Part shown: positions 1-64,000 of the stretch, in pieces
Layout of the letters: each line of letters starts with the position of its first letter
How positions within the stretch are numbered: position 1 is the stretch's first letter
Translations under genes and position numbers: made by a program
The notes under the pieces: generated by a model
The model's input: only the letters and a program-made list of their open reading frames with translations
What the model was told of the DNA's origin: nothing
Database searches by the model: none
DNA from: Paludibacteraceae bacterium
GTDB taxonomy: Bacteria > Bacteroidota > Bacteroidia > Bacteroidales > Paludibacteraceae
DNA: 64,000 nucleotides
Direction of reading: 5' to 3'
NCBI GenBank assembly: GCA_017962085.1
Contig: JAGCWA010000016.1
Span: forward strand, 1 to 64,000

Positions 1-3000
1 CCCAGGATCTCGCCCTCCAGAGGCTCGTCAACCTTCACGTATGCCGTGTATGGAACGCTGCTGTTACAGAAGGTGTTGTATGCCACGAAGTCGTATGCGT
101 ACTGGTATTGGTGGTTCGTGCCGCCCAAGTAGACCGGCTTGACCGTCACGGCCGCGGTGTCCAGAGACTCCGTCAGGATCGTCGTGTCGGCGTTCCACTT
201 GATGACGGTACCCTCCGGCTGGATGTCCGTGATCACGATGTCCGTAGCCTCCCCTTGGCAGATGGTCACCGCCTCAGGTATCGTCACGCCGATCGCAGGG
301 ATCACGTAGAGCAGCTCGGTCGCCGTGGTATCCTGCGGGCCGTAGTTGAAGTTTATCTTGTAGGTCGCCGTCGTCGTAGGCGACACGGTCAGCTTCAGCA
401 GGTCGCCGTCGCGCGTCACTGAGCCCGTCAGGTCGCTCGTCACGCCCTCAGAGGTGACCGTCACGGTCAACGAACGGTTCCAATCCTCGTGGCGGAACTT
501 GCCCGTACCCGTCGTGTCTATCGTCAGCACTGCGCTCAGACCCGTACAGATCGTGTCCTTCAGCGTCGTCTTCAGCACCAGTTTAGCGTCCACCTTCACG
601 TCCACGATCGCCGTAGCGTCGCAGTGGTCCTCCGCGCTCAACGTCACCTCGTAGTAGTGGTCGCTCGTCACGTTGTTCAATGAAAGCGGGTTGGTCGACT
701 CGCTCTCCCCGCGGGTGCCCTTCCAGTCGTATTTCACGTCCGCACCACCGGCCGGTACCGTGACGTCCAGCGCGATGTTAGGGTTCGAGTAGCGTGCCAC
801 GATCGTGTCTATCTTCTCCGTGGCGACGATGTACGGCATGGCCACCAGGCTATCCAACTCCGCGCGGGCCTCGCAGCCGCGGTTCGTCATCAGGAAGGTG
901 TAGCGTCCGCTATCCGTCGTCTTGACCTTGTCTATCGTCAGTTTCGTGCGTGAGACATCCAGCGAGGTTCCGCCGCCCATCTCGACCTCGGCGCCGTTCC
1001 TGTACCATGTGTACACCGGACTCTCGCCCTCGGCGAACTCCGTCTTCACCTCCGCGCTGAACTCCTTGCCCTCGCAGAGCTTCGTGATCTTCGTGCTCAG
1101 AGGCGTGGCCTTGATCGGACGGTAATGGATCGTGATGGTCACGTTCGTCGGACAGCCGTTCGTGAAGTCCACGCGGTAGGTCCTGTCGCCCGAGTTGGCC
1201 GTCTCCGGAAGCTCGAGCTCCGCGCCCGTGCCTATCTGCTTCGTGCCGTCGTACCACTTGTAGTCCGTGATGGCGGTTCCGTCCGCCTCGTGGTAGTCCG
1301 CCTTGATCTTCAGCGGAGCGCCGCAGCTGTAGAATTCGTTGAATTTCGTGTCGGTGAACGTGTTCGGCTCGTAGCTGTTGCCGTCCTCCGTGATGGTCAT
1401 CGTGCCCATCACAGGGCCCTCGCCAAGCGTCACCTTCAGTTTGTCGTCGTACGTGCAGGTGCCGGCCTCCACCTTCAGCGTGTACTCGAACACGTCGCCG
1501 TAGTCAGCTCCCGTGAACTTCCTCGTCGTGAACTCGGCGTTCGTTGAGGTGCCTCCGTTCGGGTCGTTGCCGTCCACGGCGTTCCAGATGTACTTCACGC
1601 CCGTCGTGTTCGTGTTCGCCTGTACGGTGAACTTGGCCTCCATGTTCGGGCAGGTGCCCACGTCCTCAACCAGCACCTGGAGCGTGTCGACCGTCACCGG
1701 TATCGGCGTCGGATCAGAGACGCACGTAGCCTTGTTGGACTTGGACTTCACCTCGAAGCTCGTCTGTACGTAGTAGTCGCCGCTCACGCCCACCTTGGTG
1801 CTCGTCAGCTCGTCCGCCAGCGTGTTGTCCGCGTAGTAGCGCGTGTCGTAGCTCAGGTTCGCCACCTCGTTGGTGAACGAAACGGACTTCGCGATGTCCA
1901 CCGTCGCCGGCTTGCAGACCGCGCCGAGCACGCCCTTGTCTATCGCTATCTCCGTCTGGTCGTAGACGGTCACCTTGATCTCCGTCCTGTTGCTCTCCGC
2001 GCCCTCCTGGCCGTTCACTATCTCGGTCTGGGTCACGTAGTAGTAGTATTCGCTCTTGCCGATGTCGCCGGCGCGCATGTTCGTCGTTGGTGTCGGCCCC
2101 TCGTCACCTGACAGGTGGAGGTCCGTATAGTCGCCCCGCTCCCCGTTGCCGTACCATTTCAGCACGTATGTGGCGTTCGGCTTGATCGTCATGTCCGGCT
2201 TCGTCGTCAGCTTCTCCGCGGCGTCGCCCTTGCAGTAGACGTAGTCCGTTGGGTTCGGCTTCGGCGCGTCGCTGATCAGGACGGGAACCTCCGTGCCCTC
2301 GCTCAGGCAACCCGAAACCTCCTGCCTTACGCAGTAGGAGAGCTCCTGGTCGACGCCCGCCGCCACGCTAGGGTCCACCTTCGGCGTAGGGGCCGTCTTG
2401 CCGTCCCCCACCTTCGTCGTGCAGTCGTCCTCGTACCACCACAGCTTCATCGTGCTCGCGTAGTCCGTGACCGCGTCGTTCTCGCTCTGCTCCATCAGGT
2501 TCTTCGCGAACGTGCCGTTCTCCGCGTCAGCCTTCATGTAGGTCACCTGGCTCGTCGAGAGCGCAGGGACGAACGTCACCTCGACGTCCCATGTCAACGC
2601 GTCGCCCTTGCAGACATCCTTCTTGGAGTTCTTTATCGTGTAGGTCTGGTAGGCCTTGTACTCGTAGGTCGTCGTCGTGTTCACGTGCGTGTCGACCGTC
2701 GGCTTCGTCGCGCTCTCGCTGCCTCCGTTCACGCTCCAAACAACCTCGTCGGCGTAGTAGCTCTTGCTCTCGTCCTTCTTCACCTTCGCCACCAACTCCA
2801 CCGGCGCGTCGTCCGAGCAGTAGTGGTAGGTGTTGCCCGTCGTGTCAGGCTCGTAGACGCCAACAACCTCAACCGTCACCGTCTGGAGCTTGCTCTCCGG
2901 GAACGGCGACACCGTGCTCTGCTGCGTCACGTAGAACTCGTAGACGCCCGGCTTGTCCGTCGGTACGGATGGCTCCACCAATGAACCGCTGCCGTCCGGC

Positions 3001-6000
3001 GTAACCTTGCTGTCGTACCAGTGCAACTCGTATATGGCGTCCGTCGTGCTTACCAAATCCTTTATGTCCACCGGCGAGTTCAAACATACCATCGTGTCGA
3101 AGGCGATCGGCATTGGAGAAGAGCTAACCGTGATATGCACTTTCACGGCAGGACCCTTACAGCCAAATTCGTTCACCTGGCGCACGAAGAAGTAATAAGT
3201 TGAATCGTAGTCCAAGGAGACGGAAGGCTCATCCGAGCTCCAGCCAGCGGCAGGCTCCTGAGTTACCGACTCCGTCACCTCCACCCACTCCAAGGTGTGA
3301 TCAGGTTCCGCGACAGCGGCATTTTTCACAGAAGCGCTGCTACCCACCTCCATCACAAAGCTCAAGGCAGGACTTGTAGCGGCAGGTTCGCCCGGAATAG
3401 GTTTCAGGATAAATTGATAAGCATTATCGGAATTATCACAATAGCCTGTAGCCGAGCCCAAGAGTTCCACATACTTCATTGCGGTAGGCTCCTCGTTCGG
3501 CGACAACATCGTCTCATCATAGGTGAATTCATCGCCCATATAATCATCACCATTATACGTCCATACGAACGACGCATCACTAGGAGATTTGCTAATGATT
3601 TTAAAGGTAGTGAGGCCACACTCCTCCACCTTGTCATAGTCGAATTCCACCGTAGGTTTCACATCGATTTCGTACTTACGTTTACCCTGGCAACCATCAG
3701 ATGTTTGAGCGACGAAATAGTAGACCTCCTTCTCATCGCTCTTATGGGAAATCTCATAAGAGAGGGCATCATTGTCATCAGAAAGAGGGACTATCATAGT
3801 ACCAGTTTCGTTGGACCACCCCCAAGCCACCACCTCAGACGGAAGTGAAGGAGCGACCAGCGTCACCGACGCATTCACACAAGCGGATGACTTCACCGTC
3901 GCGCCAAGGTCCAAATCGCCCGCGCGGGTGATGGTGAAAGGCTCCGTGATGGAGTAGTTACGGCAAGCGTCAGTGATATCCGCCTTGTTCGGATTAGTCA
4001 CAAAGTCACCCAACACATCCGGGGTAGCCACCACCACACGGAACTGCATTTTATCGTCACTTCTATAATCCAATGTATTGATCGTAAACTCGTTGCGATC
4101 CTCCAAGCCGGATATATTGCGCCATGTATTGCCCATATCACCGCTATACTGGAACAAGAACTTATGGTTACCGCCAAAGAAATTCTCCAACATCTCACTC
4201 ACAGGAGCATCAATCACAAACTCCATATCCGAACAGATGGTGGAATCCTTCGCCAAGGTGGCGATATCAGAGTATGCCTCCAAGGAAGGAGGAGAGCAGA
4301 CCATGAACTTGATATCATCAATAATAAGGTCATTACCTTGTTTCCAATACGAATGGTCGGTCTCTGAACCACTCGTACTCAAAACCTGCATTTTGATAGA
4401 CCTCTTACCAGAACCCTGCAAATGAAATCTCCGTTGTCCATCAGATGTCAAAGGAGTCCAGCCTCCACCCCGTTTTGCCTCTATATCAGCTATTTCATCC
4501 AACAATTCACCAGTAACAGCATCCAAAATCCGAACTGTAACTTTAGGAGAATGTTCAGTTCCTCCTGTAGCATTAGCGAACCATGTTTCATAAAATATGT
4601 CCTTCCCCTCACATATATCGGGGAATACCGCTTCAAATACAACCCCCACATATCCTTCATCCACATTAATGGCAAGCGCACCACCTCTCGACTCTCCTGT
4701 AACTTCCGAAGTATGGTCTGCATCCACACCATCCATCCATCCCACATATCCTTGACCTGTACCATGACCTGGCAGACAAGGAAATCCATTAGGTGTCGGA
4801 GTCACGATGGCATAGTAACCATCATCGACATTTCCAACACTTGGGTTATTACAAGAACACTTAGGAGAGCACTCAGTCACACCATCATCAAATCCATGAC
4901 TTGGAATGTCGTATGACACATCTTGTCTATAATCAGGCCAAGAACTAGGTGTCTGGCTGACATTGCCATCCTTGTCCACATAGGTATGAGCGGCAGTGAA
5001 ACGACCGAAAGTCTCCCACAAAAGCGTCTGTCGCGAAGTCGGTTGATTATTTTCATTAACACAACAGACAATGCTCTCCACCTTCATCACATTAGAGGAG
5101 TCACCGCCGACCAAACAGCGGAAAACCTCATCTCCATTCTTCAACTCGTAAATCACGCTTTTCGTAGAACCGATTTCCTTCCAAGAATTTCCGTCCTTCC
5201 TCTGCCAAGAGTAAGTCTTCGCATTATACTCCTTATCAAGGGTGAGCACCGTCTGTTCTCCCTCACACACCTTCAATCCTTGGCTCGAACGGATAAACGG
5301 ATCGAGCGTACCTTCCACCTTGATACTGGTAATACCAAGTGCATAACCCGCTTTTTTCCCGTAATAAGGGAACTTGAGAACCAACGACATGTCTCTACTT
5401 GTCGCCTTACCAGAAACCGTCACCGTAATTTTCTTCTGAGTCGATCTTAAACTAACGGTACCATCCGTCTGGACAGCATCATTAGTTCCTCCTCCGCTCA
5501 CCTTGTAAGAAAACACATTCGTTGAATTTTGGGCTGGAGCCGGATTAAGAGACATCACAAAACCCAATGGTTCATCAGAACTAGTATTCGTAGGGTTCAA
5601 AAAATAACATTCGAGCGTAACGGTGAAATTCTCGCCCTCCTTCAAACCACCAAAATCGTAGGTAAAGAAAGAGGTCATTGGGGCCATCGTTCCAGCATAC
5701 TGAATGACACAAATGGACTCATCCGTCTCCATGTAGTCTGGATTCAATATGCTCGGATTGTTTGTCACACAATAGACAAAATCCAATTTATTAGTGGCTC
5801 CTGTTCTATAGTTCTTTCCATCACCCGAATAGGTGGCAGATGAGGAAAGCGCATTACCAGAAATACCCCCTTGCTTCACCGAGATTAAATCCCAAGGGAT
5901 AGAATCTCCCGGATTCACTTTAGGCTCAAAATCCGTACTCGCTATCACCGCGGCGGAGGCTGAACCCAACAACGAAACGCAAGCCCACAGCACCAGCGTT

Positions 6001-6059
6001 GCAATAGGTTTGCAATATTGACATAACTTTATAGTTTTCATAACGTTACTGTTTTTCAT
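1..6059 (-). CDS. Giant secreted Ig-like/PKD-type repeat protein (partial, 3' end beyond window)
   Basis: An open frame of about 2,020 codons runs from an ATG at 6059 (a second in-frame ATG is at 6041) past position 1. I checked the frame at both ends and at several internal points and found no stop there. The N-terminus has a signal peptide: a basic start, the hydrophobic stretch ATLVLWACVSLLG, then SASA. The first ~900 residues contain Cys-rich, lectin-like segments. From there on, Ig-like modules of about 80-100 residues follow one another, recognisable by recurring YYFVRQ, FYVTQQ, YYYVTQ and YYVQ strands and by W-containing strands such as LKWYGNGE. In Bacteroidota such proteins are usually exported by the type IX system and end in a gliding-motility-type C-terminal domain; that end is outside this window, so secretion route is inferred. 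The part at 1-3290 is much richer in G+C than 3290-6059. Ligand and role are unknown. Confidence 0.85.
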   Translation of the reverse strand, partial: MKNSNVMKTIKLCQYCKPIATLVLWACVSLLGSASAAVIASTDFEPKVNPGDSIPWDLISVKQGGISGNALSSSATYSGDGKNYRTGATNKLDFVYCVTNNPSILNPDYMETDESICVIQYAGTMAPMTSFFTYDFGGLKEGENFTVTLECYFLNPTNTSSDEPLGFVMSLNPAPAQNSTNVFSYKVSGGGTNDAVQTDGTVSLRSTQKKITVTVSGKATSRDMSLVLKFPYYGKKAGYALGITSIKVEGTLDPFIRSSQGLKVCEGEQTVLTLDKEYNAKTYSWQRKDGNSWKEIGSTKSVIYELKNGDEVFRCLVGGDSSNVMKVESIVCCVNENNQPTSRQTLLWETFGRFTAAHTYVDKDGNVSQTPSSWPDYRQDVSYDIPSHGFDDGVTECSPKCSCNNPSVGNVDDGYYAIVTPTPNGFPCLPGHGTGQGYVGWMDGVDADHTSEVTGESRGGALAINVDEGYVGVVFEAVFPDICEGKDIFYETWFANATGGTEHSPKVTVRILDAVTGELLDEIADIEAKRGGGWTPLTSDGQRRFHLQGSGKRSIKMQVLSTSGSETDHSYWKQGNDLIIDDIKFMVCSPPSLEAYSDIATLAKDSTICSDMEFVIDAPVSEMLENFFGGNHKFLFQYSGDMGNTWRNISGLEDRNEFTINTLDYRSDDKMQFRVVVATPDVLGDFVTNPNKADITDACRNYSITEPFTITRAGDLDLGATVKSSACVNASVTLVAPSLPSEVVAWGWSNETGTMIVPLSDDNDALSYEISHKSDEKEVYYFVAQTSDGCQGKRKYEIDVKPTVEFDYDKVEECGLTTFKIISKSPSDASFVWTYNGDDYMGDEFTYDETMLSPNEEPTAMKYVELLGSATGYCDNSDNAYQFILKPIPGEPAATSPALSFVMEVGSSASVKNAAVAEPDHTLEWVEVTESVTQEPAAGWSSDEPSVSLDYDSTYYFFVRQVNEFGCKGPAVKVHITVSSSPMPIAFDTMVCLNSPVDIKDLVSTTDAIYELHWYDSKVTPDGSGSLVEPSVPTDKPGVYEFYVTQQSTVSPFPESKLQTVTVEVVGVYEPDTTGNTYHYCSDDAPVELVAKVKKDESKSYYADEVVWSVNGGSESATKPTVDTHVNTTTTYEYKAYQTYTIKNSKKDVCKGDALTWDVEVTFVPALSTSQVTYMKADAENGTFAKNLMEQSENDAVTDYASTMKLWWYEDDCTTKVGDGKTAPTPKVDPSVAAGVDQELSYCVRQEVSGCLSEGTEVPVLISDAPKPNPTDYVYCKGDAAEKLTTKPDMTIKPNATYVLKWYGNGERGDYTDLHLSGDEGPTPTTNMRAGDIGKSEYYYYVTQTEIVNGQEGAESNRTEIKVTVYDQTEIAIDKGVLGAVCKPATVDIAKSVSFTNEVANLSYDTRYYADNTLADELTSTKVGVSGDYYVQTSFEVKSKSNKATCVSDPTPIPVTVDTLQVLVEDVGTCPNMEAKFTVQANTNTTGVKYIWNAVDGNDPNGGTSTNAEFTTRKFTGADYGDVFEYTLKVEAGTCTYDDKLKVTLGEGPVMGTMTITEDGNSYEPNTFTDTKFNEFYSCGAPLKIKADYHEADGTAITDYKWYDGTKQIGTGAELELPETANSGDRTYRVDFTNGCPTNVTITIHYRPIKATPLSTKITKLCEGKEFSAEVKTEFAEGESPVYTWYRNGAEVEMGGGTSLDVSRTKLTIDKVKTTDSGRYTFLMTNRGCEARAELDSLVAMPYIVATEKIDTIVARYSNPNIALDVTVPAGGADVKYDWKGTRGESESTNPLSLNNVTSDHYYEVTLSAEDHCDATAIVDVKVDAKLVLKTTLKDTICTGLSAVLTIDTTGTGKFRHEDWNRSLTVTVTSEGVTSDLTGSVTRDGDLLKLTVSPTTTATYKINFNYGPQDTTATELLYVIPAIGVTIPEAVTICQGEATDIVITDIQPEGTVIKWNADTTILTESLDTAAVTVKPVYLGGTNHQYQYAYDFVAYNTFCNSSVPYTAYVKVDEPLEGEIL

Positions 6060-6108
6060 ACTTAAAAATTATTCCCTATTATCTCATATATACTTAGCCA
6101 TACCCATA

Positions 6109-6116
6109 CAAAGATA
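6109..6116 (-). promoter_or_regulatory. Bacteroidota -7 promoter box for the giant gene
   Basis: The minus strand reads TATCTTTG, an exact match to the TAnnTTTG -7 consensus, about 50 bases before the ATG at 6059. A second match (TAATTTTG) lies just upstream. No clear -33 TTG was seen. Confidence 0.5.
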
Positions 6117-6164
6117 CAAAATTAATCCGAAAAAAGAAACATTTACACTACAATCAAACAGAGA

Positions 6165-6181
6165 CCCGGGAATCAGCCGGG
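6165..6181 (-). terminator. Weak hairpin after the DUF486 gene
   Basis: CCCGG and CCGGG form a 5-bp stem a few bases after the stop of the minus-strand gene ending at 6189. Only a poor T-rich tract follows, so termination is uncertain. Confidence 0.3.
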
Positions 6182-6188
6182 AACGTGT

Positions 6189-6563
6189 TCATTTGCGGAA
6201 GACGAAATAGACCGCCAACACCAGACAAACGAATGCCGCCGCATGGTTCCAATGGAACGATTCCCCCTTGAAGGCAAACGTCACAATAGCAGTGAAAACA
6301 CAGATGGAAATCACCTCCTGCAACACCTTCAACTGCATCAAGGAGAAAGGTCCGCCCATGATCTGGGAACCGATACGGTTGGCGGGAATCATGAAGAAAT
6401 ACTCCAACAAGGCAATGCCCCAACTGAAGAGGATGATAAGGATCAGCGGCCAATCCGTCGAGATCTTCATCTCCTGCAACTTCAGATTACCATACCACGC
6501 GAAGGTCATAAAAACGTTCGACACCACCAGCAAAAGGATGGTCAATAAACCTTTAGTACCCAT
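6189..6563 (-). CDS. DMT-superfamily membrane protein, DUF486 family
   Basis: This 124-residue protein has four hydrophobic segments (about residues 4-22, 39-57, 79-100 and 106-122) and conserved features of the DUF486 family, including FMTFAWYGNLK near the N-terminus and IPANRIG in the middle. The length is normal for the family, which consists of small four-helix inner-membrane proteins related to drug/metabolite transporters. The substrate is not known. The start at 6563 is the first ATG and places a strong -7 box 24 bases upstream. It appears to be a single-gene transcript, lying between the giant repeat-protein gene downstream and the lipoprotein operon upstream on the same strand. Family assignment is confident; transport function is inference. 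Confidence 0.85.
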   Translation of the reverse strand: MGTKGLLTILLLVVSNVFMTFAWYGNLKLQEMKISTDWPLILIILFSWGIALLEYFFMIPANRIGSQIMGGPFSLMQLKVLQEVISICVFTAIVTFAFKGESFHWNHAAAFVCLVLAVYFVFRK

Positions 6564-6586
6564 TTCCTTCCATTCTAAATCCGCGA

Positions 6587-6620
6587 CAAATGTACATAAA
6601 AATTACAGGTAAGTTCCAAA
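6587..6620 (-). promoter_or_regulatory. Promoter of the DUF486 gene
   Basis: On the minus strand TACATTTG (6594-6587) matches the -7 consensus. A TTTG at 6620-6617 lies 22 bases upstream as a possible -33 element. The -33 element falls inside one arm of the inverted repeat at 6605-6687. Confidence 0.55.
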
Positions 6621-6687
6621 GATTCACCTTTTTTTATTAAACAGGCAATGCTATTTACCTGAAAATCAATCTTTAGAACCCACCTGT
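6605..6687. repeat. 83-bp imperfect inverted repeat between two genes
   Basis: The 20-base arms at 6605-6624 and 6668-6687 are inverted copies matching at 17 of 20 positions. The centre is AT-rich. It could form a long hairpin in RNA leaving the lipoprotein gene (ending at 6713), or it could be a small mobile-element remnant. Confidence 0.5.
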
Positions 6688-6712
6688 AACAAACTTTATC
6701 CGCAGCACGTCG

Positions 6713-9493
6713 CTACTTGCTAGCGACAACCGGAACGAATCCCTTTGAGCACCCGCACTTGTCCTCCTCCATGTTCGTCTTCGTGAAACGGACACCCATG
6801 ATTGGGCCGAACATGACAAGTTGGGCGATGTCCGCCTCATTCTTCCACATGTAGTTGATGTTGCTTTCGCCCTTCTTTTTGAGCGCGGAGTTCCTGAAGT
6901 CGACTTTCCAGCAGCAGAAGAGAGGTTCGCTTCCTATTCCGTCACGCACCAGTATCGTCGCATCCGTTGTTTTATCCGTGTTCCTGTGGATGACAGCTTC
7001 GGAGTTTTCCGCCATGAAAATTGAGGTGATGCGCTGTTCGTCATCCATAAATGTCGTCTTTTCCTTGAATCCGTTATCCTTCAACACCTTCTCAAACTCC
7101 TTGGTTAATTCCGGGTTGAGGTTCAGCGTATAGAACGCAGTTGATTCGGATCTGCCCACCAGAATATTCTTGGCTTTTTTGTAGGTCGATTGGAAGACAC
7201 TGCTTATCTCGTCGTCCACGTTTTTGTTCTCGACGTCAGCGGAGCCATACAAGTAAATATCCTCATCGTCCCCAGCATTCCCGTACATCTCATAGTCCGT
7301 TTTGAACTTGTAGACATTCGACTCCTCGGTTGGCACGAGTTCACTCTTTTGTGCCACGTTCAATTGGTCGGTAAGCAGATAGACGGTGAGTCTGTGGTTT
7401 TTCCCGTAGGAGGAACTATACTCGTTTTCCAGTATTAGCATTCCGTCGTAGTCGGGGCTTTTGTACCATACCTGATACCTGCTTGTCTCGTTTTGCGGTT
7501 TCTTTTGGAACATCTCCGTGTATTTGTCCTTTTTCGTGTTGAACTTCACGGTCCGGTCTCCGATGATCGCATAGATGCAGTTCGGGTCTGGCTTTTCGCC
7601 GGCACATACCTCAATGGTCCCGAGGCTTATGCGGTCTGAATTCAGGTCGATCCTTTTGGTGATCCTCTTCCCGTTGCAGTTAATCTTAACTTTTGCCTTG
7701 GCATCCTTCAAGCTTATCGGAAGGTCGACGTCAAAGTATCCGAACCTTGAGGACCGCGAGAACACCCTCTTGTTCTTCCCATGGCCAGCCTCCACGGTGA
7801 TTTTAGCCTTAGACGGACCACATGTGTTGACGATGGTGCCAACCACGGAGATGCCTGTCGGAATGATAATGTTAGGCATATATTGCCATCTCTTTTTCTC
7901 TAACTCTTTGGTCACTCTGTTTGATTCCAGTCCGAAACCATCATTGGCCTGGACATAAAGGGTAACCTCCTTTGTGGTGGAGGAGACAGGGAAGTAGTAG
8001 TACCTCCGGGCTCTTATCGAATACTTCTTTTGGTCGACAAGGGCAGTAACCGTAATCGAATCGCCTAAGCGTCTGAAATCGGAGGTATATATGGATCCAT
8101 GGATGAATATAGGTCGATCGATAACGAAGTCATAGCTTTTCTCGTTGTCCACTTCCCATGGGTTTTTGAACACGTACTTCTGGATCTCCTGTTTCTTATT
8201 GATCATGGTGTAGCCTTCGTCGACAAACATTGAGAAAGGCTCATCGACATTGTAGTAGAATATATATTCACCCTTTCTGTCGGTTATGGTGGTTATTTTG
8301 TCTGTCCGTACGACAACGCCGGCAAACGGTTGGCCCTCCTTGTCCGTTACCGTTCCGTGCAGGCAAGGCATGTTAGGCAGAATGACATCTTGCGAGTAGA
8401 CGTCACCAGCCTCCAATCCGTTCACGTTGTAAATAGGGCAATTGGTGTAGTTGGCGTAGTCTTCCGGCTTCACCGTCACGAAGACAGGTGTGTTTTGCGG
8501 CACGTATGCCCAATAATACCCCGCGCTATCGGAGTATGCGCTTGTTTGGGAGATCGTCACCAACACATGGGGCAATGGCTTCCCGTCCTTATTCAACACA
8601 CGGCCCCTGATGGTCGCTCTAGTAGATGGGTAATCAAGATTATACCAGGAGAAATGTTTGACATTTCCCACGTAGGAACCTCCATTTTTCGTGGCCACGC
8701 CTTCTTCCATCCAAGTGCCTTTCGCCTCGTCGAAATACCAAAGAGGGATTTGGTCGTATTTCTGGTCCTCTGAGAATCCGTCAGGAAGCGGGAAGGTCAT
8801 CGAGCTCTCCGCACCCTCCTTCAATTGTAGCTTTTGGCCTACGGAATCCTTGAGCGTCACCTCAACCATGCCATATGATAAAAGGATGACATCCTTTCCT
8901 TCGGCCGTCACTCCGCTCATGTCGCCTCCAGGCATCTCTTTGGTGAAAGTTTCCGATTTGGGATTCAGGTAGTATACACTGGCGAATACGGAACCACTGA
9001 AATCCTTTCTATCCTTCTCATAGACCATGGAGTTGGCTGGAATCGTGATTTTCATGTTACCCACTTCGATCGTCGCGCCTTGGCTATTGTAGAAACGGGT
9101 GACTTCCGACACGCCCTCTCTGCTGTCCTGTGCCATCATTACCGCGTCGACACGGGCTTCCCCATCGATGATGTTCGCCGTGCGGACCACTGAAAAGTAG
9201 TCATCGTTCTCGAACTTCACGACACTCCTTCCATTCACGGCGTGGCACTTCTCCAACGAGTAAGCTCCGCTTCTGTTCGTGAGAGTTGAGTCCTCGCCAC
9301 TAGTGACCAGCACATGCTCCAACGCGTTTCCGTCCGCGTCCCTGACGAAACCATAGACGTACGTGTCGGAAACCGAGTCCACACAGATATAATCCTCACA
9401 GTTCTTCAGGTCCTGCTTGGGTTTGTCGCAACCACTCAGCAATGCCAGGAGAGTGGCGATTGCTCCGAATGCCAGTTTTTTCATGTTTCCCAT
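6713..9493 (-). CDS. Lipoprotein with repeated carboxypeptidase-regulatory-like (transthyretin-like) domains
   Basis: The 926-residue product begins with a lipoprotein signal peptide whose lipobox LLSGC places the lipidated Cys at residue 22 (19 if the ATG at 9484 is used). Several CarboxypepD_reg-like beta-sandwich modules follow. Each begins with a phrase like GFVRDADGNALEHVLV (~50), IRGRVLNKDGKPLPHVLV (~295) or LHGTVTDKEGQPFAGVVV (~380) and then a D/S-x-G-x-Y turn; more divergent copies lie near 460 and 550. The C-terminal ~300 residues resemble no domain I know. Such proteins sit on the outer membrane of Bacteroidota. It is the last gene of a three-gene operon, 35 bases after the gene ending at 9529. 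Function is unknown. Confidence 0.8.
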   Translation of the reverse strand: MGNMKKLAFGAIATLLALLSGCDKPKQDLKNCEDYICVDSVSDTYVYGFVRDADGNALEHVLVTSGEDSTLTNRSGAYSLEKCHAVNGRSVVKFENDDYFSVVRTANIIDGEARVDAVMMAQDSREGVSEVTRFYNSQGATIEVGNMKITIPANSMVYEKDRKDFSGSVFASVYYLNPKSETFTKEMPGGDMSGVTAEGKDVILLSYGMVEVTLKDSVGQKLQLKEGAESSMTFPLPDGFSEDQKYDQIPLWYFDEAKGTWMEEGVATKNGGSYVGNVKHFSWYNLDYPSTRATIRGRVLNKDGKPLPHVLVTISQTSAYSDSAGYYWAYVPQNTPVFVTVKPEDYANYTNCPIYNVNGLEAGDVYSQDVILPNMPCLHGTVTDKEGQPFAGVVVRTDKITTITDRKGEYIFYYNVDEPFSMFVDEGYTMINKKQEIQKYVFKNPWEVDNEKSYDFVIDRPIFIHGSIYTSDFRRLGDSITVTALVDQKKYSIRARRYYYFPVSSTTKEVTLYVQANDGFGLESNRVTKELEKKRWQYMPNIIIPTGISVVGTIVNTCGPSKAKITVEAGHGKNKRVFSRSSRFGYFDVDLPISLKDAKAKVKINCNGKRITKRIDLNSDRISLGTIEVCAGEKPDPNCIYAIIGDRTVKFNTKKDKYTEMFQKKPQNETSRYQVWYKSPDYDGMLILENEYSSSYGKNHRLTVYLLTDQLNVAQKSELVPTEESNVYKFKTDYEMYGNAGDDEDIYLYGSADVENKNVDDEISSVFQSTYKKAKNILVGRSESTAFYTLNLNPELTKEFEKVLKDNGFKEKTTFMDDEQRITSIFMAENSEAVIHRNTDKTTDATILVRDGIGSEPLFCCWKVDFRNSALKKKGESNINYMWKNEADIAQLVMFGPIMGVRFTKTNMEEDKCGCSKGFVPVVASK

Positions 9494-9528
9494 AAGATTC
9501 TCTATTTAAGTTATTATTATTCAATATT

Positions 9529-10659
9529 TTAGAAACCGAATGCTTTTTTCAGGTCATTCACCTTTTTGTTGAGATTGGACTCCCTCTCTTTCGCCGCCCT
9601 TTTCTCTTTTATCTCTTCCTTCGAGAATACCTGCAGGCCGAAAGGGTCTCTTCCGGAGCTGTCCAACAAACTTTCAATGTTTGTGATGGGCTTTCCGTCC
9701 AAGGCGAAATATAAGTACTTCCCTCCTTTTTTACATCTGAATATAGAGCTATTCATCGTAAATTCCTCGTAAGTGTCCCTTGAGTTGGTGTAGGTGTTCC
9801 TACACTCAAACTCGTATGGAGGCAACATATCAATGTCAGCCCCCACCTTATCGTACCTTCTAGCCGTCTTAAAAGTGATTTTAGGAGCGTCATCCGAATG
9901 GAAGGTGTGGAAGGAGGAGGCCTCTTTTGTCACGAACAAGAGGGATGAACGGTACATATTGTAAGCGGATTTCTGTTCCCCCCAAGATCTCAACATCCAC
10001 TCCTTGTACACGTTTTTGCCTACGGTATAGAAAATCTTCTTGTCTATGCCGGTGGTTACCGTGTTAATGTTGGCATGGCAGACATAGATATCCGGCAAGT
10101 TGTCTTTACGCTCGAATGTCTTTTCAAAGATAATAGGGACAGGCGTCTGCAGATAGGTGTCTTCCAGCTCGATCATGAGCACTTTCGACTTCACGCCCTC
10201 GAATATATTGGCCTTCATCTTCCTCGCAGGCGGCACGGCCAGCACCCCGTTGGTGATCTCCAGGTCGTGGAAAGCCTCATTACCGATGAACCTCAACCCA
10301 TAAGGAATGATAAGGTCCTTCAGCCTCGCGCCCTCGAAAGCTTTCGCCCCGATTCCCAAGACCCTATACTGGGCCATTACCGTAGTGTCCTTCCTGCAGT
10401 AGGTGGAGGGGTAAGAGACGACGGTGGGGATTTTCACGACGCTATCCGAAACCGTAACTCCGCTCACGTACACCTCACCCCTGTTCACGACGATGTATTC
10501 CGGTTCGCCCGCTTTCCTTCCAATGTTATATTCCAAGACGATAATCTCGGAAGATATGGTATAGACCAAACCATCCTTCTCAAACGAGACACCTCTCTGG
10601 CTCGCATATGCGGAAAGGCAGGAGACAAGACCGAACAAAAATATTATTATACTTCTCAT
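9529..10659 (-). CDS. Secreted BspA-like (LRR_5-type) protein
   Basis: This 376-residue protein has an N-terminal signal peptide (IIIFLFGLVSCLSAYA, residues 4-19). It contains a short run of BspA/LRR_5-type repeats around residues 95-150, typified by GIGAKAFEGARLKDLIIP and GLRFIGNEAFHDLE. The C-terminus has a charged, possibly helical segment rich in K and E. The start overlaps the stop of the upstream gene by four bases (ATGA), so the two are translationally coupled. It is a clear tandem paralogue of that gene: both have a short N-terminal beta region, the phrase YRVLG or FRVVG, one or two LRR-like units and a similar middle. BspA-like repeats often mediate surface adhesion; that role here is inference. 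Confidence 0.7.
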   Translation of the reverse strand: MRSIIIFLFGLVSCLSAYASQRGVSFEKDGLVYTISSEIIVLEYNIGRKAGEPEYIVVNRGEVYVSGVTVSDSVVKIPTVVSYPSTYCRKDTTVMAQYRVLGIGAKAFEGARLKDLIIPYGLRFIGNEAFHDLEITNGVLAVPPARKMKANIFEGVKSKVLMIELEDTYLQTPVPIIFEKTFERKDNLPDIYVCHANINTVTTGIDKKIFYTVGKNVYKEWMLRSWGEQKSAYNMYRSSLLFVTKEASSFHTFHSDDAPKITFKTARRYDKVGADIDMLPPYEFECRNTYTNSRDTYEEFTMNSSIFRCKKGGKYLYFALDGKPITNIESLLDSSGRDPFGLQVFSKEEIKEKRAAKERESNLNKKVNDLKKAFGF

Positions 10660-11642
10660 TTCTTTATCAATTTACCATTCAATGTGTAATTCACCTCTTC
10701 TTCCCCGTCCACGAATCTGACGTACCAACCTCTTTTCTGGGTCACGTCCGCCACAGGGATAAAATCTTGATAGTATGAGGTTTTCCTCTTTTTCTTATCG
10801 ACAACCGTATATTTGGATTGACGATAATAATCACGGGTGAGACTTCCCCAAGGATACCCGAGGTCCTTAACATTCCTGGCGCCTGCGGTGATGAGCAGGC
10901 CGTTCTTGCCTCTCATGGACGTCGTGGGATATGTTCGCCTGCCGAGGTTATACTTCCGCTCGTTAAGGTCGTTCTTCAGGAATCGCTCGTCATCGTTGAA
11001 CGCCTTGCTGATCCACTTCCTGAAGTTATCGGCCGTCGCGCTGTAACAATCATCATACACCCGACAATACTTGATGTGGCTCAGCATCCGGGTGTTGATT
11101 TTCACTAACCCCTTAGGTTGGCTCGGGACCAAAGAAGAGTCTTCCTTCATTCGATAGAACGCATTCCCCCAAGTGACCTTCTTGGATATGTCAAAAATCA
11201 GTTCGGCGTCAAGTTCGTCGAACACGCCGGTGCCAAAATTAGCGACATTATGCACGACCAAAGCCCCGCTTCCCATCTTCAACTTAGCGAAACAGCCATT
11301 CCCCACAAACTGTAGTTCAGGCAGCCATATCCGATCATGCCCATGCCCATAAAAGAGGCTATCGGTAAGTCCGACGACCCTGAATCTACCCACGACAGGG
11401 GGGATGACAACATCCGTTAGATCCTTGTCGACATTTATAACCATCACCTCCCCTGAACGATAGAACTTGTCAGGACCCTTTATTGTGTCAGGGGTCTCCT
11501 TCGCATCTATCACGAGATATGTGACCAGGACCTTGTAGGAGATACCGTTTTCCTGGATAACATCTCCCACTGAATATTCCTCGGCAAATAGCCTAAATGA
11601 CAGTATAAATGCGAATATGACAGTAAAAACAATACGCATCAT
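10656..11642 (-). CDS. Secreted BspA-like protein, paralogue of the next gene
   Basis: The 328-residue product has a signal peptide (RIVFTVIFAFILSFRLFA, residues 3-20). A beta-rich N-terminal domain starts at EYSVGDVIQENGISYKVL. One or two degenerate LRR_5-type units (FRVVGLTDSLF and LPELQFVGNGCF) occur near residues 83-115. Two ATG codons stand at the start (11642 and 11639). It is the first gene of the operon with the paralogue at 9529-10659 and the lipoprotein at 6713-9493, and has a good -7 box about 32 bases upstream. The C-terminal half carries RGWYVRFVDGEEEV and ends with a short basic tail. No catalytic motif is visible, and function is unknown beyond likely envelope location. Confidence 0.7.
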   Translation of the reverse strand: MMRIVFTVIFAFILSFRLFAEEYSVGDVIQENGISYKVLVTYLVIDAKETPDTIKGPDKFYRSGEVMVINVDKDLTDVVIPPVVGRFRVVGLTDSLFYGHGHDRIWLPELQFVGNGCFAKLKMGSGALVVHNVANFGTGVFDELDAELIFDISKKVTWGNAFYRMKEDSSLVPSQPKGLVKINTRMLSHIKYCRVYDDCYSATADNFRKWISKAFNDDERFLKNDLNERKYNLGRRTYPTTSMRGKNGLLITAGARNVKDLGYPWGSLTRDYYRQSKYTVVDKKKRKTSYYQDFIPVADVTQKRGWYVRFVDGEEEVNYTLNGKLIKK

Positions 11643-11673
11643 CTTTCTTGCTCTCTTTATTTATTAATCAACA

Positions 11674-11681
11674 CAAATATA
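11674..11681 (-). promoter_or_regulatory. -7 box of the BspA-like/lipoprotein operon
   Basis: The minus strand reads TATATTTG, an exact consensus match, 32 bases before the ATG at 11642. No TTG lies at the expected -33 distance. Confidence 0.5.
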
Positions 11682-11796
11682 AAAAAATAATCCAATAATG
11701 GGCACCCATTCGGAAGGTTTTCTCGAACACAGGGAAATTTGCTATTTAGCTATTTACTATTTACGAATCAGGCGCCATAAATTTCCATCCAATCCT

Positions 11797-11804
11797 TATC
11801 TTTG
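11797..11804 (+). promoter_or_regulatory. -7 box of the polymerase operon; nearly leaderless transcript
   Basis: TATCTTTG matches the consensus exactly and ends only seven bases before the ATG at 11812. Transcripts starting at the usual distance would have almost no leader. This supports 11812 as the start rather than the upstream in-frame ATG at 11698. Confidence 0.55.
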
Positions 11805-11811
11805 CATCGTT

Positions 11812-13323
11812 ATGGATGCCACGAACCGCACATACATCGCCATCGACCTGAAGTCCTTCTTCGCCTCTGTGGAGTGCGCCGAAAGAGGGCTCGACCCCCT
11901 CACGACCCACCTCGTGGTGGCGGACAGCAGCCGCACGGAGAAGACCATCTGCCTGGCGATCACCCCTTCCCTGAAAGCCTACGGCATCGGCGGACGGGCG
12001 CGCCTCTTCGAGGTGGTGCAGTTGGTGAAAGGGGTCAACTACCGCCGCGCGATGGCCACGCCCCAGCACCGGCTCACGGGGAAATCACCCTTCGTGAAGG
12101 AGTTGGAGGAACATCCGGACTGGGCGTTGGACTACATCGTCGCGCCTCCCCGCATGTCCTACTACATCGATTACAGCACCCGCATCTACAAGACTTACCT
12201 CAAATACGTCTCGGAGGAGGATATCCATGTCTACTCCATCGACGAGGTCTTCATCGACGCGACCAACTACCTCAAGAGCAACCATCTGACCCCGAGGGAG
12301 TTCGCCATGAAGATGATCCGCGACGTGTTCGAGCACACCGGCATCACCGCCACGGCTGGTATCGGCACCAACCTCTACCTCAGCAAGATAGCCATGGACA
12401 TCGTGGCGAAACACATCCCTGCGGACAAGGACGGGGTGCGCATCGCTGAGCTGGACGAGCTCTCCTACCGCCAACAACTTTGGGACCACCGTCCCCTCAC
12501 CAGTTTCTGGCGGGTGGGCAAAGGCATCGCCCGCAAGCTGGAGATGTACGGCATGGACACGATGGGCAAGGTGGCCCGGTGCTCCCTGCGTAACGAGGAT
12601 TTCCTCTACCAACTCTTCGGCGTCAATGCGGAACTGCTCATCGACCACGCCTGGGGCTGGGAACCCTGCACCATCGCCGACATCAAAGGCTACCAGCCTG
12701 AAAACCACTCGATCGGCAACGGGCAAGTGCTCTCCTCCCCCTACGACTACAAAAAAACGAAGGTGGTGGTCCAGGAGATGGCGGATAACCTCGCCCTCGA
12801 ACTGGTGGACAAGCGCTTGGTCACCAACCAGATATGCCTCTACATAGACTATGATGCGGAGTCGCTCACCCGCCCTGAAATCAGGGAGGCCTACCATGGA
12901 GCGATCACCACCAGCTACTACGGCAAGCCCGTCCCCAAGCCTGTGCACGGTAACTGCAACCTCTCCGCATACACCTCCTCCACCCATGCGATCATCGAAG
13001 CCGCGACCAGCCTATTCGATAAGATCATCGACCCCAACCTGCTGGTCAGGAGGTTAAACATCACTGCGGGAAGGGTGATGAACGAAGGCGCGCAAAAGCG
13101 GGAAAAACAACCCATCCAGCTGGAGCTCTTCGTCGACTACGAGGCGCAAGAGAAAGAGAACGCACGGAAGGAAGCGGCGCAGAAAAAGGAGCGGAAGGTA
13201 CAGGAGGCGTTGTTGGACATCAAGAAGAAATTCGGCAAGAACGCTATCCTGAAAGGGTTGAACTTCGAGGAGGGCGCGACCGCCAAGGAACGTAACCAAC
13301 AGATAGGAGGGCACAAGGCATGA
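11812..13323 (+). CDS. Y-family DNA polymerase (UmuC/DinB-like)
   Basis: This 503-residue protein is a translesion-type DNA polymerase of the ImpB/MucB/SamB family. The first metal-binding motif is IAIDLKSFFASVECAERG with Asp12, and the second is SIDEVFIDATNY with Asp144 and Glu145. Thumb and little-finger regions follow, and the last 60 residues are a Lys/Glu-rich charged helix. It is longer than DinB because of an insertion between the two catalytic motifs, as in the UvrX/UmuC-like subgroup of Gram-positive bacteria and their mobile elements. The ATG at 11812 is preferred over 11698 because homology begins there and the promoter lies between the two. It overlaps the YolD-like gene by four bases, so both are made together, probably in a DNA-damage or accessory context. 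No LexA box was recognised. Confidence 0.9.
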   Translation: MDATNRTYIAIDLKSFFASVECAERGLDPLTTHLVVADSSRTEKTICLAITPSLKAYGIGGRARLFEVVQLVKGVNYRRAMATPQHRLTGKSPFVKELEEHPDWALDYIVAPPRMSYYIDYSTRIYKTYLKYVSEEDIHVYSIDEVFIDATNYLKSNHLTPREFAMKMIRDVFEHTGITATAGIGTNLYLSKIAMDIVAKHIPADKDGVRIAELDELSYRQQLWDHRPLTSFWRVGKGIARKLEMYGMDTMGKVARCSLRNEDFLYQLFGVNAELLIDHAWGWEPCTIADIKGYQPENHSIGNGQVLSSPYDYKKTKVVVQEMADNLALELVDKRLVTNQICLYIDYDAESLTRPEIREAYHGAITTSYYGKPVPKPVHGNCNLSAYTSSTHAIIEAATSLFDKIIDPNLLVRRLNITAGRVMNEGAQKREKQPIQLELFVDYEAQEKENARKEAAQKKERKVQEALLDIKKKFGKNAILKGLNFEEGATAKERNQQIGGHKA

Positions 13324-13730
13324 CGCATGAATACGACGATATCATCCACCTGCCCCACCCTGTCTCCGCGAAACATCCGCAGATGTCGATGCGAGACCGG
13401 GCGGCACAGTTTTCCCCCTTCGCGGCCCTAAACGGACATGGCGACGCCATCCGAGAGACCGCCAGGGAGACGGAAGCGTTCATCGCCCCGGACGAATCGA
13501 CACAGAAGGAACTCGACCAGAAGATGGCCTACCTGCTCGCCCACATCAGCGAACAGCCCAGCGTCACCATCACCTACTTCGCCCCCGACAAGAGGAAAGA
13601 AGGAGGCTCCTACCCAACCAAGGAGGAGCGTCTCGTCAAGTACGACGAATACAAGCAGGAGATACAGATGGGAGACGGGACGAGGATTCCGATCAAATCA
13701 ATCGTGAATATCGAAGGAATATCCTTGTGA
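13320..13730 (+). CDS. YolD-like protein, partner of the Y-family polymerase
   Basis: The 136-residue soluble protein starts at an ATG that overlaps the polymerase stop codon (ATGA). Its central phrase MSMRDRAAQFSPFAALNGHG is the hallmark of small proteins encoded beside UmuC-like polymerases in Firmicutes and Bacteroidota and often labelled YolD-like. The C-terminal part (KYDEYKQEIQMGDGTRIP) is a short beta region like the compact YolD fold. YolD-type proteins are thought to be UmuD-like accessory factors; whether this one binds the polymerase is inference from gene order. Family confidence is moderate because the similarity to classical YolD is weak outside the central motif. Confidence 0.7.
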   Translation: MTHEYDDIIHLPHPVSAKHPQMSMRDRAAQFSPFAALNGHGDAIRETARETEAFIAPDESTQKELDQKMAYLLAHISEQPSVTITYFAPDKRKEGGSYPTKEERLVKYDEYKQEIQMGDGTRIPIKSIVNIEGISL

Positions 13731-13791
13731 GAAGCCTGGGATCCATGTAACTTCACGCATAAATATTTCACTTAAAGAGGAATAATTCACC

Positions 13792-14250
13792 ATGGTTCTA
13801 CTAAACGTTTCATTCGGCATATATGTTTTCCATCCCATAGGATGGGCTTTCATGGCCTTCGTCATCTTATGCGAGGCGTTCATCCTATCCAAGTACCTCA
13901 TCCACAAGCGATACGACAAAAAGATATACCTGACGGAACTGCTGAGCAACATGGTCAGCGGCATCGCAGGCATCATCACCACGCTGCATCTCAACGGAGG
14001 GTGGTGGCTGGTCATGTGGTTTCCTTGGGTCACTTCGCACGAGGTGAATGTGCGGGAGCACAAAGAGGTGTTTTGGCTCATCATCTACTATGTGGTCGCC
14101 TTTATCCTCTCCCTTCTCATCGAATGGGGCATCAACCACCTCTGCCTAAGGAAACAGTACGAGTCCCAAGCCATCTTCAGGGGAACATTGCGCGCGAACA
14201 TCGTGACCTATGCGATAGGCGCCTTCCTATTGACGTTGTTGATTCTCTAA
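13792..14250 (+). CDS. Small integral membrane protein, function unknown
   Basis: The 152-residue protein has about four membrane segments, near residues 4-32, 45-62, 68-80 plus 94-113, and 130-151. A His-containing loop, WFPWVTSHEVNVREHKEVFW, lies between the central segments. I do not recognise the family. It starts 61 bases after the YolD-like gene on the same strand and may be read from the same promoter, but no motif links it to DNA repair. It ends just before a tRNA-Gln terminator on the opposite strand. The GC content and codon use match the neighbours. Confidence 0.65.
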   Translation: MVLLNVSFGIYVFHPIGWAFMAFVILCEAFILSKYLIHKRYDKKIYLTELLSNMVSGIAGIITTLHLNGGWWLVMWFPWVTSHEVNVREHKEVFWLIIYYVVAFILSLLIEWGINHLCLRKQYESQAIFRGTLRANIVTYAIGAFLLTLLIL

Positions 14251-14266
14251 GCAAACGATTGGGCAT

Positions 14267-14292
14267 AAAAAAACCCTTGATCGCTCAAGGGT
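14267..14292 (-). terminator. Rho-independent terminator of tRNA-Gln
   Basis: ACCCTTGA and TCAAGGGT form a perfect 8-bp stem with a four-base loop. On the minus strand it is followed by a run of seven T, placing it 16 bases after the tRNA 3' end. Confidence 0.8.
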
Positions 14293-14307
14293 CTTAGGAT
14301 TGTATTG

Positions 14308-14378
14308 TTGCCTTACTAGGATTCGAACCCAGACAAGCAGTGCCAGAAACTGATGTGCTACCATTACACCATAAGGCA
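14308..14378 (-). tRNA. tRNA-Gln (anticodon CTG)
   Basis: The 71-base minus-strand gene folds into a cloverleaf. The acceptor stem TGCCTTA/TAAGGCA has seven pairs, and the D-arm reads GTGTAATGGTAGCAC. The anticodon loop TTCTGGC has CTG at positions 34-36, and the T-arm contains GGGTTCGAATCC. The U1-A72 pair and anticodon both fit glutamine. CCA is not encoded. Confidence 0.95.
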
Positions 14379-14394
14379 ATACCATTTACGACCG

Positions 14395-14423
14395 CGAATA
14401 TACTACATTTCCTTTTCCCGCAA
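14395..14423 (-). promoter_or_regulatory. Promoter of tRNA-Gln
   Basis: On the minus strand TTG (14423-14421) is followed after 18 bases by TATATTCG (14402-14395), a one-base variant of the TAnnTTTG box. It lies 16 bases before the tRNA. Confidence 0.5.
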
Positions 14424-14494
14424 AAGCATTACAATGATTTTTTGAAAAAAAGTTTCACACAGGGTTGTGCGAAAGCGGACGAAAAGGGAAAAAA

Positions 14495-14507
14495 CGCTAT
14501 ATTAGCG
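14495..14507. repeat. Short palindrome before ygiQ
   Basis: CGCTATATTAGCG is a perfect 5-bp inverted repeat around TAT, ending two bases before the ATG at 14510. It could hinder translation initiation as a hairpin or be an operator; there is no direct evidence for either. Confidence 0.35.
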
Positions 14508-14509
14508 AC

Positions 14510-16561
14510 ATGAAAGAGTACCGATTAAGCGATTTTCTCCCGACGACCAAGAAGGAGTTGGAGCTGAGGGGCTGGGAAGAGGTGGACGTCATCCTATTCT
14601 CCGGCGACGCATACGTGGACCACCCCTCGTTCGCAGGGGCTGTGGTCGGCAGGATCCTGGAGCACCAGGGAATACGTGTGGCGATTATTCCGCAACCCAA
14701 TTGGCGGGATGACCTCCGGGACTTCAAGAAGTTAGGGAGACCCCGCATGTTCTTCGCCATCTCAGCCGGTTGCATGGACTCGATGGTGAACCACTACACC
14801 GCCAACAAGAGGCTCCGCTCGGACGACGCCTACTCCCCCAACGGGCAGGCAGGCTTCCGCCCAGACCGCGCCACAATCGTCTACTCGAAGATCCTGAAGG
14901 AGCTATGGCCCGACGTGCCCATCGTCATCGGAGGAATAGAAGCCTCCCTGCGGCGCGTCACCCATTACGACTACTGGGACGATGAACTGAAACCCTGCCT
15001 CCTGCAGGACTGCAAGGCGGACCTGCTCATCTACGGCATGGGGGAACTACCGCTGAAGGAGATCGTACAAAAAATGAAGGCGGGACGAAGCGTGGCGGAA
15101 CTGACCGACGTGCCGCAAACCGTCTACATCGCCCGCAACGACGAGATACCCGAATACGAAGGGGAGACATTCACCCTATTCTCCCACCAAGAGTGCCTGA
15201 AGGATAAGATGAAACAGGCGAAGAACTACCGTGTGGTGGAGGAGGAATCCAACAAGCTGAAGGCGCGCAGGCTGATACAGGGTGTGGACAAAGAGCACTC
15301 GGCCGTCATCAACCCGCCCTATCCGCCGCTCTCCACCGAAGATCTGGACGCCACCTACGAGTTGCCTTTCACTCGCCTTCCCCACCCGAAATACAAGGGG
15401 AAAACCATTCCAGCCTACGACATGATCAAGTTCTCCGTCAACATCCATAGAGGATGTTTCGGAGGGTGCTCCTTCTGCGCCATCTCCTCCCACCAAGGGA
15501 AGTTCATCATGTCACGCTCGGAGGAATCCATCATGAAGGAGGTGAAGGAACTCTCTGAACATCCGGACTTCAAAGGGTACCTGAGCGATTTGGGCGGACC
15601 TTCCGCCAATATGTACAAGATGCGGGGAAAGAACCCTGACCTGTGCGCCAAGTGCAAGCGCCCGTCGTGCATGCACCCCGCCATCTGCAAGAACATGAAC
15701 ACGGACCACTCGACGCTGCTCGAGCTCTACAAGAAGGTGGACGCATTGCCCTGCATCAAGAAGTCATTCATCGGCAGTGGTGTGCGCTACGATCTTCTGT
15801 TGCAGAAAAGCGACGACGAACGCGTCAATAAGAGCCACCAAGACTACATGGAGGAGCTGATCGCCCACCACGTCTCCGGACGTCTGAAGGTGGCGCCGGA
15901 GCACACCTCGGACAATGTGCTGAACATCATGCGGAAACCATCGTTCAAGCTCTTCCACGAATTCAACAAGGAGTTTGAGCGCATCAACAAGGCATACAAC
16001 CTCAAGCAACAGCTTATACCCTACTTCATCTCCAGCCACCCCGGCTGCACGGAGGAAGACATGGCTTCATTGGCCTGCATCACCAAGAACCTGAACTTCA
16101 AACTGGAGCAGATTCAGGACTTCACGCCCACCCAGATGACCCTCTCCACGGAGATATACTACACGGGTATCCACCCCTACACGCTGGAGAAGGTATGGAC
16201 GCCTCACAGCAAGGAGGACAAGCTGGCGCAACGTAAATTCTTCTTCTGGTACCTGAAAGAGAACCAACGGAGCATCATCAACGACCTACGCAAGATGGGA
16301 CGCCCCGACCTGATCGAACAACTATTCTCACATCCCAAGGGGAATACCTATCCCGCACCTGAGAAAGAGAGGTTCCACCGAGAGGAGGGCGGCAAGAAGG
16401 AGGAACGTCCACGGGGAAACAAAGCCCCAGACGCAAGAAAGAACCACGGGCACGAATCACACCGCCCCGCTCCCAAACAACGGGAGGAGCGTTCATGGAA
16501 CGATCAAAAAGGCAACAGGAAAGAGGGGAAGAATAAATCGTTCAGGAAGGGGAAGTATTAG
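14510..16561 (+). CDS. YgiQ-family radical SAM protein
   Basis: This 683-residue protein belongs to the YgiQ/UPF0313 family of radical SAM enzymes. The N-terminal half (to ~300) is the cobalamin-binding-like domain of the family, with the phrases LFSGDAYVDHPSFAG and GGIEASLRR. The iron-sulfur motif is Cys316-x3-Cys320-x2-Cys323 in RGCFGGCSFC. A Cys-rich loop (LCAKCKRPSCMHPAIC) and a C-terminal DUF3362-type region follow. The last ~75 residues are disordered and highly charged (K, R, E, N, H), which is longer than in Escherichia coli. The substrate is unknown for the whole family. The ATG at 14510 is used because homology starts at MKEYRLSDFLPT; an upstream TTG at 14465 is not needed. A perfect palindrome lies just before the start. 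Confidence 0.93.
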   Translation: MKEYRLSDFLPTTKKELELRGWEEVDVILFSGDAYVDHPSFAGAVVGRILEHQGIRVAIIPQPNWRDDLRDFKKLGRPRMFFAISAGCMDSMVNHYTANKRLRSDDAYSPNGQAGFRPDRATIVYSKILKELWPDVPIVIGGIEASLRRVTHYDYWDDELKPCLLQDCKADLLIYGMGELPLKEIVQKMKAGRSVAELTDVPQTVYIARNDEIPEYEGETFTLFSHQECLKDKMKQAKNYRVVEEESNKLKARRLIQGVDKEHSAVINPPYPPLSTEDLDATYELPFTRLPHPKYKGKTIPAYDMIKFSVNIHRGCFGGCSFCAISSHQGKFIMSRSEESIMKEVKELSEHPDFKGYLSDLGGPSANMYKMRGKNPDLCAKCKRPSCMHPAICKNMNTDHSTLLELYKKVDALPCIKKSFIGSGVRYDLLLQKSDDERVNKSHQDYMEELIAHHVSGRLKVAPEHTSDNVLNIMRKPSFKLFHEFNKEFERINKAYNLKQQLIPYFISSHPGCTEEDMASLACITKNLNFKLEQIQDFTPTQMTLSTEIYYTGIHPYTLEKVWTPHSKEDKLAQRKFFFWYLKENQRSIINDLRKMGRPDLIEQLFSHPKGNTYPAPEKERFHREEGGKKEERPRGNKAPDARKNHGHESHRPAPKQREERSWNDQKGNRKEGKNKSFRKGKY

Positions 16562-16622
16562 GCGAAGAGACAAAAGGGATGAACCATCCATCATAGTTCG
16601 AACATGGTTTGCCCACAAACCA

Positions 16623-17042
16623 TCATAGCAGGAATTGTTTTATTTCTTTCGGAGAGAACAATGGAGACTTTCTCGCACTTTCAAGGACTTCCTCCACATG
16701 TTCCCGTTTCATTTCCCCCACAATTTCAGTGACATTATCCTTAATAGAATCAGACAATTTATCCAAACTAATCTTTTCTATATCCGTAACAGAGAGGAAA
16801 GAATCATATTTGAGGAAACCATAGTCGCTTTTTCGGAGAGGATACTGCATATTCAACAATTCTTGCTTCCCCTCTAGATGGATATTTATCCGTGAATTGA
16901 TGAAAAAGAAGCCAACCACATACTTCTCGTTCACACCAATAACGACAAAAAATTTTCCGTGGCCTATATCCTCAAACATATAAGAGTGCAATATAGTACC
17001 ACGTCTTATTGAACCTGCGACCAGTGATTTAGGGACATCCAT
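16623..17042 (-). CDS. Putative toxin partner of the Panacea antitoxin (possible PemK-like fold)
   Basis: The 139-residue protein is encoded directly after the DUF4065 gene: its ATG overlaps the antitoxin stop by one base (TGATG), which implies translational coupling. The N-terminal ~90 residues look like a small beta-barrel of the PemK/MazF kind: RRGTILHSYMFED, then GHGKFFVVIGV, then VVGFFFINSRI, and DSFLSVTDIEKIS near 82-94. A helical C-terminus (~95-139) follows. Panacea-domain antitoxins neutralise many unrelated toxins, so a toxin role is a natural inference, and RNase activity would follow if the fold is right. I cannot point to proven catalytic residues. No other function is suggested by the neighbours. 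Confidence 0.6.
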   Translation of the reverse strand: MDVPKSLVAGSIRRGTILHSYMFEDIGHGKFFVVIGVNEKYVVGFFFINSRINIHLEGKQELLNMQYPLRKSDYGFLKYDSFLSVTDIEKISLDKLSDSIKDNVTEIVGEMKREHVEEVLESARKSPLFSPKEIKQFLL

Positions 17043-17584
17043 CAGCGAATCGAACTTTCCAGTTTAAGTTTACTGTCGATATAATCAACATATTCTTCAG
17101 ATTCACCCACCTCCCTCAAAATATCCTTGAACGATATGGAACGGTCTTTCTGGGTACTTGACCAGGCCAATCCATGAGACATTGATGTAAGTTCCTCAAA
17201 ATTCTTTCCTCTGCATTTTTCTATCGCATAGTCAAGACACTCAATATCAGATTTTGACAACCAATCCATGTCGGGCTGTGCATCTTCCTTCACAATGTAT
17301 CTATTTACGAAATGAAAATACTGGGCAAGTTCACCGGCAGGGAAAAAACTGTCTCCCCTCACCGCCTTGAATATATCGTTTGTCTTAGACGGCACAGGAC
17401 CGTAGTTCATAGCAATGTAGACGTCTCCGGTTATAGTCCTTCCATACTTGCTTAAATGAGACTGATCCGCAAAATAAAGTGTCTTGAAAATCCTATGCAT
17501 ATCCGCCTCGCCCCCATATTGCTTAATGATATACAAGACCGAATTAATCGTCGATTCCACTCTAAACAAATTCAATGCACTCAT
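17042..17584 (-). CDS. Panacea/DUF4065 (SocA-like) antitoxin
   Basis: The 180-residue protein has the DUF4065 (Panacea, SocA/GepA-like) pattern. An N-terminal helix leads into IIKQYGGEADMHRIFKTLYF, then ADQSHLSKYGRTITGDVYIA and MNYGPVPSKTNDIF, the core signature of the domain (residues ~18-75). The C-terminal part is helical and acidic. Members act as antitoxins or as adaptor proteins presenting targets to the ClpXP protease. It is the first gene of a two-gene operon, antitoxin before toxin as is usual. A good promoter (TTG-20-TATATTTG) lies upstream. Toxin-antitoxin antitoxins often repress their own promoter, but no operator was identified. Confidence 0.85.
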   Translation of the reverse strand: MSALNLFRVESTINSVLYIIKQYGGEADMHRIFKTLYFADQSHLSKYGRTITGDVYIAMNYGPVPSKTNDIFKAVRGDSFFPAGELAQYFHFVNRYIVKEDAQPDMDWLSKSDIECLDYAIEKCRGKNFEELTSMSHGLAWSSTQKDRSISFKDILREVGESEEYVDYIDSKLKLESSIR

Positions 17585-17623
17585 ATACTTCTACATTACG
17601 ATTTAATAAACAACTGGCAGTCA

Positions 17624-17654
17624 CAAATATACATCAGACATAGATATCGAACAA
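17624..17654 (-). promoter_or_regulatory. Promoter of the Panacea module
   Basis: On the minus strand TTG (17654-17652) is separated by 20 bases from TATATTTG (17631-17624), a textbook Bacteroidota promoter, 40 bases before the antitoxin ATG. Confidence 0.7.
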
Positions 17655-17671
17655 CACAACAGCACACAATC

Positions 17672-18145
17672 CTAATACTCCACCTTATCCGACTTTTCCG
17701 TCCAAGCACGGAAGGTCTCCAACGCCTCGTCGCGCATCATCTGTTCACGAGGCATTTTGCGCTTGCCGGCAGGCTTGTCCAGCTCGTCGTAGATGAACTG
17801 GTCGTCGAAGCCGATGGACTTAGCGTCCTCCTTCTGGTTCGCATAGTAGTAACGGTCGATATGCGCCCAATACATAGCTGAGAGGCACATCGGACAAGGC
17901 TCGCAAGAGGCGTACAGCTCGCAACCGGAGAGGTCGAACGTCTTCAGTTTCTTGCACGCCTTACGGATAGCCATCACCTCCGCATGGGCGGTAGGGTCAT
18001 TGCCCTTCGTCACCTGGTTGTTGGACGAAGCGATGATCTCACCATCCTTCACGATAACCGCACCGAAAGGTCCGCCGCCCGTCTCCACACTTTTGCGGGA
18101 AATAGCGATCGCCTTCCGCATGAATTTCTGTTGGTCCTTATTCAT
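17672..18145 (-). CDS. guaD: Guanine deaminase-like nucleoside deaminase
   Basis: The 157-residue protein is a zinc-dependent cytidine/deoxycytidylate-deaminase-fold enzyme. His54 and the proton-shuttling Glu56 occur in TAHAEVMAIR, and Cys81 and Cys84 in CEPCPMC complete the zinc site. The C-terminal region (FRAWTEKSDKVEY) resembles bacterial GuaD, which converts guanine to xanthine, more than TadA, which acts on tRNA. The ATG at 18145 is chosen; a TTG two codons earlier would overlap the upstream stop. It starts two bases after the oxoamine synthase gene and is the last gene of the PBP1A operon. Substrate (guanine versus another nucleobase) is inference from overall similarity. Confidence 0.85.
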   Translation of the reverse strand: MNKDQQKFMRKAIAISRKSVETGGGPFGAVIVKDGEIIASSNNQVTKGNDPTAHAEVMAIRKACKKLKTFDLSGCELYASCEPCPMCLSAMYWAHIDRYYYANQKEDAKSIGFDDQFIYDELDKPAGKRKMPREQMMRDEALETFRAWTEKSDKVEY

Positions 18146-18147
18146 AC

Positions 18148-19428
18148 TCAATCCTCCTCGTCGTCTTTATCCTTAGCTGATGGCGAAGCAATAATCGGGG
18201 TAGAATCCTTGTACATACCATTCTTAGCGTTCTCGCAGATGGTGGAAAGGGACTCTATGGTATACTCCACGTCCTTCATGGTGTGTTGCGTCGTAGGAAT
18301 CAGGCGAACCATCACCTTGCCCTGCTCGATGTAAGGGTAGATCAGGTTCACGCAGAAGATACCGAACTCCTCACGCATGTGCATCATGGTATGAATCGCC
18401 TCCTGCATGTTCTCCACGTTCAAATAGACCGGTGTGACAGGAGACTGCGTGTTTCCTATATCCAACCCATTCTTGCGGAGACCCTTCTGCAGGGCGTTCG
18501 TGATATCCCACAAAGTCTTCCGCAGCTCAGGATGTTTCACCAGATAGTCCAAGCGAGCGATGGCGCTGGCCGTGATAGCGGAAGGGAGCGCCTCCGAGAA
18601 GGTTTGGGAACGCATGTTATAGCGTAGGAAATTGATCACATCCTCATTGCCGGCGACAAAACCACCGGAGATGCTCAACGCCTTGCCTAGCGTACCAACA
18701 AGCAAATCAACCTTATCGAGCACATTGAAATGGTCCGCCACACCAATACCGTTCGGGCCAATCGTGCCGAAACCATGAGCGTCCTCGACCACCAACATGA
18801 AGTCATACTTCTCCTTCAGAGCGGCGATCTTATCCAATGGGGAGAACTCGCCCGTGACACCGATCACACCCTCCGTCACCAGCAAGACACCGCCACCCGA
18901 CTCCTTCGCCATCTCGGCGGCCTTCTTCAATTGGGTCTCGATGACCTCAATATCGTTCTTGTGGTAAGCGAAACGATGGCTCAGCTGCAGACGGATACCA
19001 TCATGAATGCTAGAGTGAGCCTCCGAATTATAGACAATCACGTCGTTGCGGCCGCAAAGGCTGTCGATGACGGATATCATGCCTTGGTAAAAAGAATTCA
19101 ATACGAAGGCATCCTCTTTTTTTACGAAATCGGCTATTCGCTCCTCCAACTCCTCATGAAGAAAAGTGTTTCCCGTCATTAGGCGGGAGCCCATCGGGTG
19201 GGACAAGCCATATTGGGAGACCCATCCGATTTCCTTCTCCCGGATCTCCGGGTTAGATGCCAAGCCAAAATAGTTGTTCATGCCCCAATTCAGGACCTCC
19301 TTGCCACGGAAGGTCATCTTCGGGCCAATATCACCCTCCAGTTTCGGGAACATGAAGTAGCCGTAAGCCTGCTTGCTCCACTGCCCCAACGCACCTGGAT
19401 TAGACACAATTCTATCTAAGATATTCAT
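18148..19428 (-). CDS. PLP-dependent alpha-oxoamine synthase family enzyme (KBL/SPT-like)
   Basis: The 426-residue protein is a fold-type I PLP enzyme that joins an amino acid to an acyl thioester. The PLP lysine is Lys249 in GTLGKALSISGGFVAG. Other conserved parts are NNYFGLASNPEI, GSRLMTGNTFLHEELE and VEDAHGFGTIGPNG. Candidates are 2-amino-3-ketobutyrate CoA ligase, serine palmitoyltransferase (sphingolipids) and cysteate acyltransferase (sulfonolipids, made by some gut Bacteroidales). The lysine motif does not let me choose. The C-terminus has an extra ~25-residue tail ending in an acidic stretch. The ATG at 19428 is preferred to a TTG at 19446. It follows the PBP1A gene by 10 bases. Confidence 0.8.
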   Translation of the reverse strand: MNILDRIVSNPGALGQWSKQAYGYFMFPKLEGDIGPKMTFRGKEVLNWGMNNYFGLASNPEIREKEIGWVSQYGLSHPMGSRLMTGNTFLHEELEERIADFVKKEDAFVLNSFYQGMISVIDSLCGRNDVIVYNSEAHSSIHDGIRLQLSHRFAYHKNDIEVIETQLKKAAEMAKESGGGVLLVTEGVIGVTGEFSPLDKIAALKEKYDFMLVVEDAHGFGTIGPNGIGVADHFNVLDKVDLLVGTLGKALSISGGFVAGNEDVINFLRYNMRSQTFSEALPSAITASAIARLDYLVKHPELRKTLWDITNALQKGLRKNGLDIGNTQSPVTPVYLNVENMQEAIHTMMHMREEFGIFCVNLIYPYIEQGKVMVRLIPTTQHTMKDVEYTIESLSTICENAKNGMYKDSTPIIASPSAKDKDDEED

Positions 19429-19438
19429 TGCAATATTT

Positions 19439-21844
19439 TTATTCAAACAAAATCATTTCCGGGATCTCCTCCGCCTCCACCTTATGGCTTTCTTCCGCCT
19501 TCGAGCAGGTGTACTTATCAGTCACAATGAACTGTTCTGTGCGGGAATACCCCAATGATTCATCCTTGTAAACCTTGTTCATGTATGTTCCCCAAACCGG
19601 CAAAGCCGTAGCGGAACCTTGTCCGTTCTTGATGTTGTCGAAGTGGATATCACGATCCTCGCCACCGACCCAGACACCTGTGACCAGGTTAGGCACAAAG
19701 CCCATGAACCATCCGTCCGAGTTGTTCTGCGTCGTACCCGTCTTGCCGGCGACTGGCGTTTCCCAGCCCACGCAGTAGTCGTAGCGTCTTGTTCTCAGAC
19801 GAAGACCCGTACCACCGTTCATGACACCCTGCAGCATCGAAATCATCTTGTAGGCGGTCTGCTCGCTGAAGACCTCGTTCATGCGAGGAATGAAGGTGGA
19901 GATCACATTGCCCTGATTGTCCTCGATACGGGTCACAAACAAAGGCTCCGTACGGATACCCTTGTTGGCGAAAGCGGTGTAGGCGGAGGTCATCTCGCAA
20001 ACGGAGACATCCGCGATACCCAAGCAAAGCGAAGGCACCGGATCGATATAGTTCTTGAGTCCGAAGGAGTGCAACAACTTCACGAAGCTCTCAGGTCCCA
20101 ACTGCTTGATCAAGTAGGCGGAAGTCCAGTTGTTGGAGGTCTGCAGACCCCTACGGATAGTGATCATCTTACCGATCTCCTTCTTACCCTCCTCGCCATA
20201 AGGAACGTTACGAGGCTCCCAGATTTCGCCGGAAGGCAACAACACCTGTGGCTGAACGTTCGGCACGGAGTCGCAAGGCGAGTGCCCCTCCTCCATCGCC
20301 AGAGAGTAAAGGAACGGTTTGATGGTGGAACCCACCTGTCGGCGTCCCCCACACACCATGTCGTATTGGAAGTAATTATAATCGATACCACCGACATAAG
20401 CCTTCACGTGTCCGTTGAAAGGATCAATGGACATCAAGGCGGAGCGGAGGAAAGACTTCGCGTAACGGATAGAGTCCATCGGCGTCAGCACCGTATCCTT
20501 GCTACCCTTCTCCCAATCGAAGACACGCATGGCGATTTTGGCGGTGTCGAAGTACGCTTTGATGTCCGGATCCTTCATCTTTCCGTCATACTTCATGACA
20601 CGGTACCTCTCCGATGACCGCATGGCCTTCACCAAGATGGAATCCACCTGAGCCTGCGTGGATTTATTGGAGAATGGAGCTTTCTTATGCTTTTGATTGA
20701 ACTTCTCCTTGTGGAAAATAGGTTGTAGGTATCCACCCACATACTCCTTGACGGCCTCCTCCGCATATTGCTGCATCCTCGAATCGAGGGTCGTGTAGAT
20801 CCTCAGACCATCCGTGTAAAGGTCATACGGAGTACCATCCGGCTTCAGGTTCTTGTTGCACCATCCATAGAGCGGGTTGGTTTCCCACGCTAAGGAGTCC
20901 TCGTAATACTTTTGGTGCATCCACTTAGGATATTTCGTGTAATCAGGACGAGGAGCCGTCATAATGGTTCTCAGGTACTCACGGAAGTATGGGGCAAGTC
21001 CCTGCTTGTGGTCCACGGTCTGGAATTTCAGTTGGATATCCAGTTGAGAAAGCGAATCGCACTCCGCCTGTGAGAGTTTGTCATACTTCACCATCTGGGA
21101 AAGGACGATGTTACGTCTTTTTTTACATCTCTCGTTAAATCTCCTAGGGTTGTATCTCGCAGGGTTCTGCAACATGCCGACGAAGACAGCGGCCTCCTCT
21201 TTTGTCAACTGACTAGGCTGCTTGCTAAAATAAATCTGGGAGGCAGACTTGATGCCCACCGCATTGTTCACGAAGTCGAACTTATTCAAGTACATGGTGA
21301 TGATCTCCTCCTTCGTGTAATATTTCTCCAACTTAGCGGCCACGACCCACTCCGTCAGTTTCTGTTTCACACGCTCAAGACCAGTCTTAGGTTTCTTGGT
21401 GAACAAAAGCTTCGCTAATTGTTGGGAGATCGTACTACCACCTCCCGCATCCTTGTGCATCACGAGGGTCTTGATGGCCACACGGAACAGGGCGTCCCCA
21501 TCAATACCGGAGTGGTTGTAATAGCGGGCGTCCTCCGTGGAAATCAACGCCTCGACGAGATAAGGAGGCAACTCCGAATAAGGGGTGTACAACCTATTCT
21601 CCCCTTGTTGGAAATAACGTCCCAAGACCTTCATGTCGCACGAATAGACCTCCGTGGCGAACTTGCTCTTAGGGTTCAGCAACTCCTCGACAGGCGGCAA
21701 GTAACCGATCTTGCCATCCGCAATCATGTCGAAAATCTTATAGACAGTGAATATACCAGCAAAGAAAAGCACCCAAACAGCGATCAGGATTTTTATTCCG
21801 ATGCCAAGCTTTCCTTTCTTCTTAGTTTCCTTCTCTGTATCCAT
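19439..21844 (-). CDS. mrcA: Class A penicillin-binding protein (PBP1A family)
   Basis: The 801-residue bifunctional enzyme builds peptidoglycan in the periplasm. A single N-terminal membrane anchor (IKILIAVWVLFFAGIFTVY, ~18-36) precedes the glycosyltransferase domain with Glu104 in STEDARYYNHSGID and GGGSTISQQLAK. The transpeptidase domain has the active serine Ser506 in GSTIKPF, the SNN motif in TSNNW and KTGTTQNNSDGW. The C-terminus ends with an acidic tail, and the length is normal. It is the first gene of an operon with the oxoamine synthase and the guanine deaminase, from its own -7 box at 21874-21867. It lies directly downstream of murA, so peptidoglycan genes cluster here. Confidence 0.95.
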   Translation of the reverse strand: MDTEKETKKKGKLGIGIKILIAVWVLFFAGIFTVYKIFDMIADGKIGYLPPVEELLNPKSKFATEVYSCDMKVLGRYFQQGENRLYTPYSELPPYLVEALISTEDARYYNHSGIDGDALFRVAIKTLVMHKDAGGGSTISQQLAKLLFTKKPKTGLERVKQKLTEWVVAAKLEKYYTKEEIITMYLNKFDFVNNAVGIKSASQIYFSKQPSQLTKEEAAVFVGMLQNPARYNPRRFNERCKKRRNIVLSQMVKYDKLSQAECDSLSQLDIQLKFQTVDHKQGLAPYFREYLRTIMTAPRPDYTKYPKWMHQKYYEDSLAWETNPLYGWCNKNLKPDGTPYDLYTDGLRIYTTLDSRMQQYAEEAVKEYVGGYLQPIFHKEKFNQKHKKAPFSNKSTQAQVDSILVKAMRSSERYRVMKYDGKMKDPDIKAYFDTAKIAMRVFDWEKGSKDTVLTPMDSIRYAKSFLRSALMSIDPFNGHVKAYVGGIDYNYFQYDMVCGGRRQVGSTIKPFLYSLAMEEGHSPCDSVPNVQPQVLLPSGEIWEPRNVPYGEEGKKEIGKMITIRRGLQTSNNWTSAYLIKQLGPESFVKLLHSFGLKNYIDPVPSLCLGIADVSVCEMTSAYTAFANKGIRTEPLFVTRIEDNQGNVISTFIPRMNEVFSEQTAYKMISMLQGVMNGGTGLRLRTRRYDYCVGWETPVAGKTGTTQNNSDGWFMGFVPNLVTGVWVGGEDRDIHFDNIKNGQGSATALPVWGTYMNKVYKDESLGYSRTEQFIVTDKYTCSKAEESHKVEAEEIPEMILFE

Positions 21845-21866
21845 ATCTGAATATTTATATCTTTAG

Positions 21867-21874
21867 CAAAAGTA
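21867..21874 (-). promoter_or_regulatory. -7 box of the PBP1A operon
   Basis: The minus strand reads TACTTTTG, an exact TAnnTTTG match, 22 bases before the ATG at 21844. A -33 TTG was not found. Confidence 0.5.
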
Positions 21875-21918
21875 ACAATAAAACCTAAAAAAGAGTCTCT
21901 TCAAAGCGGAGAATCGAA

Positions 21919-23226
21919 TCACTCGACCCTCATGATTTTCGCGCCGATAGCATTCAGGCGGCCGTCAATGTCCTCATAACCACGGTCGATTTGCTCGATA
22001 TTGCTGATGGTGCTCGTGCCATGAGCGCTCATGGCGGCGATCAGCAGGGCGATACCCGCGCGGATATCCGGCGAGCTCATCTTCGAAGCCCTCAGTGGGG
22101 TCTCGTTTCCTAAACCGATAACCGTGGCGCGGTGTGGGTCGCACAAGATGATCTGGGCCCCCATGTCGATCAGTTTATCAACAAAGAAGAGCCTGCTCTC
22201 GAACATCTTCTGATGGATCAGCACGCTTCCCTTCGCTTGGGTGGCCACCACGAGGAAGACGCTCAGCAAGTCCGGGGTCAGTCCTGGCCACGGCGCGTCC
22301 GCGAATGTCATGATGGAGCCGTCTATGAACGTATCGATTGAATAATGGTTCTGCTTAGGTATGAAAATATCGTCTCCCCTGCGCTCCAAGGCGATTCCGA
22401 GCCTGCGGAAACAATCAGGGATCAGTCCGAGCTGGTCGTAACAAACATCCTTGATGGTCAGTTCGGAGTGTGTCATGGCGGCCATGCCGATGAAACTACC
22501 GATCTCGATCATATCAGGAAGGATCAGGTGGTCGCAGCCCGTCAGGGATTCCACGCCCTCGATCGTCAGCAGGTTCGAGCCTATGCCGGAGATGTGGGCA
22601 CCCATTTTGTTCAACATCTTGCAGAGTTGTTGGATGTAGGGCTCGCACGCCGCGTTATAGATGGTGGTGACCCCCTTCGCGAGAACGGAGGCCATGACGA
22701 TATTGGCCGTACCCGTGACGGAGGCCTCGTCGAGGAGCATATAAGCGCCCGTAAGTTGCTTGGCGGAGACGCAGTACAGCTTGCGGTCATCGTTGTATTC
22801 GAAGTCGGCCCCAAGTTTCTGTATGCCCAGGAAGTGCGTGTCGAGGCGTCGTCTGCCTATCTTGTCGCCTCCCGGTTTAGGGATGATGGCCTTGCCGAAG
22901 CGGGAAACCAGCGGTCCCGCCAGCATGACGGAACCACGGAGGGCGGCGCATTTTCTGTAGAAATCAGCCGTCTCCATATAGTCCAGGTTGACATTGTCCG
23001 CCTGGAAGGAGTAGCAGCCCTTCTTGATGAGGTTCACCTTCACGCCCATGTCCTTCAGCAGGGAGATCAGGTTGTTCACGTCCAGAATGTCCGGGATGTT
23101 GGAGATAGTCACTTTCCCGGAGGTGAGTAAAATGGCGCAGATGACCTCCAACGCCTCGTTCTTGGCGCCCTGCGGGATGATCTCGCCGCACAAAGGATGT
23201 CCGCCTTCAATCAAAAATTTCGCCAT
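21919..23226 (-). CDS. murA: UDP-N-acetylglucosamine 1-carboxyvinyltransferase, Asp-type
   Basis: The 435-residue protein catalyses the first committed step of peptidoglycan synthesis: transfer of enolpyruvate from PEP to UDP-GlcNAc. EPSP-synthase-fold repeats and conserved phrases GAKNEALEVI and PGGDKIGRRRLDTH are present. In the second phrase Asp121 takes the position of the usual catalytic Cys (Cys115 in E. coli). Asp at this place keeps activity but removes the residue alkylated by fosfomycin, as known from Mycobacterium and Chlamydia, so intrinsic insensitivity is predicted. It follows the DUF4290 gene by 23 bases, and PBP1A lies immediately downstream. The 435-residue length is slightly above the usual ~420. 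Confidence 0.95.
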   Translation of the reverse strand: MAKFLIEGGHPLCGEIIPQGAKNEALEVICAILLTSGKVTISNIPDILDVNNLISLLKDMGVKVNLIKKGCYSFQADNVNLDYMETADFYRKCAALRGSVMLAGPLVSRFGKAIIPKPGGDKIGRRRLDTHFLGIQKLGADFEYNDDRKLYCVSAKQLTGAYMLLDEASVTGTANIVMASVLAKGVTTIYNAACEPYIQQLCKMLNKMGAHISGIGSNLLTIEGVESLTGCDHLILPDMIEIGSFIGMAAMTHSELTIKDVCYDQLGLIPDCFRRLGIALERRGDDIFIPKQNHYSIDTFIDGSIMTFADAPWPGLTPDLLSVFLVVATQAKGSVLIHQKMFESRLFFVDKLIDMGAQIILCDPHRATVIGLGNETPLRASKMSSPDIRAGIALLIAAMSAHGTSTISNIEQIDRGYEDIDGRLNAIGAKIMRVE

Positions 23227-23249
23227 AGCAAGCCATTTTTAGACATTGG

Positions 23250-23849
23250 TCATTTTTTCTTTTTCTTCTTAGAGGAGGCCTGGGTTTGTGACGCCAGCAG
23301 GTCCTTGCAATCCTCCAACACCACTTCATCGGAGGAGAGGCGGATATCCCCCCTTGAGAGATTCCGCAGGTCATCGAATATTTTTTGGTCCGCCACACCA
23401 TCCTTGTTATAGAGGATGTAGCATTTCTTCATATAATTGGCGATGTAAATGGAGAGCTCCGTTTTCTCCTCAGGGTCAGTCAGTTCCGAAGCCTTGTCGA
23501 TCATGCCCTGCACCAACTTGCCGTAATGTCTGTATCTGATGCTTTGTGGCGAGGAATAAGGCACTCTGTCCGGACAGATATTGAGGGTCTCCTTCTTCAC
23601 CACCTCGTAAGGATAATCGATGTCCAGCTTAAAATCGGACATGATCGCGAGATGGTCCCACAACAAGTGTTTGAATTCAGACAAGTCCCTCAATTGGGGG
23701 AATAGGTTTCCCATCGTAGCGATGATTGCATAGGCGCAGTTCGTGCGCTCCTCACGGTCTTCAATGGTCAAACAATAATCCACCATGTTCTGTATATTCC
23801 TGCCGTACTCAGGCAGCGCAAGGCGCTTCATTTTGGTGTTATATATCAT
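23250..23849 (-). CDS. DUF4290 domain protein
   Basis: The 199-residue protein begins with MIYNTKMKRLALPEYGRN, the family's characteristic start, and continues through NMVDYCLTIEDREERTNCAY and an LRDLSEFKHLLWDHL segment. DUF4290 proteins occur widely in Bacteroidota and are usually encoded directly before murA, as here (gap 23 bases). Their function is not known; the gene order suggests a link with envelope synthesis. It is mostly alpha-helical, with a Lys-rich C-terminal tail after residue 190. The promoter at 23939-23932 gives a leader of about 75 bases, which contains GC-rich potential hairpins. Confidence 0.88.
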   Translation of the reverse strand: MIYNTKMKRLALPEYGRNIQNMVDYCLTIEDREERTNCAYAIIATMGNLFPQLRDLSEFKHLLWDHLAIMSDFKLDIDYPYEVVKKETLNICPDRVPYSSPQSIRYRHYGKLVQGMIDKASELTDPEEKTELSIYIANYMKKCYILYNKDGVADQKIFDDLRNLSRGDIRLSSDEVVLEDCKDLLASQTQASSKKKKKK

Positions 23850-23931
23850 ACTAATAAATCATTACATCCATTTTACACTGATATGAAGCCGAAACCACGG
23901 CCTCATCGGTCGAGGAGACGACCAATCCATG

Positions 23932-23939
23932 CAAAGGTA
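23932..23939 (-). promoter_or_regulatory. -7 box of the DUF4290-murA operon
   Basis: The minus strand reads TACCTTTG, an exact match, about 83 bases before the ATG at 23849. Confidence 0.5.
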
Positions 23940-24001
23940 CAATTTTTTTATTAATGGAGGAATTTTTCAGGCAATATTAAAATTATTAAGGCCGTTTTTA
24001 T

Positions 24002-24009
24002 TAACTTTG
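24002..24009 (+). promoter_or_regulatory. -7 box of the apbE-HTCS operon
   Basis: TAACTTTG matches the consensus exactly, 28 bases before the ATG at 24037. No -33 TTG is obvious. Confidence 0.5.
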
Positions 24010-24036
24010 TAGGAGATAAAACAAAAGAGACAAACG

Positions 24037-25095
24037 ATGATCCATAAGAAGGGGAAGATAATAATAGGGGTGGTCGCAGTAAGTGTTTTAGCGGTCTTAC
24101 TGGGACTATTTTTTCTACGCAAAAACGCCAAATTGGCAGAACAGCATTTCAAGGGGGAGGCGCTTGGCACCTACTTCAGCATAAAATGCTCCGTGGATAG
24201 CGTGCCGATCAATCCGAAAGATCTAGTGGCATGCCTCAACAACTTCGAGCACTCCCTCTCCACCTTTGACGAGCAATCCATCATCTCACGCATCAACAAC
24301 AACGAACCATATGTGGACCTCGACACCCTATTCCTCAACGTCTTCAACCGAGGGCTGGAGATCTCCAGGCTGACGGACGGCGCGTTCGACATGACCGTGG
24401 CCCCGCTCGTGAACCTTTGGGGCTTCGGATTCAAGAAGGGCGAGGAGGTGAGCGACAAGCATGTCCAAGAGATCCTCCGTCACGTGGGCTATCATAAAGT
24501 GAAACTGAAGAATGGCTACGTCGAGAAGTCCGACAAAAAGGTCATGCTGGACGCCTCCGCGATCGCCAAAGGGTATGCCTGCGACGTCGTGGCGCAGTTC
24601 CTCCATTCCAAAGGTTGCAAGAACTACATGGTGGAGATCGGAGGAGAGATCGTGACCCATGGCGTCAACGTGAAGGGCGAGCCTTGGCGCATCGGCATCA
24701 CCCAACCGACGGAGGACAACAGCGTGGACGATCCTACGTTCCAAGCGAAAGTGGTCTTGGGTGACATCGGCACCGCCACCTCAGGCAACTACCGCCAATT
24801 CTATTACAAGGACGGCAAACGTTACTCGCATACCATCGACCCTCATACGGGTTACCCCGTGGAGCATAACCTACTGAGCGCCACCGTGTTCGCATCTGAC
24901 TGCATGACGGCCGACGCATTGGCCACCGCCTTCATGGTGATGGGTCTCGAGAAGGCTTGCGACTTCGTCAACCAGCAGGTGCTTCCCGTCACCGCCTACT
25001 TCATCTACTCGGATGAGGGAGACCACCTTCGGACAAAGATCGTCGGCCCGGACAGCGAGAAATTTAAACTCACAGAACTACAAGAAGCCAAATGA
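24037..25095 (+). CDS. apbE: FAD:protein FMN transferase
   Basis: The 352-residue protein attaches FMN covalently to a Ser/Thr of target redox proteins such as Na+-translocating NQR or Rnf subunits. An N-terminal membrane anchor (IIIGVVAVSVLAVLLGLFFL, ~8-27) exports it. The typical motifs are GTYFSIKCS, FDMTVAPLVNLWGFG, LDASAIAKGYACDVV, YMVEIGGEI, GTATSGNYRQFY and SHTIDPHTGYPV, the metal-binding region. The length is normal. Its stop overlaps the HTCS start by four bases, so the two genes are coupled. No NQR or Rnf gene is in the window, so its substrate must be encoded elsewhere. Confidence 0.95.
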   Translation: MIHKKGKIIIGVVAVSVLAVLLGLFFLRKNAKLAEQHFKGEALGTYFSIKCSVDSVPINPKDLVACLNNFEHSLSTFDEQSIISRINNNEPYVDLDTLFLNVFNRGLEISRLTDGAFDMTVAPLVNLWGFGFKKGEEVSDKHVQEILRHVGYHKVKLKNGYVEKSDKKVMLDASAIAKGYACDVVAQFLHSKGCKNYMVEIGGEIVTHGVNVKGEPWRIGITQPTEDNSVDDPTFQAKVVLGDIGTATSGNYRQFYYKDGKRYSHTIDPHTGYPVEHNLLSATVFASDCMTADALATAFMVMGLEKACDFVNQQVLPVTAYFIYSDEGDHLRTKIVGPDSEKFKLTELQEAK

Positions 25096-28000
25096 ACAGA
25101 CGCGTCTTTCTGACAATAGCGACCTTGTGTCTTGCCCACTTGCTCACCCTTGGGCAAATAGGCACACGCATCTCAACCTATTCGACGGAGACCGGGCTTT
25201 CCCAAAACAACGTCACCGGCATCATCAAAGGACATTCGGGCTTCGTTTGGGCCACAACGCTAGATGGGCTCAGCCGCTTCGACGGATATGACTTCAAAAA
25301 CTTCAAAGCCAGCTCCAAAGAGCTTTCCCGAAGCATCAGCAACCAATTCATAGACATCAAGCAAGACCAGTTCCACCATCTGTGGATCCTCAACGACATC
25401 GGTCAGGTCTTACGTTTCAACCCTAAAAACGAGACTTTTAGCCTCTACCCTTCCGCTGACAGCAACAAGGGAGACAACTATTTCTCCGCCGCCAAGATTA
25501 TCCAACTCACCCCTTCCGAATTATGGATCATCGGCTCGGGCGAAAGCGGCGCCTTGCAAATCGTAGTGGACTCCACCGAGGAGGCGCACATCCACTACAT
25601 CGACAGGGATGCGAACGAGACGCAAGGCATAAAGGTCAACAATGTCTTCATGGAAAAGAGCGGTCAACGCTGGGCCCTGACAAAGCAGGGAGCGGCCACC
25701 ATCAGCCAGCAAGACACCCTCCTCACCCTGAACTACATTCCGCTACCAGACAGCCTACCCGCCTTCCAGATGATCGAGACGGACCAAGAACTCCTCATCG
25801 CATCCGCACAAGGCAAGGTAATCCTATACGACAAGACAAAAAAACGTTTCTCCTCCGTCCAGATAGGAACTCCGAGCGAAGAGATCACCCATATCTTCTC
25901 GCTCGACGACGCCCACTTCTGCACCATCAGTAGCGACTATACCATCCGTGTGGTAGACCTGAAAGACTGGACCGTCAAGGGGACACGCACCATGGATGGC
26001 TCCACCGAAAAGATATGGCAAGACGAAAGGAAAAACGTCTACGCCAAACTGAAAAGCAAGAACACCATCTACGAGATCGACGCACGCTCTCATGCCATAC
26101 GGGAGGAGTTCACCCACTCACAGACGAGTTCCGCCATCCTTAGGGACACAATGGGGGTCTCCTGGAGCGCCGAACCCAATGCGGGCATCAAGAAAATAGT
26201 GAACTTCGTCAGCCCGACAGGCCCGGACGCAGACCCACCCACTATCCACACCAATCTCTTCAGCGAGGCGAAGGCCCTCTTCGAGGATGACACCAGAAGG
26301 CTATGGGTGGCCACCGAAGATGGTGCGCTACGCCTCTTCGACACGGAGAACAAACTCATCGGGTTCGTAAACAACAAAGGTGAGGTGGGCGCCAGCAAAT
26401 CCTACTTCGGCAATATATCCGTCATCTACCAAGGACGGAAAGGGAACATCTGGATCTCCACGGACAAATCACTCCTGGAACTCACCGAGCAGGGCAAAAA
26501 TCATTTCTCCATCAAGAAGTGCCAAGCCACAGAGCCTGAATTCCAACCACTCTCCCACTCCTTTTCCGAGATCATGGAGGACTCGAAAGGACATCTATGG
26601 TTGGTCTCCTCCAACGGAGGTCTCCACCTGCTGAAACAAACGGAGAACGGCTACCAGTTTATCCACAAGGAGAACCTTTTCAAGTTCAATTATCCCCCAA
26701 CCGTAGAGAAATCACACTCCATCATGGAGGACAAGAACGGCAACATCTGGCTGGGCTCCAGCGAAGGGCTCACCATATTCTCCTCCGATTTCGACAAACC
26801 AGAGGAGATTCGTTTCTTCTTCTATAACACCGAAAACACGAACCTCTCCAATAGCTGCATCTACGATATCTTCCAAAGCGAAAGGGGGGACATCTGGGTG
26901 GCCTCCTTCGGTGGCGGGTTATTCCACTTAGAGGGTGATTTCGTACTCTTCCAGACCCCTGAATTCAAGCCTTTCAGCAGAAGTAACAACAGATTCCCTT
27001 CCGACCTTTTGTACGACATCGTGGACGATGCGCAAAACAACCTATGGATCCTAACGGAGGAGGCGATCATCAAATTCGTCACGGAAACAGAGATAACGGA
27101 ATCTTTCGGACAAGTGCAGGACTTCCGATGCTCCGAAGACGCAGGAGAGAAGTTGGTGAGAAGACACTCCGGATTCATCTCCACCGCCACCAACACGGGC
27201 TATTTCTCCTTCAATCCACAAGAAGTCAAATCAGTGGATTACATGCCTCAGATCGTCATCACACGATTCCTGCTCTTCAATAAAGAGCCGAACATTCATG
27301 AGGAGAATTCGGTCATCCACACCTCCGCCAACTACGTGGAGAAAATCACACTGAAACATAATCAATCCGTCTTCTCCATCGGCTACGCCTCGCTCGACTA
27401 CAGATTCCCCGAGCACATCCAATACGCCTACATGCTCAAACCGTTCGAGACCGAATGGAACTACGTGGGCAACCAGCGGCTCGCCACCTACACAAACCTG
27501 CCGAAGGGAGAATACACCTTCCTCGTCAAATCGACCAACAGCGAGGGCATCTGGTACGACAACATCCGTGAGATGAAGATCGTGGTGCTCCCTTCCTTCT
27601 GGGAAACGGGTTGGGCCTACCTGATCTATACGCTAATCATCGCCCTGATCATCCTCGCCTCCGCCTCCATCTATCGCTCCAAGACCAAGATGAAGATGGA
27701 ACAGGAGATATCAGACTCCAAACTGCAGTTCTTCACGGACATCTCCCACGAACTGCGCACACCGCTCACACTCATCAACGGTCCTCTGGAAAACGTGCTG
27801 GAGAATGGTTCGCTACGCCCTGAGGATAGGGACCAACTAGAGGTGGTAAGGACTAACACGAACAGGATGCTCAGGATGATGAACCAAATCATGGATTTCC
27901 GGAAGATACAGAGCAATAAGATGAGGCTACGGGTGGAACAGACCCGCTTGGGCGAATTCATCGCTTCCTGCAGCTCCACTTTCCTCAAGTTGGCGGGTAA

Positions 28001-29306
28001 CCGGCAAATCACCTTCACCGTCAACGACGAGACCAACGGCGCCACCTTCTGGGTGGACAGGGATAAGATCGACACCATCATCTTCAACCTACTGTCGAAC
28101 GCCTTCAAGTTCACGCCTGACGGCAAATCCGTCTCCGTACGCACCTATCTGGACAACGGAGAGGGCGTCATCGAGGTGGCCGACAAGGGGTGCGGAATGC
28201 CAAAGGATAAGCTCTCCATCATCTTCGAACGATACACCACGCTACAGAACTTCTCCCTCACCAAACAGAGCGGAACGGGCATCGGACTCTCCCTCGTCAA
28301 GGAGATCGTGGACCTCCACAAGGCCAGCGTGAGCGTGGAGAGCGAACCGAACGTGGGCACCACCTTCTCCATTCGTCTGAAGCCTGGCGTGGACCACTTC
28401 GACAACACGGTGGACATTGTCATCAACGACGAGACCAAAGGCACGCCGCATGCCGCCGAAACAGATCCGAAAGGGAACTCCCTCGACGCAGGCATGCAGG
28501 AGCAACCTAAACTGCTGATCGTGGAGGATAATGAACAACTGAGGGAATTCCTTCGTTCCGTATTAGGCAAACGCTTCCTCATCGTCGAGGCCGCAAACGG
28601 TGAACAAGGTCTGGAAGCCGCACAAAGGGAACTGCCGGACTTCATCCTCACCGACATCATGATGCCTGTGATGGACGGCATGGAGATGGTGAAACGAATC
28701 AGGGAGAGCGAACAGACCTCCCATATCCCTATCATCCTATTGACCGCTAAAACGGATATGCAGAGCAAGATAGAGTGCCTGAAGATCGGGGCGAACGACT
28801 ATATCACCAAACCGTTCAGCATGGCATATTTAGAGGCCAGGATCGACAATATCCTTTTGGAAAGGGAGAAGTGGCAGGAGAAATATAAAAACAACCTGAT
28901 AGGCAGCAGGATAACGGTCGATGACGAGACAAAAAGCGAGACGACCACCACAACCGAGCAGGAAGAACCGCTTGCGCCTAAGGACGATGCCTTCATGCGC
29001 TCCATCGTGGAGATCATCAACAAGAACATGGACAACAGCGACTTCTCTGTAGACGACCTGCAGAACGAACTCAAAATAGGCAAGTGGAACCTCACGTCCA
29101 AGGTGAAGGCGCTCGTCGGACTCACCCCGATGGAGTTCATCCGCGAGACCCGCCTATCCCACGCCGCCGACCTGATCGACAACAGCGACTACAACATGAC
29201 GCAGATCACCTACATGATCGGCATGTCCGACTCCCGCTACTTCAGCCGTTGCTTCAAACAGAAATATGGGGTTACCCCAACAGAATACAAGAACCGTAAA
29301 AAATAA
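25092..29306 (+). CDS. Hybrid two-component system sensor/regulator (HTCS)
   Basis: The 1,404-residue protein combines all parts of a two-component system. A signal peptide or anchor occupies residues 4-21. A periplasmic beta-propeller sensor follows with many GFVWATTLDGLSRFDG- or GNIWLGSSEGLTIF-type repeats. A Y_Y_Y domain lies near 775-835, then a membrane helix (GWAYLIYTLIIALIILAS, ~839-856). The histidine kinase has His in ISHELRTPLTL (~885), an N-box in LLSNAFKF and G-boxes DKGCGMP and GTGIGLSL. A receiver domain has its phosphoacceptor Asp in DFILTDIMMPVMDG (~1187). A C-terminal AraC-type HTH starts at ~1300. HTCS usually control polysaccharide-utilisation loci, but no susCD pair is nearby. 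It is coupled to apbE by an ATGA overlap. Confidence 0.95.
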   Translation: MNRRVFLTIATLCLAHLLTLGQIGTRISTYSTETGLSQNNVTGIIKGHSGFVWATTLDGLSRFDGYDFKNFKASSKELSRSISNQFIDIKQDQFHHLWILNDIGQVLRFNPKNETFSLYPSADSNKGDNYFSAAKIIQLTPSELWIIGSGESGALQIVVDSTEEAHIHYIDRDANETQGIKVNNVFMEKSGQRWALTKQGAATISQQDTLLTLNYIPLPDSLPAFQMIETDQELLIASAQGKVILYDKTKKRFSSVQIGTPSEEITHIFSLDDAHFCTISSDYTIRVVDLKDWTVKGTRTMDGSTEKIWQDERKNVYAKLKSKNTIYEIDARSHAIREEFTHSQTSSAILRDTMGVSWSAEPNAGIKKIVNFVSPTGPDADPPTIHTNLFSEAKALFEDDTRRLWVATEDGALRLFDTENKLIGFVNNKGEVGASKSYFGNISVIYQGRKGNIWISTDKSLLELTEQGKNHFSIKKCQATEPEFQPLSHSFSEIMEDSKGHLWLVSSNGGLHLLKQTENGYQFIHKENLFKFNYPPTVEKSHSIMEDKNGNIWLGSSEGLTIFSSDFDKPEEIRFFFYNTENTNLSNSCIYDIFQSERGDIWVASFGGGLFHLEGDFVLFQTPEFKPFSRSNNRFPSDLLYDIVDDAQNNLWILTEEAIIKFVTETEITESFGQVQDFRCSEDAGEKLVRRHSGFISTATNTGYFSFNPQEVKSVDYMPQIVITRFLLFNKEPNIHEENSVIHTSANYVEKITLKHNQSVFSIGYASLDYRFPEHIQYAYMLKPFETEWNYVGNQRLATYTNLPKGEYTFLVKSTNSEGIWYDNIREMKIVVLPSFWETGWAYLIYTLIIALIILASASIYRSKTKMKMEQEISDSKLQFFTDISHELRTPLTLINGPLENVLENGSLRPEDRDQLEVVRTNTNRMLRMMNQIMDFRKIQSNKMRLRVEQTRLGEFIASCSSTFLKLAGNRQITFTVNDETNGATFWVDRDKIDTIIFNLLSNAFKFTPDGKSVSVRTYLDNGEGVIEVADKGCGMPKDKLSIIFERYTTLQNFSLTKQSGTGIGLSLVKEIVDLHKASVSVESEPNVGTTFSIRLKPGVDHFDNTVDIVINDETKGTPHAAETDPKGNSLDAGMQEQPKLLIVEDNEQLREFLRSVLGKRFLIVEAANGEQGLEAAQRELPDFILTDIMMPVMDGMEMVKRIRESEQTSHIPIILLTAKTDMQSKIECLKIGANDYITKPFSMAYLEARIDNILLEREKWQEKYKNNLIGSRITVDDETKSETTTTTEQEEPLAPKDDAFMRSIVEIINKNMDNSDFSVDDLQNELKIGKWNLTSKVKALVGLTPMEFIRETRLSHAADLIDNSDYNMTQITYMIGMSDSRYFSRCFKQKYGVTPTEYKNRKK

Positions 29307-29314
29307 AATAGATT

Positions 29315-30376
29315 ATGAACGTATATGATTTTGTCTCATTCGGAGGCTTTTTGCTGATTATCTCCTTCCTACTCGCCTTAGACCTTGGCGTATTCCACAA
29401 GGATGATCATGTCGTGTCATTTAAGGAGTCCATGACGTGGACCTGCATTTGGGTGGCGGTCGCCATGCTCTTCGGCGGAGTCATCTATTTCTTCGGGGAA
29501 TACATCCATGGAGTGGACTCATTCGAAAGGCTCACCGACCTCAATGCGCTACATGGGCATGGACTGAAGCTGGACCCTCAGCAAGGGCTGGACGTTAACC
29601 TACATCTCTACCGCAAAGCCCTCACGCTGGAATACTTCTCGGGCTACGTGATCGAGGAGATGCTCTCCGTGGACAACATCTTCGTGATGATCATGATCTT
29701 CATGAGCTTCGGTGTCGAGAAGAAGTACTACCACAGGGTGCTGTTCTGGGGAATCATCGGAGCCATCGTTCTGCGTTTCTCCTTCATATTCCTCTGCTCC
29801 GCCCTTATCCAACGCTTCACGTGGGTGCTCGCCGTCTTTGGCGCCCTGCTCATCTTCTCTGGTCTGAAGATGCTTGTAGGGAAAGAGGAGGAGGAAAAGA
29901 TTGACACGGAGAACCACCCTATCGTCAAGTTCGCCGCCAGACATTTCAGGTTGGATAAGACATACAAGGGACATGACTTTTTCGTGCGCAATGAGGGGAA
30001 ACTCTTCATCACGACCCTTTTCCTCGTGCTTTTGGTCATCGAGTTCTCCGACATCCTCTTCGCGGTGGATTCCATCCCTGCCATCTTCTCCGTCACGAGG
30101 GATCCGTACATCGTGTTCTTCTCGAACATCTTCGCCATCATGGGACTCCGTTCCCTCTTCTTCATGCTCAGCAACGTGATGAACATGTTCTGCAGGCTAA
30201 AGACCGGTTTGGGCGTGCTGCTGTCGTTCATCGGTGTCAAGATGTTGCTCAACACATTCTTTGAGATAGAGATCGGTCCTGGCACATCCCTGTTGGTTAT
30301 CTTAGGCATATTGGCGCTCAGCATCGTCGCGTCCCTGCTCTTCCCAGTGAAGGATGCGAAGAAAGTGGAAGAGTAG
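29315..30376 (+). CDS. TerC/Alx-family membrane protein
   Basis: The 353-residue integral membrane protein has eight to nine hydrophobic helices and the family's acidic membrane motifs: LALDLGVFHK near residue 24, EEMLSVDNIFVMIM (~115-128) and IEFSDILFAVDSIPAIF (~240-256). TerC-family members export manganese or help load metals onto exported proteins, and some are pH-regulated (Alx). The ATG is nine bases after the HTCS stop codon, so it is probably the third gene of the apbE operon. It is followed by a strong bidirectional terminator. Substrate is inferred from the family. Confidence 0.92.
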   Translation: MNVYDFVSFGGFLLIISFLLALDLGVFHKDDHVVSFKESMTWTCIWVAVAMLFGGVIYFFGEYIHGVDSFERLTDLNALHGHGLKLDPQQGLDVNLHLYRKALTLEYFSGYVIEEMLSVDNIFVMIMIFMSFGVEKKYYHRVLFWGIIGAIVLRFSFIFLCSALIQRFTWVLAVFGALLIFSGLKMLVGKEEEEKIDTENHPIVKFAARHFRLDKTYKGHDFFVRNEGKLFITTLFLVLLVIEFSDILFAVDSIPAIFSVTRDPYIVFFSNIFAIMGLRSLFFMLSNVMNMFCRLKTGLGVLLSFIGVKMLLNTFFEIEIGPGTSLLVILGILALSIVASLLFPVKDAKKVEE

Positions 30377-30401
30377 TTTTTTAGAAATATAAAATAAAAA
30401 G

Positions 30402-30439
30402 GGAAGCCCTATTGCCGAATCATCGAGCAATAGGGCTTC
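30402..30439. terminator. Bidirectional terminator between terC and manC
   Basis: Fourteen-base arms at 30402-30415 and 30426-30439 are perfect inverted copies with a 10-base loop. A-rich sequence lies before the hairpin and a T-rich tract after it, so it can serve both convergent genes. Confidence 0.85.
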
Positions 30440-30464
30440 CTCCTTATTTTGTGAGGGAGATCGA

Positions 30465-31544
30465 TTATATGAACTCCTCGCCGATCTTCACCTTCGTGTC
30501 GTTCACGAATTGTCTGATATGCTGTTCCTCCTCCTTTTTGCAGATTAGAAGCGCCTTGTCGGCCTCCGCGACAATATAGCCGTCCAAGCCTTGAATCACC
30601 GCCAATTTGCCCTCTGGAAGCGCCACAACGTTGTTTTTGCTGTCGTAGAAGAGCGTCTTGCACTTCAGCGTGACATTCTTCTCAGCATCCTTGTTAGAGT
30701 GCTCGTAAACAGAGCCCCACGTACCGAGGTCAGACCAACCGAAGTTGGCGGCCAACACATGCACGTTCTTCGCCTTCTCGAGGATCGCGTAGTCGATGGA
30801 GATGTTTGTACAAGACTGGTAAATACTATCGATGAACTCCTGTTCCTTCTCCGTGCCATAGAATGCGGCGCCCCCCTCGAACTTACGGTTCATTTCGTTC
30901 AGGTAGAGGTCGAACGCCTCGATGATCGTGTTCACGTTCCACAGGAACATACCCGAGTTCCAGAAGAAATCGCCACTCTCCAAGAATATCTTAGCCAATT
31001 CAATATTAGGCTTCTCTGTGAAAGTCTTCACCTTCAAGATGTTGCGGTCGGAAGTGAGGTCAGCCACCTGGATGTATCCATAACCCGTTTCAGGTCTGCT
31101 CGGTTTAATGCCCAACGTCAGGATGTCACCATGATCCTTGGTATACTCCAAACCATTCAGGATTGTCTGCACAAACTCATCCTCCTTCAGGATCAGATGA
31201 TCGGAAGGGGAAACGACAATGTTCGCGTTAGGGTTCTCCGCCTTGATACGGTGCATCGCATAGGCGATACACGGTGCGGTATTCCTGCGGGCAGGCTCCA
31301 ACAAGACCTGATTTGCCTTCAGGTCCGGCAATTGCTCCAATACAAGATCTTTATATTGACTACTTGATGCTATCAGTATATGCTCTTTAGGAACCACCTT
31401 CAAAAAACGATCATACGTCATTTGAAGCAATGAACGTCCTGTGCCAAAGAAATCCAGGAATTGTTTAGGTCTATTGTTAGTGCTGAACGGCCAAAAACGG
31501 CTTCCAACACCACCCGCCATTATTACACAATAATTGTTACTCAT
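30465..31544 (-). CDS. manC: Mannose-1-phosphate guanylyltransferase
   Basis: The 359-residue enzyme makes GDP-mannose from GTP and mannose-1-phosphate for surface polysaccharides and fucose synthesis. The pyrophosphorylase signature GGVGSRFWPFSTNNRPKQF is at residues 11-29, and SPSDHLI, TFTEKPN and ANFGWSDLGTW mark the sugar-nucleotide site. It lacks the C-terminal phosphomannose-isomerase domain of the longer bifunctional enzymes, as is common in Bacteroidota. The ATG at 31544 is preferred to an upstream start at 31577 because homology begins at MSNNYCVIMAGG. It has its own promoter. Confidence 0.93.
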   Translation of the reverse strand: MSNNYCVIMAGGVGSRFWPFSTNNRPKQFLDFFGTGRSLLQMTYDRFLKVVPKEHILIASSSQYKDLVLEQLPDLKANQVLLEPARRNTAPCIAYAMHRIKAENPNANIVVSPSDHLILKEDEFVQTILNGLEYTKDHGDILTLGIKPSRPETGYGYIQVADLTSDRNILKVKTFTEKPNIELAKIFLESGDFFWNSGMFLWNVNTIIEAFDLYLNEMNRKFEGGAAFYGTEKEQEFIDSIYQSCTNISIDYAILEKAKNVHVLAANFGWSDLGTWGSVYEHSNKDAEKNVTLKCKTLFYDSKNNVVALPEGKLAVIQGLDGYIVAEADKALLICKKEEEQHIRQFVNDTKVKIGEEFI

Positions 31545-31574
31545 TATATTGTTCTTTAAATTGTAGTCAGCGCA

Positions 31575-31582
31575 CAAAATTA
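31575..31582 (-). promoter_or_regulatory. -7 box of manC
   Basis: The minus strand reads TAATTTTG, an exact match, 30 bases before the ATG at 31544. Confidence 0.5.
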
Positions 31583-31817
31583 GTATTTTTCTTTAATAAC
31601 TCAAGTCTGTTTTGTGAAATAATATAGAACGATATTACACGAAAATTTTTATATATCAACGAAATAGCACCATAAAGCAAAGGAAACACAGCGTTTCTCT
31701 GGCCTTGAGGCCTACACATCCACCCTCCTCCATAAATCATTTTTATTTTTTTAGACTGATTCACAACGCATTAAAATATATTATTCACAAAAAGTAAAAA
31801 AAACAGGGCAAACATGC

Positions 31818-31847
31818 TTGCTATTCGAGAAAAAACAAATATCTTTG
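31818..31847 (+). promoter_or_regulatory. Promoter of tRNA-Leu
   Basis: TTG (31818-31820) and TATCTTTG (31840-31847) are separated by 19 bases, a textbook Bacteroidota promoter, 32 bases before the tRNA. Confidence 0.75.
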
Positions 31848-31879
31848 CACCGCAATTGAGAACGATAGTTCGACAATTC

Positions 31880-31963
31880 GCCCAGGTGGCGGAATCGGTA
31901 GACGCGCTGGTCTCAAACACCAGTGGATTCACTTCCATCCCGGTTCGACCCCGGGCCTGGGTA
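31880..31963 (+). tRNA. tRNA-Leu (anticodon CAA)
   Basis: The 84-base gene has a long variable arm typical of class II tRNAs. Acceptor GCCCAGG pairs with CCTGGGT (one G-U pair), the loop CTCAAAC gives anticodon CAA, and the T-arm contains GGTTCGACC. The last 12 bases around the 3' end are repeated at 37246-37257 and serve as the integration site of the element that follows. Confidence 0.95.
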
Positions 31964-31964
31964 C
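31953..31964 (+). repeat. Attachment site copy inside tRNA-Leu 3' end
   Basis: GGGCCTGGGTAC is the tRNA 3' end plus one flanking base and is identical to 37246-37257. Confidence 0.85.
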
Positions 31965-32022
31965 ATACACCAAAAGATAATCCCTTGTAAAACAAACATT
32001 TACAGGGGATTTAATTTTTTAA

Positions 32023-32062
32023 AGGTGTACTAAAAGTGTACTATATAACATTGAGGTGTACT
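32023..32062 (+). repeat. Three AGGTGTACT-type repeats inside the left end of the element
   Basis: Copies are at 32023-32031, 32034-32042 (AAGTGTACT) and 32054-32062. Related copies sit at the right end. The arrangement resembles the arm-type binding sites of a tyrosine integrase or sites for an excisionase. The remaining bases from 31965 to 32203 hold no other gene. Confidence 0.65.
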
Positions 32063-32203
32063 TTTGTGTTGTTTTAGCCACACAAGAAAGGGGTGTAAGT
32101 GCATCACTACACAACACCCCCACCAAAAAAATATAGTTGGCTTTAACAAAGCCGTTGCAAAAGTATAAAATATAATTATTTTTCTGTCTGGTTGAGGCTC
32201 TTT

Positions 32204-32689
32204 TTACTCTGGCTGTAGCCCATATAATTGAAGTGCATCACTATAAGCCTTTTTATCAAACATACCTCCATCCCATCCAAACATTTCTTGTGTGCATTCC
32301 TCCTTAAGCACACTCCTTGCATCCGTTTGCCCCGTGTCCAAATCCTTAATCTTTTCAATTAACCACATTGCCGTTTTCAGCCTATTAGTTTCACTTTCTG
32401 AGTGCAAACCATCGTTTATCACTTGCAAGGCATCGTTTGCAAGTCCAAACAAGCCATTTCTTAAATTATCTCTATAGTCTTTAGCCTGTTTGTTTAGAAA
32501 GCATTGGAATGTAACAAGCCTTTGCCATTCATATATCGTGCATCGGTTTACATTCAATTTCACAGCAACCGCTGAAATAGTTTCACCTGTTGCAAGCATC
32601 ATTGCAACTTGTTCCTGCAATGGGGTTAAGCCCGTCTGAGGATTCACATTGTTTTTTTCTGTTGGTTTTCGTCTGTTTTTGTCTGCCAT
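32204..32689 (-). CDS. HTH protein of the element (terminase-small-subunit-like)
   Basis: The 161-residue protein contains a helix-turn-helix at about residues 20-60 (LTPLQEQVAMMLATGETISA, then VAVKLNVNRCTIYEWQ), followed by a helical region with repeated Leu and Asn. This layout resembles phage HTH or terminase-small-subunit-like proteins. There is no large terminase gene in the element, so a packaging role is doubtful; a regulatory role, or hijacking a helper's packaging, are both possible. It is the last gene of the minus-strand set, 69 bases after the replication gene, next to the tRNA end. Confidence 0.65.
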   Translation of the reverse strand: MADKNRRKPTEKNNVNPQTGLTPLQEQVAMMLATGETISAVAVKLNVNRCTIYEWQRLVTFQCFLNKQAKDYRDNLRNGLFGLANDALQVINDGLHSESETNRLKTAMWLIEKIKDLDTGQTDARSVLKEECTQEMFGWDGGMFDKKAYSDALQLYGLQPE

Positions 32690-32758
32690 ATCTTCAATAT
32701 TTTAAATTGTTGAATGTTACCAAATTCTGGTAACAACATACACTTTATTATAAGACAA

Positions 32759-33703
32759 TCACACATAAGCCCCACAATTTCTCACCTCATTATCCAACTC
32801 CCTCATAAGTTCATCGGAAACGGTAATATTGGCTTTTGTGGCTACTTCTTGGATTTTGTTTTTAAGTCTGGTGTAATTCTTTCTATCCTCAAACACACCT
32901 GCCCCTTTCAACTCATCCAGAAAGCCTCCAATCTGGGTTTGGTCTGTCTGGGTTATCAATCGTGCAACAAACACGTTGAAAGCGTCTGTAACGGTCTTAA
33001 TCTCACTCATAATATTAGTTTTTATCTGGTTCAACTTGGTTATTGAAAAATAACTATCTTGATAACGTCTAACCATCATTTTGTAAAAGGGTGCATCATA
33101 CAGGGTTGAGGCTGTAACCTCTGGCACTTTCAATTGATTAGATAGTCTGCCATTTAGCCTCATCTCATATCTCAACAGGTTTGCCCCTTCCAAATCCTCT
33201 GGGTAGTCCATTCCTTTGGCTCTGGCATCTGCCATCTTATCATAGAAAGCAAACACTTTAGGTTGTTGCCTTCCTGTCCCTTTATAATACAGGGTTGAGG
33301 GTTCAAAGTGGTATCGGTTCAATCTGGGCATATTACCCAATTTTGCAAGGTACTCTGAAACTTGGTGCATCATAAAAAAGTTTATGCCAAATTCAAGCCC
33401 TGTAACATTTGCTTTGTCTGCCTGTAGGTGTAAAGCGTCACTCAACTTTGCTATTGCTTGGGCTGTTGTGTGCCTATCCAGAGGATAAACATTGCTACCA
33501 TACAGGTATTTTGGCAAACTCCCCACCACCGACAAACCACCAACAAAGATAGACACTTTCAACCCCTCCAAATTGCCAAAGGTTTTAACCTCTCCCGTCT
33601 TGTGGTTTATCTGTGTGTTAGCCTCATCCAGATAGTTGGCTATAGTGGGGTATTGTTCCCCCACCATAGCCCTATCAATCCAGAGTTTTACTTTGTCGTA
33701 CAT
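32759..33703 (-). CDS. Phage/plasmid replication protein, II/X-like
   Basis: The 314-residue protein resembles the replication initiators of filamentous phages and related plasmids (gene II/X type). It begins with MYDKVKLWIDRA. Then come LKVSIFVGGLSVVGSLPKYL near residue 48, VTGLEFGINFFM near 100 and LLRYEMRLNGRLSNQL near 180, matching the order of conserved segments in that family. The C-terminal third is more variable. Such proteins nick one strand at the origin to start rolling-circle replication. I cannot assign the catalytic Tyr residues from inspection. Its presence means that the element can probably replicate after excision. Confidence 0.7.
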   Translation of the reverse strand: MYDKVKLWIDRAMVGEQYPTIANYLDEANTQINHKTGEVKTFGNLEGLKVSIFVGGLSVVGSLPKYLYGSNVYPLDRHTTAQAIAKLSDALHLQADKANVTGLEFGINFFMMHQVSEYLAKLGNMPRLNRYHFEPSTLYYKGTGRQQPKVFAFYDKMADARAKGMDYPEDLEGANLLRYEMRLNGRLSNQLKVPEVTASTLYDAPFYKMMVRRYQDSYFSITKLNQIKTNIMSEIKTVTDAFNVFVARLITQTDQTQIGGFLDELKGAGVFEDRKNYTRLKNKIQEVATKANITVSDELMRELDNEVRNCGAYV

Positions 33704-33736
33704 CTGTGTTATTTGTTACCAATTTTTGCCCACAAA

Positions 33737-34279
33737 CTACATATTATTATAAAACACTTCCCTCTGGGCTTGCTTTCTCAAAGCCTGTAAAGCCTCATCA
33801 AAACCACCCATTTTTAGTTGCTTACAATAGGAACTAATAAGCACCTTTGCACCCTCCAACACCAGCAATTCAATACAGGTGGGAATTAGGTTTGTGGGGT
33901 CTTTCTCATCTTGGTACAACTTAAACAAATACCCATCTCCCTTATATTCATAGAAAGGGTTGGGCTTTTTATCCTTGCTGTAGTTGGGTTTATCCAGAGG
34001 GTAGCCATAGGCAAAACCACTCAACTTGCCATCCTCAAAATACTCTTTTAAGCCTGTAAAGTTGAGGCTGTTTTTTGCCTGTAGCCTCATAGAGGGCACA
34101 TTATCCCCCTCCTTTAGTTTCTCCATCAAGTTCATAGACACAAGTCCATCCCTGCCCCTTAATTGTTCCATAGGAGGGTAAAATCCTGCTTGGGCTTTAA
34201 TCGTGTATTTGGGTGTCTTATTGCCTTTAGGGGTGGTGTTCACCATCTTGGCATAAAATCGTATGTTTGGAGTGTTCAT
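33737..34279 (-). CDS. Conserved-looking protein of unknown function in the element
   Basis: The 180-residue protein starts at an ATG that overlaps the stop of the HTH gene by four bases; an in-frame ATG at 34306 is less likely. It is rich in Lys, Pro, Gly and aromatics in the first two thirds (KGNKTPKYTIKAQAGFYPPM, GYPLDKPNYSKDKK), which looks beta-rich, and ends in a helical, Lys-rich tail. The position just before the replication gene is where filamentous phages encode a single-strand DNA-binding protein, but no such motif was recognised. No function can be assigned. Confidence 0.65.
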   Translation of the reverse strand: MNTPNIRFYAKMVNTTPKGNKTPKYTIKAQAGFYPPMEQLRGRDGLVSMNLMEKLKEGDNVPSMRLQAKNSLNFTGLKEYFEDGKLSGFAYGYPLDKPNYSKDKKPNPFYEYKGDGYLFKLYQDEKDPTNLIPTCIELLVLEGAKVLISSYCKQLKMGGFDEALQALRKQAQREVFYNNM

Positions 34280-34563
34280 TTTGCACCTCCTTTCATACAA
34301 TAACATTGAGCCTTTTGGCTTAACTCATCGGCTGTTGCAACTCTGTTGTTTTGTAACCACGTTTCCAACTCTTGCCTGTTGAAATAGCACATCTTGCCCA
34401 TTGGCTTGTAATGAGGTATCTTTTGCCCCATTGTCAACTTGTACAAGTATGATTTGGATATGCCCAAATATCTTGCCGTTTCGTCACTTGTAAGCACTTC
34501 TTTTGTGCAAAAAATAGTGTTTGCTGTTATTAGGTCAGCCACCTGTTTTAAATCCTCTGTCAT
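34276..34563 (-). CDS. Excisionase-like helix-turn-helix protein
   Basis: The 95-residue protein has a MerR/excisionase-type HTH with wing: LTSDETARYLGISKSYLYKL (residues ~24-43) followed by KIPHYKPMGKMCYFNRQELE. This pattern is common in small recombination-directionality factors and in regulators next to Bacteroidota integrases. It probably biases the integrase toward excision or controls the replication operon. It is the first gene of the set with the 180-residue protein and the replication gene. A 230-base non-coding gap with two inverted repeats lies upstream. Confidence 0.75.
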   Translation of the reverse strand: MTEDLKQVADLITANTIFCTKEVLTSDETARYLGISKSYLYKLTMGQKIPHYKPMGKMCYFNRQELETWLQNNRVATADELSQKAQCYCMKGGAK

Positions 34564-34600
34564 TTTTTAAGATTTATGTTTGGGCTGTCAGAGGGTGTTA

Positions 34601-34649
34601 GCAAGCCCAACCCCCTTGTTTGCCCTGCTCCCTGTCTGGTAGGGCTTGC
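34601..34649. repeat. Inverted repeat with large loop in the element's non-coding gap
   Basis: GCAAGCCC (34601-34608) and GGGCTTGC (34642-34649) are perfect inverted copies separated by 33 bases rich in pyrimidines. It lies upstream of the HTH gene and could be a leader structure or part of a replication origin. Confidence 0.5.
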
Positions 34650-34720
34650 TATTCTTATCCTACCTTTGAGAAAGCAATGACAAAGGAATAAAGGAAAATC
34701 CACAATAAAGAAAAAAGAAA

Positions 34721-34763
34721 ATGTACTTTAATTGTCCGTTGTTAAGTGACAATTAAAGTACAT
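34721..34763. repeat. 16-bp perfect hairpin; terminator or origin
   Basis: Arms at 34721-34736 and 34748-34763 are perfect 16-base inverted copies with an 11-base loop. On the minus strand it is followed by a T-rich tract, so it can terminate the gene ending at 34794. It contains TGTACTTTA, resembling the end repeats of the element, and lies in the main internal gap where an origin could be. Confidence 0.6.
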
Positions 34764-34793
34764 TAAAAGCAACCTCCATTGGTTTGTTGGGGG

Positions 34794-35804
34794 CTAATCA
34801 AGGCTTTTTATTGCCCCCTCTAATTCCTCATTGATAAACATACTTTCATTTAAGTATCTGTTATAACCTGTCTTACTGCCAATATCCCCAAACTCATTTT
34901 TTACTTCGGTGTAAGTCGGTCTTGCCAACCACCCTTTCTTTAGGCAAGCCAATATTATCAAGGTGGCATCTTTCCCCTTTTTACCATCAATCTTTGTGTG
35001 TATCTTTTTCAACTTGTTCCCATCGGCATCATCAATCATTCTATCCTTAAAAGTTTTCTTTGGTCTGCCCCTGCCTCTGGTTTTCTTGGTCTGTTCCTGT
35101 TGAGGCTCTGGGGTGAGGTTCTGGGCATCTGTTGTTTGCTCTTGTTGAGGCTCTTTTGGTAGTGCATCAATGTATCTTTGTCTGAGGTTGTCACTGCCCA
35201 AAGCCTTGTTTACAAGGTTATTATTGGGATTTTCCATTAGATATATACCCATTAATTCTTGCAATTTCATCATATCTATACCACATGACAGCAAAAAGGC
35301 ATATAAACGATTAGCAAACACAATCATAGCATTGTAATAAAAACTCAAACATTCCTCCACAGAATTTTCCTCCACCCAAGCACCTTTACCAATCATTCTT
35401 CTAAATTGGTCTCTAACATACAAAGTCCATTCATTTTGTTCTGTTGGCGTGAAAACGCCTGCAATATTACATCCTTGTTCACCAAATGGGGCTAACAAAG
35501 AGAATAAATATTCTCTTCTTTCAACTTCATACAAACAGCTATTAAAGTTTGCTTTAATCTCATTCATCAAAGGACTATCATTTAGTTCAAGCACCTTAAA
35601 ATTAAAAGCATTTGTATATTTCAATATTTCTTCTGGGTACACCTGTTTTATGTAAAATTCCCAACTTTCATCTCGTTTAGTATCTTTTGTTTCTGGCAAG
35701 TCGTGTACGGCTCTTAAATATTCAATACATTTGCTTACAACACCATTAATTTTAAACGCATCAAAAAACTTTTTTTCTATTGTCTTATCCATAGCCTCAA
35801 CCAT
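34794..35804 (-). CDS. AT-hook-containing element protein of unknown function
   Basis: The 336-residue protein has a helical N-terminal region (~1-215) without a recognisable motif. A linker with two PQQEQT repeats follows (~220-240), then an AT-hook-like sequence TRGRGRPKKTFKDR (~240-253) that would bind the minor groove of AT-rich DNA, and a C-terminal domain of ~80 residues starting at KIDGKKGKDATLIILACLKK. Its ATG overlaps the integrase stop by one base (TAATG), so the two are made together. It may help the integrase or segregate or regulate the element; this is inference. It ends next to the hairpin at 34721-34763. Confidence 0.65.
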   Translation of the reverse strand: MVEAMDKTIEKKFFDAFKINGVVSKCIEYLRAVHDLPETKDTKRDESWEFYIKQVYPEEILKYTNAFNFKVLELNDSPLMNEIKANFNSCLYEVERREYLFSLLAPFGEQGCNIAGVFTPTEQNEWTLYVRDQFRRMIGKGAWVEENSVEECLSFYYNAMIVFANRLYAFLLSCGIDMMKLQELMGIYLMENPNNNLVNKALGSDNLRQRYIDALPKEPQQEQTTDAQNLTPEPQQEQTKKTRGRGRPKKTFKDRMIDDADGNKLKKIHTKIDGKKGKDATLIILACLKKGWLARPTYTEVKNEFGDIGSKTGYNRYLNESMFINEELEGAIKSLD

Positions 35805-37048
35805 TAAAAGTTAGTAATTTCCAGAGTTGGCAGACTGTTTATTGCATCCTCTTTCAGCCTGTCTATTGCTCTGGTGTATTTCTCCGTGTGCTTTAATCCA
35901 GAGTGCCCCAACAGGCTTGCCACCGTCTTAATGTTCGCCCCGTTGTTGAGAATATTAACAGCAAAAGAATGTCTGGCACAATGCCAGCTTATATGCTTGT
36001 CAATCCCCGCCCTCTTAACCCACCTTTTAAGGGCTTTTAAGCACATTTCATAACTGGGCAAAGGAAATATAAGGCTCTCTTTGCTCTGGTTCTCTGTTGG
36101 CTCTCCTATAAGCCTCAACAATCCATCATTAAGGGGAATAATAACACCGCTATTAGCGGAATGCCCCTTGGTCTTATTCTGTTCAAACTTTAGCAACTTA
36201 TTGGAGTAATCCACATTGGAAAAAGTAAGGTCTTTCACATCACAAAATCTTAACCCACAATACAGGCACATTATAAAAGCCCTCCTTATGTTGGGGTTTT
36301 CTCCCTCATAATGGGTGTTAATCAATGCTTGTTCCTCATCCAAAGAAAGCACGTCTTTTCTCAATATCTGGTCATCTGCCTTTATTACAACCCCCGTGCA
36401 TGGGTTCTTTGTCAACACATCGTGTTCAATGGCATAATTAACAACTTTCTTGAAACGCTGATAAATGCTTTTTGCCCCCTCTCCAACACTTCTACTTTGT
36501 AGGTACTCAGAAAAAGACACCATCATATCTTTGTTAAGTTGCTCTGGCTTTATGCTCTTTGCAAACTTGGTGTACTCTGGTGTGGCGTTCAAAAAATCCC
36601 TAAACCTCTGTAGGGCAATTTGCACCATCCTAATATCTTTCTTGGTGTAATTGTCAATGTAGTTTTGGAAGTAATCCAGAAAGTTTATTTGGCGGTCTTT
36701 CTTTAGCCTGTAGCCCTCACTACTCTCTAATAGTTCCTGCTCCCTTTCTTGTCTAATTTTCTTTGCAAGTTGCAAGGTTTCCTTATTGTGGGTTCTGTCA
36801 ATAGGAGTTCTGGGGGTAGCCACCAAATAGAGGTTGAGGTTTTCTTTTCTCCTTATGTGCCTAACCTTATACTTGGGTGTTCCTGCCATCCTACCACTCT
36901 CATACAATACAGGCTCTCCAAACTCATCTAACACGGGCTCACTTTCCCTGCCCAAATAATACTCCAAATAAAGGCTAATTTGCCCATCTGCTAACAACCT
37001 CTGTTCAAGTCTGGGGTTGTCTTTGCTCTTGTTTTCTAACTTTGCCAT
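35804..37048 (-). CDS. int: Tyrosine recombinase (integrase)
   Basis: The 414-residue protein carries the full set of catalytic residues: Arg267 (GLRFCD), His356 and Arg359 (WHCARHSFA), His382 (LLGHSG) and the nucleophile Tyr391 (TEKYTR). The N-terminal ~110 residues form an arm-binding region, followed by a SAM-like core-binding domain (~120-210). This is the layout of integrases of Bacteroidota mobile elements. It lies at the right end of the element, next to the AGGTGTACT repeats and 198 bases from the second attachment site, and presumably recombines the 12-base repeats. The start at 37048 fits the domain layout. Confidence 0.95.
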   Translation of the reverse strand: MAKLENKSKDNPRLEQRLLADGQISLYLEYYLGRESEPVLDEFGEPVLYESGRMAGTPKYKVRHIRRKENLNLYLVATPRTPIDRTHNKETLQLAKKIRQEREQELLESSEGYRLKKDRQINFLDYFQNYIDNYTKKDIRMVQIALQRFRDFLNATPEYTKFAKSIKPEQLNKDMMVSFSEYLQSRSVGEGAKSIYQRFKKVVNYAIEHDVLTKNPCTGVVIKADDQILRKDVLSLDEEQALINTHYEGENPNIRRAFIMCLYCGLRFCDVKDLTFSNVDYSNKLLKFEQNKTKGHSANSGVIIPLNDGLLRLIGEPTENQSKESLIFPLPSYEMCLKALKRWVKRAGIDKHISWHCARHSFAVNILNNGANIKTVASLLGHSGLKHTEKYTRAIDRLKEDAINSLPTLEITNF

Positions 37049-37151
37049 AGTGTACTATATTCTTTTGGTTTCTTTTGGTAGTGTAAAGATACAACATATT
37101 TTCACAGAGGTGTACTAAAAGGTGTACTAATTAACATAAAATAGTACACCT
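37048..37151. repeat. Three direct and one inverted GTGTACT repeats at the right end
   Basis: Copies are at 37048-37056 (TAGTGTACT), 37108-37116, 37120-37128 (both AGGTGTACT) and, inverted, 37143-37151 (AGTACACCT). They lie between the integrase start codon and the right attachment site. They may serve both as integrase arm sites and in control of int expression. Confidence 0.65.
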
Positions 37152-37245
37152 TTATCCCACAAAAAGAAAATGATAAATAATAAAGTCATTGTAAATCAAC
37201 ATCTTTGTATTCTTTTATTTTCTCTTGTATTCAAGGTTATGTATT

Positions 37246-37257
37246 GGGCCTGGGTAC
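37246..37257 (+). repeat. Second attachment site copy (right end)
   Basis: GGGCCTGGGTAC is identical to the tRNA-Leu 3' end at 31953-31964. Confidence 0.85.
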
Positions 37258-37264
37258 TAAGAAA

Positions 37265-37300
37265 GGCTGTTAATCGAAAGATTGACGGCCTTTTTCTTTT
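37265..37300 (+). terminator. Displaced terminator of tRNA-Leu
   Basis: GGCTGTTAATC and GATTGACGGCC form an 11-bp stem (two G-U pairs) with a GAAA loop, followed by a T-rich run. It lies seven bases after the right attachment site, exactly where the tRNA-Leu terminator would be before insertion of the element. Confidence 0.75.
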
Positions 37301-37684
37301 TACGGACAATTCATCGGATAGCCAAGGAGTAGCCCCCTACCAATCAGTCATATAGAGCCCGCACATTCGCACGTCCACAGAAAAATATCGCACACGCAGA
37401 AAAAAAGATGGGCGAATCCATTCGGACTCGCCCAATTTCGCAAAGCTTACACAATACATGCAGGTATTTCCTCAAAATCTCGGTTCAGAATAAACCATTA
37501 TTACACTTTATCAATAATCGTTCTGTCATTGACGTTACAAATATAATGCAAAACCAATGATTTTACGGAATTAATATACTAAAATTTTCAAAAAATTTTG
37601 AATTTTTATTTTTTGAGAGTTCCGAAACGGTTTTTGTAATCAATATAACTATATGATTTCCAAATAGATAACATCAAAATCGGA
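37301..37684. other. AT-rich intergenic region without a gene
   Basis: Apart from the hairpin at 37410-37433, no gene, repeat or convincing promoter was seen here. It separates the displaced tRNA terminator from the end of the second HTCS. Confidence 0.6.
37402..37433 (-). terminator. Terminator of the second HTCS
   Basis: GGGCGAATCC and GGACTCGCCC pair with one mismatch around an ATTC loop. On the minus strand the hairpin is followed by a T run. It lies 250 bases after the HTCS stop codon. Confidence 0.65.
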
Positions 37685-40600
37685 CTACGACTCCTGAGAA
37701 GGAGGATATCCGAAGAAGGAGCGATATTTACGGCTGAAATAGAATGGATCGTTGAATCCTACCGAATAAGCCACATCCGAAACGCTCTTTCCGGTCTTCA
37801 GCATCTCTTGCGCACGGTGCAAACGATACTCCGTGACAATCTCCAGAGGGGTCTTGTCCGTGATGGACTTCAACTTACGGGAGAGCGATGATTTACTCAT
37901 AGCCAATGCGTCCGCAATATCATCGACAGAGAAGTCGGAGTCCTGATAACGCTTCTCCACCACCTCCAGGAACTGCCTAAGCACAGAGTTCGTCTCTTCG
38001 TCAATCCTATTCACCTCCAAATTGCGGGAAAGGACCTCCTGTTGCTGTTGCCTACGCCACTGCAGGATATTATTCAGTTTCATCAACAACTCCCTGGAGG
38101 CGAACGGCTTGGTCACATAGTCAATCGCACCGCTGGAGAGTCCGCGCAATCTATCGTCCTCATCGCTACGGGCAGACAAGAATATCAGTGGCACCACCGC
38201 AGAATGCAGGCTCCTCAGTCGTTTGTACATCTCTATACCATCCATCACCGGCATTTCAACGTCTGAGATGATGATGTCAGGGTTTTCCTTGCATGCCAAC
38301 TCGAAGCCCTCTTCTCCGTTATTCGCCTCAATCACTTGGAAATACGGCTGCAACATATCTTTCAAGTTATTGAGTATCAAAGGATCATCATCGACGATCA
38401 TCACCACATTACCATCCATCAGTTCCGTATTCACCACAAACTCTTCCTCCACAACTGGTTGTGAAATTTCAACCAGCTCATCCGACTTAGGCAACAGGAT
38501 GGTCACAGTGGTGCCCTTCCCCACTTCACTTTCCATGGAGATGGTGCCTCCGCTCTTACGGATAAAGTCCTTCGTCAACTGGAAGCCCAAACCGGTTCCT
38601 CGTTCATTGTTCGTACCCAAGGTAGACTCATGGTCACCATCCTTCATCAGTTCATCCACACGTTCCTGGGTCATGCCGACACCATTGTCCGAAATCGTCA
38701 AGCGGACTCGGTCGTCCTCCTCTTCCGCCACGACATTGATTAGTCCTCCCTCAGCAGTGAACTTAGCGGAGTTGGTCAACAAATTACGGATGGCGGTACC
38801 CACCATACGAGGATCCACATAGATTTTGTGGGAGAGATTGCAGCTGCAGTTGACGGTGATATCCTTCTCCGACATCACACCCTTCAGCAAATCCGTCACC
38901 TCCTTCAATATCTGGCGAAGGCTCACGTTCTGCAACGTGCATGCGACATCCGTCTGCTTTCCCCTCGCCCACTCCAGCAACTTAACCATCACAGACTGTA
39001 GGTTGAAGGCTGACAGATAAGTGTCGTTCAACACCTTCCACGTGTTCGGTGAGGTCTCCTTCTTCTTCAAGATACCATCCAACGCGCCCACGATGGCGAA
39101 CATCGGGTTCTTCAAGTCATGCGCCACCACAGAAATCAGACGATCCTTCTCCCTCAGCACATCCAACAAGTCTTGGTTCCTCCGTTCGATGAGTTCCTGT
39201 TTCTGCTCCAGCAACTTATTGCTCTCGTCCAATTCCTTGGTACGTTCCGCCACCTTCCGCGCCAAGAGTTCCCTTTGTCTGACAATCGTCCTGAACCGCA
39301 GATAGAAGAAGGCAACCACGCCGGCCCCCAACAGGGAGATCACGATAAGCGTAAACCACCAGGTCTTCCACCAAGGAGGCAACACTTTTATTTTCAAAGA
39401 TATAGACTTTGACTCGCCCACTCCATCACGTCGATGCGCCTTCACCTCCAGCACATAATCACCAATAGGCAAGTGGGAAATCTTCACCTCACGTTTTTCC
39501 CCCAGATCCACCCAGCGGCGGTCCAATCCGTTGATACGATAGGAGGCGTCCACATTATTGAGTCCAGAGAAATCCAAGACATCGAAAGCGACCTCGATAT
39601 TCGTCTCGTCGTAATTAAGCACCAACTCCTTCGTCAGGGAGAGCGGGGAAGGCAACAACTCACTATTCGGAGCGACCCGTTCGCCGAACAGATAGAGGTC
39701 GGAGAAGGAGAGGTAATCCACGCTCGACGTCTCATGGAGCAACATTGGGTCGAATACAATGAAGCCCTCCGTACTACCGAAGTAGAAACGCCCCTTCGAA
39801 TCCTGGAAGGCAGCACGGGCAGTGAAGTAGTTACGGTTCCTGCACCGTTCATCCAACAAAACCAAGCGATAGGACTTCTCCTTATAATCGAAATGGAGGA
39901 TGCCATTGGAACCGCTCGTCCACATTTGTCCATCCCTACCCATCACAATCGAAGAGTAATGTCCTTCCGGCAAGAAGTCCAGCCACGCATAGGAAGAGCC
40001 GTCCGCCTCGAAGCGCAAAACGCCCCGATTACTAACGACAAACAGGTTTCCCTGCTCGTCGCAAGCCCCCTGGTACATCATCAAAGGGTTGTGGGACTGG
40101 TTCGCATCAACATCAGGGAACGTCGCCCTGTAACGGGTTCCGGGATCGCTACGCCACACGGAGCGGGATGTGATCACCCAGCGGGTCCCTTGTTTAGACT
40201 CCATGACATGTTCCACCCAACGGTCTTCCGACAACATCGCAGGGTCGTTGTTGAAGCGTTGGTGGGTCCAACGGGAGGAATCCTTCGGCAAGAGGTATAC
40301 GCCATCGCCCGCCAAACCCACACCGACGTCACCATTTTTGAAGCAACAAAGGACCTTGCTCGTACTATATGGGAAGCCAATACCATCGAACGGATACTGC
40401 CTGATCTTCCCGGTTTCAGTGTCGTAAGTGCAAGGCACACCACCCCAGGAGGCGAGCCATATCTTCCCGTCGATAGATTTTTGTGCGGAGAGGACATTGT
40501 TGGAGGACAATCCGTTATCCGTCTGGATATGTTTCAGGAGCTTAAGTTCAGGAGACAAAAGATATGCGCCATGACCGTCCGCGCAAACGACGATATTCCC

Positions 40601-41680
40601 CTTATCATCCTCCGCGAAGGAGGTGCCGTCGACCAACGGGAAACCGATGTCCGAAGAGTGCAGCGATCCAGACCCCTTGATCGGTCCGTAGCGCCAAAGC
40701 CCGGCATTCTGGGTTCCGATCCAAATGTCGCCATCCCTATCCTCGAAAAGGGTATGGACCTTCTTCAACTCATCCGCTTTGATGTTAATAGGCTCCAGTT
40801 TCTCGAAATGCCACTTTCCTCCTTCGCATGATCCCTTCCAGAGTCCGCTGCCACTGGTACCCAACCATATACGGCCCTTGGAATCCTTCAGCAAAGAGGT
40901 AATGCACTTGAAAGGGGTATCAAGAATCTCCACACGGTCAATCGCTCCATCCTCATGCATATAAACGACGCCCAAAGAGCCGATGGAAGAGGAGAACAAA
41001 ACCCTCTGTTTGTCCAGACGAACCATGGAAGAGACCATTTCGTTGATTCTTCCCAAGAAGGTAGGACTACACAATTTATAGTCCTTGTTCCAGATATGAA
41101 TGCCAGGGAAACGTCCGATCCAGATACGTCCCCACTCATCATCGATCAAACTGCAGGTGAAAACCGTCTTCGTCGCCTCGAACAAAGAAGGATCCTTATC
41201 AAATATGCCAAGGCTGTCGTTGTAGACATAAAGTCCCTCGTTCGTGGAGAGAATCGTACGTCCATGGCTGATCGGATAGATACCCGTCACGCACTTATAG
41301 TAAGTCGAATCGAAATCCTTGGGCGCAAGATTCTTGAACGAATCCGTCTGTTCATCATACGAGAGGGCCAAACCATTATTTCCGCCGAAGCAAACCCTTC
41401 CATCAGGCAACATGGCGGCGCGGTTGATATCGTTTCGGAACAATGTGGGATAATCCTCAAAGAAATAATTCTTGAAATGGACGCCATCGAACTTATTCAA
41501 GCCATACTCCGTCGCGATCCACAAGAACCCATTCTTGTCTTGCGTGATGGCATGGATATAATTACAGCTCAAGCCATCCCTCACCGTATAATGACGGAAT
41601 GCGGCCCATTCCATTGCCCTAAGAGGTTGAAAGAGGGAAAATGAAAAAACTAAAACTATGACTACCCTTAAAAAAACCAT
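37685..41680 (-). CDS. Hybrid two-component system sensor/regulator (HTCS)
   Basis: The 1,331-residue protein has a signal peptide (VFLRVVIVLVFSFSLF then QPLRA), a long propeller-type sensor with GFLWIATEYGLNKFDG and GRIWLGTSGSGLW repeats, and a Y_Y_Y-like domain. A membrane helix (TLIVISLLGAGVVAFFYLRF, ~770-790) and a coiled coil of ~45 residues follow. The kinase domain has His in VVAHDLKNPMFA (~851), N-box NLLTNSAKF and G-box NERGTGLGF. A receiver has Asp in DIIISDVEMPVMDG (~1140), and the C-terminus is an AraC-type HTH. HDLKNP is a variant of the usual HELRTP. No polysaccharide-utilisation genes flank it. ATG 41680 is preferred to GTG 41686. Confidence 0.93.
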   Translation of the reverse strand: MVFLRVVIVLVFSFSLFQPLRAMEWAAFRHYTVRDGLSCNYIHAITQDKNGFLWIATEYGLNKFDGVHFKNYFFEDYPTLFRNDINRAAMLPDGRVCFGGNNGLALSYDEQTDSFKNLAPKDFDSTYYKCVTGIYPISHGRTILSTNEGLYVYNDSLGIFDKDPSLFEATKTVFTCSLIDDEWGRIWIGRFPGIHIWNKDYKLCSPTFLGRINEMVSSMVRLDKQRVLFSSSIGSLGVVYMHEDGAIDRVEILDTPFKCITSLLKDSKGRIWLGTSGSGLWKGSCEGGKWHFEKLEPINIKADELKKVHTLFEDRDGDIWIGTQNAGLWRYGPIKGSGSLHSSDIGFPLVDGTSFAEDDKGNIVVCADGHGAYLLSPELKLLKHIQTDNGLSSNNVLSAQKSIDGKIWLASWGGVPCTYDTETGKIRQYPFDGIGFPYSTSKVLCCFKNGDVGVGLAGDGVYLLPKDSSRWTHQRFNNDPAMLSEDRWVEHVMESKQGTRWVITSRSVWRSDPGTRYRATFPDVDANQSHNPLMMYQGACDEQGNLFVVSNRGVLRFEADGSSYAWLDFLPEGHYSSIVMGRDGQMWTSGSNGILHFDYKEKSYRLVLLDERCRNRNYFTARAAFQDSKGRFYFGSTEGFIVFDPMLLHETSSVDYLSFSDLYLFGERVAPNSELLPSPLSLTKELVLNYDETNIEVAFDVLDFSGLNNVDASYRINGLDRRWVDLGEKREVKISHLPIGDYVLEVKAHRRDGVGESKSISLKIKVLPPWWKTWWFTLIVISLLGAGVVAFFYLRFRTIVRQRELLARKVAERTKELDESNKLLEQKQELIERRNQDLLDVLREKDRLISVVAHDLKNPMFAIVGALDGILKKKETSPNTWKVLNDTYLSAFNLQSVMVKLLEWARGKQTDVACTLQNVSLRQILKEVTDLLKGVMSEKDITVNCSCNLSHKIYVDPRMVGTAIRNLLTNSAKFTAEGGLINVVAEEEDDRVRLTISDNGVGMTQERVDELMKDGDHESTLGTNNERGTGLGFQLTKDFIRKSGGTISMESEVGKGTTVTILLPKSDELVEISQPVVEEEFVVNTELMDGNVVMIVDDDPLILNNLKDMLQPYFQVIEANNGEEGFELACKENPDIIISDVEMPVMDGIEMYKRLRSLHSAVVPLIFLSARSDEDDRLRGLSSGAIDYVTKPFASRELLMKLNNILQWRRQQQQEVLSRNLEVNRIDEETNSVLRQFLEVVEKRYQDSDFSVDDIADALAMSKSSLSRKLKSITDKTPLEIVTEYRLHRAQEMLKTGKSVSDVAYSVGFNDPFYFSRKYRSFFGYPPSQES

Positions 41681-41701
41681 GTACACGTCCTAAACATGGT
41701 A

Positions 41702-41709
41702 CAAATATA
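41702..41709 (-). promoter_or_regulatory. -7 box of the second HTCS
   Basis: The minus strand reads TATATTTG, an exact match, 22 bases before the ATG at 41680. Confidence 0.5.
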
Positions 41710-41801
41710 GAAAAAACACGCGACATACACATAATCAGGAAGGAAAAAGAAAAAATAATCAACTTATTGATATATTACAAACTGATTACAAATGGATTAC
41801 A

Positions 41802-41925
41802 GTTCTGACAGGAGGCGGCGAAAGCAGAACGTCCAGGCGCGAACGACTCATCATAGGGGCGAAGCGATCAGCGCCGGAAAGGGTTCTCCCACCCCTGGTT
41901 TAGCCGGTTTTATTGAGACGATGAG
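41802..41925. ncRNA. Candidate structured RNA in a GC-rich intergenic island
   Basis: Within AT-rich flanks, about 140 bases are GC-rich and full of complementary segments. GTTCTG (41802) pairs with CAGAAC (41825), CTCATC (41847) with GATGAG (41920) and AGGGG (41855) with CCCCT (41892). A GGG-TTCT-CCC hairpin lies at 41881, and GGCG (41858) can pair with CGCC (41872). No reading frame or known riboswitch consensus was recognised. It lies between the divergent HTCS and glyA genes, upstream of both promoters, so an independent RNA is more likely than a leader. On the minus strand TTG-18-TAATTTTA upstream could be a promoter. The strand is undecided. Confidence 0.4.
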
Positions 41926-41997
41926 CTTATAGGATTCGCCTTAAATAAAATTAAAAAATTAAATGCGCACACAACCCAATAATAGAGAAAAAAGACG

Positions 41998-42005
41998 TAA
42001 CTTCG
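41998..42005 (+). promoter_or_regulatory. -7 box variant of glyA
   Basis: TAACTTCG differs from TAnnTTTG in one base and lies 38 bases before the ATG at 42043. Confidence 0.4.
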
Positions 42006-42042
42006 CGATGTGAAATTTTTCATTAACTATAATAATTCCTTT

Positions 42043-43323
42043 ATGGTAAGAGACACAGCAATATTCGACATCATCGAGAAGGAACACCAACGCCAGTTGA
42101 AAGGCATTGAGTTGATTGCTTCCGAAAACTTCGTGAGTGACCAGGTTATGCAAGCCATGGGTTCATGGTTGACTAACAAGTATGCAGAGGGACTTCCGGG
42201 ACACCGTTACTATGGTGGTTGCGAAGTTGTTGACTTGGCCGAGCAATTATGTATAGACCGCTTGAAACAAATCTTCGGCGCGGAATGGGCGAACGTACAA
42301 CCTCACTCTGGCGCACAAGCAAACGCTGCAGTCTTCTTGGCTTGTTTGAACGCAGGCGATAAATTCCTCGGACTGAACCTTTCCCACGGTGGACACCTCT
42401 CTCATGGATCCCCGGTGAACTTCTCAGGTTTGATGTTCCACGCTTTGGAATATAACGTGAAGGAAGATACTGGTCGTGTAGACTATGACCAATTGGAGCA
42501 AGTAGCCCGCGCCGAGAAACCTAAATTGATCATCGCCGGCGCATCCGCATACTCCCGCGAGTGGGACTACGCACGCATCCGCAAGGTGGCTGACGAAATC
42601 GGTGCCATCTTCATGGTGGATATGGCTCACCCTGCAGGTTTGATCGCCGCAGGATTGCTCAACAACCCTGTAAAATACGCGCACATCGTAACAACTACTA
42701 CCCACAAGACTCTCCGTGGTCCTCGTGGTGGTGTGATCATGATGGGCAAGGACTTTGATAACCCATGGGGCAAGAAGACTCCTAAGGGTGAAATCAAGAA
42801 GATGTCCGCTCTCCTCGACTCCGCTGTATTCCCAGGAATCCAAGGCGGTCCGTTGGAGCACGTCATCGCCGCTAAGGCAGTTGCCTTCGGTGAGGCTCTT
42901 CAACCTGAATACAAAGTATACCAATCTCAGGTGAAGAAGAACGCCGCTGTGATGGCGCAAGCCTTCATGGACAAGGGTTACAAGATCATCTCCGGCGGTA
43001 CGGATAACCACTCTATGTTGGTTGACCTCCGCACCAAATTCCCTGAGTTGACCGGTAAGGTAGCTGAGAAAGCGTTGGTTGCAGCAGACATCACCACGAA
43101 CAAGAACATGGTGCCATTCGACAGCCGCTCTCCATTCCAAACCTCTGGTCTGCGTTTCGGTACGCCAGCCATCACAACACGTGGTGCGAAAGAGGATTTG
43201 ATGGGTGAGATCGTGGAAATGATTGATACGGTTCTTAGCGATCCAGAGAACGACAAGGTCATCACCTCAGTTCGCGAGAAGGTTAACGCAACCATGAAGA
43301 ACTATCCTTTGTTCGCTTGGTAA
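42043..43323 (+). CDS. glyA: Serine hydroxymethyltransferase
   Basis: The 426-residue PLP enzyme converts serine and tetrahydrofolate to glycine and methylene-tetrahydrofolate, the main source of one-carbon units. The PLP lysine is Lys222 in [13 protein letters not shown]. Other family marks are [28 protein letters not shown] and QPHSGAQAN. The ATG at 42043 is chosen because homology starts there; an in-frame ATG at 42010 lies in the likely leader. The coding sequence has many T-ending codons compared with its neighbours, as expected for a highly expressed gene. A clear terminator follows. Confidence 0.97.
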
Positions 43324-43354
43324 TCCAATTGTACTAAATAGTGCATTATATTCA

Positions 43355-43382
43355 GGAAGGCTACCCATCACGGTAGCCTTCC
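43355..43382 (+). terminator. Terminator of glyA
   Basis: GGAAGGCTACC and GGTAGCCTTCC form a perfect 11-bp stem with a six-base loop, followed by a moderately T-rich tract. Confidence 0.75.
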
Positions 43383-43446
43383 ATTTCTATCCTATAGAGA
43401 AACCCACCCAGGAAGTTTATCTTTCCCACATACAATTCTGAGCGCC

Positions 43447-44079
43447 ATGGTAACCACTATCTTTATCGTCGTCACCGTCATCGTATCTATTCTATCGTTC
43501 GGGCAAAACGAGTTCTTGCCCCAGAGCCTAAGCCATCCGGAATGGTTCCACAAGCTGAAGTTCAACGCCTATATGATTGTACATGAAAAGCAACACTACA
43601 GGCTACTCACATCCGGATTCATTCACGGGAGCTCATGGCACCTAATATTCAACATGTTGACGCTCTATTTCTTCGGTTATTTTGTTGAGGATTGCTTCAA
43701 GGCCGTCTTCGGGGCGAAAGGAGAATTTTTCTATGCGCTGATGTATCTGTTGGCCATTGCGGTGTCCTCCATCTCAGACTTGATAAAGTACAAAAACAAC
43801 CCTGAATTCAATGCGATCGGAGCATCAGGAGCCGTCTCCGCCGTCATCTTCGCGGCAATCCTTTTCAACCCCACCATGGGCATCTACCTTTTCTTCATAC
43901 CCATACCTATCCCTGGGTACATATTCGGTCCACTGTACCTAATCTATTGCCAATACATGGCCAAGAAAAACATCGATAATATCGGGCACTCCGCACACTT
44001 TTGGGGAGCAGTGTTCGGATTCTTCTTTCCTATCCTTCTCCAACCTTCCCTGATATATTATCTCCTATCCTACTTTTGA
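43447..44079 (+). CDS. Rhomboid-family intramembrane serine protease
   Basis: The 210-residue membrane protein has about six helices. The catalytic serine is Ser127 in IGASGAVSA, and the partner histidine is His184 in HSAHFWGA (His181 is close by). The loop-1 region contains FIHGSSWHLIFNM, matching the family's H-x2-x-N segment. Rhomboids cut substrates within or near the membrane; the substrate is unknown. It is transcribed toward the helicase gene, and the two coding ends overlap by 10 bases. No strong promoter was seen, only a weak TATCTTTC at 43418. Confidence 0.9.
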   Translation: MVTTIFIVVTVIVSILSFGQNEFLPQSLSHPEWFHKLKFNAYMIVHEKQHYRLLTSGFIHGSSWHLIFNMLTLYFFGYFVEDCFKAVFGAKGEFFYALMYLLAIAVSSISDLIKYKNNPEFNAIGASGAVSAVIFAAILFNPTMGIYLFFIPIPIPGYIFGPLYLIYCQYMAKKNIDNIGHSAHFWGAVFGFFFPILLQPSLIYYLLSYF

Positions 44080-45926
44080 TCGGAACAGGGGGTGGCCCAC
44101 TCCCACAACTTACGGTAGAATTTATGTTTCGTCAGCGTAGCCACGTTGCCGACAATCATCAGTTTCATGCGTGCCCGCGTCATCGCGACGTTCATGCGTC
44201 GGAGTTCCCGCAAGAAACCGATCTCGCCTTCCTCATTCGAGCGCACTAGACTGATCATCACCACGTCCCGTTCCTGCCCTTGGAATCCATCCACGGTATT
44301 AATCGTTATCAGGCTACGGAAGGGCTTCAAGGCCTTATTCGAGCGTAAGAGATGACGGAGGTAATAAACCTGCGCCTTGTAAGGGGAGATGACGCCGAAA
44401 TCAATCCGTTCGTCCAACACGCGATGGGGCCCCACCTTCTCTATGAATTGGGTGAGAAGCGTGATGACCAATTCGCCCTCCATCTTGTTGACACGCCCCG
44501 CAGAAATCGCCACATACTCCTCGTCGAAAGAGAAGTTCTGCGTATCGACCCACTCCACAGGCTCCTCGTAGTCCAGAATACCACGGCAACGCACACACTC
44601 CGCCGCCTTGAGCTTCCCGTCATAGAACCATTCGGAAGAGAACTGCATGATACGCTCGTTCATCCTATACTGCATATCCAGCAAAGAGACGACCCCTGGC
44701 TTAGTCTCGACGACCTTCTCCATCAACGTGTGGGACAACCCCGCACGCTCCGCCTCAAAGCATTTAATCGTAGGAGGCAACTGCTTATGGTCGCCCGCAA
44801 AAATGACCCGATGGGCCTTGCAGATAGGGATCCAGCAAGCCGCCTCGATGGCCTGCGCCGCCTCGTCTATGAAGAGGGACTGGAATGTCCGCCCGTAGAG
44901 CAACTGGTTCGCGGCACCCACCAACGTGCAAGCCACCACGCGCGCATTGGCGAAGAGGCTTTCACGGATCTCATACTCCAACGCCTCCGCCTTCTCCTTC
45001 ACGGTCAACGCCTTGTCACGGTTCGTGCGATAGAGTTCACGGACAGTCTTCCGCATCCCCCATAATGTATCGTACCGAGGGTGCGCCTCAAACATCCGTT
45101 CATAAGTATAGGAGAGCATTTTATCGTCCACTCGGCTAGGATTACCGATTCGCAGGACATTCACGCCACGGTCGACCAGCTGCTCGGAGATCCAATCGAC
45201 CGCCATGTTGCTCTGCGCACAAACCAGCACTTGGCTCTCCCGTCGAAGCGTCTCGCAGATCGCCTCGACCAACGTCGTCGTCTTGCCCGTACCCGGAGGG
45301 CCATGGACAATCGACACATCCTTAGCCATCAAAATTCTATTGACGGCCTCCTCCTGCGAAGCATTCAACCAAGGGAAACGCAGAGGAGAAAACGAAAGGG
45401 TTCCCGCAGGCCTATCGCCTATCAGCGTCTCACGAAGGTCATATAAGCGTCCGCTCTTCACGTTCAGCACCCTATCGAGGGCATCGAACATGGCACGGTA
45501 ACTACTCTCGTCAAAGCTAAGCTGGACCCCCAACCGTTCGGAGGTCTCCAACACCGACAAGCAGTCACGACTCGGCAACACCAACACCAAGGAGTTCTCG
45601 GAGGAGAAACTCACCTGGGAGGCGATCTTTATCGGACGGATTTCATGGTTCATGCTTACCGTAAAGAACTCCACAGCCTTACCATACTCGAAATGGTCGT
45701 CCTCTTCGTCGGAAGCCCCACCAGAGACCTCCACGACAAATTGGTTCAGCGAATTATAGTATGATCGTCCCACAGATATGGGGAACCTGCAATTACCCGC
45801 CGCCACCTTCTTCTCGACAGAGACCAGACTGGATTGCGTGGCGAAACTTTTCTTATCAAACTCATATTCCTGCATCAGCAGGTCACGATGTCTTAGAAGA
45901 GATAATACGGAAGAGTTGGCGGACAT
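44070..45926 (-). CDS. SF1 helicase of the UPF1/IGHMBP2 type
   Basis: The 618-residue protein has all superfamily 1B motifs: Walker A GPPGTGKT at 209-216 followed by TLVEAICE, the DEAA box in LFIDEAAQAIEAACW, GDHKQLPPTIK, the MQYRMNERIM segment, TVDGFQGQERDVVMISLVRS and NVAMTRARMKLMIVGN near the C-terminus. The N-terminal ~190 residues form the beta-barrel region of the IGHMBP2-like family. Such ATPases act on DNA or RNA; the bacterial role is not well defined. Its 3' end overlaps the rhomboid gene by 10 bases in the convergent direction. A terminator of the upstream gene lies just before it. Confidence 0.9.
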   Translation of the reverse strand: MSANSSVLSLLRHRDLLMQEYEFDKKSFATQSSLVSVEKKVAAGNCRFPISVGRSYYNSLNQFVVEVSGGASDEEDDHFEYGKAVEFFTVSMNHEIRPIKIASQVSFSSENSLVLVLPSRDCLSVLETSERLGVQLSFDESSYRAMFDALDRVLNVKSGRLYDLRETLIGDRPAGTLSFSPLRFPWLNASQEEAVNRILMAKDVSIVHGPPGTGKTTTLVEAICETLRRESQVLVCAQSNMAVDWISEQLVDRGVNVLRIGNPSRVDDKMLSYTYERMFEAHPRYDTLWGMRKTVRELYRTNRDKALTVKEKAEALEYEIRESLFANARVVACTLVGAANQLLYGRTFQSLFIDEAAQAIEAACWIPICKAHRVIFAGDHKQLPPTIKCFEAERAGLSHTLMEKVVETKPGVVSLLDMQYRMNERIMQFSSEWFYDGKLKAAECVRCRGILDYEEPVEWVDTQNFSFDEEYVAISAGRVNKMEGELVITLLTQFIEKVGPHRVLDERIDFGVISPYKAQVYYLRHLLRSNKALKPFRSLITINTVDGFQGQERDVVMISLVRSNEEGEIGFLRELRRMNVAMTRARMKLMIVGNVATLTKHKFYRKLWEWATPCSDQK

Positions 45927-45947
45927 AAGAGGAAGAAAATAAAAAAA

Positions 45948-45972
45948 GAAGACCGCCCCAAGAGCGGTCTTC
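45948..45972 (-). terminator. Terminator of the giant T9SS cargo gene
   Basis: GAAGACCGC and GCGGTCTTC form a perfect 9-bp stem with a seven-base loop; on the minus strand a T-rich run follows, 20 bases after the stop codon. Confidence 0.8.
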
Positions 45973-45991
45973 CCAATATAGTCAATACAAA

Positions 45992-48900
45992 TTACTGTTT
46001 GAAGTAAACCACCTCGATGGTACCATTGAATCTTACACCATTGATTACAGCCTCATAGAAGAAGACTCCTGGATCCACCATTCTACCATTGTAATCAGTA
46101 CCGTCCCATCCGTTCATACCTTCAAACACTTTTTGTCCGTAGCGGTCGAAGATAACCACCTGACGTCTCTCCAAGAACACATCATTGAATCCATCCTTGA
46201 GGTACGGAGTGAAGGCCGTCGGAACATGAGTCAAGACATCAATATAGTACAAGTTGGAAGGAACGGCAGGACATACACCATCACCCACCAAGACATAGTA
46301 TGCGGACGAATCGGTAGGGAAGAACTTGTAATAAGTATGGAGTTCCTCGAAATCCCTATACATGATAGAGTCTCTCAGTTCCTCACTCAACTCAGCAAGA
46401 AGAGTACCCTCCTTATCGTATTCGTTTCCATCCCCATCGAACCCGTTCAGTACCTTGTACCAAGAATAGAACACAGGTTTGAAGTGATGCGTATTGATGC
46501 TCAAAACAACTTCATCGCCAGCATAGCAACGAGACAAGCCCAACGGATCTGTCGAAAGTATCAACGAGTCACGGACAAAGCGCTCGTGCAAATCGAGCAA
46601 GATACTATCACGTCTGAAGACCTTGTAATTACGCCAAGCATTCAAATTATCCACAGAACCGACATGGCGCAAACTGTCTTCCATTGAGGAAACCGGCTCG
46701 CCGCAAGTGGTGAACAAACTGCTATCACTCCTCGTGCGACCACACTCATTTTCCGCGAAATAATAAACCGGCACCTCGCTCTTCGTGAATGGAACAGGGC
46801 TATTAGGTTCATAATCCTTATTATCCAATACCCAACCCGTCTTAGTGATCGGAGTACCCATCGGATCCACACAAACAGATGTGAGGCTATCCAACAAGAG
46901 GAGGTCAAGGGAATCGCTCTCGCAAATAGAGATATCACGAGTGAACATGTTAATCCTTGGCTTCTCATTGATGCTCAAGTAAGAATAAGCGGTATCGGCA
47001 CACTGCGTGGTCGTATCCATAACGACAAACACATACGTGCCACTCTGGGAATGTCTGTTCAGATGAGTCTTCTGGATACGGAGTTGATCATATTTAGCCT
47101 TGTCAGAGACATAGAATTGATCGTAGTACGTAGTCCTATTATCACTGAACAAGATGTTCGAAGGAGAGATACTTTCCCAATAGCAATCGTATGCGAATGT
47201 ACTTGGAATCGAGCGAATCTTGCCAGCAGTCTCCACCAAGATATAACCAGAAGCGTAACGGGCATCCTGAGACCACAAGTCGATATAAGAGGAATCACCA
47301 TCCGCACATATCGTGAGATTCTTTGCGGAAAGGGAAACGACATTCTCCGGTTTCATCACGCGGGCAACCATCTTCAAGCTATCCTTGTTGCCGCACTTAT
47401 CAGCGGAGTATATCCAGATCTCCGTATCCTCAGTAATCACCACTCCTGGCGCAGGAGTCTGCCAGATGTCAATATCATCCGTCTCCGTACATGCGTCCTG
47501 AACATAGTTCTTGAAGTTCGTGTACAAAGGAGGAACGGTCATCGTACACTTCTTGATGTTAGAAGCGAGTACCGTATCCCTGAAATTCTCAGGAAGGACA
47601 AACTTAGGAGCAACGGAATCCACTACAAGAACCACTTGCACCATCGGTTCGCTCTCGTTTCCACACTTATCCTTAGCCACCCAAGTACGCCAGATCGTGT
47701 AGTTGTTGTACGAACAATCATGAACGTTTTCGGAGCGGTCTTTCTGAATGGACTTGACAATTTCTATCTCATCTTTCTCAGAACAATTATCGGAAGCATC
47801 GATCGTGACATCCTCCATCTTAAGCGCAATTTCAATCAAAGAATCCTGATCACATGCGATCTTAATGGTATCCAACTTAGTATGGATAACAGGAGGAGTA
47901 ACATCCTTGATGGTATAACGCTGATCGCAAGACACCTCTTGGCCTCTAATGTCTGAAACGAAATAGGTGCGTACTAACGTGTAATCACAAGGCGCAGCCC
48001 CTTGCTCGGTCTCCTCGTAACGGAATGAGCCCTCCTTGTATTTCTTTATCTCGGAAATCTCACCGCCCGCAGCCAAGAACTCCTCAAACGATGTGATTGG
48101 AGCATCGATCTCACCATAGCACTCGTAATCGGTTTTTTGTGGTTGGAAACATTTAAGTACGATAGGCACCATGTCTATGATTTTCACGACCTGATGACAA
48201 GTCTTCACCTCCTCAAAGACATAGTTGAATGTCCAATAAACGGTCGTATTACCTATTTGATAGTCAGCCGTGCTGTCCAAACCGTCACTACGTGAGAAAT
48301 CGATAGTGGCTGCATGGCATGCGTCGATGGTTATGGTAGGTTTTTCCAAACCTGCCAGTCTGACTTCTTCCGCAGTCGCATAGAATTTCTCCATCAACTC
48401 AAGACGTACTGTATCCGCCAATGATGAACAATCGAACAACTTGGTTCTCACCTTCACATTCTTTTCGCAGGAATCCTTCATGATTCCCCTCTTGTCGATA
48501 AAGATCCACTTCAGGTTGGTCGTACCGAGTGGGAATGGTTGGGCATCCCAAGCGATAGGATTACCGTTTGCGTCCTTCACGAGTTCGCCATTGAAACGAC
48601 GTTCTATAATAGGAACAATAGTATCGTCATCGCAAATATCAATTGCCTGTGGGAATACCAGACTATCTTGGAGCCTGCTAGGGTCCAGTGTACATTCTCC
48701 CTCCGGCAATGTGAAAGGAATCGTGTCGCCGTAAATCTCACAACCCTCCAACTTCAGGGAGACGGAGTCCACCACATCCAAATAGGTCACACATGAGTCT
48801 TGATTGCCCGCTTTATCCGTGAACAACCATACGAACTTGTGCACCTCCGTAGGATACATGGCTTTACGCACCTCATCTCCCCGGTATACGATAACTGAGC

Positions 48901-51900
48901 TATCCTTCTGCTTAACATAAGCGATCAGTTCAGGATACAAATATCCGTCACACGCATCGTAAGCCTTTAGTTCAGGCAAGTGAAGGTCTTCAAAAGGAAT
49001 CTCACACTTCGTAGCGAACACTTGCATCTCAGGATCCTTGCAGACAGAGTCCAAATCAGGAGCGGTTCTATCGGTCACACCAATAGGCGTCACACAAGTG
49101 TCCAAATCGCCCTTACCGTTGTTGAAGATCCAAAGCATCTTATGGTAACCACGAGGGAACGAGTCAGCCACACAAGAAGGAAGCGTCTCGAAGTTCGTCA
49201 CCTTGAGAGCCATCTGTTCGATAGGATCCTCCGCACAAACCGTCTCGAATTGACCGTTACGGTGTTGAACCTTCTTCACCGGCACGGAATCGAACGCCGT
49301 GAAAGGATTATCGCAGACGATGACCTCAGACTCGCCCGTAAGAGCATACGTGCTGTCCAAATTGGTCATACGAACCACTTTGACAGGATATGTGATCGTG
49401 TCATAATCCCTAGATTGTTTCTCGCTGATGCCCAAGTTCTCATAATCGTATGGAGTACCGGAACATGCATCGTACGTATACTTCGTCTCGCAGAAATAAG
49501 AGACCTTACCCGTAGGGATGTTAGCCTTCGTGAATGGAGAAGGAGCCGAGCAGGAAGCCGAATCCGTAGCCAAATCGAAAGCATTCGGACAATCTATCGT
49601 AGTAGGTCCACCTGAGGAAATGATCACATCCTGGGAACAAAGAACCGTATCATACTTTTGCGTGTCATAGTCGAAGACATCACTTGAGAACCTATAATAG
49701 ACAGTGGTGAGTCCTATCGGGAAGCGATGCTTCAAGAGCTGCTCACCAGTAATAACGGAGTCTACGGCATAAGTGATGGAATCGCCATTATCGTCCACGC
49801 ACATACCCGTGAACCAGATGTCAAGTTTCACATCTCCGCAATACAATGTATCAGACTGAGGGATAGTCAGCAGACCCGCCAACTTGTAATCCGTGTCCGG
49901 ATTAACCGTGCTCTGCGCCTGGGCGGAAGCATAGCGGTAGACCCTATGAGGGTTCCTGTTCACAATGCTTCTAATCGTTTGAAGGCTATCGCATTTGAAC
50001 ATTGCGACGCTATCCTTCACGTTCACCCTACTATGGCAATACATAGCATTACCGGCAGGATCAGCGAACTTCCAAAGGATGAACGTGGTACCCATCTCAT
50101 AATCATCCTCCAACTTTTTCGCCATGGAGTAGTTCGCAGGATCTACACCAGGATCCGACATACCAGCCTTCATCACCTGAGAACGTCCAGCAAACTCACC
50201 CTTCACCCAAATAATGGTATCCGTGAACGTGAGATCTTGTAGAATAGGGATCTCTATATTCAAGTTCTTGCCAGGACGAGCCACGCAACCGTCTTCTGAA
50301 GAGACGGACACTGTATAGTCTTTTATCAACTCACAATCCACCACCACAGTATCCACATCCTTCACGACCAATTGGTAGGAGCAAGAACTAGACTTGTCAC
50401 AGCCGTCCGTCACAGTGATTTCCACATCTCCCTTACCAGAGAATAAGGTCAGGGCGGTCGCCGGCAAATTCTCCAACTGTATTTTATGCAGCGTATAAGA
50501 CGAGTCGAAACTGTGGTTTGTATCATCCGCCATATAATGTAATTTCACGTGCACGGCAGGATCATCGTCACAACTGGTCTCGAATTTAGGAATCGGCAAG
50601 AATATCGTGGTGTCCAACTGACCTCTACGCAACGTGTATTCGGATGGTTGAGACAACACACTACAATCAACGGACGGAGCATGTGTGGCTTCCATTTTGA
50701 ACTCATCATTGATAGTTGCCCAACATTTTCCATTCACCACTTTCAATGAGACAGGGAACGTTGCACCAACCGTATCACACAAGGCTTTCTTATCATAACC
50801 ATCAATATGGATGACGCTATCGCTCGTCATTGTGGCGCCCGTGAAATTCCACGTGTAACCTAACACCTTCTGATAACCTTCCAATAAGATAGTATCCGAA
50901 GATGTAGCCGCACATATCGTTTCCTCGCCACGCTTCGTGGTGAAATTCAATCCCGAAACATCCGGCTGATCATAAATCCACACAGAGAGGGTATCAGAGC
51001 CTACAGGAGTATGCGCAGTGTCACCCGTCACGCCATCCACCACATAGGTATAAAGATGTAACATATACGGTTTATCCGGTGTATATGACCCACTCAACAT
51101 GGCATTCTCCGCAATACGCACATCCGCGGAATCTCCATTTGGATACGGATGAAGGGTGACCTTTGTGACATTATCAGGCAATCCTTCAGGGGCTTCTAAA
51201 GCCCAAGAAAGCATATAATCGTCGCCATTCTCCTTGATCCAATCAATTTTGGACAAATCTGCCGGCTCAAAATGCTGGGAATGTGGATAAGTGACTATAC
51301 ATGCATTGTCACCCTTAATTCCTGGGCCTTCACCTTCACAAACCCTACCTCCCAATGCGAAGTTAATGGTGGTTTTCCCGTCTGACACAGAATAATAAAA
51401 CACACCCTTATCTTTTATCGTAATATTTGCTCGTTCCTTTTGTCCATACCTATCGAGATCATAAGTTACCTCTCCCGCGGAGAAATTGATTTCAGTCGTG
51501 TAAGTTGCATCGCTGTACTTTTTCCATACGTACTGGGCCTTATGAGGGAATCCCGCCGCATTGACAACAACAACTTCGTCCAGACACGCAATACGAGGTG
51601 TTAGGCAAACGCCTTCCGCCTCCGCACTAATATAGTCAATAGCCACTGTCGCACAATTCGGGAACTGTTCAAAGAATGGTTTAAAAGTATAAAACGGTAA
51701 TTCATTTTGAACAAATGGGAGATAACCATAATACGTCATCTCGAAACGGAAAACATTCACTTGATTTGGTTTAACATTCCGGTTGATAATGTCACCAAAA
51801 ATAAATCTTGTGGCGTCGTTTCCTGCCGGAACGGTTCTATCCTCCAGTACACGATTGGTTTGGTCATCATAAATAGTGATATCCATCAGGTCAGTCGTTT

Positions 51901-52708
51901 GCATACCATGACCTGTACGAGCAATCATTTTTCCCTGACTATCAAATGTACACGGCACACCTTGTGGAATAATCAAGTAAAACCGCATAGTGAAACGGTA
52001 ATTATGTCCCTGGAATTTGTCCTTCGGGAAGGATATAGTGAAGAATTCATCATTCACGTTTTGTTGGACATAAAAATTATTGTTCGGATTAACGCCAAGA
52101 GAATCATCTATATAAAGAGGAATACCAAGTTCCGCTTGGTTCATAATCCTACCATTTTTACCTTGGAATAAGATTCCCTGCTCCGTGAAATACTCCTCCA
52201 AACATCCAGGAGGGACACTGCCCCAATTCACAGACCCAGCCCCACAACCATACTGATAATTGAAATCCGTACCTCCAAAATAATCGCCTGTGGTCGTTTG
52301 ATGGCAATCCTTCACGTTACAAGACTGTTTCAACTTGATCTCTTTCCTATACTCTTTCGAGAAAGAGACTTCATCGTTTTTCGCCTCCGCAAAGACACGA
52401 ACAATCATATCACTCTCGCCCATCGAAAACGCATTGGACGGGACATACAACGTTCCCTGCTTCTTCCACGTGTTTCCATTGTCGTAGGAAATAGACCACT
52501 CATAAGTGTATTTCAGAGAGGCGTTACTCTTTACTCCCACAACCTCGAAAGCAATCGGGTCCTTAGGACAAGCCTCAGACGCACCATTAGAGGCGAAGCC
52601 TGACTCCTTGAACGGATCATCCACCTGCGCCGACACGCCCAACGAAGACAAAAGGGCACAAAGTAGAAAAGCTAACTTTTTCAACCCGCTAAAAATATTT
52701 GAGTTCAT
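45992..52708 (-). CDS. Giant T9SS cargo protein with HYR-like repeats and gliding-motility-type C-terminal domain
   Basis: The 2,238-residue protein has a signal peptide (LKKLAFLLCALLSSLGVSA), an Ig-like segment, and a large N-terminal domain with FTMRFYLIIPQG that looks lectin-like. A long series of HYR-like modules (~650-1750) follows, each with a phrase such as LWKFADPAGNAMYCHSR, WLFTDKAGNQDSCVTYLDV or IFIDKRGIMKDSCEKNVKV. The C-terminal ~80 residues (PTAFTPYLKDGFNDVF, VVIFDRYGQKVFEG, NGWDGTDYNGR, GVFFYEAV) are the CHU_C type domain that targets proteins to the type IX system. It is presumably anchored at or released from the cell surface. An earlier ATG at 52732 is possible. Its binding target is unknown. 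Confidence 0.92.
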   Translation of the reverse strand: MNSNIFSGLKKLAFLLCALLSSLGVSAQVDDPFKESGFASNGASEACPKDPIAFEVVGVKSNASLKYTYEWSISYDNGNTWKKQGTLYVPSNAFSMGESDMIVRVFAEAKNDEVSFSKEYRKEIKLKQSCNVKDCHQTTTGDYFGGTDFNYQYGCGAGSVNWGSVPPGCLEEYFTEQGILFQGKNGRIMNQAELGIPLYIDDSLGVNPNNNFYVQQNVNDEFFTISFPKDKFQGHNYRFTMRFYLIIPQGVPCTFDSQGKMIARTGHGMQTTDLMDITIYDDQTNRVLEDRTVPAGNDATRFIFGDIINRNVKPNQVNVFRFEMTYYGYLPFVQNELPFYTFKPFFEQFPNCATVAIDYISAEAEGVCLTPRIACLDEVVVVNAAGFPHKAQYVWKKYSDATYTTEINFSAGEVTYDLDRYGQKERANITIKDKGVFYYSVSDGKTTINFALGGRVCEGEGPGIKGDNACIVTYPHSQHFEPADLSKIDWIKENGDDYMLSWALEAPEGLPDNVTKVTLHPYPNGDSADVRIAENAMLSGSYTPDKPYMLHLYTYVVDGVTGDTAHTPVGSDTLSVWIYDQPDVSGLNFTTKRGEETICAATSSDTILLEGYQKVLGYTWNFTGATMTSDSVIHIDGYDKKALCDTVGATFPVSLKVVNGKCWATINDEFKMEATHAPSVDCSVLSQPSEYTLRRGQLDTTIFLPIPKFETSCDDDPAVHVKLHYMADDTNHSFDSSYTLHKIQLENLPATALTLFSGKGDVEITVTDGCDKSSSCSYQLVVKDVDTVVVDCELIKDYTVSVSSEDGCVARPGKNLNIEIPILQDLTFTDTIIWVKGEFAGRSQVMKAGMSDPGVDPANYSMAKKLEDDYEMGTTFILWKFADPAGNAMYCHSRVNVKDSVAMFKCDSLQTIRSIVNRNPHRVYRYASAQAQSTVNPDTDYKLAGLLTIPQSDTLYCGDVKLDIWFTGMCVDDNGDSITYAVDSVITGEQLLKHRFPIGLTTVYYRFSSDVFDYDTQKYDTVLCSQDVIISSGGPTTIDCPNAFDLATDSASCSAPSPFTKANIPTGKVSYFCETKYTYDACSGTPYDYENLGISEKQSRDYDTITYPVKVVRMTNLDSTYALTGESEVIVCDNPFTAFDSVPVKKVQHRNGQFETVCAEDPIEQMALKVTNFETLPSCVADSFPRGYHKMLWIFNNGKGDLDTCVTPIGVTDRTAPDLDSVCKDPEMQVFATKCEIPFEDLHLPELKAYDACDGYLYPELIAYVKQKDSSVIVYRGDEVRKAMYPTEVHKFVWLFTDKAGNQDSCVTYLDVVDSVSLKLEGCEIYGDTIPFTLPEGECTLDPSRLQDSLVFPQAIDICDDDTIVPIIERRFNGELVKDANGNPIAWDAQPFPLGTTNLKWIFIDKRGIMKDSCEKNVKVRTKLFDCSSLADTVRLELMEKFYATAEEVRLAGLEKPTITIDACHAATIDFSRSDGLDSTADYQIGNTTVYWTFNYVFEEVKTCHQVVKIIDMVPIVLKCFQPQKTDYECYGEIDAPITSFEEFLAAGGEISEIKKYKEGSFRYEETEQGAAPCDYTLVRTYFVSDIRGQEVSCDQRYTIKDVTPPVIHTKLDTIKIACDQDSLIEIALKMEDVTIDASDNCSEKDEIEIVKSIQKDRSENVHDCSYNNYTIWRTWVAKDKCGNESEPMVQVVLVVDSVAPKFVLPENFRDTVLASNIKKCTMTVPPLYTNFKNYVQDACTETDDIDIWQTPAPGVVITEDTEIWIYSADKCGNKDSLKMVARVMKPENVVSLSAKNLTICADGDSSYIDLWSQDARYASGYILVETAGKIRSIPSTFAYDCYWESISPSNILFSDNRTTYYDQFYVSDKAKYDQLRIQKTHLNRHSQSGTYVFVVMDTTTQCADTAYSYLSINEKPRINMFTRDISICESDSLDLLLLDSLTSVCVDPMGTPITKTGWVLDNKDYEPNSPVPFTKSEVPVYYFAENECGRTRSDSSLFTTCGEPVSSMEDSLRHVGSVDNLNAWRNYKVFRRDSILLDLHERFVRDSLILSTDPLGLSRCYAGDEVVLSINTHHFKPVFYSWYKVLNGFDGDGNEYDKEGTLLAELSEELRDSIMYRDFEELHTYYKFFPTDSSAYYVLVGDGVCPAVPSNLYYIDVLTHVPTAFTPYLKDGFNDVFLERRQVVIFDRYGQKVFEGMNGWDGTDYNGRMVDPGVFFYEAVINGVRFNGTIEVVYFKQ

Positions 52709-52732
52709 TGTATTACAATTAAAATTACCCAT

Positions 52733-53176
52733 TACAAGATCAATTTCTATTAGACAAAAAATAGTTCACGATATTATATTTATATTATTCCGTCATATCA
52801 TCTTCTACTCAACATACATTTCATGCTAAATTATGTGCCTTTGTTCTAATATCATTCTATGTTTTTCTCCACACCTCGCCATCACCAAGAAACATACTCA
52901 ATACTATACAACAAATACTCTTTTAACACATACAAGCAAATCTGAAAATCACATACAACTAAGCATGGATACTCAAACTCTATAATCGCAACAAAATTAA
53001 ACTAAATTTTTCTATTTGTAAATAAATCCTAAAAAAATAGCGCAAAAAAAGATTATTTTTCGCACAATAACCCGTAAATGTATGTTCTAGAACATATTAG
53101 GAAACACTTTTCGCAAACAGAAACTCAAAAAACGGGAAGAGAGACATTATTCTCCCCTCCCACTAATTATTGGATA
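52733..53176. other. AT-rich intergenic region before the giant cargo gene
   Basis: This region lies between the start of the giant gene and the end of glycyl-tRNA synthetase, both on the minus strand. A TAATTTTG box on the minus strand at 52999-52992 could be the promoter of the giant gene, leaving a long leader. No gene or repeat was seen apart from the terminator-like hairpin at 53131-53157. Confidence 0.5.
53131..53157 (-). terminator. Possible terminator of glycyl-tRNA synthetase
   Basis: On the minus strand GGGAGA can pair with TCTTCCC (one bulge), followed by GTTTTTTG, 20 bases after the stop codon. Confidence 0.45.
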
Positions 53177-54730
53177 TCAATCCTGCGCCATCATTTTTTT
53201 GTAAAGATTGCGCATATTGACCGCCTCACCGATAATCTTATGCAAGTCCGCAACTTTCACGCGGTCCTGCTTCATCGTATCACGATAACGCAACGTAACG
53301 GTGTCGTCCTCCAACGTCTGATGGTCTACCGTCACACAGAACGGAGTACCGATAGCGTCTTGGCGACGGTAACGCTTTCCGATGGTATCTTTCTCCTCGT
53401 AAGCGCAACGGTAATCGAACTTCAGCTCGTTCATGATCTCCGTGGCCTTCTCCGGAAGTCCTTCCTTCTTCAACAAAGGCAAAACCGCACACTTCACTGG
53501 AGCCAATGCCGGTGGCAACGAGAGGACAACCCTCTTGTCGCCTCCCTCCAACTGCTCCTCCTTGTACGAAGCGGCCATGACGGAGAGGAACATACGGTCC
53601 ACACCGATGGAAGTCTCGATTACGTAAGGGATATATGACTTGTTCTCCTCTGGATCGAAGTACTCCAACTTCTTCCCGGAGAATTGCCCATGACGTGACA
53701 AATCCCAGTTCGTACGGGAATGAATACCCTCCACCTCCTTGAATCCGAATGGCATGAGGAACTCGATGTCGGTAGCCGCATTGGCATAGTGGGCCAACTT
53801 ATCGTGGTCATGGTAACGATACTTCTCGTCGCCCAAGCCAAGCGCCTTGTGCCATTTGAGGCGGAACGCCTTCCAATGCTTGAACCACTCCATCTCCGTG
53901 CCTGGTTTGCAGAAGAACTGCATCTCCATCTGCTCGAACTCACGCATACGGAAAATGAACTGACGAGCCACAATTTCGTTACGGAACGCCTTACCGATCT
54001 GGGCGATACCGAAAGGCACCTTCATTCTACCCGTCTTCTGTACGTTCAGGAAGTTGGTGAAGATACCCTGGCAAGTCTCAGGACGCAAGTAGATGGACAT
54101 CGTGTTATCCGCCGTGGAGCCCACCTCTGTCTTGAACATCAGGTTGAACTGCTTCACGTCCGTCCAGTTCTTCGTGCCACTGATCGGGCAAACGATCTCC
54201 TCATCAAGGATGATTTGCTTCAGTTCATCCAAGTTATTGTCGTTCAATGCCTTGGAGAAACGCTCGTGAAGAGCGTCACGCTTTTGGATATGCTCCATCA
54301 CCCTTGGGTTCGTGGACTTGAACTTCTCCTCGTCGAACGCATCGCCGAATTTCTTAGCGGCCTTCTCAACCTCCTTGTTGATCTTATCGTCATATTTAGC
54401 GAGTTGGTCCTCGATAAGGACATCGGCGCGATAACGTTTCTTGGAGTCACGGTTGTCGATCAACGGGTCGTTGAACGCATCCACGTGACCGGAAGCCTTC
54501 CATGTGGTAGGTTCCATGAAAATCGCGGCATCAATTCCGACGATGTTTTGGTGGAGCAACGTCATGCTATCCCACCAATACTTCTTAATATTGTTCTTCA
54601 ACTCGACACCATTCTGGCCATAATCATAGACGGCGGCCAATCCGCCATAAATTTCGCTTGAAGGGAATACAAAACCGTACTCCTTACAGTGCGAAACCAA
54701 CTGTTTAAAAACTTCTTCTTGTGAAGCCAT
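53177..54730 (-). CDS. glyS: Glycyl-tRNA synthetase, dimeric single-chain type
   Basis: The 517-residue class II synthetase charges tRNA-Gly. It is the archaeal/eukaryote-like alpha2 form found in Bacteroidota, not the alpha-beta form of Escherichia coli. Motif 1 lies near YDYGQNGVELKNNIKKYWW, motif 2 in GKAFRNEIVARQFIFRMREF and motif 3 in ETSIGVDRMFLSVM. The anticodon-binding domain is C-terminal (~390-510). It starts 45 bases after the cyclophilin gene and is probably transcribed with it, since no promoter was seen in the gap. Confidence 0.96.
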   Translation of the reverse strand: MASQEEVFKQLVSHCKEYGFVFPSSEIYGGLAAVYDYGQNGVELKNNIKKYWWDSMTLLHQNIVGIDAAIFMEPTTWKASGHVDAFNDPLIDNRDSKKRYRADVLIEDQLAKYDDKINKEVEKAAKKFGDAFDEEKFKSTNPRVMEHIQKRDALHERFSKALNDNNLDELKQIILDEEIVCPISGTKNWTDVKQFNLMFKTEVGSTADNTMSIYLRPETCQGIFTNFLNVQKTGRMKVPFGIAQIGKAFRNEIVARQFIFRMREFEQMEMQFFCKPGTEMEWFKHWKAFRLKWHKALGLGDEKYRYHDHDKLAHYANAATDIEFLMPFGFKEVEGIHSRTNWDLSRHGQFSGKKLEYFDPEENKSYIPYVIETSIGVDRMFLSVMAASYKEEQLEGGDKRVVLSLPPALAPVKCAVLPLLKKEGLPEKATEIMNELKFDYRCAYEEKDTIGKRYRRQDAIGTPFCVTVDHQTLEDDTVTLRYRDTMKQDRVKVADLHKIIGEAVNMRNLYKKMMAQD

Positions 54731-54775
54731 TACCTTAATATATTGATTATAATTATATGAATCTGTTTGTTAAAA

Positions 54776-55588
54776 TCACTTCAAGACCTCCACCTTCATC
54801 TTAATATCCTTCAACGGTCTATCACCTGGAGCCGTCTTAACCGCAGCGATCGCGTCGATGACCTCAAGGCCCTCAACCACCTCTCCGAAGACAGTGTACT
54901 CGTTGTCCAGGAACGGAGTTCCACCCAACGTCTTATAATCGTTCTTCATCTGTTCAGGCATTTTCGTGGCGGTCTTGCCAGCGAACTCCTTCTCCAACTG
55001 CGCCAATATCTCCTCCTGAAGTTTCTGCAAACCCTCCTGATCCTTAGCGATCCGAAGCTTCTTCACCTCTTCGTTCCGTTGGTTGACGATTTCGTAGAAA
55101 CGTGCCTGTTTCGCTTTGTTAATGGACATATTCTCCATTTGAGACAACTTCGAATCATCCAATTTCTCGCCCTGCACAATGTAGAATTGGCAACCCGAGG
55201 AACGCTTCTCCGGGTTCACCTGGTCGCCCTGACGAGCAGCCGCCAACGCACCTTTCTTATGATAATATTTAGGATAAACGAACTCGGCAGGAATCGTGTA
55301 ACCCACATCGCCAGCGCCCAACTGCTTGGAAGCGGGAGCATTCTTCGATTCAGGGTCACCACCTTGGATCATGAATCCCTTGATGACACGGTGGAACAAC
55401 AAATCGTTATAGAATCCTTTTTGCGCCAACTTAATGAAATTGTCGCGATGCTGAGGCGTCTCATTGTACAATTTCACCTTCATATTACCGAATTCAGTGG
55501 TAATCAAGACCATAGTCTCCTTCTCTGCAGCTTGTACCGTCATAAAAATTAGAGTCAATAAAAATGTTACTATCAAGTTTTTTCTCAT
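54776..55588 (-). CDS. Periplasmic cyclophilin-type peptidyl-prolyl isomerase with insertion
   Basis: The 270-residue protein has a signal peptide ([16 protein letters not shown], ~5-20). Its cyclophilin core contains [16 protein letters not shown] and, after a gap, [11 protein letters not shown] and [19 protein letters not shown]. Between these last two lies an ~85-residue charged, helical insertion (about 150-225, rich in K, E and Q) that is absent from minimal cyclophilins. It may form a chaperone-like or substrate-binding arm. The enzyme helps fold exported proteins. It is the first gene of an operon with glycyl-tRNA synthetase. Confidence 0.93.
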
Positions 55589-55609
55589 AAGCCTAAAAAT
55601 TTATTTCAC

Positions 55610-55617
55610 AAAAATAC
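55610..55617 (-). promoter_or_regulatory. -7 box of the cyclophilin gene
   Basis: The minus strand reads TATTTTTG, an exact match, 22 bases before the ATG at 55588. Confidence 0.5.
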
Positions 55618-55647
55618 GAATAATGTTTTTCTGTACAAAAAATTTTG

Positions 55648-55655
55648 TAATTTTG
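55648..55655 (+). promoter_or_regulatory. -7 box of the L31 gene
   Basis: TAATTTTG matches exactly, 59 bases before the ATG at 55715. It is divergent from the cyclophilin promoter. Confidence 0.55.
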
Positions 55656-55714
55656 CACCGCAAAAAGCGGGAATATAAATCGAATACAATAATAACTACT
55701 AAAAATAAAAGAAA

Positions 55715-55966
55715 ATGAACAAGGAGATTCAACCAGAGAACTATCGTACGGTGGTGTTCAAGGACTTGTCGAACGGTGACACATTCTTCACCCGTTCTAC
55801 AGTTAACACAAAAGACACAATCGAAATCGACGGAGAGACATACCCATTGGTGAAGATAGAAATTTCCAGCTCTTCACACCCATTCTTCACAGGAAAGGCT
55901 AAGATGGTGGATACCGCAGGTCGTGTTGATAAGTTCATGAGCCGTTACGGTAACCGCAAGAAATAA
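55715..55966 (+). CDS. rpmE2: 50S ribosomal protein L31, type B
   Basis: The 83-residue protein has the type B pattern: [20 protein letters not shown], then [20 protein letters not shown] and FMSRYG near the end. It lacks the CxxC zinc ligands of type A L31, so it does not need zinc. The protein bridges the ribosomal subunits. It is a single-gene transcript with its own promoter and a strong terminator. Confidence 0.97.
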
Positions 55967-55987
55967 GATCCGGAACAGAGAACAAAG

Positions 55988-56016
55988 GGGTATCGGCATC
56001 CGGTACCCTTTTTTTT
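55988..56016 (+). terminator. Terminator of the L31 gene
   Basis: GGGTATCGG and CCGGTACCC form a 9-bp stem (one G-U pair) with a three-base loop, followed by eight T. Confidence 0.85.
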
Positions 56017-56038
56017 ATATAATGAAAAGCCAGCCAAC

Positions 56039-56917
56039 ATGGAAAGAATAATCATATTCGGCAACAAATACAGAGAGGAAGTCATCAAACACACCAGAGT
56101 CCTGGCGGATGCGTTCAGGCAGAGGGGCGTGGAAGTGGGCATAGAAAAGGATTTCTGCCAATTCCTCATCGAGAAGGGTTGCGACCTCTCCTACCCGCAC
56201 ACAGTCATCGACGAGGAATGCGGGAAGGCGGATATGGCTTTCAGCATTGGTGGCGACGGAACCTTCATCAGAGCCGCGGCGAAGATAGGCAAAAGCGGCA
56301 TCCCTCTGTTGGGTATCAACGCCGGACGTCTCGGATTCCTCGCTGACGTCTCCGGAGACGAGATCGGCAATGCGGTCGAGGAAATCATGGACGGCAAATA
56401 CAAAATCGAGGAGAGATCACTTCTCCGCCTCCATACGGAAGACCGACTCTACACAGACTTCAACTATGCGCTGAACGAGATCGCCGTGCTGAAGAGAGAC
56501 TCTTCCGCCATGATCACCATACACGCATGGGCCAACGGAGTATTCGTCAACTCCTACCAGGCCGACGGTCTCCTCGTGGCCACATCCACCGGATCCACGG
56601 CCTACTCCATGAGCGTCGGAGGTCCGATCGTGGTGCCTCAGGCCTCCAACTTCATCCTGACGCCTGTCGCGCCGCACAGCATCAACGTCCGCCCTATCAT
56701 CATCCCAGACACTTGGGAGATCGAACTAAAAGTGGAAAGCCGCAACAAGCACTTCCTCATCGCATTGGACGGACGTAACAACATTTTCGACGATAAGACA
56801 ACCCTCTCCATCCGAAAGGCGGATTTCACCATAAAAACAGTGAAGCGTGAAGACCAAGATTTCTTCTGCACACTGCGCACAAAACTCAGATGGGGAAATG
56901 ACGAAAGGGAACGATAG
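56039..56917 (+). CDS. nadK: NAD kinase
   Basis: The 292-residue enzyme phosphorylates NAD to NADP. The GGDG motif (SIGGDGTFIRAAAKIG, ~61-76), GINAGRLGFLAD and YALNEIAV are present, as is the NAD-binding LLVATSTGSTAYSMSVGGP. The length is usual for bacterial NadK. It is followed after four bases by fmt, so the two are cotranscribed. No promoter was identified between the L31 terminator and the ATG, which are 22 bases apart, so expression may depend on read-through. Confidence 0.97.
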   Translation: MERIIIFGNKYREEVIKHTRVLADAFRQRGVEVGIEKDFCQFLIEKGCDLSYPHTVIDEECGKADMAFSIGGDGTFIRAAAKIGKSGIPLLGINAGRLGFLADVSGDEIGNAVEEIMDGKYKIEERSLLRLHTEDRLYTDFNYALNEIAVLKRDSSAMITIHAWANGVFVNSYQADGLLVATSTGSTAYSMSVGGPIVVPQASNFILTPVAPHSINVRPIIIPDTWEIELKVESRNKHFLIALDGRNNIFDDKTTLSIRKADFTIKTVKREDQDFFCTLRTKLRWGNDERER

Positions 56918-56921
56918 AAGC

Positions 56922-57890
56922 ATGGAAAAGAAGGATTTACGAATCGTATACATGGGAACACCCGATTTTGCGGTCGAGCCCCTCAAGAAACTTGTCGAGG
57001 GCGGCTACAACGTCGTAGGCTGCATCACCATGCCCGACAAACCAGCAGGCAGAGGTCACAAGATACAGTTCTCACCAGTGAAAGAGTACGCCATCGAAAA
57101 AGGAATCCCCCTACTCCAACCCGAAAAGCTGAAGGACGAAACCTTCCAGGCGGACTTAAAAGCATGGAATGCGGACCTTCAAATCGTCGTAGCCTTCCGC
57201 ATGTTGCCAGAATCGGTTTGGAACATGCCACGCTTAGGCACATTCAATCTTCACGCCTCCCTATTGCCTCAATACAGAGGCGCCGCCCCAATCAATTGGG
57301 CGGTCATCAACGGAGAAAAAGAGACGGGCGTCACCACCTTCTTTCTCACCCATGACATCGACACGGGGAACATCATTCTACAAGAAAAGATTAAAATCGA
57401 CGAGTCCGACAACGTAGGCACCGTCCATGACAGACTCATGACAATCGGCGCAGAGCTCGTCACAAAGACAGTGGACAAGATACTCGACGGGAGTGTCACC
57501 ACCACCCAACAATCCGTGCTCTACAAAGATTTGTCAGAGTTAAAACCAGCACCTAAGATTTTCAAGGAGACCTGCAAGATAGACTTCAACGAGAAGGCTC
57601 AACGCATACACAATCTTGTGAGGGGTCTCTCCCCCTACCCCGCCGCCTGGTGCGAACTACTGGACCGGCAAGGAAACGCGACCGCCATCAAGGTGTTCGA
57701 AACAGAGATCTTGAACAGCAAAACAGGTGGGGAACCAGGCACGTTCACTTATGACAAAAAGAGTATCGACGTGACCACTGGAGAGGGAACCATCCGAATC
57801 AAAACGTTGCAGTATCCAGGGAAGAAGCGACTCTCCGCAGAGGAATTCCTTCGGGGATTCAAGATGGATGAAATCGCCAAATTCAACTGA
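56922..57890 (+). CDS. fmt: Methionyl-tRNA formyltransferase
   Basis: The 322-residue enzyme formylates initiator Met-tRNA using 10-formyl-tetrahydrofolate. The N-terminal formyltransferase domain carries MGTPDFAV and the active-site region FNLHASLLPQYRGAAP, followed by THDIDTGNIIL. The C-terminal OB-fold domain (from ~205) includes RIHNLVRGLSPYPAAW. The ATG at 56922 is chosen because homology begins at LRIVYMGTPDF; an in-frame start within nadK is rejected. It lies four bases after the nadK stop. Confidence 0.96.
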   Translation: MEKKDLRIVYMGTPDFAVEPLKKLVEGGYNVVGCITMPDKPAGRGHKIQFSPVKEYAIEKGIPLLQPEKLKDETFQADLKAWNADLQIVVAFRMLPESVWNMPRLGTFNLHASLLPQYRGAAPINWAVINGEKETGVTTFFLTHDIDTGNIILQEKIKIDESDNVGTVHDRLMTIGAELVTKTVDKILDGSVTTTQQSVLYKDLSELKPAPKIFKETCKIDFNEKAQRIHNLVRGLSPYPAAWCELLDRQGNATAIKVFETEILNSKTGGEPGTFTYDKKSIDVTTGEGTIRIKTLQYPGKKRLSAEEFLRGFKMDEIAKFN

Positions 57891-57939
57891 TTTCACAATT
57901 TTTATAACTTTTTCCCGTTTACATATTAAAAATATTCCA

Positions 57940-57947
57940 TATATTTG
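57940..57947 (+). promoter_or_regulatory. -7 box of the sigma factor gene
   Basis: TATATTTG matches exactly, about 92 bases before the ATG at 58040. The leader is AT-rich without a visible structure. Confidence 0.5.
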
Positions 57948-58039
57948 TACGTATAATAGTTTTTTGATGGAACGAAGTATTAACTAAAAACAGAATTGCC
58001 TATCGACACACGCATACTCAATATATAAACAGAACGAGT

Positions 58040-58633
58040 ATGATCATCCAAAAATCAATGACCGACGACGAGTTGGTTAAATTATACGAAAATGGCGTCA
58101 ATGAAGCATTTGATGCGCTATTGTTACGCCATAAGGACAAGGTATTCACGAATATCTACATGTCCGTACGCGACAAAGACATTGCCAACGACATCTTCCA
58201 AGAGACGTTCATGAAGGCAATATGCACCATCAAACAGGGGAAATACACAGAGAAGGGCAAGTTCTTCCCATGGATTCTCCGAATCGCCCACAACCTCATC
58301 ATCGACCAATTCAGGACAGAAAAATCCGAGAACACCATCTCCAACGATGGTAACGAGGAGTTGGACATCTTCAACGACATCCGTCTATACGACGAAAACG
58401 TGGAAGACACGATGATCAGGGAACAGATATACGAGGACGTCGTCAAGCTGATGAACCACCTGCCGGACAACCAAAAGGACGTGCTACGCATGAGGTTCTT
58501 CGAAGACCTCAGCTTCAAGGAGATCGCAGATGCGACAGGCGTAAGCATCAACACAGCATTGGGCAGAATGCGCTATGCCATTCTAAACCTCAGAAAACTA
58601 GCGGAAGAGAATGACGTCTTCCTCTGTCAATGA
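58040..58633 (+). CDS. ECF-type RNA polymerase sigma factor
   Basis: The 197-residue protein has sigma regions 2 and 4 only. Region 2 (~25-95) includes DIANDIFQETFMKA and KFFPWILRIAHNLIIDQFR, and region 4 (~133-187) includes LPDNQKDVLRMRFFEDLSFK, IADATGVSINTALGRMRYA and a C-terminal helix. It could recognise the Bacteroidota housekeeping-like or a stress promoter. No anti-sigma gene follows, unlike many ECF sigma genes, and a terminator comes right after it, so any regulator must be encoded elsewhere or act post-translationally. Confidence 0.92.
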   Translation: MIIQKSMTDDELVKLYENGVNEAFDALLLRHKDKVFTNIYMSVRDKDIANDIFQETFMKAICTIKQGKYTEKGKFFPWILRIAHNLIIDQFRTEKSENTISNDGNEELDIFNDIRLYDENVEDTMIREQIYEDVVKLMNHLPDNQKDVLRMRFFEDLSFKEIADATGVSINTALGRMRYAILNLRKLAEENDVFLCQ

Positions 58634-58661
58634 CCAATAATTAATCACCATACACTTAGAT

Positions 58662-58712
58662 GAAAGGATGGGTGTCGTCCAATACCGACGATGTCCATCC
58701 TTTCCCTTTTTC
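58662..58712 (+). terminator. Terminator of the sigma factor gene
   Basis: GAAAGGATGG (58662-58671) and CCATCCTTTC (58695-58704) are perfect inverted copies, with GTCG/CGAC as an inner stem, followed by a T run. Confidence 0.8.
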
Positions 58713-58758
58713 TCTGATATACAGAGGAGGCCCTCACCCTAAAAACTGGCACAAAAAA

Positions 58759-58784
58759 AGAGGGCGAACATTTGTTCGTCCTCT
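58759..58784 (-). terminator. Terminator of tRNA-Asp
   Basis: AGAGGGCGAACA and TGTTCGTCCTCT form a 12-bp stem (one G-U pair) with a two-base loop; on the minus strand a T run follows. Confidence 0.8.
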
Positions 58785-58786
58785 TG

Positions 58787-58860
58787 CGGTGCGGACGGGA
58801 CTCGAACCCGTGACCCCATGCGTGACAGGCATGTATTCTAACCAGCTGAACTACCGTACC
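58787..58860 (-). tRNA. tRNA-Asp (anticodon GTC)
   Basis: The 74-base gene folds as a cloverleaf with anticodon loop CTGTCAC (GTC at 34-36) on a perfect CATGC/GCATG stem, T-arm ACGGG-TTCGAGT-CCCGT and a G discriminator. The acceptor stem GGTACGG/CCGCACC has one A-C mismatch at pair 4-69, which is unusual. CCA is not encoded. Confidence 0.93.
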
Positions 58861-58890
58861 TTCAACAACCGTTTTCTCTCGATTGCGGTG

Positions 58891-58920
58891 CAAAGGTAAT
58901 CATAAATTTCGATTCGGCAA
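58891..58920 (-). promoter_or_regulatory. Promoter of tRNA-Asp
   Basis: On the minus strand TTG (58920-58918) precedes TACCTTTG (58898-58891) by 19 bases, a textbook promoter, 31 bases before the tRNA. Confidence 0.75.
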
Positions 58921-59024
58921 GCATCTTGGCAACTTTTTTCTGAAAAAAATCCGCGAACAATTTTTTACGCGAAGAACTCGTTATATTTACAGTGAAAAAG
59001 AAACTAAAAGAAGGTACGGAGAAG

Positions 59025-59813
59025 ATGGAACTAACAGACACACACTCACACCTATACGAGGATGAATTCAAAGATGACAGGGAAGAAGCCATCCAACGGC
59101 TGAAAGAGAAGCACGTCACGAGCGTCTACTTGCCGAACATAGACTGCGAAAGCATAGACAAAATGCTCCAACTATACCATAGCGACAAAGATCTCTTCCA
59201 CATCATGATGGGGCTCCACCCCACCAGCGTAAAGGAGGACTACAAAGAAGTCATCGAACAGATATGGGGGAAGTTGTCCTCTGAGGATATCTGCGGGATC
59301 GGAGAGATCGGCATAGACTTATATTGGGACAAAACCTACCTCAAGGAGCAGACGGACGCTTTCGAGATTCAGGTGGACAGGGCGATACAGCAGGGACTTC
59401 CCATCGTCATACACACACGGAAAGCATTCGAAGAAGCCTTCTCCTCCCTGAAGAAGTTCGACAAGAGCAAGCTTCGAGGCATATTTCACTGCTATTCAGG
59501 CTCTTTGGAAATTGCCAAGGAGATATTCAAGTTAGGGGACTTCAGTCTAGGCATCGGAGGCGTGCTGACGTTCAAAAACGCAGGATTGGCGCAAGTGGTC
59601 CAAGAGATTCCTTTGGAGAAGCTTGTCTTAGAAACCGACTGTCCTTACCTCACCCCCGCACCGCACAGAGGGGAAAGAAACGAATCCTCCTACGTCTACC
59701 ACGTGGCCGAAAAACTGGCGGAGATAAAGGGAGTGAGCTTAGAGGAAATCGCAGAGAAAACCACCCGCAACGCCATAAATATTTTCGGCGAGAGGAGTTG
59801 CCATAAGGCATAA
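59025..59813 (+). CDS. tatD: TatD-family metal-dependent deoxyribonuclease
   Basis: The 262-residue TIM-barrel hydrolase has the metal-binding TDTHSHLYEDEF at its start, GEIGIDLYWDK, HTRKAFEE, IFHCYSGSLEIAKE and the C-terminal ETDCPYLTPAPHRGERNE. TatD proteins act as 3'-5' exonucleases in DNA repair and quality control. The ATG at 59025 is preferred to 58992 because homology starts at MELTDTHSH. The FAH-family gene follows, with its promoter inside or just after the end of this gene. Confidence 0.94.
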   Translation: MELTDTHSHLYEDEFKDDREEAIQRLKEKHVTSVYLPNIDCESIDKMLQLYHSDKDLFHIMMGLHPTSVKEDYKEVIEQIWGKLSSEDICGIGEIGIDLYWDKTYLKEQTDAFEIQVDRAIQQGLPIVIHTRKAFEEAFSSLKKFDKSKLRGIFHCYSGSLEIAKEIFKLGDFSLGIGGVLTFKNAGLAQVVQEIPLEKLVLETDCPYLTPAPHRGERNESSYVYHVAEKLAEIKGVSLEEIAEKTTRNAINIFGERSCHKA

Positions 59814-59826
59814 AATAGTATATTTG
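59798..59826 (+). promoter_or_regulatory. Promoter of the FAH-family gene
   Basis: TTG (59798-59800) and TATATTTG (59819-59826) are 18 bases apart; the ATG at 59842 follows after 15 bases. The -33 element lies within the tatD coding end. Confidence 0.6.
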
Positions 59827-59841
59827 TAAAAAAAAGAGAGC

Positions 59842-60453
59842 ATGAAGATACTTGCAGTTGGATGGAATTATGCGGATCACTGTAAAGAGTTGAATCCCAC
59901 GAAGTTGCCGAAGCACCCTGTCATATTCATGAAACCCGAGACAGCGTTGCTGAAGGACAACAAACCATTCTACCTCCCCGATTTCTCGGAAAGAATCGAC
60001 TACGAATGCGAGTTGGTAGTACGCATATCCAAGATGGGGAAGAACATTTCGAGGAAATTCGCCAGCCGATATTATGACGAAATAGGGTTAGGCATAGACT
60101 TCACCGCGAGAGATCTGCAGAATGGATTCAAAGCAGCGGGAGCACCTTGGGAAATCTGCAAGGGGTTCGACAACTCGGCGCCAGTGAGCGAATTCATCAG
60201 CAAAGAGGGATATGACATTAACAACCTGAACTTCTCTCTGAAGAAAAACGGAGAGACCGTGCAGCAAGGCAACACCTCCGACATGATATTCAGCGTCGAT
60301 GAAATCATCGAATACGTAAGCAAATTCTTCACGCTAAAGACAGGAGACATCATCTTCACCGGAACACCCGTCGGCGTAGGTCCGGTCAAAATCAACGATC
60401 ATCTGGAAGGGTTCATCGAAGACAAGATGATGTTCCATTTCGACGTCTTATAA
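59842..60453 (+). CDS. Fumarylacetoacetate hydrolase-family protein
   Basis: The 203-residue protein is a short FAH-fold enzyme. Metal ligands lie in IDYECELVVRI (residues ~50-60) and GIDFTARDLQ (~89-98), and the family end phrase is GDIIFTGTPVGVGPVK (~172-187). Such proteins cleave acylpyruvates or decarboxylate oxaloacetate; substrate cannot be told from sequence alone. It lies between tatD and porU, 28 bases after tatD and 70 bases before porU, with its own promoter, and may drive porU too. Confidence 0.9.
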   Translation: MKILAVGWNYADHCKELNPTKLPKHPVIFMKPETALLKDNKPFYLPDFSERIDYECELVVRISKMGKNISRKFASRYYDEIGLGIDFTARDLQNGFKAAGAPWEICKGFDNSAPVSEFISKEGYDINNLNFSLKKNGETVQQGNTSDMIFSVDEIIEYVSKFFTLKTGDIIFTGTPVGVGPVKINDHLEGFIEDKMMFHFDVL

Positions 60454-60523
60454 ACCCGCAAGGTGAGGGCACACATCCCTTTCATCATAAAAAGCATTAG
60501 TGAAACCACATAATAGAGAGATC

Positions 60524-63500
60524 ATGAAACTAAGGAATTCCATCCGAGCAATCATAGCAGGCATAGCAATCCTAACCCTGACACAGACCGCATACGCACG
60601 TGAGTACGCGGAGCACTCCGTACTCGCCACCGGTTCATGGGTGAAAATCAGGGTGTCAGAAACGGGTGTGTGTAAACTCACCTATGAGCAGATCAAGGAG
60701 ATGGGATTCTCCTCCCCAAAAGAAGTGCACGTTTACGGATACGGAGGTGCCACCTTATCCGAGAATTTCGAGCAACCGAAGGTCGACGACCTGAATGAGA
60801 CGTCCATCTACGATTCCGGGTCAGCCATCTACTTCTATGCGCAAGGTCCGAGGAGATGGAACTACAGAGGCGCGACCGCACCGCACGCATTCGACATAAC
60901 ATCCAACCCATACTCCCTCTATGGATACTATTTTCTGACGAGCAACACAAAAGAGAGGAAATTCATCTCCTCAGCCCCTCTCATAGAAGAGGCAGAAGAC
61001 GAAACGGAAATAACGAACTATCTAGAGCACATTGGCCACAAGGAAGAGACAGAGAACATCATCGAATCCGGCACAGGATGGTTAGGTAATCAAATCTCCA
61101 TGGGGAATGGGTTCTTATTAGAGTTCGATACGCCAAACATCGACACCATGGAATTAGGAAACCTGTACGTCAACCTCGCCGCGCACTCAGACAAGACTAG
61201 CACCGCATACATCGTGATAGCAGGGAAACAGAGCGAGCTGGAGATTCCGCTCAGCGGGGAAGGCGCAGAAGCGACGTCCAGAGACAAAACTATAGTTTTC
61301 CTTCCTTCTAGCGAAAAGAACAAATTAACAATCAGCTACGTAGCCATCAACGGAACCGACAAACTTTGGATAGAACAAGTGGTCTACAGCGTCTACAGAA
61401 AGCTAAAGATAAATAACGGAATTATGTACTTCCGCAACCCCAACACAGAAGAGGCAGGCACATACAAGTACGTCCTCACGGGAGCAAGCGGCAACACGCA
61501 AGTATGGAACATCACCGACCCACAGAACATCACACAGATAAGCACGGATTACGATGACAACGAACTGACATTCAGAAGGAGACCATCTCAAATGGAAGAG
61601 TTCGTGGCGTTCAGTCCAGCCAGCACCAAGTTCGTGAAGGCGGAGATGGTAGGGAGAGTATCCAACCAAGACCTACATTCGATCAAAGACAAGGACTTCA
61701 TCATCATAACCAATGAGGCATTCATCTCCGAAGCGAAAAGGCTGGCGAGGATCCACGAAGAGCACGACAACGTCAATGTCTTGGTTGTCACTCCCGAAGA
61801 GATCTACAATGAGTTCTCCTCCGGCACACCGGATGCGGGCGCCATACGATGGTTCCTGAAGATGTTCTACGACAGAGGGGAATATAACAAACAAGTACTA
61901 TTATTCGGAGACGGAAGCTTCGACAACAGAGGCATTCTGAGAAGCAGCGGCAGCATCATCAACAATTTCATCATCACCTACCAAGGCGGAAGCAAATACG
62001 TGGAAGCCAACTCATACGTCAGCGACGACTATTTCTGTTGCCTAAGCGACAGGAACAACGGATTAATGCTCCGACAAATGAAGATGGATTATGGCATCGG
62101 AAGATTCCCCGTATCCACTTTGGAACAAGCCACCAGCATGGTGAATAAAGTAGAGAAATACCTCACCACCAAGAAATACGGCAAATGGAGGAACAAAGCC
62201 CTGCTTGTCGCAGACGACAACGAGGAAGGAACAGATGCGAACAGATACAACAAATTCTTCGCATACTCGGACAACATCGGCAAAATCATACACCAGAAAG
62301 ATTCCGCCATAGAGGTGCAAAAAGTACATTTCGACTCCTACACAAGAGTCACCGGCTCAAACGGAAACAAATACCCGGAGGTGGAGGAGATCATCAGCAA
62401 GAACATCCAAGACGGTATCCTCCTCCTGAACTACATCGGGCATAGCGGAGAATTGGCATGGTCTGCGGAAAGGGTATTCACCCAGAACCAAGCAGCCACT
62501 ATCTTCAACGACAAACAAGGATTCTGGTTCACCGCCAGCTGTAGGTTCGCCGTTTACGACAAGTCCTCAAGCTCGGCAGGTGAAGACCTTGTGACGAACC
62601 CGAACGGAGGAGCGTTGGCCTTATTCTGCGCCGCCAGGACCGTATACGACGGGCCGAACGACAATCTCAACAGAGCCTACGCCTACAACCTCTTCAACCG
62701 TGACGAAAACAAGATGCCCCTGCGGATCGGAGACATCTGCAAAGAGGCGAAGAACACATTGGAGAACGACTCCAACAAACTGTCATACACCCTGTTCGGC
62801 GACCCTATGCTTAGGATATGCTATCCGAAAGGGAATGTGCTCACCGACTCCATCAAATCAATCAACGGTTCCCACATCGACACCATCCGGGCATTCTCCG
62901 AAATAAAAGTTTTCGGACACATCGAGGACGAGCAAAACAACTTCATGGACAACTTCAACGGACAATTAGACATCACCTTGTACGACAAAGAGTTGACATT
63001 GACCACCAAGGGAAACCGATTCGAAACCGAAGAAGAGAAAGAGAAAAACAAACATAGGTACACCGACAGGCTAAACATCCTATTCTCAGGGAAAGCCGAA
63101 GTGAAGGACGGGCAGTTCTCTTTCGTGCTCAAAGTGCCGAAAGACATCAACTACAACTTCGGAACGGGAAGATTCCACTACTACGCCATGGACGAAAGCC
63201 TCGACTATGACGCGGACGGAAGCGACGAGAACTTCATCATAGGAGGTAGCGACGAGAACGGAACGATGGACAACTGTGGACCAGACATTCAGATCCACAT
63301 GAACCACACCGCTTTCCTATCCGGAGACAAAACGAACAAAACGCCTGTACTCTATGCGGAAGTCAGCGACATGAATGGTATCAACTCCTCCGGTAGCGGT
63401 ATTGGCCACGACATCACCCTGACCCTCAACGGAGACAAGACCCCTATCATACTGAACAAAGAGTTCTCCTATGATTTGGACAGCTATTCGAACGGATCCA

Positions 63501-63931
63501 TTGTTTACCAGTTCTCCAACCTCGAACCAGGCCACTACACAGCCACGTTGAAAGTATGGGACCTGCTCAACAACTCCTCCCAGAAAAGCATAGAGTTCAT
63601 CGTCGAGGAAGAGTCGATAATCCGCACCGACAAGGTAACTATCACCCCAGCCCTCGCCAAAGAAAAGGCCGAGGTCAAAATAACACACGATATGCCACAA
63701 ACCGTGCAGACCTACAGTTTCATCATTTACAATAGCCTAGGCCAAATCGTACGGGAGGAACAACCTACACAAACCCGCATCGATCAAGACTACACATGGG
63801 AATGGGACTTGAAAGACAACAACGGGAAAAGAGTGGCTGAAGGCGCATACCTGGTAAGAGTCGAGCACGAGACTGCGGAGGGAGAGCACTACGGTTTGAC
63901 GCAAAAAATGATCGTAGCCTCAGAAAAATAG
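60524..63931 (+). CDS. porU: Type IX secretion system sortase PorU
   Basis: The 1,135-residue protein is the C25 (gingipain-like) cysteine peptidase that removes C-terminal domains from type IX cargo at the outer membrane and attaches cargo to the surface. A signal peptide (AIIAGIAILTLTQTAYA) is followed by VLATGSWVKIRVSETGVCKL. The catalytic dyad is His640 in NYIGHSGELAW and Cys673 in TASCRFAVYD. The end contains FIIYNSLGQIVREE and GKRVAEGAYLVRVE, a C-terminal-domain-like beta region. The ATG at 60524 gives a better signal peptide than one at 60500. It fits with the two giant cargo-type proteins in this window. The porV gene often lies next to it, beyond the right edge. Confidence 0.95.
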   Translation: MKLRNSIRAIIAGIAILTLTQTAYAREYAEHSVLATGSWVKIRVSETGVCKLTYEQIKEMGFSSPKEVHVYGYGGATLSENFEQPKVDDLNETSIYDSGSAIYFYAQGPRRWNYRGATAPHAFDITSNPYSLYGYYFLTSNTKERKFISSAPLIEEAEDETEITNYLEHIGHKEETENIIESGTGWLGNQISMGNGFLLEFDTPNIDTMELGNLYVNLAAHSDKTSTAYIVIAGKQSELEIPLSGEGAEATSRDKTIVFLPSSEKNKLTISYVAINGTDKLWIEQVVYSVYRKLKINNGIMYFRNPNTEEAGTYKYVLTGASGNTQVWNITDPQNITQISTDYDDNELTFRRRPSQMEEFVAFSPASTKFVKAEMVGRVSNQDLHSIKDKDFIIITNEAFISEAKRLARIHEEHDNVNVLVVTPEEIYNEFSSGTPDAGAIRWFLKMFYDRGEYNKQVLLFGDGSFDNRGILRSSGSIINNFIITYQGGSKYVEANSYVSDDYFCCLSDRNNGLMLRQMKMDYGIGRFPVSTLEQATSMVNKVEKYLTTKKYGKWRNKALLVADDNEEGTDANRYNKFFAYSDNIGKIIHQKDSAIEVQKVHFDSYTRVTGSNGNKYPEVEEIISKNIQDGILLLNYIGHSGELAWSAERVFTQNQAATIFNDKQGFWFTASCRFAVYDKSSSSAGEDLVTNPNGGALALFCAARTVYDGPNDNLNRAYAYNLFNRDENKMPLRIGDICKEAKNTLENDSNKLSYTLFGDPMLRICYPKGNVLTDSIKSINGSHIDTIRAFSEIKVFGHIEDEQNNFMDNFNGQLDITLYDKELTLTTKGNRFETEEEKEKNKHRYTDRLNILFSGKAEVKDGQFSFVLKVPKDINYNFGTGRFHYYAMDESLDYDADGSDENFIIGGSDENGTMDNCGPDIQIHMNHTAFLSGDKTNKTPVLYAEVSDMNGINSSGSGIGHDITLTLNGDKTPIILNKEFSYDLDSYSNGSIVYQFSNLEPGHYTATLKVWDLLNNSSQKSIEFIVEEESIIRTDKVTITPALAKEKAEVKITHDMPQTVQTYSFIIYNSLGQIVREEQPTQTRIDQDYTWEWDLKDNNGKRVAEGAYLVRVEHETAEGEHYGLTQKMIVASEK

Positions 63932-64000
63932 GCTTTTTACGACGCTTAAAAGAAGATTATAACATTTTTTCACAAAAAAATTATACATTCGCGATAACAA
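63932..64000. other. Start of the intergenic region after porU
   Basis: AT-rich; TACATTCG near 63986-63993 may be a -7 box (one-base variant) for the next gene beyond the window. Confidence 0.35.

Follow-up and report, generated by a model that had tools for sequence, protein, structure and literature searches.

A 5.3-kb element inserted in a tRNA-Leu gene of Paludibacteraceae: a candidate minimal phage satellite

The window, a 64-kb stretch (64,000 nucleotides) of a Paludibacteraceae genome, contains a tRNA-Leu(CAA) gene followed by six open reading frames on the opposite strand (Table 1). As stated in a first-pass annotation of the same DNA, the last 12 bases of the tRNA recur beyond the integrase gene. 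This gene begins about 200 bp inward of the distal copy. Two copies of GGGCCTGGGTAC lie in the window against 0.14 expected, and 0 of 100 shuffles reached two. No third copy was detected in the window with one mismatch allowed, and the whole genome (3.37 Mb, 59 contigs, zero mismatches) has just these two exact copies. An integrase gene with direct repeats, one of them the 3' end of a tRNA, is the arrangement left by tyrosine-recombinase integration into a tRNA gene. The enclosed DNA has a GC content of 39%, compared with 48.7% for the window, and of its eight GTGTACT motifs, counted on both strands, seven are no more than about 210 bp from an end, where they may serve as integrase arm sites.

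Table 1 Features of the tRNA-Leu locus, in window coordinates.
Feature	Position	Strand	Basis and remarks
tRNA-Leu(CAA)	31880..31964	+	ARAGORN; integration target; last 12 bases are the tRNA-side att copy
tRNA-side att copy GGGCCTGGGTAC	31953..31964		Repeat search; tRNA 3' end
Integrated element	31965..37257	.	5,293 bp, one copy of the 12-bp repeat counted
Element-borne hairpin, then TAATTTTT	31979..32011	+	-14.9 kcal/mol; likely replacement terminator for the tRNA
GTGTACT cluster, tRNA-side end	32024..32062	+	Three motifs (32025, 32036, 32056); putative integrase arm sites
161-aa HTH protein, candidate small terminase (TerS)	32204..32689	-	PHROG and PDB profile matches
Near-palindrome GTTACC..GGTAAC	32716..32734	.	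Between Rep and TerS-like genes; seen by eye; putative operator or origin
Rep, 314 aa, predicted Phage_CRI (G2P-type) replication initiator	32759..33703	-	Pfam PF05144, 3.3e-8
Conserved protein ORF189, 180 aa (189 aa from upstream start)	33737..34279	-	Usually directly before Rep
HTH_17 protein, 95 aa, excisionase/AlpA-like	34276..34563	-	PF12728, 6.5e-14; TIGR01764 (excise), 2.4e-11
336-aa ORF	34794..35804	-	One-base overlap with integrase stop (TAATG)
Tyrosine integrase, 414 aa	35804..37048	-	PF00589, 1.2e-22; PF13102, 3.8e-17; PF17293 (arm-binding), 3.8e-7
GTGTACT cluster, distal end	37050..37150		Motifs at 37050, 37110, 37122 and, on the opposite strand, 37143; putative integrase arm sites
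Distal att copy GGGCCTGGGTAC	37246..37257	+	Repeat search
Displaced native tRNA terminator hairpin, then TCTTTTTA	37261..37294	+	Fold and homologous hairpin in relatives

The flanks of the element were joined (31850-31964 and 37258-37457, junction after position 115) and compared with all 15 same-genus relatives. In four of them the joined flanks are contiguous across the junction, hairpin included (G015, alignment 1-192, 91%; G010, 1-158, 94%; G007, 1-160, 89%; G004, 1-158, 86%), so that a flank resembling 37258-37300 follows the tRNA at these empty loci, as had been predicted. Since the relatives' flanks align across the joined junction, the borders, which had been described as known almost to the base, are correct to within the 12-bp repeat. 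An unrelated hairpin follows the tRNA in G005, G008 and G009 (in the latter, after the second of two tandem tRNA copies). The alignment extends 26 bases beyond the junction in G002 and 4-7 bases in G001, G006, G012 and G013; it ends at the junction in G003, and the contig ends there in G014. What had seemed a 45-kb insertion in G001 proved not to be one, as the downstream side of the tRNA there faces the start of the contig. In the remaining relative, G011, the tRNA-Leu site is occupied by the same element, with the same six ORFs, all open. As the two copies are 99.62% identical inside while their flanks are only 89-90% identical, the element moves; by this comparison, it has passed from one species of the genus to another. 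The locus holds a discrete, integrated 5.3-kb element with mapped borders, and the proposal of a small integrative element in tRNA-Leu is backed by both the empty-site relatives and the near-identical copy in a diverged genome.

The GC-rich hairpin with a T run reported beyond the distal repeat is real: the fold of 37258-37305 reaches -21.8 kcal/mol (z -5.9; 0 of 200 shuffles equally good), and a hairpin homologous to it stands directly 3' of the tRNA in G015, G010, G007 and G004. The accompanying claim, that the element displaced the terminator of the tRNA, is supported, with one correction. The native hairpin is indeed separated from the tRNA, but terminator function has apparently been kept, because the element has its own hairpin and T run 14 bp past the tRNA. 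The idea of an element leaving its tRNA without a terminator was dropped, as this second hairpin folds significantly in the shuffle test (31975-32023, z -4.9; 0 of 200 shuffles equally good); it is likely a replacement terminator. In related elements (see below), a scan of nine of the 15 loci with a repeat in a tRNA or tmRNA, in which the best hairpin was picked without shuffle control, gave at least five T within the next eight bases in 8/9, the exception being L091 with three.

Regarding the gene content, the profile of the HTH_17 family weakly matches the recombination directionality factor RdfS (8dgl, 0.008), and the pairing of an integrase with an excisionase/AlpA-like regulator is a feature of PICI-like phage satellites. 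So is a replication module of their own, here represented by the predicted Phage_CRI Rep; 30 of the 33 aligned members of the Rep family match PF05144, at best with 1e-35. Homologues of ORF189 are found at 32/40 Rep loci, and none of the 29 family members tested has a Pfam match at E up to 0.01. The ORF189 and Rep profiles matched no solved structure, searches with Rep (window and L033 members) and ORF189 (L033 member) gave no phage match, and the 336-aa ORF had no PADLOC match at E up to 0.01. Through its Rep, of the Phage_CRI/G2P family, the element resembles filamentous phages, which use G2P replication. Filamentous phages require a Zot-like assembly ATPase and coat proteins. By contrast, no such assembly or coat family is present among the six proteins, and a filamentous phage was rejected.

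The first-pass annotation had described the element as smaller than usual ICEs, a comparison that is misplaced. ICEs and IMEs are recognised by a relaxase, and ICEs also by a T4SS; the six proteins matched no relaxase or conjugation/T4SS family in Pfam at E up to 1, and the sole conjugation-named NCBIfam match is that of an HTH to the regulator TrbA (E 0.11, 12.6 bits against a cut-off of 96). The gene content points instead to a phage satellite, and ICE/IME was rejected as first choice. We nevertheless consider the possibility of an integrative and mobilizable element, with Rep as a relaxase-like initiator and transfer by a conjugative helper. Such a reading fits the single tyrosine integrase and the small size, both of which are shared with known IMEs of the same phylum (Bacteroidetes), the relationship of MobT relaxases to Rep_trans initiators (PMC5704250, PMC11389934) and the match of 4/33 Reps to Rep_trans. 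We judge it unlikely: the Bacteroidetes IMEs NBU1, Tn4555 and Tn5520 encode a canonical relaxase (PMC5704250), unlike the six proteins of the element, the best match of Rep is Phage_CRI, and the terminase genes of the relatives described below would be left unexplained.

The 161-aa protein has TerS as its own best PHROG match (9.3e-5), and all four members of its family match TerS PHROGs, with a best value of 2.3e-11 for any member. The family profile matches PDB 2ao9 (7.6e-6) and, weakly, the Sf6-type gp1 TerS (0.002-0.003, residues 19/20-126), with a resolvase HTH scoring the same. In hhalign the family reached 93.7% to a TerS alignment versus 5.1% to the other HTH protein of the element family, with just 35 HTH columns aligned. 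In Pfam the protein matches HTH families only, below their cut-offs. Neither a phage match by tblastn nor a close relative in viral contigs was found, and relatives in three more genomes lie within elements with an integrase and an HTH_17 protein. A class-wide profile search matched 25 of 395 genomes; the 24 outside the window's genome were set aside as chance HTH matches because they were weak (6e-6 or worse), mostly confined to the HTH region and mostly in proteins of about 210-265 aa. On these remote matches, the 161-aa protein is probably a TerS.

Elements carrying members of the Rep family are found repeatedly in Bacteroidales; those with the repeat in a tRNA or tmRNA measure 4.5-7.8 kb. 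Forty Rep loci were compared, each contig once, including L079, the G011 copy of the window's element (L034 and L161 are this same copy; L031, L052 and L055 share one contig, as do L032 and L053; L054, from another sample, appears to be a near copy of L033). Ten loci with no integrase upstream in the available stretch were omitted from the repeat count (L084, L089, L094, L099, L100, L101, L104, L105, L049 and L054). The usual order is integrase, variable ORF, HTH_17 excisionase/AlpA-like gene, ORF189, Rep and one or more variable downstream genes. Only five of the 40 loci have a TerS-like gene (L079, L099, L033, L054 and L057). The L033 element ends in a TerS downstream of Rep (phrog_309, 4e-27). 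Homologues of this TerS immediately precede terL in 5/5 annotated records examined, of 88 matching. One of these five records is a Streptococcus satellite phage. The genes that come after Rep in L057 are TerS (Terminase_2, 8.8e-33), TerL (phrog_38, 4.2e-97) and a head morphogenesis gene (phrog_7625, 7.1e-65). Clear TerS or TerL genes in relatives are confined to L033, with its near copy L054, and L057. These comparisons show that, as judged by homology, Rep belongs to a Bacteroidales element family of which some members carry packaging genes. We dropped the notion of three mutually unrelated TerS types, since phrog_2538 is matched by the L033 TerS as well as by the 161-aa family. At 15 of the 40 loci a GGR..GTPNK protein without packaging annotation takes the place of the TerS-like gene. 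It was rejected as a TerS: its phage relatives (tblastn with one member) are in two Bacteroides phages, near an integrase and a repressor and not near terL; a second member found nothing in the phage tblastn. The remaining loci of the 40 have no recognised packaging gene.

This last observation, shared by many family loci, is what one would expect of a plasmid, or plasmid-like element, that replicates by rolling circle, integrates and lacks a dedicated means of transfer, as are the resolvase, DNA invertase and transcriptional regulator families among the HTH matches of the 161-aa protein, which would then be a copy-number or transcription regulator. The consistent TerS PHROG matches of the 161-aa family argue against it, as does the fact that L033 and L057 have real TerS genes after Rep, and PLSDB plasmids gave a single remote Rep match (25.8% identity), making this explanation quite improbable. 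We give very little credence to a decayed remnant of a larger prophage, which would agree with the small size and the phage-like integrase and TerS-like gene, since all six ORFs are open here and in G011 and many insertions, at differing sites, share a similar compact gene set.

We therefore favour, with reasonable but not high confidence, a minimal helper-dependent phage satellite: after excision it would be replicated by Rep, and its own TerS would let a helper phage package it. In keeping with this reading, four of ten cargo or neighbour proteins tested match abortive-infection or Fic models (AbiH in L118, Fic in L051 and L105, AbiD in L107). The integrase would act on the circular form and the tRNA-Leu 3' end, restoring an intact tRNA upon recombination, and the hairpin at the element's edge would take over from the displaced terminator. 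Excision, activated or directed by the HTH_17 protein, would follow induction, for which a helper phage is the probable trigger; Rep would start rolling-circle replication, probably yielding concatemers, and TerS would direct the helper's large terminase to bring element DNA into helper particles. No helper terminase was found in the window's genome with Terminase_2, Terminase_6N or phrog_38, the latter search matching in only 2/12 genomes tried, and IMG/VR does not contain the exact circular junction. The window's MAG is 97% complete; a lytic helper would not be resident.

PICIs carry an integrase, an excisionase, a replication gene and a terS-type packaging gene, and usually are at least twice the size of the 5.3-kb element. 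The integrase, excisionase-like and replication genes of the element match this set, and its candidate TerS gene would correspond to terS; it differs in its rolling-circle-type Rep and its phylum, and no divergent regulator pair or capsid-redirection family was seen among its six proteins. Phage-like packaging systems are mentioned for PICIs (PMC11389934). A phage satellite of about 5-6 kb has a precedent in the PICMI of Vibrionaceae, of about 6 kb, eight copies of which occupy about 49 kb in concatemers consistent with rolling-circle replication (PMC10803314). Both have an integrase, a gene overlapping int (in many PICMI), an AlpA-type regulator (the PICMI model uses, among others, PF12728, the family of the HTH_17 protein) and a replication gene, and both lack a capsid-remodelling gene (PMC10803314). 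By contrast, PICMI are defined by Int, AlpA, a DUF3987/DUF5906 primase and a position next to fis, and no terS homologue was identified in them (PMC10803314), whereas the element has a Phage_CRI Rep, no primase family among its six proteins, a tRNA-Leu target, a TerS-like gene and a Bacteroidales host.

Helper-dependent elements treated in the available text of a review comprise P4-like elements, PICI, cfPICI, PLE, PICMI, VEIME, Tycheposons and soil satellites, and "bacteroid" occurs there twice, for the IME NBU1 and its reference (PMC11389934). Titles and abstract openings of the satellite literature matches listed, largely outside subscription papers and bioRxiv preprints, name no Bacteroidota satellite family. 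Whether the elements constitute an undescribed family of minimal satellites spread through Bacteroidales (about 4.5-8 kb), coupling a rolling-circle Rep of the G2P type to exchangeable packaging genes (at least three different TerS types), with many tRNA ends as targets (in one relative sharing the 161-aa TerS type, a CRISPR repeat) and a substitute terminator insulating the tRNA, is to us an evenly balanced question. If so, gut and rumen Bacteroidales would have a family of satellites that is defined by sequence and easy to find; its minimal set of packaging genes would be open to testing, and the element would exemplify insertion followed by mending of the interrupted transcription unit.

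The last 12 bases of tRNA-Leu, GGGCCTGGGTAC, recur at 37246-37257, and a zero-mismatch search of the whole genome found no further exact copy, so the repeat reported in the first-pass annotation stands and is not a common 12-mer. The intervening element has a GC content of 39%, vs 48.7% for the window. The same element occupies the same tRNA in a same-genus relative, G011. The two copies are 99.62% identical over 5,281 aligned bases (20 mismatches, 10 of them concentrated in one patch at about 36038-36090), vs 89.79% (979 bases) and 89.19% (1,129 bases) in the flanks, and this step coincides with the 12-bp repeats. tRNA-Leu(CAA) is present in 16/16 genomes of the genus. The empty site predicted earlier was recovered in G015, G010, G007 and G004, to which the window's joined flanks align contiguously; G005, G008 and G009 have a different hairpin 3' of the tRNA, and in seven further genomes joined-flank alignment revealed no element and no flank with a clear likeness to the window's. 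The fourth att base (31956 and 37249) is C in both window copies and T in both G011 copies despite the 99.6% identical element, so this core letter tracks the host tRNA acceptor pair in both genomes. These data show that the insertion is a real mobile element with discrete borders, transferred between species.

Six long ORFs, all on the minus strand, lie between the repeats, with the integrase at the distal end and a 161-aa ORF at the tRNA end. The ORF following the integrase begins within its stop codon (TAATG). The 95-aa protein matches HTH_17/excise, the 180/189-aa protein (ORF189) belongs to no known family, and Rep matches Phage_CRI (3.3e-8), as do 30 of 33 family members (best 1e-35). 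Family searches with the six proteins revealed no family of relaxases, primases, capsid proteins or tail proteins, and the sole conjugation-named match, TrbA (E 0.11), is an HTH match. GTGTACT motifs occur three times at the tRNA end, three times plus once on the opposite strand at the distal end, and once within int; the terminal clusters are as expected for putative integrase arm sites, and many relatives have an 18-25-bp repeat at equivalent positions.

Principal features of the tRNA-Leu insertion
Feature	Position	Strand	Remarks
tRNA-Leu(CAA)	31880-31964		integration target
Element-borne hairpin, then TAATTTTT	31979-32011		-14.9 kcal/mol; z -4.9, 0/200 shuffles as good
161-aa ORF	32204-32689	minus	candidate small terminase (TerS)
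Integrase	35804-37048	minus	catalytic, SAM-like and arm-binding domains
Counterpart of empty-site hairpin	37261-37294		5.3 kb from tRNA

Rep homologues, sought up to the order and in a named-genome scan, were found in 5/101 relatives and 20/393 genomes of the order (G000, the window's genome, counted; some matches very weak), as well as at 18 loci in named genomes and on a few viral contigs. Within a comparison set of 40 Rep loci, 32 encode an ORF189 homologue and 27 an HTH_17 gene (28 matches, two in locus L056). Thirty loci combine integrase with Rep. At 15 of them a direct repeat overlaps a tRNA or tmRNA and delimits elements of 4.5-7.8 kb; the same method found no such repeat at the other 15. 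tRNA-Leu(CAA) is the target in seven of the 15 so delimited, four of which (L079, L083, L088, L093) adjoin a gene resembling the window's neighbour, which we take to be manC-type. Another locus, L033, is an 8.1-kb element; its 28-bp repeat lies where a gene for an FAD/NAD oxidoreductase, presumably nqrF, ends. One genome, G038, has three divergent Rep-family loci on separate contigs (L048, L050, L051).

The terminal gene of L033, three ORFs past Rep, encodes a TerS (phrog_309, 4e-27) that matches 88 phage records; in 5/5 records opened, one of them Streptococcus satellite phage Javan259, the homologue lies directly 5' of terL. Just upstream of this TerS, L033 5952-8159 encodes a 735-aa coiled protein, tape-measure-like by eye, with no convincing Pfam match. 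At L057, Rep is immediately followed by TerS, TerL and a head-morphogenesis gene between chromosomal-looking flanks; no portal or major capsid gene was noticed by eye, and the family search covered all but the 2.7 kb at the end of the locus. In G345, G291 and G076, a relative of the 161-aa protein lies inside an element with integrase and HTH_17, downstream of a protein of 420-465 aa that matches no Pfam family; one extra ORF separates the two in G076. In G408 the family Rep is followed by a short ORF and a 161-aa homologue broken into two frames, with no integrase found upstream. A DUF5681-like GGR..GTPNK protein is encoded downstream of Rep at 15/40 loci, and tandem pairs of divergent copies of it at L048 5204-5862, L102 6210-6909 and L100 6279-6868. 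At the rest of the loci, which make up half of the set of 40, no recognised packaging-type gene was seen downstream of Rep. These comparisons show that the family structure exists and that some relatives carry packaging genes.

The best PHROG match of the window's 161-aa protein is TerS (9.3e-5), and 4/4 members of its group match TerS PHROGs (best of any 2.3e-11). PDB searches returned 2ao9 (7.6e-6) and Sf6-type gp1 (0.002-0.003, residues 19/20-126). Against a TerS assignment, a resolvase HTH reaches 0.002 in the same search, and Pfam yields HTH families alone, under cut-off. Also against it, the hhalign match to the L033 TerS group (93.7%, vs 5.1% to the family's other HTH protein) spans 35 columns, in the HTH region only.

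The window's element is most likely a phage satellite. A helper would induce it, the HTH_17 protein would direct excision, rolling-circle replication would yield concatemers, and TerS would direct packaging of element DNA. The Vibrio PICMI is a precedent for such a size: a satellite of ~6 kb can be packaged as concatemeric DNA, in a form that fits rolling-circle replication (PMC10803314). No helper phage genes of the three families searched were found in MAG G000, nor an exact circular junction in IMG/VR. The literature searched, including PMC11389934, PMC10803314, PMC5704250 and PMC12324425, yielded no description of such a satellite in Bacteroidales.

The first-pass annotation also proposed that the tRNA's own terminator had been displaced. 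The hairpin immediately 3' of the tRNA in empty-site relatives does now lie beyond the element, but the element supplies its own hairpin and TAATTTTT, a putative terminator. A hairpin occurs within the first 95 element-side bases in 9/9 family members examined (from the 15 with a tRNA/tmRNA repeat; best hairpin chosen per member, without shuffle control), with a T-rich tail in eight. By eye, the element-side hairpins of L083 and L093 look like the native-type ones of empty relatives, and the post-tRNA hairpins of G003 and G001 like the element's; the element may therefore have taken up a host-style terminator.

Among ten proteins tested, four were AbiH, Fic or AbiD type, encoded in or near family members (L118 7817-8920, L051 5629-6390, L105 4575-5813, L107 8507-9436); the L051 gene alone is clearly between integrase and Rep, and the others may be outside the element. 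In G076, a CRISPR-like array (L119, contig C21, 665-14039) of 30-bp repeats with about 66-bp pitch is split, 107 repeats on one side and 4 on the other, by a ~6.1-kb related element inserted between 7678 and 13817 and encoding integrase, HTH_17 and a 161-aa protein relative. TGGAATTGAAACAT stands at both junctions and its first 12 bases are the 3' end of the array repeat; the CRISPR repeat therefore seems to be used as the attachment site.
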